This document shows positions 1 to 45,706 of a stretch of 45,706 nucleotides of DNA, in pieces. Source of the stretch: a bacterium (lineage in GTDB: Bacteria > JAJVIF01 > JAGGVT01); the NCBI GenBank assembly GCA_021157815.1, contig JAGGVT010000032.1, forward strand, positions 1 to 45,706, written 5' to 3'. The translations under genes and the position numbers were made by a program. Positions within the stretch are counted from its first letter, which is position 1. Every line of letters starts with the position of its first letter. The notes beneath the pieces are model-generated. The model was not told where the DNA came from. It did no database searches and saw nothing but the letters and a program-made list of their open reading frames with translations.

Positions 1-1494
1 ATACAGCTGGAAGTAACCTTCCTCTGATGTGTAATATTCCTGAACCGGCAGATTAAATGTGTTCACAATGTAAACGTACGCATTCTCAATCGGAAGACCG
101 GTTTCCTTATCCTGGACAAAACCCTCGATTGAACCATAAACCGGAAGCGAACCCTGCTCGTTGTATATCTCAAGACCATTGCTGGTCGCGACAAGCAGGT
201 TGCCCCAGTAATCAACAAGCGCCATATTTGGGCTTGGACTCGTAAGGAACATCCTTATGAAATCGCCCTGGGATGTGAATATCTGAACACGGTCGTTACC
301 GGTATCGCTAACAACATGGTTTTGGGTAATTGGGTCAATCGCGACACCCATGGGACCCTGGAATTCACCAGGACCTGTTCCCATGCCGTTCATTCGACCA
401 CCTATAACTCTTGTTACAATAATGTGTTCGCCATCAACAACCGGTTTTGTAATGATATAACAATCACTTGAAGGCATTGTAGAAACTATTCTACCCTGAT
501 AATCCATGTCAAAATCGCCTATGCTCACCACGGAGCATCCATCACGCGCTGGGGGACTTCATCCAGGGGGGTCGGTGCCATTCGCGGAAAACACAAGGGT
601 AGTGTTTGCCATTCGCTGATATCCGACATAACCTAAAGCAGCAAGGCCCTGAATACAGTTGAAAACAGCCGGAGTTGTATATATAACCCAGTCACCCGCG
701 GGGTCCATAGGCTCACCATAAGCATCCGGCCATTCTGGACGCGGAGGACCTGTGTACCAAAAGTCATGTATTGGCGGTTTAAAAGGTGCATCCTGGTCAT
801 ACGAGAGAATGACATCGCCAACGTCGCAACTTTCAACTGTTGAGCCGATATCAGGGTGCCAGTCCCCACGATCTTCACAATCGTCATCACCAATCCAGGC
901 TCCACCACTGTTGATTTTAACATATGTGCGTCCGCTATATGGATGATAGCAATAGCCTATTGGAGATGCGACTTCCGGACACGCCCACTGCATCGTAATT
1001 GTTTCATCGCAACTACCTGGTGGATTATCTGGATGATTTGGATCTCCGTTGTACCAATCCTTATCGAATATGGTTGTGAGATGCCCTTCCGATACATAGA
1101 TATCATCATCAATGCCGTTAGGCCTACACGACCCTCTGCCAGTGAAACTCATACCTCGTCCGGTATCGTTATTTGAAAGACTAAGAACACATCCTATGGG
1201 GTAAATCCTTTTTAGAACACCGTAGGGTGTATAAAGAAATATTCCGGCATCCTCTGTGGAAACCACAAGATCCCCGTCAAGTTCCCATTCCATGTCGCAG
1301 ATTCTATAATGATTTTCTCTGAGTTCCGCATACGGTGTTGGAATCGGAGGCTCGTCCTGATCACCCTCGAAATCACCGCCCTGAGTTCCTCCAGGAGATG
1401 GCAGTGTAGGGCCACTATCTCCACTGCTGCCGCATCCCGCGAAAATACCCAGAATAAGCAACATTAAAATAATTATAATTCTTTGTGCTCCCAT
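1..1494 (-). pseudogene. NHL-repeat lipoprotein, split by an in-frame TGA; 3' end beyond window
   Basis: The N-terminal part (561-1494, 311 codons) starts with a lipoprotein signal peptide with lipobox IFAGC (Cys21) and has beta-propeller-like sequence; an AAGGAG lies upstream of the ATG. A TGA stands at 559-561. The same frame then runs open for 186 more codons to the window edge and encodes clear NHL-repeat sequence (GPGEFQGPMGVAIDP, then VVSDTGNDRVQIF), followed by a carboxypeptidase-regulatory-like stretch (GSIEGFVQDKETGLPIENA). The two parts are evidently one gene. TGA for TGG (Trp) by one substitution is the simplest reading; sequencing error or readthrough are alternatives. The product is probably an outer-surface or periplasmic repeat lipoprotein of unknown ligand. 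The true end lies left of the window. Confidence 0.8.
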
Positions 1495-1639
1495 GTTTGT
1501 TACTCTCCTTGCTAAGCGAGCTAATCGAATTAATCAAAGTATAAAAAGGGAACCTTTTCTTAATTAGGTCATTACGTCTATTAAATGCTGAACTGAATTT
1601 TCACAACCAATTCAGCGTCGTCAACACAGGAATTCCTCC

Positions 1640-3211
1640 TTATGGAGGACCCCCACCGCCACCGTAGCCGGAACCTGCAGGCTGCAGCGGCAAATACCAG
1701 AATATTCTCTGGGAACCACCCGGGAAGATAAGCTGGTTTCCAAGGATATAATCAGGCAGCAAATAAGCATCCGGCACTTCCGTCACGGTAACATCCGTAA
1801 GGCCGCCCGGTACTGTTGTTGAGTAGAATCCATTTTTAGGATCACTGTCAATTTCCACGGGATCATCAGGATCAGGCAAGCCGGGAAGGAATCCCTTCCT
1901 TTCAACTCTAATCTCCACAGTGCATTCCAGAGGAACATTGTTAACCGCGCTTCGACACTCGCCCCAGATAATCCCAATCCGCTGGGCGCCCATAACATTC
2001 GACTGGAATTCCACAAGACCAAACCTGTATGCCATGGCGAGATCATGAACAACAATCATACTTTCATCGTTTCGCGTGAAGTTCGATTCATTCCAGTTCG
2101 CGCTTCCTGTAACCACAACCGGATCATTTAAGTTGCCCGGAGATGGATATTCGTAATCCCAAAGGTCCAAAGGAAAGTCAATAACAATATACTTGTGATT
2201 AAGCGTATTGTATCCCTGGCCGTCAAACTTAATCGCGCCAACATCAGCATAACTTTCTTCAGTAAGATTGGAGGATGAGTCAATAACTCCCTGGACAGTG
2301 AAATTACTTTTCATAATGCGCATGTTGGCTGCCATTATGTTATTTGTAAACTGCTGAATGGAGTAGAACATAATGTCATCGACATTGTTCAGCTCATCCA
2401 CAATCTGCTCAAGGATATTGTTTGTAGGACCAAAATAAACCTCGATTTTGGTTCCGGTATCCTCAAACGTATTTTTATATAGCTGCTCTTTTCCGACACC
2501 GAACTTGCCGCGGTTGAACATCTGCTCGAAGTCAAACACGAAAGCGTCCATTACAGTGTTGACATCGGCGGCTCTCGCCGTTGTAATATTATCAATCGAC
2601 ATGATTGACTCAATTATAATTACATTATTAATGGTTTCACTGAAAGATGTGCAGAGGAAATCAGCACTGCCGACAAGCAGATACGTGTTATCAATAATCA
2701 TGTACCGCTCGTGCATCAGTCGGTTTGCATCATCATTGTCTGTGCGTATCTGAACACCGGCATCAATCAGCTGCTGTTGAACCTGTCGAGTTGTTGCAGG
2801 CAGCGTGGGGTCAATGAAATCAAAATTGCTTTTTTCAGTAACTACCCTTATCTGCACTCCACGGGTTGCAAGACCAACCAGAATTGAGGCAATATCTGCG
2901 TTGTTAACCATAGTGGAGGCGATTTCCATGGTGCTGACAGTATTTTCCATCAGTTCGATTATATATCGCTGATCGTGATACTCCAGACCAACACCCTCAG
3001 TTAGGTACTTGGAATAAGGATCATTCGAGTCGAATCCAATCTGCCTGAATATCGGATCAGTAAAAACCGCCTTGACTTTTGAATTCGAAGCGATATTGAA
3101 TCCGAACGGTCCTTTTTCATCGGGATTACTGCATCCGGTTAAAACAAGCACCAAGACAATCAATATAGCTACAGGAGCCGTCCAGACAGCTATTTTGCGA
3201 AGGTCTTTCAT
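1640..3211 (-). CDS. Lipoprotein with two degenerate phospholipase D-like domains
   Basis: I chose the ATG at 3211 because AAGGAG sits 8 bases upstream and it puts a lipoprotein signal peptide first (lipobox VLTGC, Cys27). An upstream in-frame ATG at 3277 would hide that signal. The 523-residue protein has two PLD-type halves. The first motif reads H167-E-R169 with Asp174 and is followed by GSADF. The second reads N338-H-K340 with Asp345 and is followed by GSANWN. The family motif is HxKx4D, so each half lacks one catalytic residue (Lys to Arg, His to Asn). Hydrolase activity is doubtful, and a binding or structural role is possible. The C-terminus is Gly-rich. It sits among other lipoprotein genes. 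Confidence 0.8.
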   Translation of the reverse strand: MKDLRKIAVWTAPVAILIVLVLVLTGCSNPDEKGPFGFNIASNSKVKAVFTDPIFRQIGFDSNDPYSKYLTEGVGLEYHDQRYIIELMENTVSTMEIASTMVNNADIASILVGLATRGVQIRVVTEKSNFDFIDPTLPATTRQVQQQLIDAGVQIRTDNDDANRLMHERYMIIDNTYLLVGSADFLCTSFSETINNVIIIESIMSIDNITTARAADVNTVMDAFVFDFEQMFNRGKFGVGKEQLYKNTFEDTGTKIEVYFGPTNNILEQIVDELNNVDDIMFYSIQQFTNNIMAANMRIMKSNFTVQGVIDSSSNLTEESYADVGAIKFDGQGYNTLNHKYIVIDFPLDLWDYEYPSPGNLNDPVVVTGSANWNESNFTRNDESMIVVHDLAMAYRFGLVEFQSNVMGAQRIGIIWGECRSAVNNVPLECTVEIRVERKGFLPGLPDPDDPVEIDSDPKNGFYSTTVPGGLTDVTVTEVPDAYLLPDYILGNQLIFPGGSQRIFWYLPLQPAGSGYGGGGGPP

Positions 3212-3318
3212 AAGGTGCACTCCTTGTGCTCTATAAATAAAATATAAAATGTATAATTCAACATCCAGCCAACACACAGTAACAACTGGAAAGCATGATT
3301 AATCTCATTCAGGGTGAT

Positions 3319-3843
3319 TTAACCATCGCCGCACTGGCGGTCATCATGCGGACCCTCACGCTCGAATCCCGGGAAGCATGGGTCAAACGCTTGCTGCCCG
3401 TCACCATCATCGATTACATCAAAACCTTCAGGCGGATCAAACGGCTGATCGCCTTCACCCGGATAAAGCACAAAATTCAGCGTGCCTGTTGAATCAGGTG
3501 ATAAAGACCAATACTGTGGCGGGGTTCGCTTATATCCATCAGCGTTTGCGCGAATCCAAATCTTACCGACCGGCACCGCTACATCAAACATACCGGTTAT
3601 ACCAGTCAATGAGGTAACCTTTATCTCTCCGCCAACTGTATCCTCCGCTGGGAATGTGCTGATAGGAACCGACCATATTTCAATGGTGGCATCCGGTATG
3701 GGCGAATCATCAATAATGGTGATTACATGCCCATTCATTGAGCCCATCGAACGCGTGGCACCGGAGGTTGTGTCATCATCACCGCATCCCGAAAACAAAA
3801 ACAACGCGGTGATTGCAATTAAAGTAATTATCATGTTTTTCAT
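3319..3843 (-). CDS. Small lipoprotein with carboxypeptidase-regulatory-like (Ig-fold) domain
   Basis: The start is placed at the ATG at 3843, which has GGGAG upstream and opens directly on a lipoprotein signal peptide (lipobox LFSGC, Cys20). An ATG-like extension of six codons upstream is less likely. After the signal come a poly-Asp/Thr linker and a segment MNGHVITIIDDSPIPDATIE, which follows the usual pattern of CarboxypepD_reg-like surface domains, then a beta-rich region ending in an acidic, Pro-rich tail. The length is 174 residues. Its role is unknown, probably structural on the cell surface. It lies 108 bases upstream of the PLD-like lipoprotein on the same strand, so co-expression is possible. 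Confidence 0.65.
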   Translation of the reverse strand: MKNMIITLIAITALFLFSGCGDDDTTSGATRSMGSMNGHVITIIDDSPIPDATIEIWSVPISTFPAEDTVGGEIKVTSLTGITGMFDVAVPVGKIWIRANADGYKRTPPQYWSLSPDSTGTLNFVLYPGEGDQPFDPPEGFDVIDDGDGQQAFDPCFPGFEREGPHDDRQCGDG

Positions 3844-4144
3844 TATGTCATCTCCCGGCACAATTTAATATTTATAGTCGCCAGAATCTATCCCTCAGAT
3901 TTTTCTTCAGGATAATCTACAAAGCAGAAATAATAACAACTAACGCAAATCATTTCAAGGTCTAAAATATTTATATCAACCTGAATCCATTTCATAATGC
4001 CTGACTCGCTAATTCCACCTTTCAATTCTAACCATCCATACTGTATTTCGCCAACATCAATCTGTTATTAATAGTATCATCAGGACACTACATAAATTTA
4101 CCATAAGTTACAAAGGCTGTCAAGCTTTTTACAATATTAATTTT

Positions 4145-4543
4145 CTAAGCATCATGGATAATTTCAAAATCCGAATTCGCCTTCAGCCATTCCTTGCCAT
4201 ATACAGCATAATCGCGCTGCCTGGCATATCGCAGCGTTTGCTTCGATATATACGCAAGAGAAACAAGAATACATGTAACACCAAAAACCCTCGCCTGCCG
4301 GGCGAAAAAGTTCCTGACAGTGTTAATCCCAAGCCCTCCTTCTTTATCAGGCAGGACAATTCGCATTATCATCTTTTCCGAATTAAGCAGCCCCTCGCGA
4401 ATGGCGATTAAATCAACCTCGTTATCAGAGGCTGAAATGATATCGCGGATATAGTAGCCCCGGTTCATGAGCATTTTTCTCGCCGCGTCAACGCCGCTTT
4501 TCATCACAGGATCATGTTCTTTCGGTTGTTTTTTCTTAAGCAT
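4145..4543 (-). CDS. Mrr-like restriction-endonuclease-fold protein, catalytic motif altered
   Basis: The 132-residue protein resembles the core of Mrr-type PD-(D/E)xK domains: GVDAARKMLMNRGYYI (first helix), NEVDLIAIREG (Asp-bearing strand), a helix NTVRNFFARQARVFG, strand TCILVSLAYISKQTLRYARQ and a final AVYGKEWL. The strand that normally carries (E/Q)xK reads MIMRIV, so the metal-binding and catalytic pair appears lost. It is probably a nuclease-fold protein without nuclease activity, perhaps DNA-binding. The assignment rests on pattern recognition only. No strong ribosome-binding site is seen. It stands alone between lipoprotein genes and a repeat block. Confidence 0.5.
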   Translation of the reverse strand: MLKKKQPKEHDPVMKSGVDAARKMLMNRGYYIRDIISASDNEVDLIAIREGLLNSEKMIMRIVLPDKEGGLGINTVRNFFARQARVFGVTCILVSLAYISKQTLRYARQRDYAVYGKEWLKANSDFEIIHDA

Positions 4544-4645
4544 TTTTCATCACTATCTACTACTCTATATATTATATGAATCTCTCACCACTAATATGGT
4601 ATGATTTTTATGTATTGAGTTTCATATAGAAAGGTTCATTTATTT

Positions 4646-4741
4646 GTAACGTGGCACTTTTCCCGGAACCCCGGTGAAGGGACACCGGGTTACACGTTAA
4701 CTTTAGCAGGATCCCGGGAAATGGATTCCCGGGCTACACGT
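4646..4741. repeat. REP-like palindromic intergenic block
   Basis: Part of the 341-base gap 4544-4884. It contains hairpins of the forms CCCGGTG-loop-CACCGGG and TCCCGGG-loop-CCCGGGCT, each followed by TACACGTTAAC. The same AGCCCGG...CCGGGCTA vocabulary recurs near 20007-20030, 20153-20229 and 21150-21172, so it is a dispersed family. No gene is seen in 4544-4645. Confidence 0.6.
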
Positions 4742-4885
4742 TAACCTACTAACCTGCTAACCTGCTAACCTACTAACCTACTAACCTGCTAACCTGCTAA
4801 CCTACTAACCTACTAACCTGCTAACCTGCTAACCTACTAACACGTTAACCTACTAACCTGCTAACCTACTAACCTGCTAACTTAT
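4742..4885. repeat. 8-bp tandem repeat array, 18 units
   Basis: Eighteen consecutive 8-bp units, mostly TAACCTAC or TAACCTGC. The first twelve form three identical 32-bp higher-order blocks (AC, GC, GC, AC), followed by a degenerate unit TAACACGT and more copies. The array abuts the stop codon of uppP, so in the gene's direction it reads GTTAGYAG immediately after the stop. A second array of the same unit lies at 19787-19930, also directly behind a gene and in the same relative orientation. Confidence 0.9.
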
Positions 4886-5703
4886 TAACCAACAACCATC
4901 AACGCCGCGATTCCTGCAATAAGGCAGTAAATCGCGAATCCGGCTATTTTTCCCTTCGCCAGAATGTGAATCAGTATCCTGATTGCGATTACACCGAATA
5001 TTGCCGATGCGATAAACCCAACTATATAATTGCCAACTGGAATGCTCAACGTGCCCTCATCAATGAAGTCGAGGTATTTCATTGCGGACGCCAGAATTAT
5101 TGTTGGAACAGAAAGAAGGAAAGTGTATCGCGCCGCCTCTTTGCCGCTTAATCCGAGCAACATTCCGATTACAATCGTTGTTCCGCTGCGGCTGATTCCG
5201 GGGAAAACCGCAATCCCCTGACCCAGCCCAACCAGAAAAGCTGTGGCGGGTTTTACAGTGCCTATCCCGCCTTTTCCTTTTGCGATAAGCGAAAGCGCGA
5301 GAATCACAGCGGTAACAATCAATCCAGATGCCGCCCACTGCGGATTTTTGAACGCCGCCTCGAAAAATTTATCAATCGGAACTCCAACGATTCCGGTAGC
5401 GACAATGCTTATCAGGAACATCAGAAATATCTTTTTAGGAATTGAATCCGGTTTATTCTCATCCTTGTTTGCGTCGCTTTTAATCGAACGGAATAATCCT
5501 GTGATGTCGTTCCAGTAACAGAATAAAACCGCGACCACAGTACCGAGATGCAGAACCAGGATAAACAGAATCGCCTCATCAAGCGCGGCCTGGTCAACGC
5601 CAAGAAAATGCTGCGCCAGAACAAGGTGTCCGGATGATGAAATCGGGAGAAATTCAGTAAGCCCCTGAAGGATTCCCAAGATAAGCGCATCGAGGATTCC
5701 CAA
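4885..5703 (-). CDS. uppP: Undecaprenyl-diphosphate phosphatase (BacA/UppP)
   Basis: This 272-residue integral membrane enzyme dephosphorylates undecaprenyl pyrophosphate to recycle the lipid carrier for peptidoglycan and other envelope polymers. Family signatures are present: LTEFLPISSSGHL near the N-terminus and GISRSGTT in the second half, the two re-entrant catalytic segments, with many hydrophobic helices and the usual family length. The start is TTG at 5701-5703, directly after the rnj stop codon with no spacing; GAGGTG inside the rnj end serves as ribosome-binding site, so the two are translationally coupled. The 8-bp tandem array begins at its stop codon. Confidence 0.95.
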   Translation of the reverse strand: MGILDALILGILQGLTEFLPISSSGHLVLAQHFLGVDQAALDEAILFILVLHLGTVVAVLFCYWNDITGLFRSIKSDANKDENKPDSIPKKIFLMFLISIVATGIVGVPIDKFFEAAFKNPQWAASGLIVTAVILALSLIAKGKGGIGTVKPATAFLVGLGQGIAVFPGISRSGTTIVIGMLLGLSGKEAARYTFLLSVPTIILASAMKYLDFIDEGTLSIPVGNYIVGFIASAIFGVIAIRILIHILAKGKIAGFAIYCLIAGIAALMVVG

Positions 5704-7380
5704 TTATTTCACCTCGATTATTTTTACAATAATCAACGGACGCAATCCTGTGTGCCTGAAAAACAACCTGCTTAACTTTTGCTCAGATCTTTCCCTGATT
5801 ACTGAAAAGCTTTTTAAATCATGCGCTCTTATTGTGTTTAAACTGTCGAGCAGGCTTGTCTCCGCTCTTTCGAAAACATATTCCCACTTCTGGCGATTCA
5901 CAAAACCGCGGCTGTTTAACTCAATCCTGACAACTTCACGTTTGCTTTTATTATAGAAAATCGCGGCAATAATCACACCCGCGGATGCCATCTTTGAACG
6001 TTCATTCGCCAGATGAACCCACTCATCCTCGACAACGTCGCCGCGAACAAGCTGCTCTCCGCTTGTAACGCCGCTCTGGATGGAAACATCATCGGCATAT
6101 AATCGAATCCTGTCGCCGGGCCTGGTTAGAAGAACATCGGAATACTGCCGTCCCATTTTAAGCATGAGGTCCCTGAATTCCATAAAATTCCTCGATTCAC
6201 CATGAAACGGCATGACGTATCGCGGGCTGACAGTGTTATAGAGAATTTTTATTTCCTCTCTGGATGCGTGCCCTGAAACATGAACCTCTTCGGAATCGGA
6301 GGTTATCACTTTCGCGCCGAGGTCAAAAAGGCGGTTTATAATTCTGCCGATTGCCGCTTCATTGCCCGGAATTGGATTCGCGGAAATAATCACCCTGTCG
6401 CCATCCCTGATTGACACCTGATGTTCTCCGCTTGCCATCCTTGATAGAACGCTCATCGGTTCGCCCTGGCTGCCGGTCGCGAGAATCATCAACTCCTCAT
6501 CCCGAAATGCATCCATGTTTTCAGGCTCGACAATCATGCGGTCAGGTATTTTAAGGTAACCTAGCTCACGCGCTGTCTGAACATTGAGAATCATGCTTCT
6601 CCCAAGAATGACAACCTTTCGTTCGAACCTTTCAGCTACATCAACCGCCTGCTGAATCCTATGGAAATGCGAGGAGAACATCGCGATGAAAATCCTTGAT
6701 GACGCGCGCTCGAAAATTCTCTCGAATGTCAAACCGATTCTGCGCTCGGATGGTGTAAAGCCTCGCGTGCTGACATTGGTAACATCTATCATGAGAATGT
6801 CAACGCCGCTTTCGCCCCATGCGCCAAATTTCCGAAGGTCGGTGCGTTCATCGTTTATCGGTGTCTGGTCGAGTTTGAAATCGCCTGAATGTACGATTGT
6901 TCCAGCCGGTGTTTGTATTCTCAATCCAATACCAGCCGGGATTGAGTGATTTATAAGCGCTGTGGAAATATGGAAATTCCCGCCAATTGTGAATTCATCC
7001 CCGGGCTCGATTATCTCGAATGAGAGTTTCCGTTTATTCTCACTGTCAATAAATTTGTTCTCAATCAAACCGGCAGTGAGATTGGTGGTATATATCTTCG
7101 AGCTGATGTCACGGAATAAATACGTCAGCGCTCCGATATGATCCTCATGGCCGTGAGTGATTATTATTCCCTTAAGTTTATCCGCCCGTTCGAGAAGATA
7201 CTCAAAATTCGGGATGATGACATCGACACCGTAATCATCCTCAGCGGGAAAAATAATTCCGGCATCGACAAGAATCATTTCATCATCGCACTCGATAACA
7301 AAACAGTTCTTGCCAATCTCTCTAACGCCGCCAAGAGGCGTTATGCTTAGTGAAAAGTTCTTTTTCGTTTTAATTTTCAT
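5704..7380 (-). CDS. rnj: Ribonuclease J (metallo-beta-lactamase/beta-CASP)
   Basis: This 558-residue RNase J matches the family length. The N-terminal metallo-beta-lactamase part has GGVREIGKN and the zinc motif HGHEDHIGAL. The HSGDFKLDQTP segment and the beta-CASP and C-terminal parts (HVSGHAS, PFHGE) follow in the expected order. RNase J degrades and processes mRNA and rRNA through endonuclease and 5'-3' exonuclease activity. The ATG has AGGAT just upstream. It is the first gene of a two-gene unit with uppP, whose start touches its stop. Confidence 0.95.
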   Translation of the reverse strand: MKIKTKKNFSLSITPLGGVREIGKNCFVIECDDEMILVDAGIIFPAEDDYGVDVIIPNFEYLLERADKLKGIIITHGHEDHIGALTYLFRDISSKIYTTNLTAGLIENKFIDSENKRKLSFEIIEPGDEFTIGGNFHISTALINHSIPAGIGLRIQTPAGTIVHSGDFKLDQTPINDERTDLRKFGAWGESGVDILMIDVTNVSTRGFTPSERRIGLTFERIFERASSRIFIAMFSSHFHRIQQAVDVAERFERKVVILGRSMILNVQTARELGYLKIPDRMIVEPENMDAFRDEELMILATGSQGEPMSVLSRMASGEHQVSIRDGDRVIISANPIPGNEAAIGRIINRLFDLGAKVITSDSEEVHVSGHASREEIKILYNTVSPRYVMPFHGESRNFMEFRDLMLKMGRQYSDVLLTRPGDRIRLYADDVSIQSGVTSGEQLVRGDVVEDEWVHLANERSKMASAGVIIAAIFYNKSKREVVRIELNSRGFVNRQKWEYVFERAETSLLDSLNTIRAHDLKSFSVIRERSEQKLSRLFFRHTGLRPLIIVKIIEVK

Positions 7381-7426
7381 ATCCTGTTATGTTGACATAA
7401 TACTACAAAAATGCGACAATATTAGT

Positions 7427-7467
7427 GCAGGTCTGATCCCGTCTTTAGCGGCGGGGGTAGGTCCTGC
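7427..7467. repeat. Imperfect hairpin upstream of rnj
   Basis: The ends GCAGGTCTGATCCCG and CGGGGGTAGGTCCTGC are imperfect inverted complements around a short loop. It lies in the 132-base gap between the DUF3800 gene and rnj. It may be a terminator or leader structure for the minus strand or a remnant of a dispersed repeat; there is no clear T-run. Confidence 0.4.
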
Positions 7468-7512
7468 TTCTTTATTCTTATAATTAATTATATTCATTCC
7501 TATAATACACCA

Positions 7513-8226
7513 TTAAGGTCTCAGTATCCCTTCAGGATCCTTTCTTGTTGCTTTAGTAATTAAAATCGGCTTTAAAATATCAAATGAGTGTTCAATACAC
7601 TTTCTGGAAGGTATCGGACTTTCTCGTCTTAAAAGGGAATAAGCAATAAAGTCTGCAATTTGAATGAAGTATGAATGATCAGACTGTTTGAAAAAAGGAT
7701 CTTCAATAATTCTTTCCAGAGTAATGTTTTTTGTTTTTTTGCCCGTATCAGTCCATGTGCCGGATGAACTGGGAATGGGATTATATACATGCATTTTTCT
7801 TGAAAGACGTGTTAAAGCATTTTCCTTGCCTTCATCACAGATTAAGATTGCTCTGCTATCCCATGCTTGCATTGTTCGGTTTATCCTGTTGAGCAATCTC
7901 TCAAATGCCCTTTCTTCCTGTTTACGTGGAAAACACGCATTGAATAATTGTAAACCAGGCATTTGTGAAACACACTGTAAAATATAACTAAATAGATAAA
8001 TTCTCCTTGATTTTGTTACAACATCTGGGGCAATCTGACCTCTGCCTGACACAAACTTCCATGCGTGAAGTTCTTTTTGCACATAGATTCCATCCGACTG
8101 CTTTAGTTCCTTTCTTATCGAACGCATATATCTAAAAGCTTCCATCCAATCATCTTCATGTATCACCATTGCTGAATAGATACATGTTTTAGGGTCTTTT
8201 GAGTCATCAATGTATATCAAGTGCAT
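7513..8226 (-). CDS. DUF3800-family protein
   Basis: The 237-residue protein begins MHLIYIDDSKDP, like the Y(I/V)D(E/D)SG opening of DUF3800 proteins, and has the C-terminal IQIADFIAYSLLRR that matches the family's conserved IAD-A segment; CDEGKEN lies between. DUF3800 proteins are thought to have an RNase H-like fold with acidic active-site residues and are frequent in accessory and defence-rich DNA, but no activity is established here. It lies on the same strand as tsaD (51-base gap) and rnj, with A/T-richer codon use than its neighbours, which suggests insertion into a housekeeping run. Confidence 0.75.
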   Translation of the reverse strand: MHLIYIDDSKDPKTCIYSAMVIHEDDWMEAFRYMRSIRKELKQSDGIYVQKELHAWKFVSGRGQIAPDVVTKSRRIYLFSYILQCVSQMPGLQLFNACFPRKQEERAFERLLNRINRTMQAWDSRAILICDEGKENALTRLSRKMHVYNPIPSSSGTWTDTGKKTKNITLERIIEDPFFKQSDHSYFIQIADFIAYSLLRRESPIPSRKCIEHSFDILKPILITKATRKDPEGILRP

Positions 8227-8277
8227 TTTCTTTAAATAACTTCCTTCTGAAACATGATAGTTAGTGCAAGTTTAACC

Positions 8278-9279
8278 TCACTCCCAATCCGCAACCGCGA
8301 CACAATCCAGACTCATGTTATCACGATTTCCCGACAAATATGAATGATAACCCGCAAGCGCGATCATCGCGCCGTTGTCCATGCAGTATTCAATCGGCGG
8401 AATTGACAGTTTCAGTTTGTCCCTATCGCACCATTCATACAGCCTTTGCCTTAACAAAGTATTCGCGCTCACTCCACCCGCGACATTCACTTCCTCTACA
8501 CCAGTGGATTTAACCGCCTTTTTAAGCTTCGCGATAAGGACATCCACAATGGCAGCTTCAAGCGACGCTATAAAATCCTTTTGGCGTAATTTGGTTCTAC
8601 GCTTTCTATCAAGAACAAGCACCGCAGCGGTTTTCAATCCGCTGAAGGAAAATTCAAAACCATCGCTGTTAATCATTGGGCGAGGCAGCTTCAGAATTTC
8701 AGGATTGCCTTTACGCGCAATCTCATCCATCCTTGCGCCAGCGGGGAAGCCAAGCCCCAAAACTCTTCCCAGTTTGTCGATAACCTCGCCGGCGGCATCA
8801 TCACGGGTCGCGCCAAGTAATGTAAATTCGTTTGGCGATTTAACATGCAAAAGTTCGGTATGTCCGCCTGATACAATCAAGCTGACATTCGGATACTCTA
8901 TAGCCTCACCGGATAACGCCGGCGCGAGAAGATGTCCCACCAGGTGATTTACACCTATAAGCGGTTTTTTGTAAACAAGCGAAAATGTTTTGGCGAATGT
9001 CATTCCTATTAATAGAGAACCGAGAAGCCCCGGATGCGATGTTACCGCGACAAGGCTAATTTCATCAACACTCAGACGTGTCTTTTCCATTAACCGTTTG
9101 AACAGCGGATTTATTACCTCAAGATGCACTCTCGATGCTATCTCCGGCACAACTCCGCCATACTCCTTGTGAAACTCCTCCTGATCCTGGCTGACCATGC
9201 AGAGAACCTGCCCCTTTTCATCAACCAGCGCAAGCGATGTGTCATCGCAGCTTGTTTCTATTCCAAGCGTTATGAAAAT
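8278..9279 (-). CDS. tsaD: tRNA t6A37 threonylcarbamoyltransferase TsaD, ATT start
   Basis: TsaD transfers the threonylcarbamoyl group to A37 of ANN-decoding tRNAs with TsaB and TsaE. From Met at 9198 the protein would lack its N-terminus. Extending the frame gives IFITLGIETSCDDTSLALVD, the invariant TsaD opening. A stop (TGA) lies three codons before this, and the only usable codons are ATT at 9277-9279 or ATA at 9271-9273, with GGAGG about 10 bases before the ATT. The full 333 residues then match family length. Later motifs are present: the metal-ligand region HLVGH, the phosphate-binding IVSGGHTELL and the late GGVSANTLLR. It overlaps the rimI end by 10 bases, which indicates translational coupling. 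Confidence 0.93.
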   Translation of the reverse strand: MFITLGIETSCDDTSLALVDEKGQVLCMVSQDQEEFHKEYGGVVPEIASRVHLEVINPLFKRLMEKTRLSVDEISLVAVTSHPGLLGSLLIGMTFAKTFSLVYKKPLIGVNHLVGHLLAPALSGEAIEYPNVSLIVSGGHTELLHVKSPNEFTLLGATRDDAAGEVIDKLGRVLGLGFPAGARMDEIARKGNPEILKLPRPMINSDGFEFSFSGLKTAAVLVLDRKRRTKLRQKDFIASLEAAIVDVLIAKLKKAVKSTGVEEVNVAGGVSANTLLRQRLYEWCDRDKLKLSIPPIEYCMDNGAMIALAGYHSYLSGNRDNMSLDCVAVADWE

Positions 9280-9743
9280 GAGACTTCACCCTCCCTGCCC
9301 GGAGTCCACATTATAAGCGCATCCTCGCAATTATCTTGGTAATATCTCGGGCGAATTCCGACATCTACAAATCCATGCGACCGATACAAATTTATCGCCG
9401 GTTCATTAGATGCCCGCACCTCCAGCGTAAAACGCTTGACTCCATTCGCGCGGCCATACTCCATTGTATGAACTAAAAGTTTTTTTGCTATATCCTTATG
9501 CCGGTATTCATCCAATACAGCCATGTTTACAATGTGGCCTATTGTTTCAAAACTCCACAGGCCTGCATATCCGACAATCATTTCATCCTGAATGAAAATG
9601 AAATAATTCGCGTGCGGATTATGGATTAAATCATACTCGAATGCGTATCTTGACCACGGCGCGGGAAACGATGATTCCTCGATGTGCATTACGCCATCAA
9701 GGTCATCCATTGTCATTCGCCTGATTTGCCCTGAGGGTGTCAC
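9270..9743 (-). CDS. rimI: RimI-like GNAT N-acetyltransferase
   Basis: The 157-residue GNAT protein has RRMTMDDLDGVMHIEESSF (N-terminal RimI signature), the acetyl-CoA loop region EYRHKDIAKKLL and the C-terminal RASNEPAINLYRSHGF motif. RimI acetylates the N-terminus of ribosomal protein S18 in E. coli; in many genomes, as here, it lies between tsaB and tsaD. The start is GTG at 9743 with AAGGAG seven bases upstream, just outside a small inverted-repeat element. Its end overlaps the tsaD start. Confidence 0.88.
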   Translation of the reverse strand: MTPSGQIRRMTMDDLDGVMHIEESSFPAPWSRYAFEYDLIHNPHANYFIFIQDEMIVGYAGLWSFETIGHIVNMAVLDEYRHKDIAKKLLVHTMEYGRANGVKRFTLEVRASNEPAINLYRSHGFVDVGIRPRYYQDNCEDALIMWTPGREGEVSFS

Positions 9744-9760
9744 TTTGTTTTCTCCTTTCG

Positions 9761-9874
9761 CAAAAAAGGGGACAGTCCTAAAAATGTTTCAAATCTGATA
9801 TTTTCAATAGGCATTAGCTAAAACCCCAGTGTTTATCATATCTATAAGCGTGGTTTGGACTGTCCCCTTTTTTG
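9761..9874. mobile_element. 114-bp MITE-like element with 18-bp perfect inverted ends
   Basis: Positions 9761-9778 and 9857-9874 are exact 18-base inverted complements (CAAAAAAGGGGACAGTCC and its complement). The interior is A/T-rich and non-coding except that it holds the tsaB stop codon. This GGGGACAGTCC-type end is common in small non-autonomous elements mobilised by IS200/REP-type transposases; no transposase is present here. It separates tsaB from rimI. Confidence 0.75.
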
Positions 9875-10549
9875 CTCAGCCGGCGATGGGCGAACGTAAA
9901 GCGGCTTCAACACCAACGGGTCAGCGACGATGCACATATCCGGAAATTTATCCAGAAACCGCAATGCTCGATCAGCCTGAGGCAGTGAATTGTTTTTTCC
10001 CAATATTGAAATTTCAATCCCATCCCACAACGCCAATCCGTCCAGCACACCGACACCCTCGCCGTAAATTACAAGCTTTGCGCCATCGGGAATATCCTTC
10101 ATCCAGCCACAAATTCTGTCGGGTTTGCCGTCGCTAATGTCATGGATATTTTCGAACGTACGATTGCTGTCCAAATGATAAAGCGCGGCGTAACATTCAA
10201 ATCGAGTCGATGGCGTCAGTGCGAGATAATATATATCAGGCTGAAAATCATCGATTCCGAGATAATATGACCTGACCGGAATCAAATTCGCGCCTGTCAA
10301 CTGGCAGAATGTTTTCGCGAAGCTTACTCCTATCCTTACTCCTGTAAACGAGCCGGGACCAAGGCCAATAATAACTTTCTCAACCTGCTCAGGCTGAATA
10401 TTATTCTCATCCAGCGTTTTTTCAATCAGCTGGAAAAATCCGGTTTGAAGTTTTTGCGAATGATGTTCGCAGGACACAATTAATTCGCCCTCGTTAAAAA
10501 CAGCAAGGGTGGATTTTTCGCATGATGTATCTATCGCAAGAGTTGTCAT
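9842..10549 (-). CDS. tsaB: t6A biosynthesis protein TsaB
   Basis: The 235-residue TsaB (inactive TsaD-like partner) shows LAIDTSCEKSTLAV at its start and the conserved GLGPGSFTGVRIGVSFAKTF. It scaffolds TsaD and TsaE in tRNA t6A synthesis. The ATG has AGGAA upstream. The last ~11 residues (EQKRGQSKPRL) are encoded by the end of the MITE-like element at 9761-9874, so the natural C-terminus has been replaced or extended. It is in line with tsaE and rimI on the minus strand. Confidence 0.92.
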   Translation of the reverse strand: MTTLAIDTSCEKSTLAVFNEGELIVSCEHHSQKLQTGFFQLIEKTLDENNIQPEQVEKVIIGLGPGSFTGVRIGVSFAKTFCQLTGANLIPVRSYYLGIDDFQPDIYYLALTPSTRFECYAALYHLDSNRTFENIHDISDGKPDRICGWMKDIPDGAKLVIYGEGVGVLDGLALWDGIEISILGKNNSLPQADRALRFLDKFPDMCIVADPLVLKPLYVRPSPAEQKRGQSKPRL

Positions 10550-10584
10550 TCAGATTCCTGTTCTTTTAAACCTTCATTTCGTAA

Positions 10585-10671
10585 CGCTGATGTTTCATCG
10601 GCTGTGTCGGAAGCGTCCCGCTTCTATTATGCCGACGGGACATCAGCGACACAGCCGATGGGACATCAGCG
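10585..10671. repeat. Intergenic inverted repeat between tsaE and tsaB
   Basis: The arms 10585-10608 and 10648-10671 are 24-base inverted complements with two mismatches (CGCTGATGT...CGGCTGTGTC). The interior has another GACGGGACATCAGC segment repeating the arm. It ends exactly at the tsaE stop codon. It may be a small mobile palindrome, and it would form a strong RNA hairpin inside the tsa transcript. Confidence 0.7.
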
Positions 10672-11109
10672 CTACGACTTGATTCGTTTGTCTATCCTAA
10701 TTAACCTCGTATCCGGCTCATCCTGAAATTCCATTTCAATTATAGGAAATCTATCCCGAAGATAATCAACGAGCCGTTCTCCCCACTCGATTAGCCTAAT
10801 CCCCTTCTGCATCCTTATTTCCTCGAAAACATATTCCGTTTCACTCTGGCTTTCAATGCGGTATAAATCCCAGTGATGAAGTTGCCCTCGCGGCGTATCG
10901 TAAACCCTCTCTATTACATAGCTGGGACTTCTCACACGGCCCTCATAACCAAGCCCTTTTGCGATTCCCCTGATAAGAACGCTCTTTCCAACTCCAAGAG
11001 ATCCGGTAACCGGAATTATTATTTCATCCGGCAGGTGAGCGGCAATTTTAATCCCAAGCGCGATTGTATCCGCCTCTGAGTGGGAAATAATCGTGCTGAA
11101 ACCGCCCAT
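10672..11109 (-). CDS. tsaE: t6A biosynthesis ATPase TsaE
   Basis: The 145-residue P-loop ATPase needed for turnover of the TsaB-TsaD complex has Walker A GSLGVGKS and the family segments RSPSYVIERVY, HHWDLYRI and IRLIEWGERL. The ATG at 11107-11109 shares one base with the thiL stop (TGATG), with GGAGGGG eight bases upstream; a TTG one codon earlier is a weaker option. This makes thiL-tsaE a coupled pair. Confidence 0.93.
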   Translation of the reverse strand: MGGFSTIISHSEADTIALGIKIAAHLPDEIIIPVTGSLGVGKSVLIRGIAKGLGYEGRVRSPSYVIERVYDTPRGQLHHWDLYRIESQSETEYVFEEIRMQKGIRLIEWGERLVDYLRDRFPIIEMEFQDEPDTRLIRIDKRIKS

Positions 11110-12191
11110 CAAACCTGCCCCTCCGGCTTGCTGAAATGGTCAAATCCCCACGTATTCATTTCACTCTCTGAGCCATCAGGCATTACAAGCGCCGCGCCGT
11201 CGCCACGTGTTACATGTCCAATTCGAGTTACCGTTAATCCTGATTTCTCTTCAAGCAGTTTTTTTATTTCGTCAAAACGATTGCTTTCGCAGCAGAACAA
11301 AAGTTCGAAATCCTCACCGCCGATTGCTATTTCCTTTTGCGGATTTTCACCTCTGCTTTGCCAGAATTCATCGAGCCTCTCTGTTACAGGCAAACTCTCA
11401 GAGTTTATTATCACTCTCAGATTATTTCTTTTAGCGATTCGAGAAGCATCCCGCGCTATGCCGTCCGAAAGGTCAATGCAGCCGCGGATACCATAAAACT
11501 CGCGTAAAACAATTGCGGCGTCAATTCGCGCTTTGGGTCTTAAAAACGAATCAACCAATTTTCTTTCATCGCTTAGAACATTACTGACTTTAGATTGAAG
11601 AATCATCAGCCCGGCTCTGGATTCGCCCGGATATCCCGTTACAACAACGCAGTCGTTTTCTTTTACTCCACCTCTTGCCAGCGCTTTCCCCTTTGGAACT
11701 TTACCTAAAAGCGTAATGTTGCAGAAAAACGATTTCGATTCGCTTAAATCGCCGCCAAGAAGAATAACCGAGTATTCCTCCGCAGCTTTTTTCAAACCCT
11801 CAAGAAACGATTCCAGCTGCATGATAGGAGTTGAATCAGGCAGCCCGATAACAACAACCATCCCAAGCGGACTTGCCCCCATCGCTGCAAGGTCGCTTAA
11901 ATTGACAACCAGAGATTTATATCCAAGGTCGAAATACGACATCCAGTCGAACAGAAAATCCGCGCCCTCGACAAGAACATCAGAAGTAACAACCAGTTCT
12001 TCATCAGAAAGCAGCTTGCCGGACAAAACCGCGGCGTCATCCAGAAGAGCCGGAATAACCAGAGAATCAGGCGCGATAAGTTCTTTGGGAAACACTTTCC
12101 GGATAAGTTCAAGAATCCCATCCTCGCCTGTGTCCGCAACGGTTTGTGTCGAACCGCCAATCATATTTAGAAATTTGTCCTGTTCGACCAA
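11109..12191 (-). CDS. thiL: Thiamine-monophosphate kinase
   Basis: ThiL phosphorylates thiamine monophosphate to the diphosphate cofactor. The 360-residue protein has the family order: GEDGILELIRKVF, LDDAAVL (ATP/metal-binding Asp), VTSDVLVEGADF, a long NLSDLAAMGASPLG, LLGGDLS, IDLSDGIARD and GGEDFELLF. The start is TTG at 12189-12191 with AAGGA upstream; an ATG nine codons later lacks a good ribosome site. It is coupled to tsaE and 338 bases downstream of thiC, so thiamine synthesis and t6A genes probably share a transcript. Confidence 0.93.
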   Translation of the reverse strand: MVEQDKFLNMIGGSTQTVADTGEDGILELIRKVFPKELIAPDSLVIPALLDDAAVLSGKLLSDEELVVTSDVLVEGADFLFDWMSYFDLGYKSLVVNLSDLAAMGASPLGMVVVIGLPDSTPIMQLESFLEGLKKAAEEYSVILLGGDLSESKSFFCNITLLGKVPKGKALARGGVKENDCVVVTGYPGESRAGLMILQSKVSNVLSDERKLVDSFLRPKARIDAAIVLREFYGIRGCIDLSDGIARDASRIAKRNNLRVIINSESLPVTERLDEFWQSRGENPQKEIAIGGEDFELLFCCESNRFDEIKKLLEEKSGLTVTRIGHVTRGDGAALVMPDGSESEMNTWGFDHFSKPEGQV

Positions 12192-12237
12192 GATATCCTT
12201 CCCTTCGATTGCAGGATTTGAATATGTGAATTTTATT

Positions 12238-12268
12238 CGTAGGGGTGGGTTTAAAACCCACCTCTACG
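12238..12268. repeat. Perfect-type GTAGGGGTGGGTTT palindrome
   Basis: CGTAGGGGTGGGTTT pairs with AAACCCACCTCTACG with one mismatch and no loop of note. It resembles the GTAGGGG...CCCCTAC intergenic hairpin at 45620-45692. It is part of the 338-base thiC-thiL gap, which also holds the element at 12303-12481 and no gene. Confidence 0.6.
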
Positions 12269-12302
12269 TTTTGAATCGTATATGTTTTACAAATATATTT
12301 TT

Positions 12303-12481
12303 CCTGGGAGCGCTGGACTCTGACCGGCATCTGTTTAAGCTAACTGGAAATAGTAAAACTGAATCTAACAAGTATGGTTGATAAACTCAACCCTTGTCTT
12401 TCGATATCTCATCTGCTAGACAAACTTTATCGATTTCCATTAACCTTGCTAAAATGCCGGTCAAAGACCAGCGCTCCCAGG
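12303..12481. mobile_element. 179-bp MITE-like element between thiC and thiL
   Basis: The ends CCTGGGAGCGCTGG (12303-12316) and CCAGCGCTCCCAGG (12468-12481) are perfect inverted complements. Pairing resumes after a short mismatch with TGACCGGCAT/ATGCCGGTCA, giving ~28-bp imperfect terminal repeats. The interior is A/T-rich without a reading frame. This looks like a non-autonomous transposable element lying inside the thiamine gene run. Confidence 0.6.
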
Positions 12482-12529
12482 TTCAGATTTTTTACAGATA
12501 CTACAAAAGAACAAGGTGTCAACTAATTA

Positions 12530-13843
12530 TCATTTAATTTTCTTAGGAGTTTTTTTCAGTCCGGCATCCTGTGTGGTAATAAACGCGCAGAACTCACCGC
12601 ACATGGTACACGCACCGGATTCATCAGTGCTGTCAGTGGGAAGTTCATCGCGTTTTTCCTTTGCCCTGTCAGGATCAACCGCGAGTTTGATTTGCTTCTC
12701 CCAGTCAAGGTCCGCGCGCGCACGTGACATTTCATTATCCCAATCAATCGCATTGGGAATTCCTTTCGCGATATCCGCAGCGTGAGCCGCGATCCGTGAC
12801 GCAATCACGCCTCTTCTGACATCATCCAGATTTGGAAGCGCCAGATGTTCCGCCGGAGTTACATAACAGAGATAATCCGTGCCTGCAGCGGCTGCAATCG
12901 CGCCGCCAATCGCGCCGACCAGCTCATCGTAACCGGGAGCGACATCGGTAACAAGCGGGCCAAGAACATAAAACGGCGCACCGTGGCAAATCTTTTTCTG
13001 CATTTCCACATTCATTACGACTTCATTCAGCGGGATGTGCCCGGGCCCCTCAACAATAACCTGTACTTTCTTAGCCCACGCTCGTTCTGTCAGTTCGCCA
13101 AGAACCACCAATTCAGAGATCTGCGCCGCGTCTGACGCATCATTAAGGCTTCCCGGACGAAGCCCGTCACCAAGTGAAATTGTTACATCGTAGCGATAAA
13201 GTATATCGAGAAGCTCATCGTAATATTCATAAAGCGGATTTTCATCTCCATTGTGAGCAATCCATGCGGCGATAAGGCTTCCGCCACGGGATACAATCGA
13301 TGTCAATCTGTTGCTTTCACGCAATACTTGAACAGCCGCGCGAGTAACACCGGCATGAAGAGTCATGAAATCGACTCCCTCCTGAGCCTGCCTTTCAATC
13401 ACCTCGAAAAAATCATCCTTAGTCCAGCTGTGATCCGTCTTTTTCTTGTCGCGAACCAGTTTGATAAGTTCATAGATGGGAACAGTGCCAAGCGGAAGCT
13501 GAGCTTCCTGCAACATTCTTTTCCGAATCATAAATAGATTGCCGCCGGTTGAGAGGTCCATTACCGTGTGGGTGCCATGCTTAATTGCAATTTTGAGTTT
13601 CTCGATTTCAAATTCACCGTTGTGGAGCAAGGGTGATGTTCCCAGGTTCGCGTTGACTTTTGTCGTAAGGCCTTCACCAATGCCTATCGGATCGAAAGTT
13701 CGGTTTATGTTTCGCGGGATTGCGATTCTGCCCGATGCCACACGTTGCCTGATAGAATCGGGATCAACATGCTCGGCATTCGCAATAAACGCCATCTGAG
13801 ACGTTATTTCACCATTAAGTGCTTTCTCAATCTGTGTGCTCAT
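12530..13843 (-). CDS. thiC: Phosphomethylpyrimidine synthase ThiC (short form)
   Basis: ThiC is a radical-SAM enzyme that converts aminoimidazole ribotide to the thiamine pyrimidine. The 437-residue protein is the short form without the plant/proteobacterial N-terminal domain. It has VNANLGTSP, DLSTGGN, MTLHAGVT, SRGGS, SLGDGLRPGS, VEGPGHIP and the C-terminal cluster motif CTMCGEFC. The ATG is at 13841-13843. No THI-box sequence (CTGAGA plus the ACC-CTGAT-GGATAATGCCAGCG arm) is visible in the 120 bases before it, so TPP riboswitch control seems absent. A promoter facing thiC lies at 13910-13937. Confidence 0.95.
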   Translation of the reverse strand: MSTQIEKALNGEITSQMAFIANAEHVDPDSIRQRVASGRIAIPRNINRTFDPIGIGEGLTTKVNANLGTSPLLHNGEFEIEKLKIAIKHGTHTVMDLSTGGNLFMIRKRMLQEAQLPLGTVPIYELIKLVRDKKKTDHSWTKDDFFEVIERQAQEGVDFMTLHAGVTRAAVQVLRESNRLTSIVSRGGSLIAAWIAHNGDENPLYEYYDELLDILYRYDVTISLGDGLRPGSLNDASDAAQISELVVLGELTERAWAKKVQVIVEGPGHIPLNEVVMNVEMQKKICHGAPFYVLGPLVTDVAPGYDELVGAIGGAIAAAAGTDYLCYVTPAEHLALPNLDDVRRGVIASRIAAHAADIAKGIPNAIDWDNEMSRARADLDWEKQIKLAVDPDRAKEKRDELPTDSTDESGACTMCGEFCAFITTQDAGLKKTPKKIK

Positions 13844-13888
13844 TTTATATACTCTACCTGATCTATCCTTAACGAAAAAAAAAATATC

Positions 13889-13917
13889 TTGATTTCAACC
13901 AAACTTAAGATTATAAT
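13889..13917 (+). promoter_or_regulatory. rpmB promoter
   Basis: A TTGATT -35 (13889-13894), a 17-base spacer and a perfect TATAAT -10 (13912-13917) precede rpmB by 46 bases. Its -10 overlaps the -10 of the opposing thiC promoter by four bases. Confidence 0.7.
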
Positions 13918-13937
13918 TCATCTTTTGTGATTATCAA
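13910..13937 (-). promoter_or_regulatory. thiC promoter, overlapping the rpmB promoter
   Basis: On the minus strand TTGATA (13937-13932), a 16-base spacer and TATAAT (13915-13910) face thiC, whose start is 66 bases further. It shares four -10 bases with the rpmB promoter, so the two polymerases should exclude one another. Confidence 0.65.
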
Positions 13938-13963
13938 AGAATTATAGTGGCTGGCAGGTTAAA

Positions 13964-14149
13964 ATGTCTCAAAAATGTGATATATGTGGCAAGGGTCCGA
14001 TGTCTGGAAACAGTGTTTCGCACTCTCATCGAAAGACTCGTAGAAAATTCTACCCGAATCTTCACAGGGTTACCATTGAGGAAAACGGCAGGAAAGTAAG
14101 GAAGAAAATCTGCACCCGATGCCTTAAAACAATGTCTAAAGCTCGATAA
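13964..14149 (+). CDS. rpmB: Ribosomal protein bL28
   Basis: The 61-residue protein is bL28 of the large ribosomal subunit: KCDICGKGPMSGNSVSHSH at the start, then the basic TRRKFYPNL core. It is a zinc-binding (C+) version, with CDIC at the N-terminus and CTRC near the C-terminus, as in many bacteria. It is monocistronic: its own promoter lies upstream and a strong intrinsic terminator follows at 14180. Confidence 0.95.
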   Translation: MSQKCDICGKGPMSGNSVSHSHRKTRRKFYPNLHRVTIEENGRKVRKKICTRCLKTMSKAR

Positions 14150-14179
14150 GAACCGGACAAAAATCCACGCGTTAACCAG

Positions 14180-14201
14180 AAAGCCTTCGGGCTTTTTTTT
14201 T
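14180..14201 (+). terminator. Intrinsic terminator of rpmB
   Basis: AAAGCC-TTCG-GGCTTT stem with UUCG tetraloop followed by a run of T residues, 30 bases after the rpmB stop codon. Confidence 0.9.
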
Positions 14202-14331
14202 GCGCATATCTTGATATGCCTGGAAAGTTGTCCAGTGCCATACTGGAACAAGCAACAAATAACAGCATAGGGCTATAGAGCCTGTCGGGAAAACATGTTG
14301 AATTTTAAATATACTATTCTCCTGATAACTC

Positions 14332-14437
14332 TCGGGTGCCGCCCACACATCACGTCTTTTTGTGATTTGTGGGTGAAATGCGTAACTTAGCATCATGTCA
14401 CCCATAAAGCCGAGACGGCTGTATGGGCGGCACCCGA
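14332..14437. repeat. ~105-bp multi-stem repeat element, copy 1
   Basis: The ends TCGGGTGCCGCCCA and TGGGCGGCACCCGA are inverted complements. Inside are further stems (CACATCAC...GTGATTTGTG; CACCCAT/ATGGGCGG; AGCCG-AG-ACGGCT). A near-identical copy lies at 25728-25832; the two differ mainly in a ~13-base central stretch. Outer arms CTGTCGGGAAA (14283-) and TTTTCCGACAG (14460-) flank this copy, and part of the left one is also seen before copy 2. The rest of the 14202-14509 gap has no gene. Confidence 0.85.
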
Positions 14438-14509
14438 CGTTTTAAATCAGATTGGCGCCTTTTCCGACAGGGCCTTTAAACCCATACTGATTGTATATAT
14501 ATCCTTCGC

Positions 14510-14902
14510 TTAATTCGCGTGCATCTTATTAGAGGATTCTAACTGGGCAATTCTACTCTTCAATGCTTTCAGCGCTTTCTGCCGGTTATTAAACAACGGG
14601 ACAATGGAATCAAAACGCAATGTCTTGTAAATCTTCGATAACACCTTATCGGTTATCATCACAGCCAGCAACCCACCATGATACTCAACGGATTTTTTGT
14701 GAAGCGCTATAAGGCATTCCAGGCCCATCGAATCAAAATAACTTACTTCTGACCAGTCTAACAGAACCGCTTTCGCACCTTGAACATAACTGTTCTCCAC
14801 AAGATTATGCAGAAGATCCTCATGTGTTCTTTGCAGTGTTCCTCGACATTCAATAATTGCAATGTCACCAATATGCTCAGCTGAAACATTCAACATATTC
14901 AT
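14510..14902 (-). CDS. STAS-domain protein (anti-sigma factor antagonist type)
   Basis: I place the start at the ATG at 14902, with GGAGGAG six bases upstream; a reading frame from 15052 exists but its first 50 residues look non-coding. The 130-residue protein is a single STAS domain with AIIECRGTLQ, AVLLDWSEVSYFDSMGLECL and a C-terminal helix. The Ser of FDSMGL is at the position phosphorylated in SpoIIAA/RsbV-type antagonists, so a partner-switch role with an unseen anti-sigma kinase is likely. It lies downstream of csp on the same strand but behind csp's terminator. Confidence 0.8.
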   Translation of the reverse strand: MNMLNVSAEHIGDIAIIECRGTLQRTHEDLLHNLVENSYVQGAKAVLLDWSEVSYFDSMGLECLIALHKKSVEYHGGLLAVMITDKVLSKIYKTLRFDSIVPLFNNRQKALKALKSRIAQLESSNKMHAN

Positions 14903-15121
14903 TAATCTCCTCCAAAATTGACAGGTGTAAAACTGCAGGGGCGTTGCATATAATAGTCGCTTTAACCCGGGTTCCTTCAAGGCGGACATTTCAATCATGC
15001 ATGAAATTTTATAACGTCGAAAATACCATGCATTCTTCCAACTCACATGCAACGGCCTATATTATTATCCGGTCTGGGGGTGATGTTTTATCATGAAAAA
15101 CGGAAACGACAAAAATAAATG

Positions 15122-15143
15122 AAAAAAACGCCCTATCAGGGCG
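15122..15143 (-). terminator. Intrinsic terminator of csp
   Basis: Reading on the minus strand, CGCCCTGATAGGGCG is a tight stem followed by seven T residues, about 35 bases after the csp stop. Confidence 0.85.
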
Positions 15144-15177
15144 AGTTAAAAATCAATTTACAGGGGATATCCAGGCT

Positions 15178-15387
15178 CTATTTGGTCGAGTGAGATACCA
15201 CGTTTCTTGCCTGTGGACCTTTCTGGCCGATTACAAGGTCGAATACTACCTTGTCTCCCTGGTTGAGTATCCTGAAACCCTCACCGGGTATCGCTGTGAA
15301 GTGCACGAAAATATCCTCCCCTTCCTGAGAGGTGATAAACCCGTACCCTTTTTCGATATCAAACCACTTAACTACACCGTCTGCCAC
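15178..15387 (-). CDS. csp: Cold-shock protein (CspA family)
   Basis: The 69-residue single-OB-fold protein has [16 protein letters not shown] (RNP1), DIFVHFTAI (RNP2) and GPQARNV at the end. Such proteins bind single-stranded nucleic acid and melt mRNA structure. The start is GTG at 15385-15387 with GGAGG ten bases upstream. It has its own strong promoter and its own terminator. Confidence 0.95.
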
Positions 15388-15425
15388 TTTGCGTGAACCT
15401 CCGTATAAAAAGAAATTAGCGATGA

Positions 15426-15455
15426 ATTGTAACCAAGCATGGTTCTATATGTCAA
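15426..15455 (-). promoter_or_regulatory. csp promoter
   Basis: On the minus strand a perfect TTGACA -35 (15455-15450), 18-base spacer and TACAAT -10 (15431-15426) lie about 40 bases before the csp start. Confidence 0.7.
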
Positions 15456-15534
15456 GTTATTTCAGTGATATATCCAATGCGATTCACTGTTTCTTTTAGG
15501 AAAATTCAGTGGCGTGCTTTAAACACGGCACTTG

Positions 15535-15757
15535 CCCTAAATCCGCGATGGGATATTTTCGTATCACCTACGGCTCGCAGGTTATGTGGGAAGCTCTCGT
15601 TTTTCTGGTTAACATTGAATTCACCAATCATTGAATTCACCAATTGGGTGATAAATTGTCATTCTGAACTTGATTCAGAATCCATATCTTTTTCGCTTGT
15701 CAAGATGGATTCCGGGGCAAGCCCGGAATGAGAACGAGTTCAATCGCGGATTTAGGG
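15535..15757. mobile_element. ~223-bp inverted-repeat element between csp and purA
   Basis: The ends CCCTAAATCCGCGAT (15535-15549) and its exact complement (15743-15757) enclose a non-coding stretch with two inner hairpins: ATTCTGAA-loop-TTCAGAAT (15661-15681) and ATTCCGGG-GCAA-type loop (15709-15729). It ends 13 bases before the purA -35 box. The remainder of the 443-base gap holds only the two promoters. Confidence 0.6.
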
Positions 15758-15770
15758 ACTTGTTTTTGCC

Positions 15771-15799
15771 TTGACAGCGTATTTTTACATTGCTACCAT
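15771..15799 (+). promoter_or_regulatory. purA promoter
   Basis: TTGACA (15771-15776), 17-base spacer and TACCAT (15794-15799), with the purA ATG 31 bases further on. Confidence 0.7.
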
Positions 15800-15830
15800 T
15801 TCGCGGTTTGTCTTTTTGGAGGTAGCTACA

Positions 15831-17105
15831 ATGACAGTCACGGTAATAGCCGGAGCCCAGTGGGGCGATGAAGGCAAGGGTAAAGTAACTGACTATTTCA
15901 CTCTGAAATCGGACGCCGTAATCAGGGTGCAGGGCGGAAACAACGCGGGCCATACCGTTGTAATCGACGATGAGAAGTATGAACTTCATCTGGTGCCGTC
16001 GGGAATCCTTCACGAGGAAAAACCTGCTATGATTGGCGATGGCGTTGTTATCAATCCCGCGGTAATCACAGGCGAAATTAAAAATCTGAAATCACGAGGC
16101 ATCAGCTGCGCGAACCTTAAAATCTCTCCACGCGCGCATGTCGTGATGCCATACCATGTCGCACTTGATGAAATGCGCGAGGTCAGGCCGGGCAAATTTC
16201 ATATTGGAACTACGAAACGGGGAATCGGGCCTGTCTATGCCGACAAAGCGGCCAGATTCGGAATAAGAGTGGGAGACCTTCTCGACCGCGGTGAGTTTGA
16301 ACTTAAACTCCGCCACGCTCTAACTGAAAAAAACGTACTCCTTCGCGAGGTCTATGGGAACCCGGGATGCGATCCGATGCGAATCATGGGAGAGTATCTT
16401 GAATACGCCCGTGAACTCGCGCCGTATGTAATAGATCCGCTCCCAATCGTGCGTGACATTCTTCAAAAAGGCGGAAATCTTCTCGCCGAAGGCGCGCAGG
16501 GAACTCTTCTCGATATCGACCACGGAACATACCCCTATGTTACAAGTTCACATCCAATTGCTGCCGGCGCATGCCTCGGAACCGGAATTTCTCCTAGGGC
16601 AATCGACAGGGTGGTCGGAATTGTAAAAGCCTACCTCACTCGAGTTGGCGAGGGGCCTTTCCCGACTGAACTGACAGATGAGATGGGCGAGGATATCCGC
16701 GAAAAGGGCGGTGAATTCGGCACGACCACCGGACGTCCAAGGCGTGTCGGATGGCTTGATTTGGTTCTGCTGAATTATGTTAACCAGATTAACGGTTTCG
16801 ATGACATTGTTTTGACCAAGTTGGATGTCCTCGATGACCTTGACGAAATCAAGGTTTGCGTGGCGTATAATTTCAAAGGCGACAGGATAAAATTCCCGCC
16901 GGGTGATCTTGGTCGAATTGGTGAATGTGAACCGGTTTATCAATCACTGCCCGGATGGAACGCTCCGATTGGCGAGATTGCAAATTACAACGACCTTCCC
17001 GAAAATGCTCGCAAATATATTGAATTCATCTCAAAAACAGCCAATGTCCCGATAAGCCACATCGCTTGCGGTAAAAAGCGCCGCCAAATGATTCCGGTTG
17101 AGTAG
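15831..17105 (+). CDS. purA: Adenylosuccinate synthetase
   Basis: PurA makes adenylosuccinate from IMP, aspartate and GTP in AMP synthesis. The ATG at 15831 has GGAGG eight bases upstream and lies after a good promoter; an upstream ATG at 15771 falls inside that promoter. The 424 residues carry GAQWGDEGKGK (GTP loop with catalytic Asp), NNAGHTVV (catalytic His), TTKRGIGP, AEGAQGTLLDIDHGTYPYVTSS and TTTGRPRRVGW. It appears to be transcribed alone. Confidence 0.97.
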   Translation: MTVTVIAGAQWGDEGKGKVTDYFTLKSDAVIRVQGGNNAGHTVVIDDEKYELHLVPSGILHEEKPAMIGDGVVINPAVITGEIKNLKSRGISCANLKISPRAHVVMPYHVALDEMREVRPGKFHIGTTKRGIGPVYADKAARFGIRVGDLLDRGEFELKLRHALTEKNVLLREVYGNPGCDPMRIMGEYLEYARELAPYVIDPLPIVRDILQKGGNLLAEGAQGTLLDIDHGTYPYVTSSHPIAAGACLGTGISPRAIDRVVGIVKAYLTRVGEGPFPTELTDEMGEDIREKGGEFGTTTGRPRRVGWLDLVLLNYVNQINGFDDIVLTKLDVLDDLDEIKVCVAYNFKGDRIKFPPGDLGRIGECEPVYQSLPGWNAPIGEIANYNDLPENARKYIEFISKTANVPISHIACGKKRRQMIPVE

Positions 17106-17185
17106 ATAATTTATTATATTGAAAAGGTACTATCCGGTTAAAATGGAACTAAAACTGAAATATCTGAGAATACCCCACGATGGTA

Positions 17186-17317
17186 GTAAAAAGGAGACTG
17201 CCCCAAACAAGTGAATAAGTGCAGTATAAATGAGGGTTTGCAGCATAGTGTATTGACAACATCAGATTTGAAGTCTCTTGTGGACGTACTCCATGATTGG
17301 GGAATGCCCCTTTTTAC
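17186..17317. mobile_element. ~132-bp inverted-repeat element downstream of purA
   Basis: The ends GTAAAAAGGAGACTGCCCCA and TGGGGAATGCCCCTTTTTAC are imperfect 20-base inverted complements. They resemble the AAAAAGGGGACAGTCC ends of the element at 9761-9874, so both may be members of one mobile family. No reading frame is seen inside. Confidence 0.5.
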
Positions 17318-17356
17318 GGATAGAACGATTCGATATTCACTTTCGATTCATGCCTG

Positions 17357-17566
17357 ATGGAGAACCAGAATGGAAAAAAAGAGAAAAGAAAAAATACTCA
17401 AAAAAACCCAAAGACAGACAAGAAAGTCATCAAGGATTTCGAACGTCTTGACGCAGAGCTGGCAAAACTGGGAGTCGATACTAAACCTAAATACACTCTT
17501 AGTCCTCCACTGGGAGATTCAGTAATTCCTCCCCCGATTAATTCCAAATCTCCATCGGGAAAATAA
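17357..17566 (+). CDS. Small basic/Pro-rich hypothetical protein
   Basis: The 69-residue reading frame has a Lys/Gln/Asn-rich N-terminus, a short amphipathic helix KDFERLDAELAKLGV and a Pro-rich tail ending SKSPSGK. No ribosome-binding site is clear before the ATG, and the first half also reads open in another frame, so both start and reality are uncertain. The helical middle is the best reason to keep it. No family recognised. Confidence 0.35.
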   Translation: MENQNGKKEKRKNTQKNPKTDKKVIKDFERLDAELAKLGVDTKPKYTLSPPLGDSVIPPPINSKSPSGK

Positions 17567-17676
17567 CGTAAACAAGCTTTCATATTTATACACTCCCCAC
17601 TCACATCTAAAAATAATAGTAATAACGCGACCTTTTTAAGACCCGCGCTATGTGATAGAATTAGTTATTAGGGAGT

Positions 17677-17695
17677 GTGATTGTCATGCAATCAC
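17677..17695 (+). terminator. Hairpin with following T-run (weak terminator or leader stem)
   Basis: GTGATTG-TCATG-CAATCAC stem followed by CCCCTTTT, 110 bases after the small ORF and about 40 bases before the lipoprotein start. It could end the upstream transcript or sit in the leader of the next gene. Confidence 0.3.
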
Positions 17696-17737
17696 CCCTT
17701 TTAGGATTATTATACCCATTATCTATGAGGTAACATC

Positions 17738-19783
17738 ATGAAACATATCATATTCGTTTTTTCCATTATCGCTCTGGCGATGCTGTTCGGATGTTCAAAC
17801 AACCATTCGCCAATATCAACAGGCGAGAATTTATCAGATGACATTCCCGCTGCCTATACCGCTGATTATCAATCCACAATCAACGGTGAATCATATGATT
17901 TTGGCAATCAGACAATGATTGGCGCTTTCCAGATGATCGCCAATCCCGAAACTCATGAAATCGAAGTGGTTCCAGTCAACGCCCGTACCGCGATGACGCA
18001 TTACGATGTAACCCATTATCTAAAGGAACCATATTGCCCCATTGAAAAATGCTGGTACGTCAATGTCAATTATTATGATCCCGTTGAGGAAATCTACGGG
18101 GCTGAAATCGCAATCTACAACCCGACACCCTATACCGGTTATGATGTGAGAGCGTTATTTGTCGAGCTTTTCGATACTGATATCGACCCGATAACCGAGG
18201 AATTATATACCGAGAACGACATCATCATACTGAATCCCGACGGCTGGACAAAAATCCTTGATGACGAAGAGGAGGAACCGGAGATGAATCCGTTTATCCT
18301 GTTCAACAAGGAACAGGTTCCGTTGGAATGGCTTCCGAATCCATCACGATCATTCCCGCCATACTCGATTGACTACGAATATGTGATGCTGCGCTATCCA
18401 TCTTTGGCGCCCGCGGGACCCATCTACATTATTCTGGCATCGTTCCCCGATCAGGCGGAGGAAGCGATTCAGTTTCTCCATGTCGAACAAGAACCACCAA
18501 TGGATACATCACTGGTCGGATTCAGTTATGTCCGCTGCAATATATTCGACCATCAGGGCGAGGATCCTGACATGCATGTTTACCTATCCTGCCCGGATGT
18601 TCTTGGGCTTGACCCGAGTGACGACCCAATCGAGGTTGAATTCTGGGAATGGCTGGAGGGTACAACTCCAGAGCGAGTTTTCCTCGGATGGGAAGTGCGT
18701 GTGGAAAACGATGAAATTGTTACCAAGCCAGGCAATTATCCCGCTCTGATTCGTGTCGAAACCCCGAATCCGGATGATTTTGACACTTACTTCAAATTCG
18801 ATTTCAAAATCAGAAGAAATCCCGGCGCTGAGGGGCATACTGAATACGACGCCCCGATTGCATGGTGCAGCTTTGAAACCGGCGATGGCGAGATTTTTGT
18901 CTCGAATAACGTTTTCATGAGACACACTCAAAACGCAACCAACGAGCCTGACTTTCTCAACATCGACCCCTGCTGGACAAAGAGTGGAGGGCTCTGGTAC
19001 CTGTATTACGCGTCCGATTCACAGAACCATCCGTTTGCGGACCCCGATGAGGAAGATTTTGATATCTACGTCCAACAATTCAAGCGAGTTGATCGCGAAA
19101 TGGTTCCCATGGGCGTGCCGACATGCCTTACTGGAAACGGTTTCCCCGGCGATGAGCGCGCTCCCGCAATCGCGCCGGATAATTCATTCATGGTTTTCCA
19201 GGGACAGGAAAATGAAAACAGCGACTGGGAAATACTTAAAGGAACTTTAGATCCCAGCTCCCCAACAGGCTTCACAAGCGCAATCCAAAACCTGACCGAC
19301 AACGGCGCTGAGGATGAAAACCCGACTGTCAACGCTCATAGCAACTACATCCTGTTCGATTCCGATATGTACAGCGGTAACACCCATGACATCTGCGGAA
19401 TGACGCCAACAGTCGGCTCCGACATTAAGCTCATACTCGAAAGCAGCTACAATGACACCGAACCGGCTTTCAATCCGGATATATCAGTCAACTACAATGT
19501 ATTCGCGTTCACCAGAGAGGATGACAACAACTGCGACATCGGTCGCGCTGTATATCATCCTGATGGGGCATACGATCTTGTTAACCTGACATTAAAATTC
19601 GAGGATTCGGATGAAAAGCACGCCACATGGTCGCCATCCGGAAGCCAGCTGATGTTCCAATCCGACAAAGGCGACGAGGGTGACAACGAAATCTGGTCAA
19701 TGGACTTCGACGGCTCCCCCTACGACCAGCTAACCTGGAACGAAACCGACGACGTCGCACCCGCATGGGGCCAGGTGCCGTAG
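17738..19783 (+). CDS. Large lipoprotein with C-terminal TolB-like (PD40) repeats
   Basis: The 681-residue protein starts with a lipoprotein signal (lipobox MLFGC, Cys19); GAGG lies upstream of the ATG. The N-terminal module (about 60-260) has MIGAFQMIANPETHEIEVVP and a Cys pair PYCPIEKC, and matches in order the N-terminus of the 28882-31689 lipoprotein (GLLGVFHARIDLDSLSGEFA...PCFDC). The C-terminal third carries propeller-like repeats ending DEKHATWSPSGSQLMFQSDK and NEIWSMDFDGS, typical of TolB/PD40 blades. Probably exported to the cell surface; ligand unknown. A tandem array starts three bases after its stop, then a terminator. Confidence 0.85.
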   Translation: MKHIIFVFSIIALAMLFGCSNNHSPISTGENLSDDIPAAYTADYQSTINGESYDFGNQTMIGAFQMIANPETHEIEVVPVNARTAMTHYDVTHYLKEPYCPIEKCWYVNVNYYDPVEEIYGAEIAIYNPTPYTGYDVRALFVELFDTDIDPITEELYTENDIIILNPDGWTKILDDEEEEPEMNPFILFNKEQVPLEWLPNPSRSFPPYSIDYEYVMLRYPSLAPAGPIYIILASFPDQAEEAIQFLHVEQEPPMDTSLVGFSYVRCNIFDHQGEDPDMHVYLSCPDVLGLDPSDDPIEVEFWEWLEGTTPERVFLGWEVRVENDEIVTKPGNYPALIRVETPNPDDFDTYFKFDFKIRRNPGAEGHTEYDAPIAWCSFETGDGEIFVSNNVFMRHTQNATNEPDFLNIDPCWTKSGGLWYLYYASDSQNHPFADPDEEDFDIYVQQFKRVDREMVPMGVPTCLTGNGFPGDERAPAIAPDNSFMVFQGQENENSDWEILKGTLDPSSPTGFTSAIQNLTDNGAEDENPTVNAHSNYILFDSDMYSGNTHDICGMTPTVGSDIKLILESSYNDTEPAFNPDISVNYNVFAFTREDDNNCDIGRAVYHPDGAYDLVNLTLKFEDSDEKHATWSPSGSQLMFQSDKGDEGDNEIWSMDFDGSPYDQLTWNETDDVAPAWGQVP

Positions 19784-19786
19784 AAA

Positions 19787-19930
19787 GTTAGCAGGTTAGT
19801 AAGTTGGCAGGTTAGCAAGTTAGCAAGTTAGTAGGTTAGTAAGTTGGCAGGTTAGCAAGTTAGCAAGTTAGCAAGTTAGTAGGTTAGTAGGTTAGTTTGG
19901 TTAGTTTGGTTAGTTTGGTTAGTTTGGTGG
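19787..19930. repeat. 8-bp tandem repeat array grading into 9-bp units
   Basis: Thirteen 8-bp units of the form GTTAGYAR or GTTGGCAG, with a higher-order pattern (TAA, GGCAG, CAA, CAA, TAG), then about four 9-bp units GGTTAGTTT. It starts three bases behind the stop of the lipoprotein gene. The unit is the complement of that in 4742-4885, and in both cases reads GTTAGYAG in the direction of the gene it follows. Confidence 0.9.
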
Positions 19931-19960
19931 AATAAAGTTATTAACAACAAAAAGTCCAAC

Positions 19961-19988
19961 CCGACCGTTTACACAGGTCGGTTTTTTG
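19961..19988 (+). terminator. Intrinsic terminator of the 17738 lipoprotein gene
   Basis: CCGACC-loop-GGTCGG stem followed by TTTTTT, just beyond the tandem array. Confidence 0.85.
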
Positions 19989-20124
19989 TTTGTACATCCC
20001 CCAATGTAGCCCGGTTTCCCTTAACCGGGAAAGAATAGCGGGGTTAACTTGCTAAACGTTTGGAATTACTATATTGCTAATCTATAAATCAGGAATTCAT
20101 CAAAATGGGATTTCATTACCTGAT

Positions 20125-20256
20125 GAGACCTCTGAAAAAGATTCTTAATATTGTAGCCCGGCTTCTCATTAGCCGGGAAAACATGGGTAATATTCACGCA
20201 TTACCCCGGTTAATGAGAAACCGGGCTACCATTTATTTCCTTTTTTCAGAGGTCTC
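20125..20256. mobile_element. 132-bp nested inverted-repeat element
   Basis: The outer arms GAGACCTCTGAAAAA and its exact complement (20242-20256) enclose a second inverted pair, GTAGCCCGGCTTCTCATTA (20153-) and TAATGAGAAACCGGGCTAC (20211-20229). The inner arm belongs to the dispersed AGCCCGG family also seen at 20007-20030, so one repeat seems inserted in another. The 556-base gap 19784-20339 holds no gene. Confidence 0.65.
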
Positions 20257-20339
20257 CTGATATTGAGAAACAATGTTAGGATTCAAAGTCTTTCAGATTT
20301 GTCAATTAATTCATCTCGATTTGCGGTGGTAACAGAATA

Positions 20340-21095
20340 ATGGTTGATCAAAAAAAAGTTGTCTTTTGGGATCATCAAATAAGTACCCTTATACTAGATT
20401 CTATTGAAACTGCTAACAAGCAAATAATTATTGTCACTCCATATATTAAACTATGGAATCATCTGCAGGACCAACTTGAAAGTGCAAAAAAACGAGGTAT
20501 AAGAACAGTTCTGTACTTCAGGCATGACGTAAAAGAAACGAATATAAACGATGTGATGAAATACTTTGACCAGGTTATTCCAATAAAAAATCTTCACGCC
20601 AAACTGTATTTTATCGATGATGAAATAATTGTATCATCCATGAATCTTTATGATTACTCACAGAAATCGAACAAAGAAATCGCATTACGGATAGTTGATC
20701 AAAATCAAAAGAATGCGCTACAAGCTTATCTAGACACTAAACTCAAACCATTTGCGGAAAGGATTAAAAAACAAACCACTAAGAAAAAACCGCAAAAACA
20801 ATCAACTGGATATAAAACAAAAACTGGAAAAACACAAAAGGGAGATGCTATTGGTACTTTATTGCAGAGTGCAGCGGCTTTTCTTGGTAATCAATTAAAT
20901 GATTCAGGAACATGCATCAGATGCGGTGCTAATATAGATTTTGACCCCTCAAGACCGTTCTGCAACGATTGCTATAAAAAATGGGCAAAATACAAAAACG
21001 AAGACTTCACAGAAAAATACTGTCATGATTGTGGAAAGAAACACAAAACATCAATGGCAAAACCTTTGTGTTATGAGTGTTATAAAAACAATTGA
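20340..21095 (+). CDS. PLD-like protein with C-terminal double zinc ribbon
   Basis: The 251-residue protein has one phospholipase D-type motif, H86-A-K88 with Asp93, in LHAKLYFIDD, followed by SSMNLYDYSQKSNKE, typical of single-HKD proteins that dimerise to form the active site (Nuc/restriction-type nucleases). After a Lys/Gln-rich linker come two Cys4 ribbons: CIRCGANIDF...CNDC and CHDCGKK...CYEC. It is A/T- and Lys-rich compared with its neighbours, a hint of transfer. It is likely a nuclease or nucleic-acid-binding protein. Only a weak GGTGG precedes the ATG. Confidence 0.7.
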   Translation: MVDQKKVVFWDHQISTLILDSIETANKQIIIVTPYIKLWNHLQDQLESAKKRGIRTVLYFRHDVKETNINDVMKYFDQVIPIKNLHAKLYFIDDEIIVSSMNLYDYSQKSNKEIALRIVDQNQKNALQAYLDTKLKPFAERIKKQTTKKKPQKQSTGYKTKTGKTQKGDAIGTLLQSAAAFLGNQLNDSGTCIRCGANIDFDPSRPFCNDCYKKWAKYKNEDFTEKYCHDCGKKHKTSMAKPLCYECYKNN

Positions 21096-21193
21096 TCCAT
21101 AATCCACAAATTAACACCCAAACTGGTGACAGATACTATTTTGAGAGTAAGCCCGGGAAGGGGTTCCCGGATTACAAATTGCATAAATCCCCC

Positions 21194-21222
21194 TTGCTAA
21201 AAGTACGCAAATAGCGTACAAT
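21194..21222 (+). promoter_or_regulatory. Promoter with embedded operator-like palindrome
   Basis: TTGCTA (21194-21199), 17-base spacer and TACAAT (21217-21222). The palindrome GTACGC-AAATA-GCGTAC (21203-21219) fills the spacer and overlaps the -10, where a dimeric winged-helix repressor would block transcription. The ATG at 21233 is only 10 bases after the -10, so the mRNA is probably leaderless. Confidence 0.6.
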
Positions 21223-21232
21223 TGTTAGCGAT

Positions 21233-21829
21233 ATGCGAACAAATAATCTTGCGACAGCGCTTTTTAATAGGACCCGCCTAAACGTTCTATGCGAGCTTGT
21301 GAGAAGCGGCGACAAACCTCTGCATCTCAGGGAAATAGCGCGTCGCGCGGAACTCAGCGCAAGCGGAACTCAGGCGGAGCTTAAAAACCTTGAATCAGCC
21401 GGGATTGTGCTGGTGGCGAAATCAGGCAACCAGATGCTTTACAAACTCAACCCGGACTGCCCTCTTTATCCCGAGATTCGGATGATTATTGTAAAAACAG
21501 TCGGAGTCGCGGATGGAATAAGAAAACGGCTGAAGAAAATCAAACCTATAAAGCTGGCTTATATTTTTGGAAGTTTTGCATCGGGTGAATTTGAATCCCG
21601 AAGCGATGTTGACCTGATGGTCGTGGGCAATGTTGACCCCGCTAAAATTATGGGTAAACTCATGTCTTATGAAAAGGTTATCGGACGTGAGGTCAATGCC
21701 ACTGTTTACTCGCCTGAGGAATACGACTTACAGAAAACTGTCAAGAACAGTTTCATTAACCAGGTTCATAATGGACCTATGATAATCGTAATCGGAGAAT
21801 TGGATAAATCCACGCCAGGGTACCTCTAA
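21233..21829 (+). CDS. Winged-helix DNA-binding protein fused to a MNT-type nucleotidyltransferase
   Basis: Residues ~1-75 are a winged helix (LHLREIARRAELSASGTQAELKNLESAGIV). Residues ~100-175 are a minimal nucleotidyltransferase with GSFASGEFESRSDVDLMVVG, keeping the GS and the SDxD metal-binding pair. No Shine-Dalgarno sequence is present. Related fusions are known as probable self-regulating proteins, and MNT domains can act in toxin-antitoxin pairs with HEPN partners. Here the next gene, three bases on, is a methyltransferase instead. The palindrome in its promoter suggests autoregulation. Confidence 0.75.
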   Translation: MRTNNLATALFNRTRLNVLCELVRSGDKPLHLREIARRAELSASGTQAELKNLESAGIVLVAKSGNQMLYKLNPDCPLYPEIRMIIVKTVGVADGIRKRLKKIKPIKLAYIFGSFASGEFESRSDVDLMVVGNVDPAKIMGKLMSYEKVIGREVNATVYSPEEYDLQKTVKNSFINQVHNGPMIIVIGELDKSTPGYL

Positions 21830-21832
21830 AAC

Positions 21833-22642
21833 ATGGACGATAAATACAACTTCTACATAAGCGACAGTCTTAACGTCGATGTTTATGATGAAATCCATCA
21901 TAAATCCGCTGCGCCATACGCGAATGACATCGAGTTTTACCTTAAGTGGGCTGAAAAGACAGGCAGGTCTGTGCTTGAACTCGGATGCGGCACCGGTCGA
22001 GTTACATGGGAGATGGCAAAATCGGGCGTTAATGTTGTCGGGCTTGACCTGTCAGATGGAATGCTTGAAAAAGCGGAATTCAAACGTGCAAACCATCCCG
22101 AGAATGTCCAAAAACTCGCTGAATTTGTGCAGGGAGATATGACAGATTTCAATCTGGATCAGAAGTTCGGACTGATTATTGTCCCGTTCAGATCATGGCA
22201 GGTGATTATTTCTCCCGAGGATCAACGCCGTTCACTTCAGGCAATACACCGCCATCTTAACAAAAACGGCATCCTGATAATTAACCTTTTCGATCCACGG
22301 CTCGATTTATGCCTGCCGGGCGAGTCAGACAGAACAGCGCAAATCCAAAAGGCGAAGCATCCAGTAACAGGCAACAATGTGGAAATCCAGGTGGTCAAAC
22401 ATGTGAATGACACGCTGGCACAAACATTAACCGAGATATGGCATTTCACCGAAAAAGGCAGTGACGGCGCTATCATACGTCAGGAAGAAGAATGTCTGGT
22501 TATACGATGGACATACCGTTGGGAGATGCGATACCTTCTCGAACTTGCCAACTTTAAGGTCGTTGCCGAATACTCGGATTTCAAAGGTTCCCCACCCGCA
22601 TACAGCAAAGAACAAATCTGGATTGCTCAGAAAGGTGACTAG
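21833..22642 (+). CDS. Class I SAM-dependent methyltransferase
   Basis: The 269-residue protein has the SAM-binding motif SVLELGCGTGRVTWEMA, the acidic VVGLDLS strand end and FVQGDMTDF, and resembles UbiE/Methyltransf_25-type small-molecule methyltransferases. The substrate is unknown. It starts three bases after the winged-helix nucleotidyltransferase, so the two are one transcription and probably one functional unit. Confidence 0.8.
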   Translation: MDDKYNFYISDSLNVDVYDEIHHKSAAPYANDIEFYLKWAEKTGRSVLELGCGTGRVTWEMAKSGVNVVGLDLSDGMLEKAEFKRANHPENVQKLAEFVQGDMTDFNLDQKFGLIIVPFRSWQVIISPEDQRRSLQAIHRHLNKNGILIINLFDPRLDLCLPGESDRTAQIQKAKHPVTGNNVEIQVVKHVNDTLAQTLTEIWHFTEKGSDGAIIRQEEECLVIRWTYRWEMRYLLELANFKVVAEYSDFKGSPPAYSKEQIWIAQKGD

Positions 22643-22769
22643 TTTGCCGATTCTCCCAGTCGATAAATCTACCATATTTTCAACTTTAAAATTTCGGAAC
22701 GACCCCGCTTTTAATGTACAATACTCAGCGGTGCAATTATAACCATAACCAATCCGGGAGGAGTCTGAC

Positions 22770-23276
22770 ATGAAAAATCTGCTTCCTGTAATCTACATTA
22801 TCATTTTCGCAATCGCTTTTTCGTTTATCCCGTATAAACTGAGCGCGGGTGAGGATGACCTGTCCGACCTCAAGCCTCTGGATGCGTTTAACATGATATC
22901 CGGCATGAGAGCTGATGTTAAAAACGCAATGAAGAAAAGCGAGGTCAGCATTGCGAAAATCGCCATCGCGATTCCAAGCGGCGATTTTGAAGCAATCGCC
23001 GAGGAAGCCGCTAAAATCGACGAGAAATACGCTATCGAAGCCCGCCTGACACCGGATGATGAAGTTCAATATCTCTCTATAATCACGACTGATTTCATAT
23101 TAATGGACCAGAATTTCCACACCTATGTCGGCGCGCTTGTGTCATCCGCAAAGGAAAAAGACCTGGAGAATACGCTCATCCAATTTGATTTGTCCCTGCG
23201 CTCCTGTGTTGACTGCCATTACGATTTCGCAAAGGAGAAATTCCCCAAACTTGCACGCGCGGTGACGGAATATTAA
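22770..23276 (+). CDS. Exported mono-heme c-type cytochrome, cytochrome c'-like
   Basis: The 168-residue protein has a Sec signal peptide (about 1-26, ending KLSAG) and one heme motif, CVDCH, near residue 147, almost at the C-terminus. The helical body before it fits a four-helix cytochrome c' type fold. It would receive heme from the CcsA/ResB system encoded at 25923-28314. Function is unknown; gas binding or electron transfer is possible. GGGAGG lies before the ATG. Confidence 0.75.
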   Translation: MKNLLPVIYIIIFAIAFSFIPYKLSAGEDDLSDLKPLDAFNMISGMRADVKNAMKKSEVSIAKIAIAIPSGDFEAIAEEAAKIDEKYAIEARLTPDDEVQYLSIITTDFILMDQNFHTYVGALVSSAKEKDLENTLIQFDLSLRSCVDCHYDFAKEKFPKLARAVTEY

Positions 23277-23391
23277 TTTGGTGCCCGATAAACGCAAAGA
23301 TATCAACGACAATTCACCCGGTTGCGCGTACGGCTTCTCCAAAGGCGAATTTAAAAAATAGACACGGGATCAGGAGAAGAGCCGTGTCGGT

Positions 23392-23766
23392 ATAAAGTGC
23401 GATTCATGCGGAAAGATGGTGTTCGATAACCCATTCACCGGATTTCAATCTTGCCCGAATTGCGGCGCGAAGATGACTGTCCTTGTGAATGAAGCGCAAA
23501 AAGTGATAAAAATGCAGGCTGAGGCAATGAAATTCGCGCGCATGAATGCTCATGAATTTTTCAATCACATCAGCGTATTCGCCCCGCTTACAGCGCTGTT
23601 TCTGTTCCTGGCGACACTGGTTACCGTTGTCAATCTCGTGGACTCCGCTCTCTTTACACGGATATCCGGGTTTATAATAATTGCGGCAATTATGATGCTG
23701 TTACATTTACCAAACCGCAATCAAAACAAACCATACAGTATTCCCGGATTATTTCAATCAGCCTGA
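23392..23766 (+). CDS. Small zinc-ribbon membrane protein, start uncertain
   Basis: From ATG 23416 the protein would have only one Cys pair (CPNCGAKM). The frame extends upstream through KCDSCGK, which completes a Cys4 ribbon, up to a TAG nine codons before it, with no ATG, GTG or TTG; ATA at 23392-23394 is the only near-start, and AGGAGAAG lies about 12 bases before it. After the ribbon come a helix and two membrane segments (FAPLTALFLFLATLVTVV; FIIIAAIMMLLHL). Either a rare start codon is used or the 5' end has been lost. Function unknown. Confidence 0.5.
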   Translation: MKCDSCGKMVFDNPFTGFQSCPNCGAKMTVLVNEAQKVIKMQAEAMKFARMNAHEFFNHISVFAPLTALFLFLATLVTVVNLVDSALFTRISGFIIIAAIMMLLHLPNRNQNKPYSIPGLFQSA

Positions 23767-24143
23767 CCAGTGAACTTTCGCTTGACGCATCTCTGAGAAG
23801 AAGAAGTCCGTTTCTGATAGCGTTGCTGGCTCCTTTTACGTCAGAATATACATTAGGACGTACAATTCGAACTTGAATATCTCTTAATTTTTTGTTATAC
23901 TGTAAGTTACCAATTGAGTCGATGACTTGAATATTCGACACTAATTGCTTCGTATCTGAAGGATTCGAGATTCGATCATATCACTGTTGGTTGTTTCTGA
24001 TGCACTGAGTTCTTTCAGATTCATTGGTTGAGAAAAACAATACTGGTCTGAAAAGCCACTGGTGATATAGGTGAGCTTTACGGACAAGGCAGGAATACAG
24101 GGGGCATTAAAGTAACCAGCAATTTTTTCATGGAGGTGTTAAT
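23767..24143. other. Intergenic stretch without a convincing gene
   Basis: This 377-base stretch is A/T-rich. An 83-codon minus-strand frame (23690-23941) overlaps the end of the zinc-ribbon gene but has no recognisable family or clear ribosome site. No strong hairpin or promoter stands out. Confidence 0.4.
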
Positions 24144-24500
24144 TTGGTTGACAATATTCTTCCAATCACATCATCTACAGAGGAGAAACTCGATTTTGCG
24201 AAAGCCATCGCTGTTAAGTCAATGCTTGAGGTTTATCGCGATATCGAATCGGCAAGATGCAGTTGCGGCGGCAAGTTTTTTCCCAGCGGACCTATTAATC
24301 TTAAATCCCCCAAAGGTTCGAGCAAAAAAATTAGCTATCAATTAATGATTGTGTATTGCACCACTTGTAGAAAAGAGGAAAATCGCATCTACGCCATTGA
24401 CACATCGACAAAGGAATACCGCAGGGAACAGGCAAAAGGGTTCAAGTCAAATCCAAGATTGGGAAGGCTCGTTGACGGGAATCCCATTGAGATTGATTAA
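24144..24500 (+). CDS. Small zinc-binding hypothetical protein
   Basis: The start is TTG at 24144 with GGAGGTG seven bases upstream. The 118-residue protein has an N-terminal helical segment and two Cys pairs, CSCGG (about residue 39) and CTTC (about residue 75), consistent with a zinc ribbon split by a basic loop. No family recognised. It converges on the polyprenyl synthase gene with a 7-base gap. Confidence 0.6.
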   Translation: MVDNILPITSSTEEKLDFAKAIAVKSMLEVYRDIESARCSCGGKFFPSGPINLKSPKGSSKKISYQLMIVYCTTCRKEENRIYAIDTSTKEYRREQAKGFKSNPRLGRLVDGNPIEID

Positions 24501-24507
24501 TTTTTAA

Positions 24508-25542
24508 TCAGGATTTTCTATGAACCAATTCAGCGGCCATTTTTTTTATGAGACCATACGCGGCTTTATTCTTGAATAACTCAAGCGACATCAGCGCTTG
24601 ATTTGTGTAGTCTCTAGCTTTTTGATATGAGTACGACAACGAACCATCACTGTTCAATCCTTCGAGGAGATTTCTGAATTCGATATCAGATGGGGTCAGC
24701 TCACTTAATTTCCTTTTGGGAACAGCTCTATTATCCTCGGCAAAATATCTAATCAACGGCAGTGTCAGATGGCCCTCAAGGATATCTTTTCCTCGAGGCT
24801 TGCCCATTGTGCTTTCATCGGATACAACATCCATCAGATCATCAGTTATCTGAAAAGCGATTCCGAAATTCAATCCGAATTCCCTCAGATGTTCCAGTTC
24901 CTTATCGCTTCTGTCGGAAAGAATCGCGCCGATGCTCGCGCATGCTCTGAAGAATGACGCTGTTTTGTGTTTGATTATGAAAAAGTATGTCTCCTCAGTC
25001 AGGTTCATGTCATCCTTGTGGATTTCTTCTGTTAAAGCGCCTTCGCCAAGGTCATGTGCGACTTCAACAAACGCGTTGATTATCCGCATTGAATCAACTT
25101 TCAGAAGAAGGCTGAACGCGCGTGATGAAAGGAAATCGCCCAGGATAACAGCGTTTTTGGAACCCCACTTGTGGCTGATTGTTTCCCTGCCGCGACGCAG
25201 TTTGGCATCATCCATAACGTCATCATGAAGCAAAGTCCCCGTATGAAACAGTTCAGCTGCTGTCGCGATGTCGAGAGCGTCATCGCTGAAAATGTCTTCA
25301 AATAAAAGGCAAGACAAAAGAATAAACCGTGAACGAATTCTCTTGCCGCCGCTTTTCAAAGCGTGCTGCGCATACTGCATGATGGTTGGGTTGTCATGAC
25401 GTGAGCTTGTATCAATGCGCTTTTCAACCTCGACAAGACCTCTGGATACAGTTTCCTCTATCTCGCTTGAGATTGTCTCGATAGGGGGAGATGTTACTGA
25501 TTGTGTATTTCTGAAATCCTCTTTCAAGTCCTCGACTGTCAC
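24508..25542 (-). CDS. trans-Polyprenyl diphosphate synthase
   Basis: It condenses isopentenyl diphosphate onto an allylic primer to make a long isoprenoid chain, for quinones or the undecaprenyl-type carriers. Both Asp-rich motifs are present: DDVMDDAKLRRG (first) and DDLMDVVSD (second), with GGKRIRSRFILL before and FHTGTLLHDD around the first. The frame opens at 25575 (TTG), but a GTG at 25540-25542 gives a more ordinary N-terminus; neither has a strong ribosome site. The chain length cannot be told from what I see. A ~105-bp repeat element lies upstream. Confidence 0.85.
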   Translation of the reverse strand: MTVEDLKEDFRNTQSVTSPPIETISSEIEETVSRGLVEVEKRIDTSSRHDNPTIMQYAQHALKSGGKRIRSRFILLSCLLFEDIFSDDALDIATAAELFHTGTLLHDDVMDDAKLRRGRETISHKWGSKNAVILGDFLSSRAFSLLLKVDSMRIINAFVEVAHDLGEGALTEEIHKDDMNLTEETYFFIIKHKTASFFRACASIGAILSDRSDKELEHLREFGLNFGIAFQITDDLMDVVSDESTMGKPRGKDILEGHLTLPLIRYFAEDNRAVPKRKLSELTPSDIEFRNLLEGLNSDGSLSYSYQKARDYTNQALMSLELFKNKAAYGLIKKMAAELVHRKS

Positions 25543-25727
25543 CCGATACCGACAAAAACAACGTCTGATTAACAAAATTAAGCGCCAGAATTATAGCATA
25601 CACAGGCAAAGGGCTTAAGCTTTGGAACACATCCGAACTTTGAACGTTTAAGAACTTAACCGAGCCCCGAACATTAGAGCATGTCGGGAAAGGCAATTTT
25701 TCTTAGTTTTCCTCATCTTAATCCAAG

Positions 25728-25832
25728 TCGGGTGCCGCCCACACATCACGTCTTTTTGTGATTTGTGGGTGAAATGCGTAACCTCGCTGCAAACACCCAT
25801 AAAGCCGGGACGGCTGTATGGGCGGCACCCGA
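25728..25832. repeat. ~105-bp multi-stem repeat element, copy 2
   Basis: Near-identical to 14332-14437: the ends TCGGGTGCCGCCCA/TGGGCGGCACCCGA, the inner CACATCAC-GTGATTTGTG stem and the AGCCG-GG-ACGGCT stem are kept, while the central ~13 bases differ (CTCGCTGCAAAC here). GAGCATGTCGGGAAA at 25676 matches the left outer arm of copy 1. It lies in the 380-base gap 25543-25922, which has no gene. Confidence 0.85.
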
Positions 25833-25855
25833 GTGATTTAGAAAACCAACAATCC

Positions 25856-25893
25856 AAATAAAAATAGCAGAGGGTTTTAACCCACTGCTATTT
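25856..25893 (-). terminator. Terminator of the ccsA-resB unit
   Basis: On the minus strand AAATAGCAG-TGGGTT-loop-CTGCTATTT forms a long stem followed by TTTTTATTT, 30 bases after the resB stop. Confidence 0.75.
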
Positions 25894-25922
25894 CAATTCA
25901 TCATTTAACGTCTTCAAAAAAT

Positions 25923-27371
25923 CTACGCTCCCGGCAACGTCTGCCCCAAAAGAACTTCCCATTTGCCTGACTTCATGCGCACCATCGCGCGTGCGGTCGC
26001 GAACGGCAGCAGAAGTCCCCATGTTCCCCCGATTGCACAAATTAAAAATCCGAGAAAAACAATTCCAACACCCGGGTCGCGCCTGACATCGAGCGATGTA
26101 TATTCCCTCATGCCGTCGAATTGAAATTCATAAACATCATCTTCGCTTTCAAATGGAATCCTGTCGCCAAGGCGAAATATTCCTGAACCGTCTCCCGCCT
26201 GCTCGACAGGTATAAGAGGATTGCCGCCCTCCGCATCATGCGCCGACATGTTGACTTCATACAGAATGCATGATGGTGGAATTTCTTCTGTTGACTTTGA
26301 ACCATCAGGCGCATGAAACATTCTTTTACCGCTTATAACCTGCCTTGATGGGATAAAAAGAACGATTTGCGAATCGCCCAGGTTGAAAGGCTTATCACGG
26401 CTGATTGTAAACCGGTCAATTTTTTCACCATTTTTATATACTGAAAAAATGGGGTCGTATTGCCACGATGACTGGTAGAATTTGTATCCATTATGGTTCA
26501 GCGTATCATTTACCTCTATTATCTTTTCCCTGATAACATTTCCTGACTCATCCAGCACCTCGATACGGGATTTGAAATCGGACGGCAACATTCCCGTAAA
26601 CATGCTCATTTCATTTGGGAAATCCTTTTCATCGAACTCCATCCAGTAATCAACCAATCTGATTTGAGCTTTGCCGTCTTCCGTACTCCACGTTTCACCC
26701 TCCATAATAACCGCGTCCTGTTTGGAGCCAAACAAGCTCCCGATAATCGATCCAACGAGAATTATCACGAACGAGTAATGCATCGCGACCAGCATCCACT
26801 TGGAAACCAGATTTTTCCTGCCGAACAAGTGAATTTCCTCGCCCGATTCCTCTTTAATTTGTTTATACCCACTCGTGCGTAATCGCTTCTCAATCCAATT
26901 AAGAGCATCCTTTTTATTTTCAAAACTTTTCTCGCAGTTGAATTTTAACGCTTTGATTCCCTTTTCACTTGTGATTGGGCTTTTTCGCTTGCCAAGAGCG
27001 ATAACCGTTTTCGTCCGCTTCCATGCGCAGAGTGTCACACTCGCAACCAAAAGGAGCATTATGAACCTGTACCACGTTGTCGTGAAAACATGGTCGAATC
27101 CCGCCGGCTTGATTATTTTCAGATATACATTTTCACCGAAAACACTCGTAAGTTCCTGAACAGCCATTGGTCCGGACATCGTGGTCTGCGGAAGCGCGGT
27201 TCCGATTAATGTCGCTATGGCGATAATCACAAGAAGGATTACCGCGAAGCGAATATTCTGGAGAAGGCCGGATAAATCATTTAAACCAACGAGCAGGATA
27301 TCAAACAGACCCAGCTCTTTTTCTTTTTTCTTGTTTTCTTTTGAGTTATTTATTTCAGGTTTGTCATTCAT
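25923..27371 (-). CDS. resB: Cytochrome c biogenesis protein ResB/Ccs1
   Basis: The 482-residue membrane protein has three N-terminal membrane segments (near RFAVILLVIIAIATLIGTAL, FIMLLLVASVTLCAW, FVIILVGSIIGSLFG), a large extracytoplasmic ResB domain and a last segment FLGFLICAIGGTWGLLLPF, the ResB plan. With CcsA it forms the system II heme-delivery complex that attaches heme to CxxCH. I start it at the ATG at 27371, which overlaps the ccsA end by eight bases; a longer frame to 27446 runs inside ccsA. The start is thus coupled to ccsA. Confidence 0.9.
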   Translation of the reverse strand: MNDKPEINNSKENKKKEKELGLFDILLVGLNDLSGLLQNIRFAVILLVIIAIATLIGTALPQTTMSGPMAVQELTSVFGENVYLKIIKPAGFDHVFTTTWYRFIMLLLVASVTLCAWKRTKTVIALGKRKSPITSEKGIKALKFNCEKSFENKKDALNWIEKRLRTSGYKQIKEESGEEIHLFGRKNLVSKWMLVAMHYSFVIILVGSIIGSLFGSKQDAVIMEGETWSTEDGKAQIRLVDYWMEFDEKDFPNEMSMFTGMLPSDFKSRIEVLDESGNVIREKIIEVNDTLNHNGYKFYQSSWQYDPIFSVYKNGEKIDRFTISRDKPFNLGDSQIVLFIPSRQVISGKRMFHAPDGSKSTEEIPPSCILYEVNMSAHDAEGGNPLIPVEQAGDGSGIFRLGDRIPFESEDDVYEFQFDGMREYTSLDVRRDPGVGIVFLGFLICAIGGTWGLLLPFATARAMVRMKSGKWEVLLGQTLPGA

Positions 27372-28314
27372 TATCGCCGCTGTCCTGATTCTTGCCCTTA
27401 ATCGCTTTTGATATTTTAACAATGTATCCACCAATAAACACAACAACCGCTATCGCCATCACCAAATATACAAAATATGCCATCTTGTCCGAACCGGTAC
27501 CTTCTGAATAGGTATGTTCACTTGCGAGATCAAAATACATGGAAACCCAGTTAAGTCCCATGAAACAGAACAGCATTGAGCTGAATCCGGCGATATTCAT
27601 CCACGCCGCTTTTCTGCCGCGCCATCCACGTGCAAGGCGCATATGAAGATATGCCGCATATACGAGCCACATAATCAAACTTGAGGTTTCCTTTGGATCC
27701 CATCCCCACCATGTACCCCACGCCTCCTGCGCCCATATGGACCCCGATGCAATTCCGATTGTTAGAAATGGAAATCCAAAAGCGGAAAGTTTATAGCTGA
27801 GTTCCTCGAGCCATTCCAGCCTGTTCACCAGATATGCTTCCGCTGCCAGAAATCCCACACTGAAAGCGGCATATCCGAGCATCGTTGTGATCACATGAAA
27901 CTCAAGCCATTTCGATTGCAGCGCCGGTACAACATTGACGGGAGAGGAATCCACATGCGCCTCGATATATATCATCGTCGCTGCCACAAAAAACGATGTG
28001 AACGTGGTTGAGAAAACGTTCTTTGTCGTCCAGTCAGCATATAGCGCAATTAGAAGCATCATCCAGCCAAGAAGCAGAAACACCTCATATCCGTGGATAA
28101 CGGGAAGCCGTCCGGAATATATATATCTGAACACAATCGATGCTGTAAGTCCAACGAAGCCAAGGATAAACGCGGCTTTCCCGACTGTTTTCATGGGGCG
28201 CGAGTTGAAAATCCAGAATATCGTGAATGATAAGGTGGATATCAGGAGTACTATATATGCCGCCTGGAATGTATATCCCTCAAATTCGACAGCCCAGTGT
28301 ATATGCTCTTCCAA
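27364..28314 (-). CDS. ccsA: Cytochrome c biogenesis protein CcsA (heme handling)
   Basis: The 316-residue polytopic protein has the tryptophan-rich heme-handling motif WGTWWGWDPKETSSLIMWL at about 200-220 and conserved histidines in membrane segments, as in CcsA/CcmC. It exports and presents heme for attachment to apocytochromes, with ResB. The frame starts at TTG 28312-28314; the ribosome-binding site is weak. It is the first gene of a two-gene unit. Confidence 0.92.
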   Translation of the reverse strand: MEEHIHWAVEFEGYTFQAAYIVLLISTLSFTIFWIFNSRPMKTVGKAAFILGFVGLTASIVFRYIYSGRLPVIHGYEVFLLLGWMMLLIALYADWTTKNVFSTTFTSFFVAATMIYIEAHVDSSPVNVVPALQSKWLEFHVITTMLGYAAFSVGFLAAEAYLVNRLEWLEELSYKLSAFGFPFLTIGIASGSIWAQEAWGTWWGWDPKETSSLIMWLVYAAYLHMRLARGWRGRKAAWMNIAGFSSMLFCFMGLNWVSMYFDLASEHTYSEGTGSDKMAYFVYLVMAIAVVVFIGGYIVKISKAIKGKNQDSGDNE

Positions 28315-28458
28315 AAATTTTTACCAGCCTTTCCTTGTATGACTTTATTCTTTGATAATAACTGGCAGTCATGCGATTCAAAACAAAAAGGGATTATATC
28401 ACAGATATGCATGTGGAATAGGATTAAAAAGTAGGGGCGCAGCGTGGGAGGTTGTCTC

Positions 28459-28631
28459 ATACTAAGTTGCGTTCAAGATAATGCTTATGTTGCTATATTT
28501 GTGGTGCGGGCTTCCAGCCTGCATCTTTTACTTTTCTTATCCCTATCTCAAATGTGCAGGCTGGAAGCCCGCACAACAACATTTACTTGGTTAGACATAA
28601 GATTAAATGCATCTTGAATGCAACTTGGTAT
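28459..28631. mobile_element. ~173-bp inverted-repeat element upstream of ccsA
   Basis: The arms 28459-28479 (ATACTAAGTTGCGTTCAAGAT) and 28611-28631 are inverted complements with a few mismatches. Inside is a perfect 20-base pair, GTGCGGGCTTCCAGCCTGCA at 28504-28523 and its complement at 28555-28574. A related copy in opposite orientation is at 32180-32239, and a fragment (GCAGGCAGGATGCCCGCACC) at 42209. The 567-base gap 28315-28881 holds this and the next repeat, and no gene. Confidence 0.65.
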
Positions 28632-28658
28632 CAGAACATCATCAGAACATATATAGTT

Positions 28659-28794
28659 CGTCATTCCGACATTCGCGAAGCGAATGGTCGGAATCCCTTG
28701 ATACGTTTCTCTTATCAGTATCTGTGAGTTTCGCCGATTCTTAAAGGGATTCTGACCATCCGTCTCGCTTCGCTCGTTGGATGTCGGAATGACG
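28659..28794. repeat. CGTCATTCCGAC-type inverted repeat
   Basis: The ends CGTCATTCCGACATTCG and GGATGTCGGAATGACG pair, and AAGGGATTC/GAATCCCTT pair inside. The GTCATTCC opening is shared with palindromes at 32031-32103, 15657-15732 and 45580, a dispersed family of unknown function. Confidence 0.65.
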
Positions 28795-28881
28795 TTTTTC
28801 TCGCTGTTTGGAGGTTCTGAAACACCTTCAGCGCTGTGCCCCTGCGAAAGATGATTAAGATTGGAAATGCAAATTACATCG

Positions 28882-31689
28882 CTATCCCTGCGCGTAATAC
28901 AAATCAAACGTATCAGGCACCGCGCGATCATCCTTGAAGAACACATGAATACGCAGCTCATCATCCACGGTGATACTCGGCGCTCTCTGCGCCGCGCCGG
29001 CGCCGTCGTTGTTCACGAGAAGGCTGGCATCCCATGTTGCGTTCTTGTCAATGCTCTTTGTCATTCTCACATCGCGGTCGTTTTGATTATCAAGATAAAC
29101 GATATATACCCAGCCATATTTATCGAGAACAAGACATGGCTTGTCGCAATTGCCGGTCGCGTCATAGACCAACGTTGATGTGAAACTCGCGCCGCCGTTA
29201 TTGCTTGACGCGCAGTATATATTCATAACGCCCGCATCCTCAGATTTATATGCGACATATATGTCTTCACCGTCTGCGCTGACATCGATGGATAATGAGT
29301 AATACCCTCTGATATATCCATTGATTGATGCAACCGAGACATAGTTGCTGAACGAAGCGCCCTGATTCTCACTCTTGGCATATCGAATTTCACCTGAGGC
29401 ATCATCGATATAAACAGCATGGAGAATGCCGGAGCCATCAGTTTCAGTTGTGACAGTTATTTCATGCAGGCCAGCTGGTGAACCTGCCGCCTCCGCGATG
29501 TTTGCCGGTACGGACCAGTTTGCACCACCATCGGTGGATGTTGCCACAACAACATCAAAATCGAATGCCGAGCCTAATTTTGAGTATGTTGTAAATATAA
29601 TGTTGTCATCATAGACTGAATGTGAAACCATACTCGCTAACATGGCTGTTTCAATAGTGTTCTCAGAACTAAAGGTGTAACCGCTTGTCGCTCTGCTGAA
29701 ATAAATATCACTATAAAAACCATCAAGCATGATCCATGTAATATCGGCATATCCTGAGTCGGTCAATTTCAGGCTCACGCTTTCGAATGAACCTGTAGAT
29801 AAGCTGTTGACCTGTCCCGGTGGTGTTATCCATGTGGTGCCGTTATCCTCACTGCGTATGCATAGAATGTTGGATGGCGTTTCATTTGAAATTGCGGCGG
29901 CATATATGGAATCACCATGCGAATCAACATAGTGCAGACCAACCGGAATGCCATAGGAATATATAGCATCATCAACATAAACATCATTTATCAAAACCTC
30001 GTTTACACTGAATTCAATAGTCGGTTCAACAATCACGGTTAAATTCTGTGTATCGATATTCGTTTCAACGGGGATTCCATCATCGGTTACTCTCAATGCA
30101 ACGGTGTAATCACCTGCGATGCCATATGCATGTTCCACGATTAAACCACTATCGTCAATATTGAAAGTCATTCCATCGTAATCAAAATCCCATTCATAAT
30201 TAACAATCAAACCATCGCTGTCGGTTGAGCATGTGGCATCAAACGTAATTGTCTGATTTTCATACGGGTCGAATCCTGATGGCAGGTTAGTAACAAAACA
30301 AGCGACAGGCGCCTCGTTTGCGTGGATCACATCGACGGTGAAACCCGCATAAGTGGCAAATTCGGTTATGTCAAACAAGCCATCAAGCGGTGAATTTGCT
30401 GGTCCCACACGAGAAATGCCATCGCCGGGAATGTCCACATTTACAGCTGGCGGATAGGAATCAGTAACCTTGATTAATCCTGAATAAATCCCCTCGTATG
30501 CGCCAAGGTCATTTGTCAATGTTACCTCAAAGGAAAGCGGGTCGAGAGGGTTTTTTGCGCTGCCGCCAGTCGGAGTTGGATTGGAGAGCGTAACAAGCCC
30601 GCTTGCAACTCCGGGAAGTTCCACTTCAATATCGACTATATTGCTCGCAAATCTCATTTCATCAATGCCATCTCCAACCGCCACGCCATAATTCATGTCA
30701 AGAACGTGAATTACAAGTGTTTCTGATGAAAGCGTATCGCCAGCAACAAATCCATGTGGAGGCTCTTCGATTATTTCCGAAACATACACTTTGGCTGCCG
30801 CTTTTTTATTGAACTGCGGAATGCGATATTCCGGTGTCAGCCTGACGTCTCTGTTTTCAGCGGAAATGCCGTATGTGCATCCAACAGCATATATGAATTC
30901 AAACGGTTCGGTTAGATTGTTAAGATTAAACTCATATTCCTTGTAATCCCAGTCAGAGCCCTGTTTCATGACCAGATTCCCGACAGGATTGACTATGTCG
31001 GCAAATCCACATTCATTCGATCTCCAGAAGTTACCCTTTGTGAAATTGTCAAAGTGCAGTATGTACGGATGAACATTGGCAGCTGTCGGCATGATTGGCT
31101 CGATTACGGAATCGAGATATGGGGAGTAGCCGTCCGCGTTGACAAGCACAATCGGGCCAACCGTTGCTCCCATGTTTGAGCAGGTTATTATGTCAGCCGG
31201 ATTACTCTCAAGAATAATGGTTCCCTCAATATTGAAAACATGAAGGTCCGCGCGATTTTTCGCTGTTGGCGGATACAGCAAATCAGGAGCCCGGAAAGGA
31301 TGTTTTATTCCAATTTCCAAAACCAGATTGCCATCGCTGTTAAATGCAATGCTCTTAAGATTAATACAGTCGAAACATGGAGTCAGAAGAAGGAAATTCG
31401 TTATATCAACAATTTCCAGCACATCCTCTGATGCGGATGTTCTAATGGGGGCAAACTCACCACTGAGAGAATCCAAATCGATACGGGCGTGGAATACGCC
31501 CAGCAATCCGGTGCCTTCAGTTGGGTTTCTGTTAATATCCCTGTCGCTGACAAGTATGGATGAATTGAATTCGGAGTCGTTTGAAATATTCTCAGGAGCT
31601 GTATCAACAGGATTGGAGGCGGAGCAACCAATGAAAAGCAAAAGCGCAATGCCAAGTAGAGAAGCATAAATTAATGTTCGATGATTCAT
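28882..31689 (-). CDS. Large lipoprotein with PKD domain and BNR/Asp-box repeats
   Basis: The 935-residue protein begins with a lipoprotein signal (lipobox LFIGC, Cys22) behind GAGG. An N-terminal module (about 50-260, with Cys pair PCFDC) is shared with the 17738 lipoprotein. A PKD domain follows around residues 470-560 (FDATCSTDSDG...YEWDFDYDG...VALRVTDDG). The C-terminal third has Asp-box repeats: SEDNGTTW, STDGGANW, SENQGASF, SSNNGGASF, SIDKNATW, the hallmark of sialidase-like propellers, but no glycosidase active site is recognisable. Probably a surface adhesin or binding protein. Confidence 0.88.
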   Translation of the reverse strand: MNHRTLIYASLLGIALLLFIGCSASNPVDTAPENISNDSEFNSSILVSDRDINRNPTEGTGLLGVFHARIDLDSLSGEFAPIRTSASEDVLEIVDITNFLLLTPCFDCINLKSIAFNSDGNLVLEIGIKHPFRAPDLLYPPTAKNRADLHVFNIEGTIILESNPADIITCSNMGATVGPIVLVNADGYSPYLDSVIEPIMPTAANVHPYILHFDNFTKGNFWRSNECGFADIVNPVGNLVMKQGSDWDYKEYEFNLNNLTEPFEFIYAVGCTYGISAENRDVRLTPEYRIPQFNKKAAAKVYVSEIIEEPPHGFVAGDTLSSETLVIHVLDMNYGVAVGDGIDEMRFASNIVDIEVELPGVASGLVTLSNPTPTGGSAKNPLDPLSFEVTLTNDLGAYEGIYSGLIKVTDSYPPAVNVDIPGDGISRVGPANSPLDGLFDITEFATYAGFTVDVIHANEAPVACFVTNLPSGFDPYENQTITFDATCSTDSDGLIVNYEWDFDYDGMTFNIDDSGLIVEHAYGIAGDYTVALRVTDDGIPVETNIDTQNLTVIVEPTIEFSVNEVLINDVYVDDAIYSYGIPVGLHYVDSHGDSIYAAAISNETPSNILCIRSEDNGTTWITPPGQVNSLSTGSFESVSLKLTDSGYADITWIMLDGFYSDIYFSRATSGYTFSSENTIETAMLASMVSHSVYDDNIIFTTYSKLGSAFDFDVVVATSTDGGANWSVPANIAEAAGSPAGLHEITVTTETDGSGILHAVYIDDASGEIRYAKSENQGASFSNYVSVASINGYIRGYYSLSIDVSADGEDIYVAYKSEDAGVMNIYCASSNNGGASFTSTLVYDATGNCDKPCLVLDKYGWVYIVYLDNQNDRDVRMTKSIDKNATWDASLLVNNDGAGAAQRAPSITVDDELRIHVFFKDDRAVPDTFDLYYAQG

Positions 31690-31898
31690 TTTTTTACCTC
31701 TTCTAATACGAAACAGGTTTTACATTCAAAATAAAGGTAAAGGTAAATGCATATCTCCATAAAACTACACGATTATTCCATAATTTATTATCCGGTTCTG
31801 ATGAGCAATATTCTCACGATTCCTCCATCCTTATGTAATATCATTATAGCAGATTTAGAGATGAATGCCTAAGTAAAATGAAATATTCGTGGAATGTG

Positions 31899-31984
31899 GC
31901 TTTTCCAACAGTCCCATTTTGCCTGCAATCTGGTTAAAATAGGGCTTTATTATGGTTCGGGCATCCTGGGGCTGTTGAAAAAGG
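31899..31984. repeat. Imperfect inverted repeat (CCAACAGTCCCA/TGGGGCTGTTG)
   Basis: GGCTTTTCCAACAGTCCCA pairs imperfectly with TGGGGCTGTTGAAAAAGG. GGGCTGTTGAAAAAGG also occurs at 45598 and its complement in part at 32147. This is one of several repeats in the 691-base gap 31690-32380, which has no gene. Confidence 0.5.
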
Positions 31985-32030
31985 TTTAATAGAACAGAAA
32001 ATCATAATAAAACCATCAAGTATATTCAAT

Positions 32031-32103
32031 GTCATTCCGGGCTTGACCCGGGATACATCTTCAAGCCTGGAAGACGTGGATTCTGAATCAATTTCAGAAT
32101 GAC
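32031..32103. repeat. GTCATTCCGGGCTTGACCCGGG palindrome pair
   Basis: GTCATT at the left and AATGAC at the right enclose two hairpins, CCGGG-CTTGA-CCCGG and ATTCTGAA-loop-TTCAGAAT. Same family as 15661-15729. Confidence 0.55.
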
Positions 32104-32179
32104 AATTTGCCATCTTTGAGGAAAGATAAAATTAAAACAGGGTTTCTCAACAGCCCAATCCCGCCTGCAGCCTTGAGAT

Positions 32180-32239
32180 GTAAAATATGCAGGCTGGAAA
32201 CCACAAATATAGCAACATAAATATTAACTTGAATGCAAC
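32180..32239 (-). repeat. Second copy of the 28459 element (partial)
   Basis: On the minus strand this reads GGTTGCATTCAAGTTAATAT, then TATGTTGCTATATTTGTGG and CCAGCCTGCATATTTTAC, matching 28464-28531 with a small deletion (the GTGCGGG segment is lost). Confidence 0.6.
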
Positions 32240-32380
32240 CTGGTATCAGACTCTGATTCAAACAAATTTTATCAATTACAATATGATTTTTGATAACTTG
32301 TACGATATAATGATTACAAGGGGATAAAGGCAAACTTTACGGTTTGTCCTGTTTGATATTTCATTTAAGAGGTCATCGAT

Positions 32381-33457
32381 TTGCTAATTGATGAGTTGTT
32401 AATCTATTCCTTCAAGGTCAAAGCATCTGATCTGCACCTTGCGGTTGGCATTCCACCAATGGTCAGGATTATGGGTGAGTTAAAGCCTGTGCCAAATCTT
32501 CCGGCTCTCACCCCGGATGATTCCCGCGCGATGGCGACATCTCTGATGACTGAAAAGCAGATTAACAAGCTCGAACGCGACAGGGAACTTGATTTCGCGT
32601 TTGCATTCAAGAATATCGGACGATTCAGGATCAACGGATTTTTTCAGAAAGGCAACATGGGATGTGTTATCCGAATGGTGCCTGACAAGATTCCATCGTT
32701 ATCTGAACTGAGCCTTCCACACATTGTAGCGTCCACAGCTGAAATGAAACGAGGGCTTGTGTTGTTCACAGGGCCTACCGGATGCGGTAAATCATCATCA
32801 CTTGCAGCGCTCATAGACATAATCAACAAAAATCGCGCTTGTCATATTATGACTATCGAAGACCCTATAGAATTTGTGCATAACCACAAACGAGCAGTTA
32901 TCAACCAGCGAGAGTTGGGTTCCGACACTCTTGAATACGGCAAAGCGCTCAAACATGTGCTAAGGCAGGACCCTGATGTCATACTCATTGGCGAGATGCG
33001 CGATCTTGAAACCATTCAGCTTGCAATGACAGCCGCGGAAACCGGACATCTTGTTTTCAGCACACTTCATACGCAGGACACACCGCAGACAATCGACAGG
33101 GTTATTGATGTTTTTCCGCCTTACCAGCAGGAACAAATCCGCCTGCAGTTTTCCAACACACTAAGAGCAATTTTCGCCCAGCAGTTGTTAAAACGCGCGA
33201 ATGGGCAGGGACGAATTCCCGCGGTTGAGGTTTTGGTCAATAATTCAGCAGTCGCGAATATAATCCGAGAAGGAAAAGTTCATCAGCTTTACTCGATGAT
33301 TCAGACATCATATAAACAGGGCATGCAAACAATGGACGCCTCCATATGTGAGATTTACCAAAGAGGAGAGATCACACGTGACGAGGCAATAGCGCATGTC
33401 CATAATCTGGCTGAATTCCAGCAGCTACTTACTGGAGGCGCATATGCCGAAGTTTAA
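32381..33457 (+). CDS. pilT: Type IV pilus retraction ATPase PilT
   Basis: The 358-residue secretion ATPase has KASDLHLAVGIPPMVRIMGEL at the N-terminus, Walker A GPTGCGKSS, the Asp box IMTIEDPIEF, Walker B LIGEMRD and the His box TGHLVFSTLHT, all in PilT order. It depolymerises pili for twitching or DNA uptake. The start is TTG at 32381 with AAGAGG eight bases upstream. It overlaps pilC by 14 bases. Confidence 0.95.
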   Translation: MLIDELLIYSFKVKASDLHLAVGIPPMVRIMGELKPVPNLPALTPDDSRAMATSLMTEKQINKLERDRELDFAFAFKNIGRFRINGFFQKGNMGCVIRMVPDKIPSLSELSLPHIVASTAEMKRGLVLFTGPTGCGKSSSLAALIDIINKNRACHIMTIEDPIEFVHNHKRAVINQRELGSDTLEYGKALKHVLRQDPDVILIGEMRDLETIQLAMTAAETGHLVFSTLHTQDTPQTIDRVIDVFPPYQQEQIRLQFSNTLRAIFAQQLLKRANGQGRIPAVEVLVNNSAVANIIREGKVHQLYSMIQTSYKQGMQTMDASICEIYQRGEITRDEAIAHVHNLAEFQQLLTGGAYAEV

Positions 33458-34676
33458 TTTCGTAGTAAGGGATGCTTCAGGGAAAACGATTACAGGGCAA
33501 CTGGCGATGGATTCCAAGGAGCAGCTGATTACCCGCCTTAAAGACCAGGGGTATTTCATCAGTAAGATATCCGAGCTCAAGGAAGACTCATTTTACAGCC
33601 GCATTGATGTAGCATTCCAGAGATTAACGCCAATAAAGATCAAGGATATATCAATTTTTGCAAGACTGCTTTCCACGATGATTAATGCAGGCCTTCCGAT
33701 TTTGCGATCATTGAAAATCATTGAGAAGCAGACTGAAAACCTGAGGCTTGTGGAGGTTATTCAGTCGGTACGCGACCAGGTCGAGGAAGGGCATCCTCTG
33801 TCGCTTGCGATGTCCAAGCATCCCAGGGTGTTTGGCGCGCTTATTATCGCAATGACCAAATCGGGTGAGGAATCAGGTTCACTCGATATCGTTCTGGACA
33901 GGATCAGCCACGACCTTGAGCGTGAGATTGAAATTCGGTCTCGAGTCTCCGCCGGAGTTCGATATCCTGTAATTATCATGGGAGCGGCGCTTGTGATTGT
34001 ATCAATCGTACTCATTTTCGTAGTTCCCGCGTTCCAGGAGATTTTCGAGTCAATGGATGCCACGCTGCCTCTAATGACACAGATTCTGGTGAACATCTCA
34101 GAAGTTATTCGCCACAGCGCGTGGGCTGTTATTGTAGCCGGGTTCATTATCAGTGCAGCATATAAGTTCCTGATTCGAATCCCGTCAGTCGAAAAGTTTT
34201 CTGACAGTATAAAGCTGAGGCTGCCGGTATTCGGAATGCTCCTGAGAAAAATCGCGCTTGCCCGATTCGCACGAACACTCGCGATTCTCCTTCGTTCCGG
34301 TGTGCCGATTTTAAGGGCATTGTCGGTCGTAGAACAGACTGTCGGAAACGCGGTTATCGCGAACGCCGTTGTTGCCTCAAAGGAGTCAATCAGAGAGGGT
34401 GAGCGAATATCGCCTCCTCTTGAGGAAACCGGAGAATTTCCGCCAATGGTCATCGATATGATTGCGGTTGGCGAGGAGACCGGCGCGCTTGATACGATGC
34501 TGGAAAAAATCAGTGAGTTTTACGACCAGGAAGTTGACTATACGATTGACGCGTTTACAACTCTTATTGAGCCTGTTCTTATCATGTTCCTGGGTACCGT
34601 CATCGGTTTTGTTGTTGTCGCGTTGTACATGCCTTTGTTCTCGATTGTAACCCAGCTATCAGAAACAATCGGCTAA
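33444..34676 (+). CDS. pilC: Type IV pilus inner-membrane platform protein PilC
   Basis: I start it at ATG 33444, preceded by GGAGG within pilT. The 410-residue protein has the two T2SF repeats: FARLLSTMINAGLPILRSL with GHPLSLAMSKHP...GEESGSLD, then FARTLAILLRSGVPILRAL with GERISPPLEE...GEETGALD, and three membrane segments. PilC anchors the pilus and links it to PilT/PilB. No pilB, pilM-Q or pilin gene is in the window. Confidence 0.95.
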   Translation: MPKFNFVVRDASGKTITGQLAMDSKEQLITRLKDQGYFISKISELKEDSFYSRIDVAFQRLTPIKIKDISIFARLLSTMINAGLPILRSLKIIEKQTENLRLVEVIQSVRDQVEEGHPLSLAMSKHPRVFGALIIAMTKSGEESGSLDIVLDRISHDLEREIEIRSRVSAGVRYPVIIMGAALVIVSIVLIFVVPAFQEIFESMDATLPLMTQILVNISEVIRHSAWAVIVAGFIISAAYKFLIRIPSVEKFSDSIKLRLPVFGMLLRKIALARFARTLAILLRSGVPILRALSVVEQTVGNAVIANAVVASKESIREGERISPPLEETGEFPPMVIDMIAVGEETGALDTMLEKISEFYDQEVDYTIDAFTTLIEPVLIMFLGTVIGFVVVALYMPLFSIVTQLSETIG

Positions 34677-34776
34677 ACAAGCAATACTTAACATTCCAGG
34701 CAAAAACGTTAGTTCGAGATAATGCATGCTTGAAGTTATCTTTAGGCATGCTTTTGTATGTGAGGTTCGTTTATTT

Positions 34777-36108
34777 ATGCTATCAATTCTAATTATGGAC
34801 AGCGATCTGGATTTTTCGGAAGCGCTAGGAATGACTTTTGAAGAAAAGGGGTATTCCGCCATTGCGGTTGATTCGGCAGACAGATGTCTCGAATTGCTTC
34901 GCTCAAGGTCATTTGATCTTATCTTCCTCGAATTGAATCCTCCAGGCGCCGATGGTATCCAAACCCTTAAAGAGATAAAAAAGATCGATATGCACTGCGC
35001 GGTTGTCATGCTGGCAAACCATGGTGAGATAGAATCCGCTGTAAAAGCTCTTAAAACAGGCGCCATTGATGTTTATGTCAAGCCTATCACTCCTTACAAA
35101 CTGCTCATGCAATTTGAAGATTTGGAAAAGGAACTTCAGATTACAGCCAGGCTGAATAGAAAATCGACAAACAGGATTTACTCGTTCGAGAAGCTTGTTT
35201 CTAATAACTATAAAACGCAGAAAACTCTCGACGAGGCAAAGAACTTTGCCCAAACGGATGTCAATATCTTGATTACAGGTGAAAGCGGCACAGGAAAAGG
35301 ATTTCTTGCGCGTACCATTCACAACACCTCTCGCAGAGGCAAGAACGAATTCATAGAGATAAACTGCAGCGCGATTCCATCCGGCCTGCTTGAAAGCGAG
35401 CTGTTCGGTTACGAGCGTGGCGCTTTCACCGACGCGAAGGAAACCAGGCGCGGATTGTTCGAAATCGCGAACCACGGTTCTTTATTCCTTGATGAGATAT
35501 CCACAATGGATTTCAGCATGCAGTCGAAATTGCTTAAGGTTATAGAGGATTTCAAATTTTACCGCGTTGGCGGGCGCAAGGAAATCAACATCGACACAAG
35601 AATAATCGCGGCAACAAACGCTAATTTGACAAAACTGGTCGCTGAGAAAACGTTTCGCAAGGACCTGTATTACCGTTTGAATGTCGCTGTTGTAAATATG
35701 CCGCCTTTGAGAGAGCGTCGCGAGGACATTGTTGATCTGTTCCTCGAATTCGTCAATGAATTTAACAGTACTCTCAATCGGTCTGTCTCTTGCATCACAC
35801 CGGATGTCGCTGAGGCGCTGAAGAGCTATAACTGGCCCGGCAATATCCGTGAATTGAGAAATCTGTGCGAAAGAATAATGGTGATCATCCGAGGGGATAC
35901 AATCAATATGTCTCTTCTGCCGCACGAGATTAAATCCAAAATCGGCGGCGCGACAGCCAATGGGATGAAATCGCTTGAGGAAATAGAACGAGACCATATC
36001 ATGGCGACACTGGATGCGCTTAAGGGAAACAAATCAAGAGCTGCAAAAGTGCTGGGCATATCAAGAACAACATTGATTTCCAAAGTTAAACAATATAGAG
36101 ACGTTTAA
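34777..36108 (+). CDS. NtrC-family sigma-54 regulator with atypical receiver
   Basis: The start is taken as ATG 34777; an earlier one at 34726 adds 17 residues not typical of the family. Residues 1-115 are a receiver with Glu52 (FLEL) where the phosphorylated Asp should be, Ala80 in place of the conserved Thr/Ser, and Lys102 (VKP) kept. Residues ~140-370 are an AAA+ domain with Walker A GESGTGKG (168-175), GAFTDA (215-220; the family norm is GAFTGA) and LFLDEIS. A Fis-type HTH (NKSRAAKVLGISRTTL) ends it. It follows pilT-pilC, so control of pilus genes (PilR-like) is likely, perhaps without phosphorylation. Confidence 0.88.
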   Translation: MLSILIMDSDLDFSEALGMTFEEKGYSAIAVDSADRCLELLRSRSFDLIFLELNPPGADGIQTLKEIKKIDMHCAVVMLANHGEIESAVKALKTGAIDVYVKPITPYKLLMQFEDLEKELQITARLNRKSTNRIYSFEKLVSNNYKTQKTLDEAKNFAQTDVNILITGESGTGKGFLARTIHNTSRRGKNEFIEINCSAIPSGLLESELFGYERGAFTDAKETRRGLFEIANHGSLFLDEISTMDFSMQSKLLKVIEDFKFYRVGGRKEINIDTRIIAATNANLTKLVAEKTFRKDLYYRLNVAVVNMPPLRERREDIVDLFLEFVNEFNSTLNRSVSCITPDVAEALKSYNWPGNIRELRNLCERIMVIIRGDTINMSLLPHEIKSKIGGATANGMKSLEEIERDHIMATLDALKGNKSRAAKVLGISRTTLISKVKQYRDV

Positions 36109-36116
36109 TAAAATAG

Positions 36117-36135
36117 TGCAATCCTGCTGATTGCA
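36117..36135. terminator. Hairpin between convergent genes
   Basis: TGCAATC-CTGCT-GATTGCA stem in the 30-base gap between the NtrC-type gene and fliL; it lacks a long T-run, so at best a weak bidirectional terminator. Confidence 0.4.
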
Positions 36136-36138
36136 TCT

Positions 36139-36696
36139 CTACTGCGCGACAAAGGTAGTGAAATACGTTTTTATTATTTTACCTGATTCAAGAAATTCAT
36201 TGAGTTTCTCGGTCAGCTTTTCCCCAATACGTTCCCTGCCCCGCTCACTTTTGATTGAATTCCAGTTGAGGTCGGTCATGACAGAATTTATTTTGTCCTC
36301 AATCAATGGCAGTTTCGCCAATATTTCTGATGTCACCTTCGCGTCAGAAAGCTCAAACTTAGGCACGAACTTTAAATATGTAAAATGATATTCATCGCTT
36401 TGGCGCAAAACCGTGATAAAAGCATCAAAATCGGCAAAATACAATCCGGTCGAAACATACTCTCCTGCCTCCTTTTCAACTACCTCCGCCACCTCTCCAT
36501 CTGTTTCAGATTCAGAAGCATCCGCAGGCGCGGAGAATGCTTTCATCGCAAAGATACTACCGCCAATCAAAATGGCAAGGATAAGCACTCCTCCACCAAT
36601 TATTAAAGGAAGTTTTTTCGCAGATTTTTTTACTTCTTCTTCCTGTTCCGTTTCCTGCTGCTGTCCTTCCAGTTCTTCTTTTTCTTTTTCGGCCAT
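36139..36696 (-). CDS. fliL: Flagellar basal-body-associated protein FliL
   Basis: The 185-residue protein has an acidic, Gln/Glu-rich cytoplasmic N-terminus, one membrane helix (LPLIIGGGVLILAILIGG, about 29-46) and a periplasmic domain that ends with INSVMTDLNW...GREKIGEKL-like text and IIKTYFTTFVAQ, typical of FliL. FliL rings surround stator units and stabilise them. GGAGGG is six bases before the ATG. It is third in the motA-motB-fliL unit. Confidence 0.9.
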   Translation of the reverse strand: MAEKEKEELEGQQQETEQEEEVKKSAKKLPLIIGGGVLILAILIGGSIFAMKAFSAPADASESETDGEVAEVVEKEAGEYVSTGLYFADFDAFITVLRQSDEYHFTYLKFVPKFELSDAKVTSEILAKLPLIEDKINSVMTDLNWNSIKSERGRERIGEKLTEKLNEFLESGKIIKTYFTTFVAQ

Positions 36697-36734
36697 TAGA
36701 ATCCCTCCGGGAATCTGTATGATTTATCTGTTCG

Positions 36735-37523
36735 CTACTTGCCGGACGTTTTCACGTCCGCATCTTCATTCAAAATGAGTATTTCCACCCTGCGATTTCT
36801 GCTTCGATTTTCATTTGTGTCATTCGGCGCCAGCGGGTGATATTCGCCATAACCCGCTGCCGTCAGATTTTCAGGATTGATTCCGCCTTCCTGCACCATG
36901 AAATGCAAAACTTCACATGATCGGATTGAGGACAACTCCCAGTTGGATTTATAACTTGCTGTTCGAATAGGGATATTGTCCGTATGTCCCTCAATCTGCA
37001 TATGATTTGTTAAAGTGGCAAGGACATCGGCAACGTTCCTTAAAATATCAACAGCATCTGCCTTAATATCAGCCTTGCCCAAGTCGAATAAAACAGGATC
37101 CGTGAATCTTATTCTTAATCCTCGTTCATCGAGAATAGTTGTTATCAAAGGTTCTTTTTCCTGATCATTGTCTGCGGATTCATCCTGATTTTCCTTTTGT
37201 TTACTATCCTCATCCTCCTTGATCATGTCATCAAGAAGGTTTTTCACTTGAACAAGATTCGGGCTTGATTTAGGCGCTGCCTCCTGGCTGATTGGAGCGC
37301 TTGTCGGCATATCGCTGAGATTCAGAATCTGCGTCCCGCCGCTTAACACACCAAACGCGCCCTGCAGGCTTATTACAGCGTCCCGGAATTTAACAGTATC
37401 CAGAGAGGAAAAAGTAAACAACAGAATGAAAAAAGTGAGCATCTGGGTAACAAGGTCTCCATAGGTCATCATCCACGCGGGAGCGCCAGCTGGCGGATCA
37501 GGTTTCTTTCTTTTTACAGCCAA
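36735..37523 (-). CDS. motB: Flagellar motor stator protein MotB
   Basis: The 262-residue protein has WMMTYGDLVTQMLTFFILLF, one membrane helix with the conserved ion-binding Asp (YGD), a Glu/Asp-rich linker and a C-terminal OmpA-like peptidoglycan-binding domain (IEGHTDNIPI, NRRVEI). It anchors the stator. The start is TTG at 37521-37523, directly after the motA stop with no spacing. Which ion it uses cannot be told from sequence. Confidence 0.95.
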   Translation of the reverse strand: MAVKRKKPDPPAGAPAWMMTYGDLVTQMLTFFILLFTFSSLDTVKFRDAVISLQGAFGVLSGGTQILNLSDMPTSAPISQEAAPKSSPNLVQVKNLLDDMIKEDEDSKQKENQDESADNDQEKEPLITTILDERGLRIRFTDPVLFDLGKADIKADAVDILRNVADVLATLTNHMQIEGHTDNIPIRTASYKSNWELSSIRSCEVLHFMVQEGGINPENLTAAGYGEYHPLAPNDTNENRSRNRRVEILILNEDADVKTSGK

Positions 37524-38309
37524 CTACTCATCCCCCTTGTCAGCGGAGACATTTCTCTGAGCAGGAGAGAAGAAGCTGGCAAGTTTTTCCTGGACGATGC
37601 GCGGATTCTCTCCATTCTGGATGGACACGATTCCCTCGACCATAACATGCAGATAGAGCATTTCATCATCGCTTTTAACAGCAAGTTTACCTGCCATTGG
37701 TGAGAATAAAAGGTTTGCTAAGATTGCACCATACAGGGTTGTGATAAGAGCGATAGCCATGGAACCGCCAATCGTTGACGGGTCGTCCAGATTGGCAAGC
37801 ATCTGAATGAGTCCAATAAGCGTTCCTATCATTCCAAAAGCCGGCGCGTATATTGCCATCGCATCGAATATCTGTTTACCAAGCCTGTGGCGTTCCTCGA
37901 TAAAGCTCAACTCAATTTCCAGAATATTTCGCACCTGATCAGGTTCGGTACCGTCGATAACGAGCTGGATTCCTTTCTTCATGAGCAGGTCATCCAGGCG
38001 CGAAACTTCGTCCTCAAGCGCCAGAAGCCCCTCACGACGAGCTTTTTCAGCGAAGGAAACCATCGTGCCAATCATCTGGGAGGAATCGGTACCACTGCTT
38101 TTAAAAACATGCTTTATTATCTTCATGGTGCTGATGACATTAGCCATCGGATAATTAACCATTACAGCGGCCATGCACCCACCTAAAACAATCAGCAATG
38201 ATGGCGGGTTCCAGAAAAGAACAAGCTGCGAGGCGCCCCCTCCCGCCATCATTCCGAAGAGGAGAAACCCACAGCCGATTACTATTCCGATAATGCTCGC
38301 TAAGTCCAT
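37524..38309 (-). CDS. motA: Flagellar motor stator protein MotA
   Basis: The 261-residue protein has four membrane segments, the cytoplasmic RREGLLALEDE region and the helix 3-4 motifs APAFGMIGTLIGLIQML and TTLYGAILANLLFSPMAGKL of MotA/PomA. It forms the ion-conducting stator with MotB. GGTGATGAT lies before the ATG. motA-motB-fliL form a unit; no other flagellar genes are in the window. Confidence 0.95.
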   Translation of the reverse strand: MDLASIIGIVIGCGFLLFGMMAGGGASQLVLFWNPPSLLIVLGGCMAAVMVNYPMANVISTMKIIKHVFKSSGTDSSQMIGTMVSFAEKARREGLLALEDEVSRLDDLLMKKGIQLVIDGTEPDQVRNILEIELSFIEERHRLGKQIFDAMAIYAPAFGMIGTLIGLIQMLANLDDPSTIGGSMAIALITTLYGAILANLLFSPMAGKLAVKSDDEMLYLHVMVEGIVSIQNGENPRIVQEKLASFFSPAQRNVSADKGDE

Positions 38310-38547
38310 ATCATCACCGAAGAGGCTTTTGCCCTTTCACAATTATTATCCTGCATTTCGCAAACACGGTGCATCTTCGCTGGTATAAATACAACGAAAT
38401 GCCAACAGATAACACATCAACATTATTAATATCCATTACAAGCATCATGCGGTTATTAATTAGTATTAACGAAGTTGAAAATCTTATGGATTGAACATAC
38501 ATTATTGTTGTGCTTTAATCCATCCAGCCAGTTCGATATTTGCAATC

Positions 38548-39465
38548 ATGCGGGAATCTGACACAAGAACATATCTGGATTATGCCGCGAGCACTCCTTT
38601 GCGCGATGAGGTTCGAGACGCGATGCTGCCGTACCTGAGCGAGCATTTTGGCAATCCCAGTTCCATACATTCTTTCGGCAGGAATCTGAGAGTGCGAATT
38701 GACCAGTGCAGGGATCAGATTAAAAAAGTTCTTAATTGCTCTTATCACGAAATCATTTTCATAAGCGGGGCAACGGAAGGCGATAACTGGGCAATTAAGA
38801 ATCTGGCTCGAACATACCGGAAAAAAGGCAGGCATTTTATTATCAGCGCGATAGAACATCACACAGTTATCGAGTCGGCTGAATTTATGGTTAAGGAGGG
38901 TTTTAAATGTTCAATTGTCAATCCGGCATCGGATGGCGTGGTCAGAATTGAGGATATTGAAGCGGTTATCAGGCCTGACACAACTTTCATCAGTTTGATG
39001 TTAGTAAACAACGAGCTTGGCACGGTGCAGCCGGTTACACATGTCGCGAAACTGGCAAAAGCTGTCGAACTTGCAGGTTTGGAGCGGGAGAGCATGGTTG
39101 AGAAATACAACGGGCTGGGCAGGTATATGCTTGGCAAACTGGCGGATTAAACGCCCGATGTTCAGCTTGTTGGCAATCAGGACAAAAAAGCGCCGCATAT
39201 ATACTGCCTGCGTGTTCCGGGAATTCCTTCTGAGAATTTGCTTATTGGCTTCGATATGGCTAACATTGCTCTGGCAACCGGAAGCGCATGCGCAAGCGGG
39301 TCAGCTGAACCGAGCCATGTTATGAAAGCTATCGGATACGGTTTGCCTGAAGCGTTTGAAACAATCCGAGTCAGTTTCGGAATTTATTCGAGTAAAGATG
39401 ATATTGACAAATTTATTGAAGTTCTTAAGAGAATCATCAAATCAGGAGGCGAGATTGATTTATGA
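38548..39465 (+). pseudogene. Broken NifS/IscS-type cysteine desulfurase
   Basis: The N-terminal half is normal: YLDYAASTPLRDEVRDAM, FGNPSSIHSFG, FISGATEGDNWAI, IEHHTVIE, NNELGTVQP. At AKLAKAVELAGLERE the sequence jumps in frame from residue ~195 of the family to ~275, so about 80 residues are missing, including the PLP-lysine (SGHK) and PLP-binding Asp (HVDA) segments. A TAA at 39148-39150 then interrupts the frame, but the C-terminal part follows in the same frame (TPDVQLVGNQ, ATGSACASGSAEPSHVMKAIG with the active-site Cys). It cannot be an active desulfurase. It lies upstream of an IscU-like gene and mnmA. Confidence 0.88.
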
Positions 39466-39923
39466 ACGAAGAAAAGACAATTGAACCCAAACCGGATGAA
39501 TCCGCTGAAGCCAAACCGGAAAAAGAACAGGTGGTTGGTTCCGGCATTGTCGGCAACAGCACAAATCATGACATTGCGATGACCCGCCTGTGGGTTTCAG
39601 GCAACATAATAGAAAACGTGGAGATTCGAATCATTGGGTCTGATTGGACAAAAAAACAGGCGGAACAGCTCACTGAGCAAATCAAGGGCAAAACCGTTCC
39701 TGATGTTGAATTCCTTGTTGATTTCAATCCTGATGATATCCCGGATTTGGAAAGCCTTAATCTGAACATTATTTACGAATCGATAATTAAAGCTTTGGCT
39801 GACCTTCGCAAATCACCTGAAAAACCTGAGCGAGCCGAACCTGTTGGTGAAACACCAATTGCCGAATCACCACCCGTTGAAAATCCACCGGAGGAAAAAC
39901 CAGTTGGAGAAGAGGGGCAATAA
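39462..39923 (+). CDS. IscU/NifU-like protein lacking all cysteines
   Basis: Residues ~24-117 follow the IscU fold: VVGSGIVGN, HDIAMTRLWVSGNIIENVEIRIIGS, AEQLTEQIKGKTV, then NIIYESIIKALADLRK. Compared with IscU from memory (VGSGMVGAPACGDVMK; IIEDARFKTYGCG; VTEWVKGKS; HCSILAEDAIKAAI), the three cluster-ligand Cys are replaced by Asn, Ser and Asn. The whole 153-residue protein has no Cys. An acidic N-terminal extension and a Pro/Glu-rich tail flank the domain. It cannot hold an Fe-S cluster in the usual way. The start ATGA overlaps the end of the broken desulfurase, with AGGAGG upstream. The homology is inferred by eye. Confidence 0.65.
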   Translation: MNEEKTIEPKPDESAEAKPEKEQVVGSGIVGNSTNHDIAMTRLWVSGNIIENVEIRIIGSDWTKKQAEQLTEQIKGKTVPDVEFLVDFNPDDIPDLESLNLNIIYESIIKALADLRKSPEKPERAEPVGETPIAESPPVENPPEEKPVGEEGQ

Positions 39924-39926
39924 CCG

Positions 39927-40973
39927 ATGTCGAAAACTGTCGGCATCGCGATGTCCGGCGGGATTGACAGTGCCTGCGCCGCAATCCTGTTGAAGGATTC
40001 CGGTTACTCGGTAATTGGATTTACATTTAGCCTCTTTAACGCCGGTTCGAATATTGAAACTAATCCTGACTCCGGGGATGTCGCAAATCAAATCGGGATT
40101 CAGCATCACACAGTCGATTTAACCGACGATTTCAAACAGCTAGTAATTGAACCGTATCGGATTGGGTACTCGCAGGGGATAACACCAAACCCGTGCGCGA
40201 TATGCAATCGCCTGATAAAATGGGGTGTCCTGCGTGATATAATGCTCGAATACGGCTGCGAATATATCGCGACAGGACATTACGCGCGGATTGAAAAACG
40301 TAATGGGAGTTACATCCTGAAGCGCGGCATCGACCATGATAAAGACCAGAGCTATTTCCTCTACTTTCTCAATCAATCCCTGCTTGAAAGAACAATTCTT
40401 CCGCTGGGTGAATATACAAAAGAGGAAGTTCGCAAAATCATTGCTGACAGAAATCTAAATATCGATAACAGGCGTGAAAGCCAGGATTTATGCTTCATTG
40501 GCGGCCAATCAGACCGGGATGCCATATTCGAGGACATGAAAAAAGGCAAGGGGGATATTGTTGACAAATCAGGCAATATCATTGGTGAACATAAAGGCCT
40601 CGAAAACTATACAGTCGGCCAGAGAAAAGGGCTTGATATCGCGCACAGTTCCCGCCTGTACGTTCTTTCAAAAGACGCTCGCGGCAACAAACTGATTGTC
40701 GGTGAAAAGGAGGATTTATTTCAAAGCGCGATGAACGTCCACAGCTTTATTTCTTCGCATCCATTCTGTCCTGAACCGGGATTATCGCCTTTTGAATGCG
40801 AGGTCAAGATTAGATACCGCACTCCCGCGACGAATGCATTATTCATACGACTATCTGAAACAGATGCCTATATTAAATTCGAAAATCCCGTTAGTGGAAT
40901 CGCTCCGGGACAGATAGCTGTTGTTTACGACAACGATGAAGTTATCGGCGGCGGGATTATTTCCCCTGATTGA
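39927..40973 (+). CDS. mnmA: tRNA-specific 2-thiouridylase MnmA
   Basis: MnmA makes the 2-thio group of U34 in tRNA for Lys, Glu and Gln. The 348-residue protein has the PP-loop MSGGIDSACAA, catalytic Cys in NPCAICNRLIKW and the second Cys in ESQDLCFIG, so both sulfur-handling residues are kept, with YTVGQRKGL and the C-terminal barrel (GIAPGQIAVVYD). It starts three bases after the IscU-like gene. Sulfur would normally come from a desulfurase; the adjacent one is broken, so another must supply it. Confidence 0.95.
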   Translation: MSKTVGIAMSGGIDSACAAILLKDSGYSVIGFTFSLFNAGSNIETNPDSGDVANQIGIQHHTVDLTDDFKQLVIEPYRIGYSQGITPNPCAICNRLIKWGVLRDIMLEYGCEYIATGHYARIEKRNGSYILKRGIDHDKDQSYFLYFLNQSLLERTILPLGEYTKEEVRKIIADRNLNIDNRRESQDLCFIGGQSDRDAIFEDMKKGKGDIVDKSGNIIGEHKGLENYTVGQRKGLDIAHSSRLYVLSKDARGNKLIVGEKEDLFQSAMNVHSFISSHPFCPEPGLSPFECEVKIRYRTPATNALFIRLSETDAYIKFENPVSGIAPGQIAVVYDNDEVIGGGIISPD

Positions 40974-41022
40974 TTGCCGCATGATATAATAATTTTTCAG
41001 CCTGCCGGGAGGAGCGATATTT

Positions 41023-42195
41023 ATGGACGATAATAGCACATCACGAAGCATACTGAATATCAGAAACCTGATGGTTCTCGCCATCTTCGGGTTGATGATC
41101 TGGTTTATAATAATCGTTCGCGGGATAATCGGAATTTTCCTGTTCTCGATGGTAATCGCATTCCTGCTCTACCCGCTTGTCGAAACGTTTTATAGCAGGA
41201 GGATACCAAGATCGCTCGCTATAGTGATTGTGTATTTGATAATTTTTGCTGTTATCGGTTTGATATCGCTTATTGTGGTGCCCCCATTGGTCAATCAGGC
41301 GCAGGGTGTTGTTAATTATATTATCTCTGATGATGGTTCATCATTGTTCGCCGAGAAAGTAGCCACATGGACAAAAAATTCTGTGGAGACAATTAATGAA
41401 CGCCTCGGCACCAATTTTGAAATCCGTGAAATATATCTGGCAAACCAGGAAAAGTTAAACGCTCTTTTGGGTGATATTTTCAATCGTACAAGCAGATTTG
41501 TCGGCAGTCTGGCGTCATTTGTAACACTGATGGTGGCTATACCCGTTATCTGTTTTTACCTGTTGATGGACTGGCCCAAGATTAGAGAAAGCCTGCTGAA
41601 ATTCCTTCCTCAGCATATTCAAACGTCCACAATCGACCTGATGGACCATCTGACAGTAACATTGAACTCATATCTTAGAGGACAGCTGAAATTGTCTTTT
41701 CTGATGTTCCTTATCACCACCGCCGCTCTGCTTGTTCTTAACTGTCTCGGCATACTGATACCATCCTTCGGATTTTACATCGGACCATGGCTTCTGCTTG
41801 GATTGCTTGCCGGAACAACAGAGGTTATCCCAATCGTGGGACCAATAATCGCATTTATTCCCGCTGTTATTCTGGGATTTATAAACGGCCCCATAACGGG
41901 AATAACCGTAATTCTTCTGTATGCGGTTATCCAGCTGTTCGAGGGCAATATTCTCGTTCCGAAAATTATGGGCGATAAAATGGACGTTCACCCGTTGACA
42001 GTCATGTTCGCGCTGTTGTGCGGAGGCCTTTTGGGAGGAATCGGCGGAATGCTTCTCGCGCTGCCGATCACCGCGACACTGAAAGTCATTTTCGAACAGT
42101 ACTATCCGGGATTCATTAAAAATATTGAAAGGCTGTTTACTGAACAGGACAGCGAATCAGCCGGCAAAACAAAATCAGCATCGCCTGAACCATAG
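41023..42195 (+). CDS. AI-2E family (PerM/YdgG-type) permease
   Basis: The 390-residue membrane protein has the family layout: paired N-terminal helices with FLLYPLVETF, a soluble loop with coiled character, VIPIVGPIIAFIPAVILGF, and the C-terminal GNILVPKIMGDKMDVHPLTVMFALLCGG signature. Members export small molecules or ions (autoinducer-2, Na+/H+), but the substrate here is not known. GGGAGGAG precedes the ATG. It sits between mnmA and alaS. Confidence 0.88.
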   Translation: MDDNSTSRSILNIRNLMVLAIFGLMIWFIIIVRGIIGIFLFSMVIAFLLYPLVETFYSRRIPRSLAIVIVYLIIFAVIGLISLIVVPPLVNQAQGVVNYIISDDGSSLFAEKVATWTKNSVETINERLGTNFEIREIYLANQEKLNALLGDIFNRTSRFVGSLASFVTLMVAIPVICFYLLMDWPKIRESLLKFLPQHIQTSTIDLMDHLTVTLNSYLRGQLKLSFLMFLITTAALLVLNCLGILIPSFGFYIGPWLLLGLLAGTTEVIPIVGPIIAFIPAVILGFINGPITGITVILLYAVIQLFEGNILVPKIMGDKMDVHPLTVMFALLCGGLLGGIGGMLLALPITATLKVIFEQYYPGFIKNIERLFTEQDSESAGKTKSASPEP

Positions 42196-42244
42196 ATATT
42201 AACAGATGCAGGCAGGATGCCCGCACCACAAGGAGAATCGGATT

Positions 42245-44863
42245 TTGAAGTCAGTCGATTTGCGAAATAAATATTTGGAATTTTTTAAAAAGTACGAGCA
42301 CACGATTATCAAGTCAGCGCCGCTTGTTCCGATTAACGACCCGTCTCTGCTTCTGATAAATGCCGGAATGGCGCCGTTGAAACCGTACTTTCTCGACACG
42401 AAAAGCGCGCCGTCGCCAAGAATGGCGTCTGTCCAGAAATGCCTTCGCACGAAGGATATCGATGATGTCGGCACGACTCCACGACATCTGACCTTTTTCG
42501 AAATGCTGGGAAATTTCTCATTCGGCGATTATTTCAAAGAGGAGATTATTCCGTGGTCGTGGGAGTTTTTAATTGGATGGCTTGAACTGCCTGAGGACAA
42601 ACTGTTTGTAAGCGTCTTTGAAGAAGATGATGAGGCGTACGATATCTGGCATAAAAAGGTCGGACTGCCGGAATCGAAAATATTCAAACTCGGTGAGGCT
42701 GATAATTTCTGGTATATGGCGGATACAGGCCCCTGCGGGCCTGACAGCGAAATTTTCTATGACCTTGGCGAAAAAGTCGGATGCGGCAGGCCAACATGCC
42801 AGCCCGGATGCGACTGCGCACGCTACACTGAAATTTGGAATCTGGTTTTTACGCAGTTTGACCGCCAGGAGGATGGCGAGCTCAAACCGCTTCCCAACAG
42901 GAATGTCGATACGGGAATGGGGCTTGAAAGGACAATCGCCGCTATTGAAGGCAAAGTCAGCGTTTTTGAAATAGATGCTTTCCAGCCGCTGATTTCCTAC
43001 ATACGCAAAAAGGCAGGTCAAAAGGGCAAAAGGGATACAAGCGGGGTTATCGAATTCAATCCCTTTTTCCTCATGGCTGACCATCTGCGGGGAAGCGCGT
43101 TTTTAATCGCGGATGATGTCTATCCCGGCAACGAGGGACGCGGATATATTCTGAGGCGAATAATGCGTCGCGCGTTTTTGCATGCACAGCGCCAGGGATT
43201 GAAAGAGGGTGAATTAATCGCCGGACTGCATTTCATCTATGAGTCGCTTGGTGACGCTTATCCTGAGATAATCGAAAAATCAAAACTCATCGAGAAAATA
43301 CTTTCACGCGAGGAGGAGGGATTTTTGTCAACGCTGTCGCGCGGCGAGGCGTTGCTGGATAAGAAAATAGCGAAACTGGAAAAAACCGGGAATAATGTTC
43401 TCGCCGGTGAAACGGCGTTTGAACTGTATGACACGTACGGTTTCCCGATTGATTTGACACGGGATATCCTTCGCGAGAAAGGTTACAAAGTCGATGAAGA
43501 TAGTTTCAATGCGGAACTCGAAAAGCAGCGTTTGAGGTCTCGCGCGGATACGGCAACAAAACTCAACTCCGCATCCGGTGGACCTGAGGTGGTTATTTCT
43601 GTCGAAAAGCCAACCGAGTTCGTTGGATTTGAAACAACCAGCGCTAAAGCGGAAATCAGGCGGGTTACAACTCTGGACAAACTGGCAATCGTGCTTGATA
43701 AAACGCCATTCTATGCGGAATCCGGCGGCCAGGTCGGCGATGAGGGAATTATTAAAAGCGACTCGTTTGAATTCAATGTAACAAAAACAATAAAAGACCA
43801 GCGCGATGTTTATTATCACATTGGCGAATTTACAAAAGGAAACCCGGAGGTAATTCAGGAGGAAACAGAAATAATCGCGCAGGTAACTGAATCACGGCGA
43901 CGCGGCATCATGCGCTCACACACCGCAACACATCTTATGCATTCAGCGCTTCGGCAGGTGCTTGGTACTCACGTTAAACAGGCGGGTTCGCTTGTCGAGG
44001 ATGACCGCCTTCGATTCGACTTTTCACATTATGAATCTGTCTCGTTCGATAACATTTTGAAAATCACAAAACTGGTTAACAAATGGATTCTTCAGGGATT
44101 TGATATCAGCACTCATATTCAACGGTACAGCGAAGCGGTTAAATCAGGCGCGATGGCGATTTTCGGCGAGAAGTACGGCGATGAGGTCAGGGTGGTTTCA
44201 ATGGGCGATGTCTCAAGCGAATTGTGTGGGGGAACGCATCTGGATAACACGTCGAAAATCGGTTCGTTCGTGATTATCAAGGAGGAATCAATTGCGTCGG
44301 GAACACGGCGTATCGAGGCGCTTACAGGATTAAAAGCGATTGAGTATTTCCTCGATGGCGGAAAAGTCCTGAAAGAACTGTCAAGCAGATTCGCGGTTGG
44401 TTATGACCTGATTGAATCCAACGTGGAAAAACTTTTTGCTGAAAGGAAATCGCTTGAAAAGGAGCTGGACAAAATCCGCGCGAACATGGCTAAATCACAG
44501 GTTGCGGGATTAATCGAACAGGCGGAGAAAGTCGGTAATGTTTCGCTGATAATTCACACTGTTGATAATCTCAATAACGATGCGTTGATGAGCATGGCGG
44601 AGGGATTCAAGGGCAAGGTTGATTCATACGCCGCTCTTCTTATTGGAAAAATGCCGGACAAGCTCGGAGTGGTTATCGCGGTCAGTAACGACATGATGAA
44701 AAAAGGCTTGAAGGCCGGCGATTTGATTAGGGAAATATGCGGAGTTTTGGGTGGAGGCGGGGGAGGGCGTCCGAATATCGCTCAAGGCGGCGGTAAAGAC
44801 GCCGCGAAAATCGATGACGCAATAAATAAATTCAAATCTATAATAAATGAAAAACTAAATTAG
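42245..44863 (+). CDS. alaS: Alanyl-tRNA synthetase
   Basis: The 872-residue enzyme charges tRNA-Ala. It has LRNKYLEFF, NAGMAPLKPYF, the class II motifs around LGNFSFGDYFK and DTGMGLER, the editing-domain HTATHLMHSALRQVLG and CGGTHLDNTSKIG, and a C-terminal C-Ala domain ending in GGGGGGRPNIAQGGG. The start is TTG at 42245 with AGGAG upstream; a longer frame to ATG 42206 begins inside a repeat fragment. It overlaps bioY tail to tail by four bases. Confidence 0.96.
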   Translation: MKSVDLRNKYLEFFKKYEHTIIKSAPLVPINDPSLLLINAGMAPLKPYFLDTKSAPSPRMASVQKCLRTKDIDDVGTTPRHLTFFEMLGNFSFGDYFKEEIIPWSWEFLIGWLELPEDKLFVSVFEEDDEAYDIWHKKVGLPESKIFKLGEADNFWYMADTGPCGPDSEIFYDLGEKVGCGRPTCQPGCDCARYTEIWNLVFTQFDRQEDGELKPLPNRNVDTGMGLERTIAAIEGKVSVFEIDAFQPLISYIRKKAGQKGKRDTSGVIEFNPFFLMADHLRGSAFLIADDVYPGNEGRGYILRRIMRRAFLHAQRQGLKEGELIAGLHFIYESLGDAYPEIIEKSKLIEKILSREEEGFLSTLSRGEALLDKKIAKLEKTGNNVLAGETAFELYDTYGFPIDLTRDILREKGYKVDEDSFNAELEKQRLRSRADTATKLNSASGGPEVVISVEKPTEFVGFETTSAKAEIRRVTTLDKLAIVLDKTPFYAESGGQVGDEGIIKSDSFEFNVTKTIKDQRDVYYHIGEFTKGNPEVIQEETEIIAQVTESRRRGIMRSHTATHLMHSALRQVLGTHVKQAGSLVEDDRLRFDFSHYESVSFDNILKITKLVNKWILQGFDISTHIQRYSEAVKSGAMAIFGEKYGDEVRVVSMGDVSSELCGGTHLDNTSKIGSFVIIKEESIASGTRRIEALTGLKAIEYFLDGGKVLKELSSRFAVGYDLIESNVEKLFAERKSLEKELDKIRANMAKSQVAGLIEQAEKVGNVSLIIHTVDNLNNDALMSMAEGFKGKVDSYAALLIGKMPDKLGVVIAVSNDMMKKGLKAGDLIREICGVLGGGGGGRPNIAQGGGKDAAKIDDAINKFKSIINEKLN

Positions 44864-45468
44864 CCGTTCTGGAACACGGACAGCCTTGTCCGCGCTTTTC
44901 CAGTCATGCTGATGCAAACCCATGCTGCAGCGACTTTTACAATGTCGCCTGCTATGAACGGCAAAACGCCAATCGCAAACGCAGATTTTAATCCCATTCC
45001 GGTTATAAACCCGAGGTGAATGCATCCGAGAGTGAGTATCGCGATTTCGCCGATTATTAGAGCCATCGCGAGAGATGCGCTGTTTTTACTCTTTTGAGTT
45101 ATGCAGCCGACAATCCACGCGGCAAGAATAAATCCCAGCAGGTATCCGCCGGTTGGCCCAATCAGGCAGAGTAATCCGATTGCGCCGCCGGGAGCAAACA
45201 TCGGCATTCCCATTGCGCCGAGGGAAATATATGAGATGACCGCAAGAATGCCGTCCCGCGGCCCCAGCATCGCGCCTGCCATCAGGACAAAGAAAGTCTG
45301 AAGCGTGATGGGAACAGGGTTTCCCGGCATGAATAGTTTCAAATGCGCTCCGAGGCATATCAGAAGAATAAACGATACAACCCCAAACGCTCTTGCATAT
45401 TGAACGGGGATTTCAACGTGCCAGAAATCGCGTTTATTCAGAGATTCAGATATTATGCTGCTGTTCAT
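44860..45468 (-). CDS. bioY: Biotin transporter S-component BioY
   Basis: The 202-residue protein has six predicted membrane segments and the BioY signatures PGNPVPITLQTFFVLMAGAMLG and PTGGYLLGFILAAWIVG. It binds biotin and works alone or with an ECF energising module. GGAG lies before the ATG. No other biotin gene is in the window. Confidence 0.93.
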   Translation of the reverse strand: MNSSIISESLNKRDFWHVEIPVQYARAFGVVSFILLICLGAHLKLFMPGNPVPITLQTFFVLMAGAMLGPRDGILAVISYISLGAMGMPMFAPGGAIGLLCLIGPTGGYLLGFILAAWIVGCITQKSKNSASLAMALIIGEIAILTLGCIHLGFITGMGLKSAFAIGVLPFIAGDIVKVAAAWVCISMTGKARTRLSVFQNG

Positions 45469-45619
45469 TATGTCAACTCCATGCGTTAATGCGAAAGAAG
45501 AAGAAACGAAATTATACTAACTTTTATTGATATATTAAATAGCAGAAAGTTTAAAAACCTGCAGGGAAAACCAATAAATCGTCATTCCCGCGAAAGGGGC
45601 TGTTGAAAAAGGGCTGAAT

Positions 45620-45692
45620 GTAGGGGGTAGGTCTCTGTGCCTACCCTAAATATTGGCATAAATACAGGGCAACCACGGAGAGTTGCCCCTAC
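45620..45692. repeat. GTAGGGGG...CCCCTAC nested hairpins
   Basis: GTAGGGGG at the left and CCCCTAC at the right enclose GGGTAGG-loop-CCTACCC and GGGCAAC-loop-GTTGCCC. GGGCTGTTGAAAAAGG just upstream recurs near 31967. The rest of 45469-45706 holds no gene. Confidence 0.6.
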
Positions 45693-45706
45693 GGTCTGGG
45701 ATATAA

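What the first reader, a model, noticed from the sequence alone, without database searches (positions are those of the whole stretch)
14332..14437. Two copies of a ~105-bp multi-stem element with conserved stems and variable centre
The copies at 14332-14437 and 25728-25832 share long terminal arms and two internal stems almost base for base, but differ in a ~13-base central stretch. This pattern could be a folded RNA or cruciform with a variable loop rather than a simple terminator, and it has outer arms (GTCGGGAAA) of its own.
Basis: seen in the sequence. Interest (0 to 1): 0.6.

Follow-up and report, generated by a model that had tools for sequence, protein, structure and literature searches.

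The report
REPIN family with its own transposase
The repeated folded element is a small mobile DNA pair (a REPIN) scattered about 65 times between genes of an uncultured bacterium, and the single-strand transposase gene that carries its two ends was found in the same genome, so it is a variant of a known kind of selfish DNA and probably not a new functional RNA.

Summary
Both copies are present, fold into a three-hairpin clover, and differ mainly in a ~13-nt centre. The interpretation changes. The genome holds 65 full-length copies plus ~15 degenerate ones, 62 of 66 checked lying between genes. The element is two inverted ~50-nt units: a foot (Y)CGGGTGCCG followed by a hairpin, separated by a variable spacer. 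On another contig, one intact HUH/Y1 gene (NCBIfam 'REP-associated tyrosine transposase', above cut-off) is flanked by that same unit in inverted orientation. All seven orthologues found in three genomes of this small phylum are flanked by inverted units with a GGGTGCCG-type foot but their own hairpins, and dispersed copies of several of these occur in the same genomes. The fourth genome lacks both. So this is a REPIN/RAYT (REPtron) system whose foot is neither GTAG nor CGTC. Mobilisation by the RAYT is inferred, not shown. New variant of a known kind.

The parts
14332..14437 (+). REPIN copy 1 (106 bp): two inverted REP units and a variable spacer
14332..14381 (+). Left REP of copy 1: foot TCGGGTGCCG plus hairpin CCCACAcATCAC-GTCTTTTT-GTGATtTGTGGG and tail TGAAATGC; positions 1-50 of the consensus, matching the REPs that flank the RAYT gene
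14382..14398 (+).
   Evidence: spacer columns 74% conserved against 98% in the left hairpin
14399..14437 (-). Right REP of copy 1, inverted: same foot, different hairpin (AGCCG-AGA-CGGCT inside CCCATA/TATGGG)
14278..14331 (+). Left part of the carrier MITE, terminal inverted repeat GAGCCTGTCGGGAAA
14438..14474 (+). Right part of the carrier MITE, ending CCTTTTCCGACAGGGCC
25728..25832 (+). REPIN copy 2 (105 bp)
25728..25777 (+). Left REP of copy 2
25794..25832 (-). Right REP of copy 2 (inverted)
25677..25727 (+). One end of a related MITE (GAGCATGTCGGGAAAGG..) left of copy 2; no matching right end

Best explanation
The element is a REPIN: two inverted REP units with a variable spacer, a non-autonomous element whose partner is a single-copy REP-associated tyrosine transposase (RAYT/TnpA_REP) at G000:C84:16586-17131. 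Proposed mechanism: when the DNA is single-stranded, for instance on the lagging-strand template, each REP folds into a hairpin; the RAYT recognises foot plus hairpin, cuts with its HUH/tyrosine site, and lets the doublet be copied to a new intergenic place. Shown here: copy number, doublet structure, constraint on the hairpins with a free spacer, the same unit in inverted orientation on both sides of the RAYT gene, and the same arrangement with different REPs at six orthologues. Inferred: binding, cutting and transposition. In addition, many copies sit inside a ~197-bp MITE with terminal repeats GAGCCTGTCGGGAAAG and probably spread with it.
For: 65 full-length copies in one 3.2-Mb draft genome. 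62 of 66 do not overlap a called ORF, where about 21% of the sequence is non-coding. The left hairpin is 98% conserved and the spacer 74%. Compensatory changes support the REP hairpins: 7 pairs against 3.0 shuffled, 25 cells against 8.3, with slid versions far lower. The RAYT gene is flanked by the unit in inverted orientation, starting 63 nt before the start codon and ending 56 nt after the stop. The protein passes NF047646 REP_Tyr_transpos at 92.8 bits (cut-off 80) and Pfam Y1_Tnp. The family profile's best solved structure is E. coli TnpA_REP, 4er8, at 3e-10. HUH (PEHVH) and YIHNNP motifs are present. Seven of seven orthologues are flanked by inverted REPs with the same foot type. REPs of several of them are dispersed in G001 and G003; G002 has neither a close RAYT nor these REPs.
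Against: No transposition event, empty site or excision read was seen, since no close strain is available. At least 23 copies (both flanks recognised) sit inside the MITE, so part of the copy number may be due to the MITE's own transposase. The two REPs of a copy have different hairpins. The foot is not the GT[AG]G of canonical REPs. Most dispersed REPs sampled in G003 are single or tandem and not inverted doublets.
Confidence: 0.92

Rival explanations
1. A DDE-type MITE: the 106-bp core is simply the middle of a ~197-bp element with TGTCGGGAAA terminal repeats, spread by the transposase that recognises those repeats.
For: At least 23 copies have both MITE flanks. 35 TIR elements (with or without the core) show 18 identical 4-bp duplications against 5.2 by shuffling, and insert in small hairpin loops. 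No coreless copy of this flank pair was found.
Against: Many cores lie in other surroundings: a second repeat family, unique flanks, or a junction with another MITE. The same TIRs enclose an unrelated GC-rich interior. The core unit, without MITE flanks, brackets the RAYT gene.
Confidence: 0.05
2. A structured non-coding RNA or cis-regulatory element (riboswitch, sRNA, attenuator).
For: Very strong fold with compensatory changes.
Against: The fold is equally good on both strands. Among codirectional neighbours, orientation is 22 with and 18 against the genes. No Rfam family matches. Half-units flank a transposase gene.
Confidence: 0.02
3. A transcription terminator or mRNA-stabilising hairpin kept for host function.
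For: Intergenic; copy 1 lies between converging genes. REPs elsewhere are reported to affect mRNA ends (PMC3733652).
Against: rpmB upstream of copy 1 already has its own hairpin and T-run near 14180. The core is not followed by a T-run and shows no orientation bias. This would in any case be a secondary role.
Confidence: 0.01

Closest known systems
REPINs and their RAYTs in Pseudomonas fluorescens SBW25 (PMC3116915)
   Same: Inverted REP doublet with conserved ends and a less conserved spacer; a hairpin or clover fold; a cognate RAYT flanked by the REPs; mostly extragenic; compensatory changes
   Different: Foot (Y)CGGGTGCCG in place of GTAG-type; the two REPs of a doublet have different hairpins; uncultured phylum; many copies also carried in a MITE
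E. coli TnpA_REP (rayT) and REP/BIME
   Same: HUH/Y1 protein, best solved-structure hit 4er8; the class-2 tyrosine motif YxxxNP aligns
   Different: 24% identity; a GTAG-contact stretch is changed: FWEH becomes FWQD, followed by a GGGYDRN insertion
TIRtrons/TIRYT (PMC3733652) and TnpA_Y1 subclass 2.6 or class 3 REPs (PMC6006769)
   Same: RAYT-like genes flanked by atypical inverted repeats without the GT[AG]G foot, some of them dispersed in the genome
   Different: Reported motifs GGGGWSAS or CnGA do not match GGGTGCCG; whether the proteins fall in subclass 2.6 was not tested

Membership tests
REPIN (REP doublet forming hairpin) | Two REP sequences in inverted orientation separated by a less conserved spacer | tested here: met
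   left hairpin 98%, right hairpin 94%, spacer 74%; both ends share the foot GGGTGCCGCCCA
REPIN (REP doublet forming hairpin) | Dispersed at high copy, mostly extragenic | tested here: met
   65 full copies, 62 of 66 intergenic
REPIN (REP doublet forming hairpin) | Same REP found next to a RAYT gene in the genome | tested here: met
REPIN (REP doublet forming hairpin) | Excision or transposition of the doublet | not testable with these tools
   needs reads or close strains
RAYT / TnpA_REP | HUH motif, Y1 tyrosine with class-2 signature YxxxNP, REP_Tyr_transpos profile above cut-off | tested here: met
RAYT / TnpA_REP | Low-copy gene flanked by inverted REPs, each RAYT with its own REP family | tested here: met
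   7 of 7
Canonical GTAG (GT[AG]G) REP superfamily | GTAG or GTGG tetranucleotide at the 5' foot of the hairpin | tested here: not met
   foot GGGTGCCG, GGGTGGCG, GGGTGCCC or GGTGTCG
CGTC REP superfamily | CGTC foot and no dedicated transposase | tested here: not met
TnpA_Y1 subclass 2.6 / RAYT group 5 | Placement in a tree with reference members | not tested
   reference sequences not at hand
MITE with short target duplication (carrier) | Terminal inverted repeats and target-site duplication | tested here: met
   18 of 35 with identical 4-mers, shuffled mean 5.2, maximum 13; applies to the ~197-bp carrier, not to the bare core
Rfam RNA family | Match above gathering score | tested here: not met
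   none in the window

The most novel reading that the evidence does not exclude
A so far undescribed class of REPtrons in an uncultured phylum: RAYTs with a FWQDGGGYDRN insertion in place of the GTAG-contact stretch, reading a GGGTGCCG foot that stays nearly constant while each RAYT's hairpin changes freely, in a genome where these REPINs also travel inside MITEs that insert into hairpin loops.
Probability: 0.5. Interest if true: 0.5.

Novelty: new variant of a known kind. Interest (0 to 1): 0.42.

Why it matters
It extends the RAYT/REPIN partnership to a deep uncultured lineage and offers a natural experiment on guide recognition: seven RAYTs share a foot and differ in hairpin, with the protein changed where E. 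coli TnpA_REP contacts GTAG. It also shows two mobile layers stacked in one palindrome, a REPIN inside a MITE inside a small hairpin, which could explain how long nested palindromes grow in bacterial genomes.

Tried and rejected
Rfam: nothing above gathering score; weak MIR5380 hits on both strands are the generic long palindrome. Genome contigs pattern scan: only L100 (the record of G001) is real; the other five are chance matches without the four-segment plan. The R1 model searched in the phylum's four held genomes, and a DNA search of 39 relatives, found no strong copy outside the window's own genome and only weak R1 hits in G001. An autonomous MITE parent was sought through DDE_Tnp_1: four hits, none examined further or seen to be tied to the elements. 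IS110-type bridge RNA and integron attC were considered because of the variable loop, and dropped once the RAYT flanks were found. No close relative of the RAYT on plasmids. The arm sequence is not in the held papers except as chance matches. Strand bias relative to genes: none. Structure prediction was not run, since the sequence profile already ranks 4er8 first.

Full report
Observation. They are identical outside a 12-13-base central stretch and one base in the third hairpin. Both strands fold equally well and far better than shuffled sequence (z about -7 to -9, 0 of 200 shuffles). No Rfam family matches. The outer arms GTCGGGAAA are complete around copy 1 but only one-sided at copy 2.

Copy number. 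The window is contig C178 of a 3.2-Mb draft genome, 90.9% complete. A DNA search gave at least 40 copies, and a covariance model built from 33 of them found 65 full-length copies at 90-134 bits plus about 15 degenerate or half copies. Three contigs (C3, C4, C208) begin 38 bases from a copy of the arm, as expected where repeats break an assembly. Sixty-two of 66 copies do not overlap a called ORF although about 21% of the sampled sequence is non-coding. ORFs were called crudely, so this is an estimate. Among copies with codirectional neighbours, 22 lie with and 18 against the genes.

Anatomy. The 65-copy alignment splits cleanly. Positions 11-44 (left hairpin) are 98% conserved, the spacer 45-66 is 74%, the right hairpin 67-96 is 94%. 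Read as two inverted units, the left is TCGGGTGCCG-CCCACAcATCAC-GTCTTTTT-GTGATtTGTGGG-TGAAATGC. The right, on the other strand, has the same foot with a different hairpin (AGCCG..CGGCT inside CCCATA/TATGGG). The segments CCCACA, TGTGGG, CACCCATA and TATGGG can pair in two ways: two separate REP hairpins, or a clover. The two folds are within about 1.3 kcal/mol of each other with RNA or DNA parameters. Pair counts support the structure: 7 pairs with changes on both sides against 3.0 in shuffles, 25 cells against 8.3, and slid controls far lower. One compensatory change (column 15 with 67, C-G to U-A) occurs at a pair that exists only in the two-hairpin form, not in the clover. Relatedness of copies inflates such counts, so this is support and not proof.

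The partner gene. A Y1_Tnp search of the genome gave nine genes. One, C84:16586-17131, is flanked by core halves: the unit TCGGGTGCCGCCCACACATCACGTCTTTTTGTGATTTGTGGGTGAAATGC has its foot 63 nt before the start codon. The same unit, starting CCGGG in place of TCGGG, lies inverted with its foot ending 56 nt after the stop. These match consensus positions 1-50, the conserved unit, and stop about where the spacer of the copies begins to vary. The protein (182 aa, open) passes NCBIfam REP_Tyr_transpos (92.8 bits, cut-off 80) and Pfam Y1_Tnp. It has the HUH motif PEHVH and YIHNNP, the class-2 signature Y---NP described in PMC6006769. A profile of seven homologues ranks E. coli TnpA_REP 4er8 first (3e-10).

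Comparative test. The protein has one orthologue in G001 and five homologues in G003 (46-60% identical), and only a remote match in G002. All seven are flanked by inverted repeats that share a foot (GGGTGCCG; variants GGGTGGCG, GGGTGCCC, GGTGTCG) but have different hairpins. In one query holding seven REPs of G001 and G003, G001 gave 18 and G003 54 matches, including about 18 copies of one REP and about 12 of another, while G002 gave none. G001 also has doublets with the same four-segment plan but different hairpins, and G003 one such doublet among the loci sampled (L212). Most dispersed REPs sampled in G003 are single or in tandem.

What it is. These are the defining traits of REPINs and REPtrons: an inverted REP doublet with a variable spacer, mostly extragenic, with a cognate RAYT flanked by the same REP (PMC3116915; PMC6006769). 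The first paper also discusses a hairpin and a clover fold of REPINs. The foot differs from GTAG and CGTC (PMC3733652) and from the GGGGWSAS motif of TIRtrons. In the protein the region that contacts GTAG in E. coli is changed: FWEH becomes FWQD, followed by GGGYDRN. Two other RAYTs in the same genome (L151, L152) keep FWEH. This is consistent with a different foot but is a correlation only.

The second layer. At least 23 copies sit between GAGCCTGTCGGGAAAGC..GATAACTC and CGTTTTGAATC..CCCGACAGGCTC, giving 197 bp. The same terminal repeats also enclose an unrelated GC-rich interior of similar length. Of 35 elements with both ends, 18 have identical 4-mers outside, against 5.2 after shuffling (maximum 13 of 2000 shuffles). 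Many of the outside arms form a small hairpin whose loop is the duplicated 4-mer (TTAA, TTTA, TTTC). So a MITE inserts into hairpin loops, and some carry the REPIN. No autonomous parent was identified (one search covers only one transposase family).

Limits. No empty site or excision was seen. The organism is named only through its relative G001 (uncultured bacterium LacPavin_0920_SED3_MAG_49_9). That the RAYT moves the REPIN is inference from established work on TnpA_REP (PMC8266576). The absence of an earlier description of this foot was checked only in papers held as full text.

Noticed in passing
L105-L130 (G000, e.g. C36:1910-2099, C67:9342-9532): A ~190-200-bp MITE family with the same TIR (TGTCGGGAAAGG) but a GC-rich interior with two inverted hairpins and no core. 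One copy (L107, 443 bp) has an internal tandem expansion.
   Followed up: partly
35 elements in G000: The MITEs insert into loops of small hairpins (AGCAGAGGGTTTAAACCCTCTGCT, CACCATGCTTTAGCATGGTG, TCATTCCCGCTTTCGCGGGAATGA) and duplicate the loop, so palindromes nest inside palindromes.
   Followed up: partly
G000 C43:1298, C105:6043, C104:3588, C144:5873: Four copies carry a similar ~30-bp hairpin (TCGTAGATCCCGAGTTTATCGAGGGA) inserted in the outer stem, in two on the 5' arm and in two on the 3' arm, as if the middle had been inverted.
   Followed up: no
L151, L152 (G000 C182, C85): Two further RAYTs of the canonical FWEH type; L152 is bracketed by repeats GTAACCCGGGGACGCTTCCCCGGGCTTTAGTC, probably a second REP family of this genome.
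   Followed up: partly
L150 (G000 C83): Another Y1 transposase gene lies between inverted AATAGGGACAGTCCCC repeats; related GGGACAGTCCCC sequences occur elsewhere in the genome.
   Followed up: no
G000 C103:31634-31739 and C52:4460-4564: Chimeric surroundings: one core has the MITE left end and the right half of the GC-rich MITE, another the MITE left end and the right flank of a second repeat family.
   Followed up: no
window 14000-14200: rpmB-like gene (ribosomal protein L28) ending near 14149 with its own hairpin and T-run terminator just upstream of copy 1.
   Followed up: no

Follow-up and report, generated by a model that had tools for sequence, protein, structure and literature searches.

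Analysis of a 45,706-nt stretch of bacterial DNA (the window; contig JAGGVT010000032.1 of assembly GCA_021157815.1) revealed what appear to be the remains of an old iscS-iscU-mnmA operon, in which iscS/nifS is broken and the place of iscU is taken by an ORF whose product contains no cysteine at all (Table 1). On the explanation that we prefer, and to which we give about even weight, this operon is a redundant copy that is coming apart, and the Cys-free ORF is a former IscU, now either a relic or weakly functional.

Table 1. Location of the features discussed, in window coordinates
Feature	Position	Strand	Basis or remark
5' part of the broken iscS/nifS (cysteine desulfurase)	38548..39147	+	likely ATG 38548
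Junction of the 84-residue in-frame deletion in iscS/nifS	39060..39080 (approximate)	+	alignment with five intact NifS/IscS
In-frame TAA in iscS/nifS	39148..39150	+	sequence
3' part of the broken iscS/nifS, with active-site Cys loop GSACASGS	39151..39465	+	Aminotran_5 E 1.6e-9
Shine-Dalgarno-like AGGAGG of the IscU-like ORF	39444..39449	+	read from sequence
Cys-free IscU-like ORF	39462..39923	+	153 aa; homology, coding-score and model evidence
mnmA (tRNA thiolation), intact	39927..40973	+	NF001138 364.8 bits (cut-off 284); motifs
Permease, 390 aa	41023..42195	+	also adjoins mnmA in same-class genome G002
alaS-like ORF (alanyl-tRNA synthetase)	42206..44863	+	named from translation; same strand, close spacing

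The Cys-free ORF

The ORF starts at the ATG at 39462, which overlaps the TGA of the preceding iscS/nifS frame (ATGA), and stays open to the TAA at 39921-39923, with mnmA beginning 3 nt past the stop codon. The AGGAGG lies 12 nt 5' of the ATG. The product had 0 Cys in 153 aa and a pI of 4.4, and it consisted of an acidic N-tail (residues 1-22), an IscU-like domain (approximately 22-117), and a Pro/Glu-rich C-tail (118-153). The initial annotation had described an intact frame with a ribosome site, a protein entirely free of Cys, acidic and Pro-rich tails, and adjacency to mnmA, and all of these were borne out. The coding score of the ORF was the highest among all genes of the window and its synonymous codon use was genome-like, which argues that the gene is genuine, or was so until very recently. 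An upstream start restoring the N-terminal helix of IscU was considered and is disfavoured by the position of the Shine-Dalgarno sequence and by the ATGA overlap. DNA repeats as the source of the Pro/Glu tail were looked for and none were found, and scans for promoters and terminators gave nothing exceeding chance.

Homology to IscU and predicted fold

With a profile built from 11 canonical IscUs, the IscU-like domain scored 25.3 bits, whereas 20,000 shuffles of the domain did not exceed 9.8 bits. On account of this score and of the operon position, we take the ORF to share common descent with IscU, the homology being weak but not due to chance. In the NCBIfam profile search, the ORF matched TIGR01999 (iscU) with E 2.7e-4 and TIGR03419 with E 7e-4, the TIGR01999 score of 21 bits being below the family cut-off of 192.4. 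The Pfam profile PF01592 (NifU_N) gave E 0.16 and 12.6 bits, below its cut-off of 22. Among PDB sequences, E. coli IscU was matched with E 0.0027, the alignment spanning residues 20-117, and the phage NifU-like family phrog_8429 was matched with E 0.004.

The AlphaFold2 model guided by IscU homologues had a pLDDT of ~70-90 over most of residues 21-117 and below 50 at residues 91-98. For this model IscU was the best fold match in Foldseek (E 1.7e-6 to human ISCU), and VIA aligned 101 residues with H. influenzae IscU (Z 12.5, rmsd 3.0), both comparisons being biased by the alignment that guided the model. The model built without an alignment was poor and uninformative (pLDDT 51, no meaningful structural match), so the IscU fold of the Cys-free ORF is supported mainly via the sequence relation. 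A chance resemblance between IscU and an unrelated alpha/beta protein, which might be suspected from the Pfam value, from the failure of the unguided model to match anything, and from the good model having been guided by IscU sequences, is hardly credible: it conflicts with the shuffling result, with the matches to TIGR01999, TIGR03419, phrog_8429, and PDB IscUs, and with the ORF occupying the exact iscU place of related operons.

Residues lost and kept

Few proteins are known to be as conserved as IscU, whose three Cys are considered indispensable. The initial annotation had read the three ligand columns of the ORF as Asn, Ser, and Asn. The loss of all three Cys and the first two replacements (C37 to Asn, C63 to Ser) were confirmed, but the third ligand is replaced by Leu, the claimed Asn being off by one; the residues flanking it, H105 and S107, are both replaced by Asn. 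VGSGIVG, II(E), TEQIKGK, and the last helix aligned with IscU as claimed. Of the 36 invariant positions that could be aligned with 12 canonical IscUs, the ORF kept 12 and lost 24. The kept positions are G-V-G of VGSGIVG, Asp39, Ile53, Gly62, Glu75, KGK, one Pro, and a further Lys in doubtful N-terminal columns of the alignment, and the invariants lost beside Cys include Gly38, Gly64, His105, and Ser107. The substitutions clustered at the cluster site, with core and turn positions retained. Two absences had gone unmentioned in the initial annotation, as had the breakage of the upstream iscS/nifS: the canonical N-terminal helix (YSEKVxDHYxNPRN) is missing, and so is LPPVK, with IPDLE at the corresponding place. 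LPPVK is the chaperone-binding motif of IscU and is not universal among NifU-type proteins.

Judged by the established chemistry of IscU and sulfur relays, a protein with no Cys can neither hold a cluster as IscU is known to do nor carry persulfide, and because the ligands are lost, assembly or transfer of a [2Fe-2S] cluster is very unlikely. Of the sulfur transfer to MnmA suggested earlier, persulfide relay would be impossible, and the suggestion could mean docking only. In common with IscU (TIGR01999) and the NifU N-terminal domain (PF01592), the ORF has VGSGIVG, Asp39, TE-x-x-KGK, and the place between iscS and mnmA, as well as, in the guided model, the core beta-beta-beta-alpha-alpha-alpha topology, but it differs in having no Cys ligands, N-terminal helix, or LPPVK, in scoring far below the cut-offs, and in its charged tails. 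Since it fails at the cut-offs, the Cys ligands, and LPPVK alike, the ORF, which descends from IscU, should not be classified among the Fe-S scaffolds.

The remains of an iscS-iscU-mnmA operon

The gene upstream of the ORF carries two lesions. Its 5' part (38554-39147, Aminotran_5 E 2.3e-38, NifS E 1.8e-52) retains the equivalents of His104 and Asn155 in the alignment, and the deletion takes out HxDAVQ, the PLP Lys of SxHK, and RRxGTENV, the profile match skipping from position 168 to 275. The second lesion is the in-frame TAA. Outside the deletion, 40 of the 63 invariant positions were kept, including those of the active-site Cys loop. The gene has neither the PLP-binding Lys nor the open frame of a cysteine desulfurase and, as read here, is a dead pseudogene. 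The NifS remnants are also coding-biased, so the coding signal cannot date the loss.

Downstream, the permease, which we take to be of the AI-2E/PerM type, follows mnmA, and the alaS-like ORF ends the operon-like row. The window MnmA has the features expected of this enzyme, with the PP-loop SGGIDS, and belongs to the C-type by its CAIC and later Cys; it is without the CC motif found in 11 of the 13 MnmAs compared, including those of the same class. The C-type MnmA of Thermus has been shown to carry a [4Fe-4S] cluster (PMC8584467), and C-type MnmAs without the CC motif have been reported from Campylobacter and Helicobacter (PMC11784392).

The ATGA overlap and the 3-nt gap to mnmA show an old operon. 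The same order in other lineages, with a three-Cys IscU, also supports the view that the window holds its remains: iscS-iscU-mnmA occurs in two of the genomes searched (G247 and G173), where iscS is intact and IscU has the three Cys, and iscU-mnmA in two others (G127 and G769). Three-Cys relatives at the locus, which had been named as a sign of local decay, were therefore found in the same operon elsewhere but not at the locus within the class; in the three other genomes of the class mnmA has no adjacent iscU, and no match to the Cys-free form was present.

Other sulfur and Fe-S genes of the genome

A complete NifU of 287 aa is encoded on contig C141 of the same genome. The nifS gene beside it is split over the ends of contigs C141 and C162, which share an exact 127-bp overlap, and when joined it reads intact, with the PLP-lysine segment and the Cys loop present; the split is probably an assembly break in an intact housekeeping gene. 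With NifU complete and NifS reconstructible, Fe-S assembly is apparently covered elsewhere in the genome, which would make the iscS and iscU copies of the window redundant.

In the same genome a tusA-like gene (G000:C119:3212-3419) is split, carrying both a frameshift and a TGA in frame; this second broken sulfur-relay gene is in line with the preferred explanation. The source genome gave no intact TusA above cut-off, and no TusA match was found in the three other genomes from the same class. In B. subtilis, the desulfurase YrvO hands sulfur directly to MnmA (PMC11784392); given this precedent, a direct route from NifS to MnmA without Tus proteins is plausible in the source genome.

Probable order of the losses

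Joint decay would have cost both genes equal shares of their invariants. NifS kept 40/63 and the IscU-like ORF 12/36 (Fisher p 0.006; 0.026 without the N-terminal columns), which argues that they did not decay together. Had NifS drifted neutrally to 63% identity, about five stops would be expected, and one was observed. The unequal loss of invariants and the few stops in NifS make it probable that the IscU-like gene was reshaped before NifS broke, at a time when selection still acted on NifS. When neutral drift of IscU to the present divergence was simulated, the frame stayed stop-free in 1-5% of cases. These arguments, which are indirect and come from one genome, favour an interval during which a Cys-free IscU stood beside a working NifS.

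On the preferred explanation, the ORF would be the former IscU of a redundant iscS-iscU-mnmA copy in a lineage whose Fe-S assembly is run by the separate NifS-NifU pair. Freed from cluster building, it would have lost the N-terminal helix, the three Cys ligands, and the residues of the ligand loops, while keeping the core fold and acquiring charged tails, and the neighbouring iscS/nifS would have been disabled later by the deletion and the stop codon. For MnmA, the housekeeping NifS/NifU would most likely be the source of sulfur and, the enzyme being of the C-type, of its cluster. Translation of the IscU-like frame probably continues, coupled to that of mnmA, and any non-catalytic role of the protein would be weak at most. 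Of all states, the likeliest is a disappearing relic whose frame is possibly held open by this coupling. The suggestion of the initial annotation that there had been a change of role rather than decay was not established, considering the two lesions of iscS/nifS and the presence of NifU and NifS elsewhere. Simple decay in turn has evidence against it, because the coding score, the codon use, and the stop-free survival in 1-5% of simulations are signs of past or present selection, and the gain of tails is unlike what simple decay would predict.

The lesions of NifS could also be strain-specific or assembly errors, which would count against the preferred explanation. That the deletion and the stop, and perhaps the IscU-like sequence as well, are errors of a draft genome is quite improbable. 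The genome is in 221 contigs and 91% complete, its housekeeping nifS is split at an assembly break, and its tusA-like gene is frameshifted too, all of which would suit such errors, but two independent lesions in NifS would be needed, and errors cannot yield 24 lost invariants without a stop and with genome-like codon use.

Possible roles of the Cys-free protein

A tentative alternative to a relic is a repurposed adaptor or regulator, in which the Cys-free IscU fold would bind a cysteine desulfurase and/or MnmA. The desulfurase would be the housekeeping NifS, formerly the neighbouring one, and the protein, itself holding neither sulfur nor iron, would bias sulfur to tRNA thiolation or cap the desulfurase. 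The intact, codon-biased, and well-started frame coupled to mnmA is consistent with such a role, as is the low likelihood of stop-free neutral drift to the present divergence; moreover, the IscU-like gene shed its invariants faster than NifS, and the Cys-free form probably coexisted with a working NifS. In E. coli, IscU and TusA compete for IscS and change its activity (PMC11302665), and SufU, an IscU relative, has a role distinct from that of IscU and strongly activates SufS (PMC6006206). The adaptor reading is opposed by the death of the adjacent NifS and by the lack of a second class member among the genomes searched. Furthermore, the residues around the three Cys, which in IscU face the desulfurase in known complexes, are the most altered, whereas the fold-core positions are kept. 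It is unlikely that the ORF encodes a pseudo-scaffold, that is, a Cys-free IscU derivative co-translated with MnmA and acting as a non-catalytic adaptor or brake on the desulfurase, which would steer Fe-S assembly versus tRNA thiolation.

SufE and CsdE have an IscU-like fold without cluster ligands and a desulfurase as partner, as would the ORF, but SufE needs one acceptor Cys, of which the ORF has none, and no SufE profile match appeared for it. The zinc-binding SufU sets an IscU-fold precedent for a non-scaffold role with a desulfurase, but SufU has three Cys and an insertion of 18-21 residues (PMC6006206), and the ORF has neither. SufE and SufU are the nearest precedents, and neither fits a Cys-less protein.

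Distribution

The ORF was searched against sets of 59, 385, 12, and 395 genomes (the 59 being part of the 385), as well as against genome_contigs. No second Cys-free copy was found in these ~790 genomes, including three others of the same class; since these sets sample a fraction of the diversity known and a query with one sequence finds near relatives only, this absence is not proof. The window itself aside, there were few weak matches, and those read out were ordinary three-Cys IscUs. In the search of the 385 genomes with the PF01592 profile, Cys-free forms cannot show among the matches listed, which were the strongest. In genome_contigs and viral_contigs, neither the ORF nor the window MnmA had a close relative, the matches being just distant MnmAs of Phycisphaerae and one other record. 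The Cys-free form is so far a singleton from one draft genome, and with no second member in any of the genome sets or genome_contigs, the undescribed class proposed in the initial annotation finds no support. No relevant description of a Cys-less IscU was found in the literature searched, which was limited in extent.

Implications

Unless a second lineage or a function comes to light, the Cys-free ORF is best taken as a probable by-product of the loss of the operon, and as a finding from one genome it carries modest weight. A frame that was kept while the three Cys were dropped amounts to a natural experiment on further functions of the IscU fold. The window also appears to show the break-up of an Fe-S operon next to a C-type MnmA whose need for a cluster apparently persists, and the case bears on how MnmA is supplied with sulfur once its dedicated desulfurase is lost.
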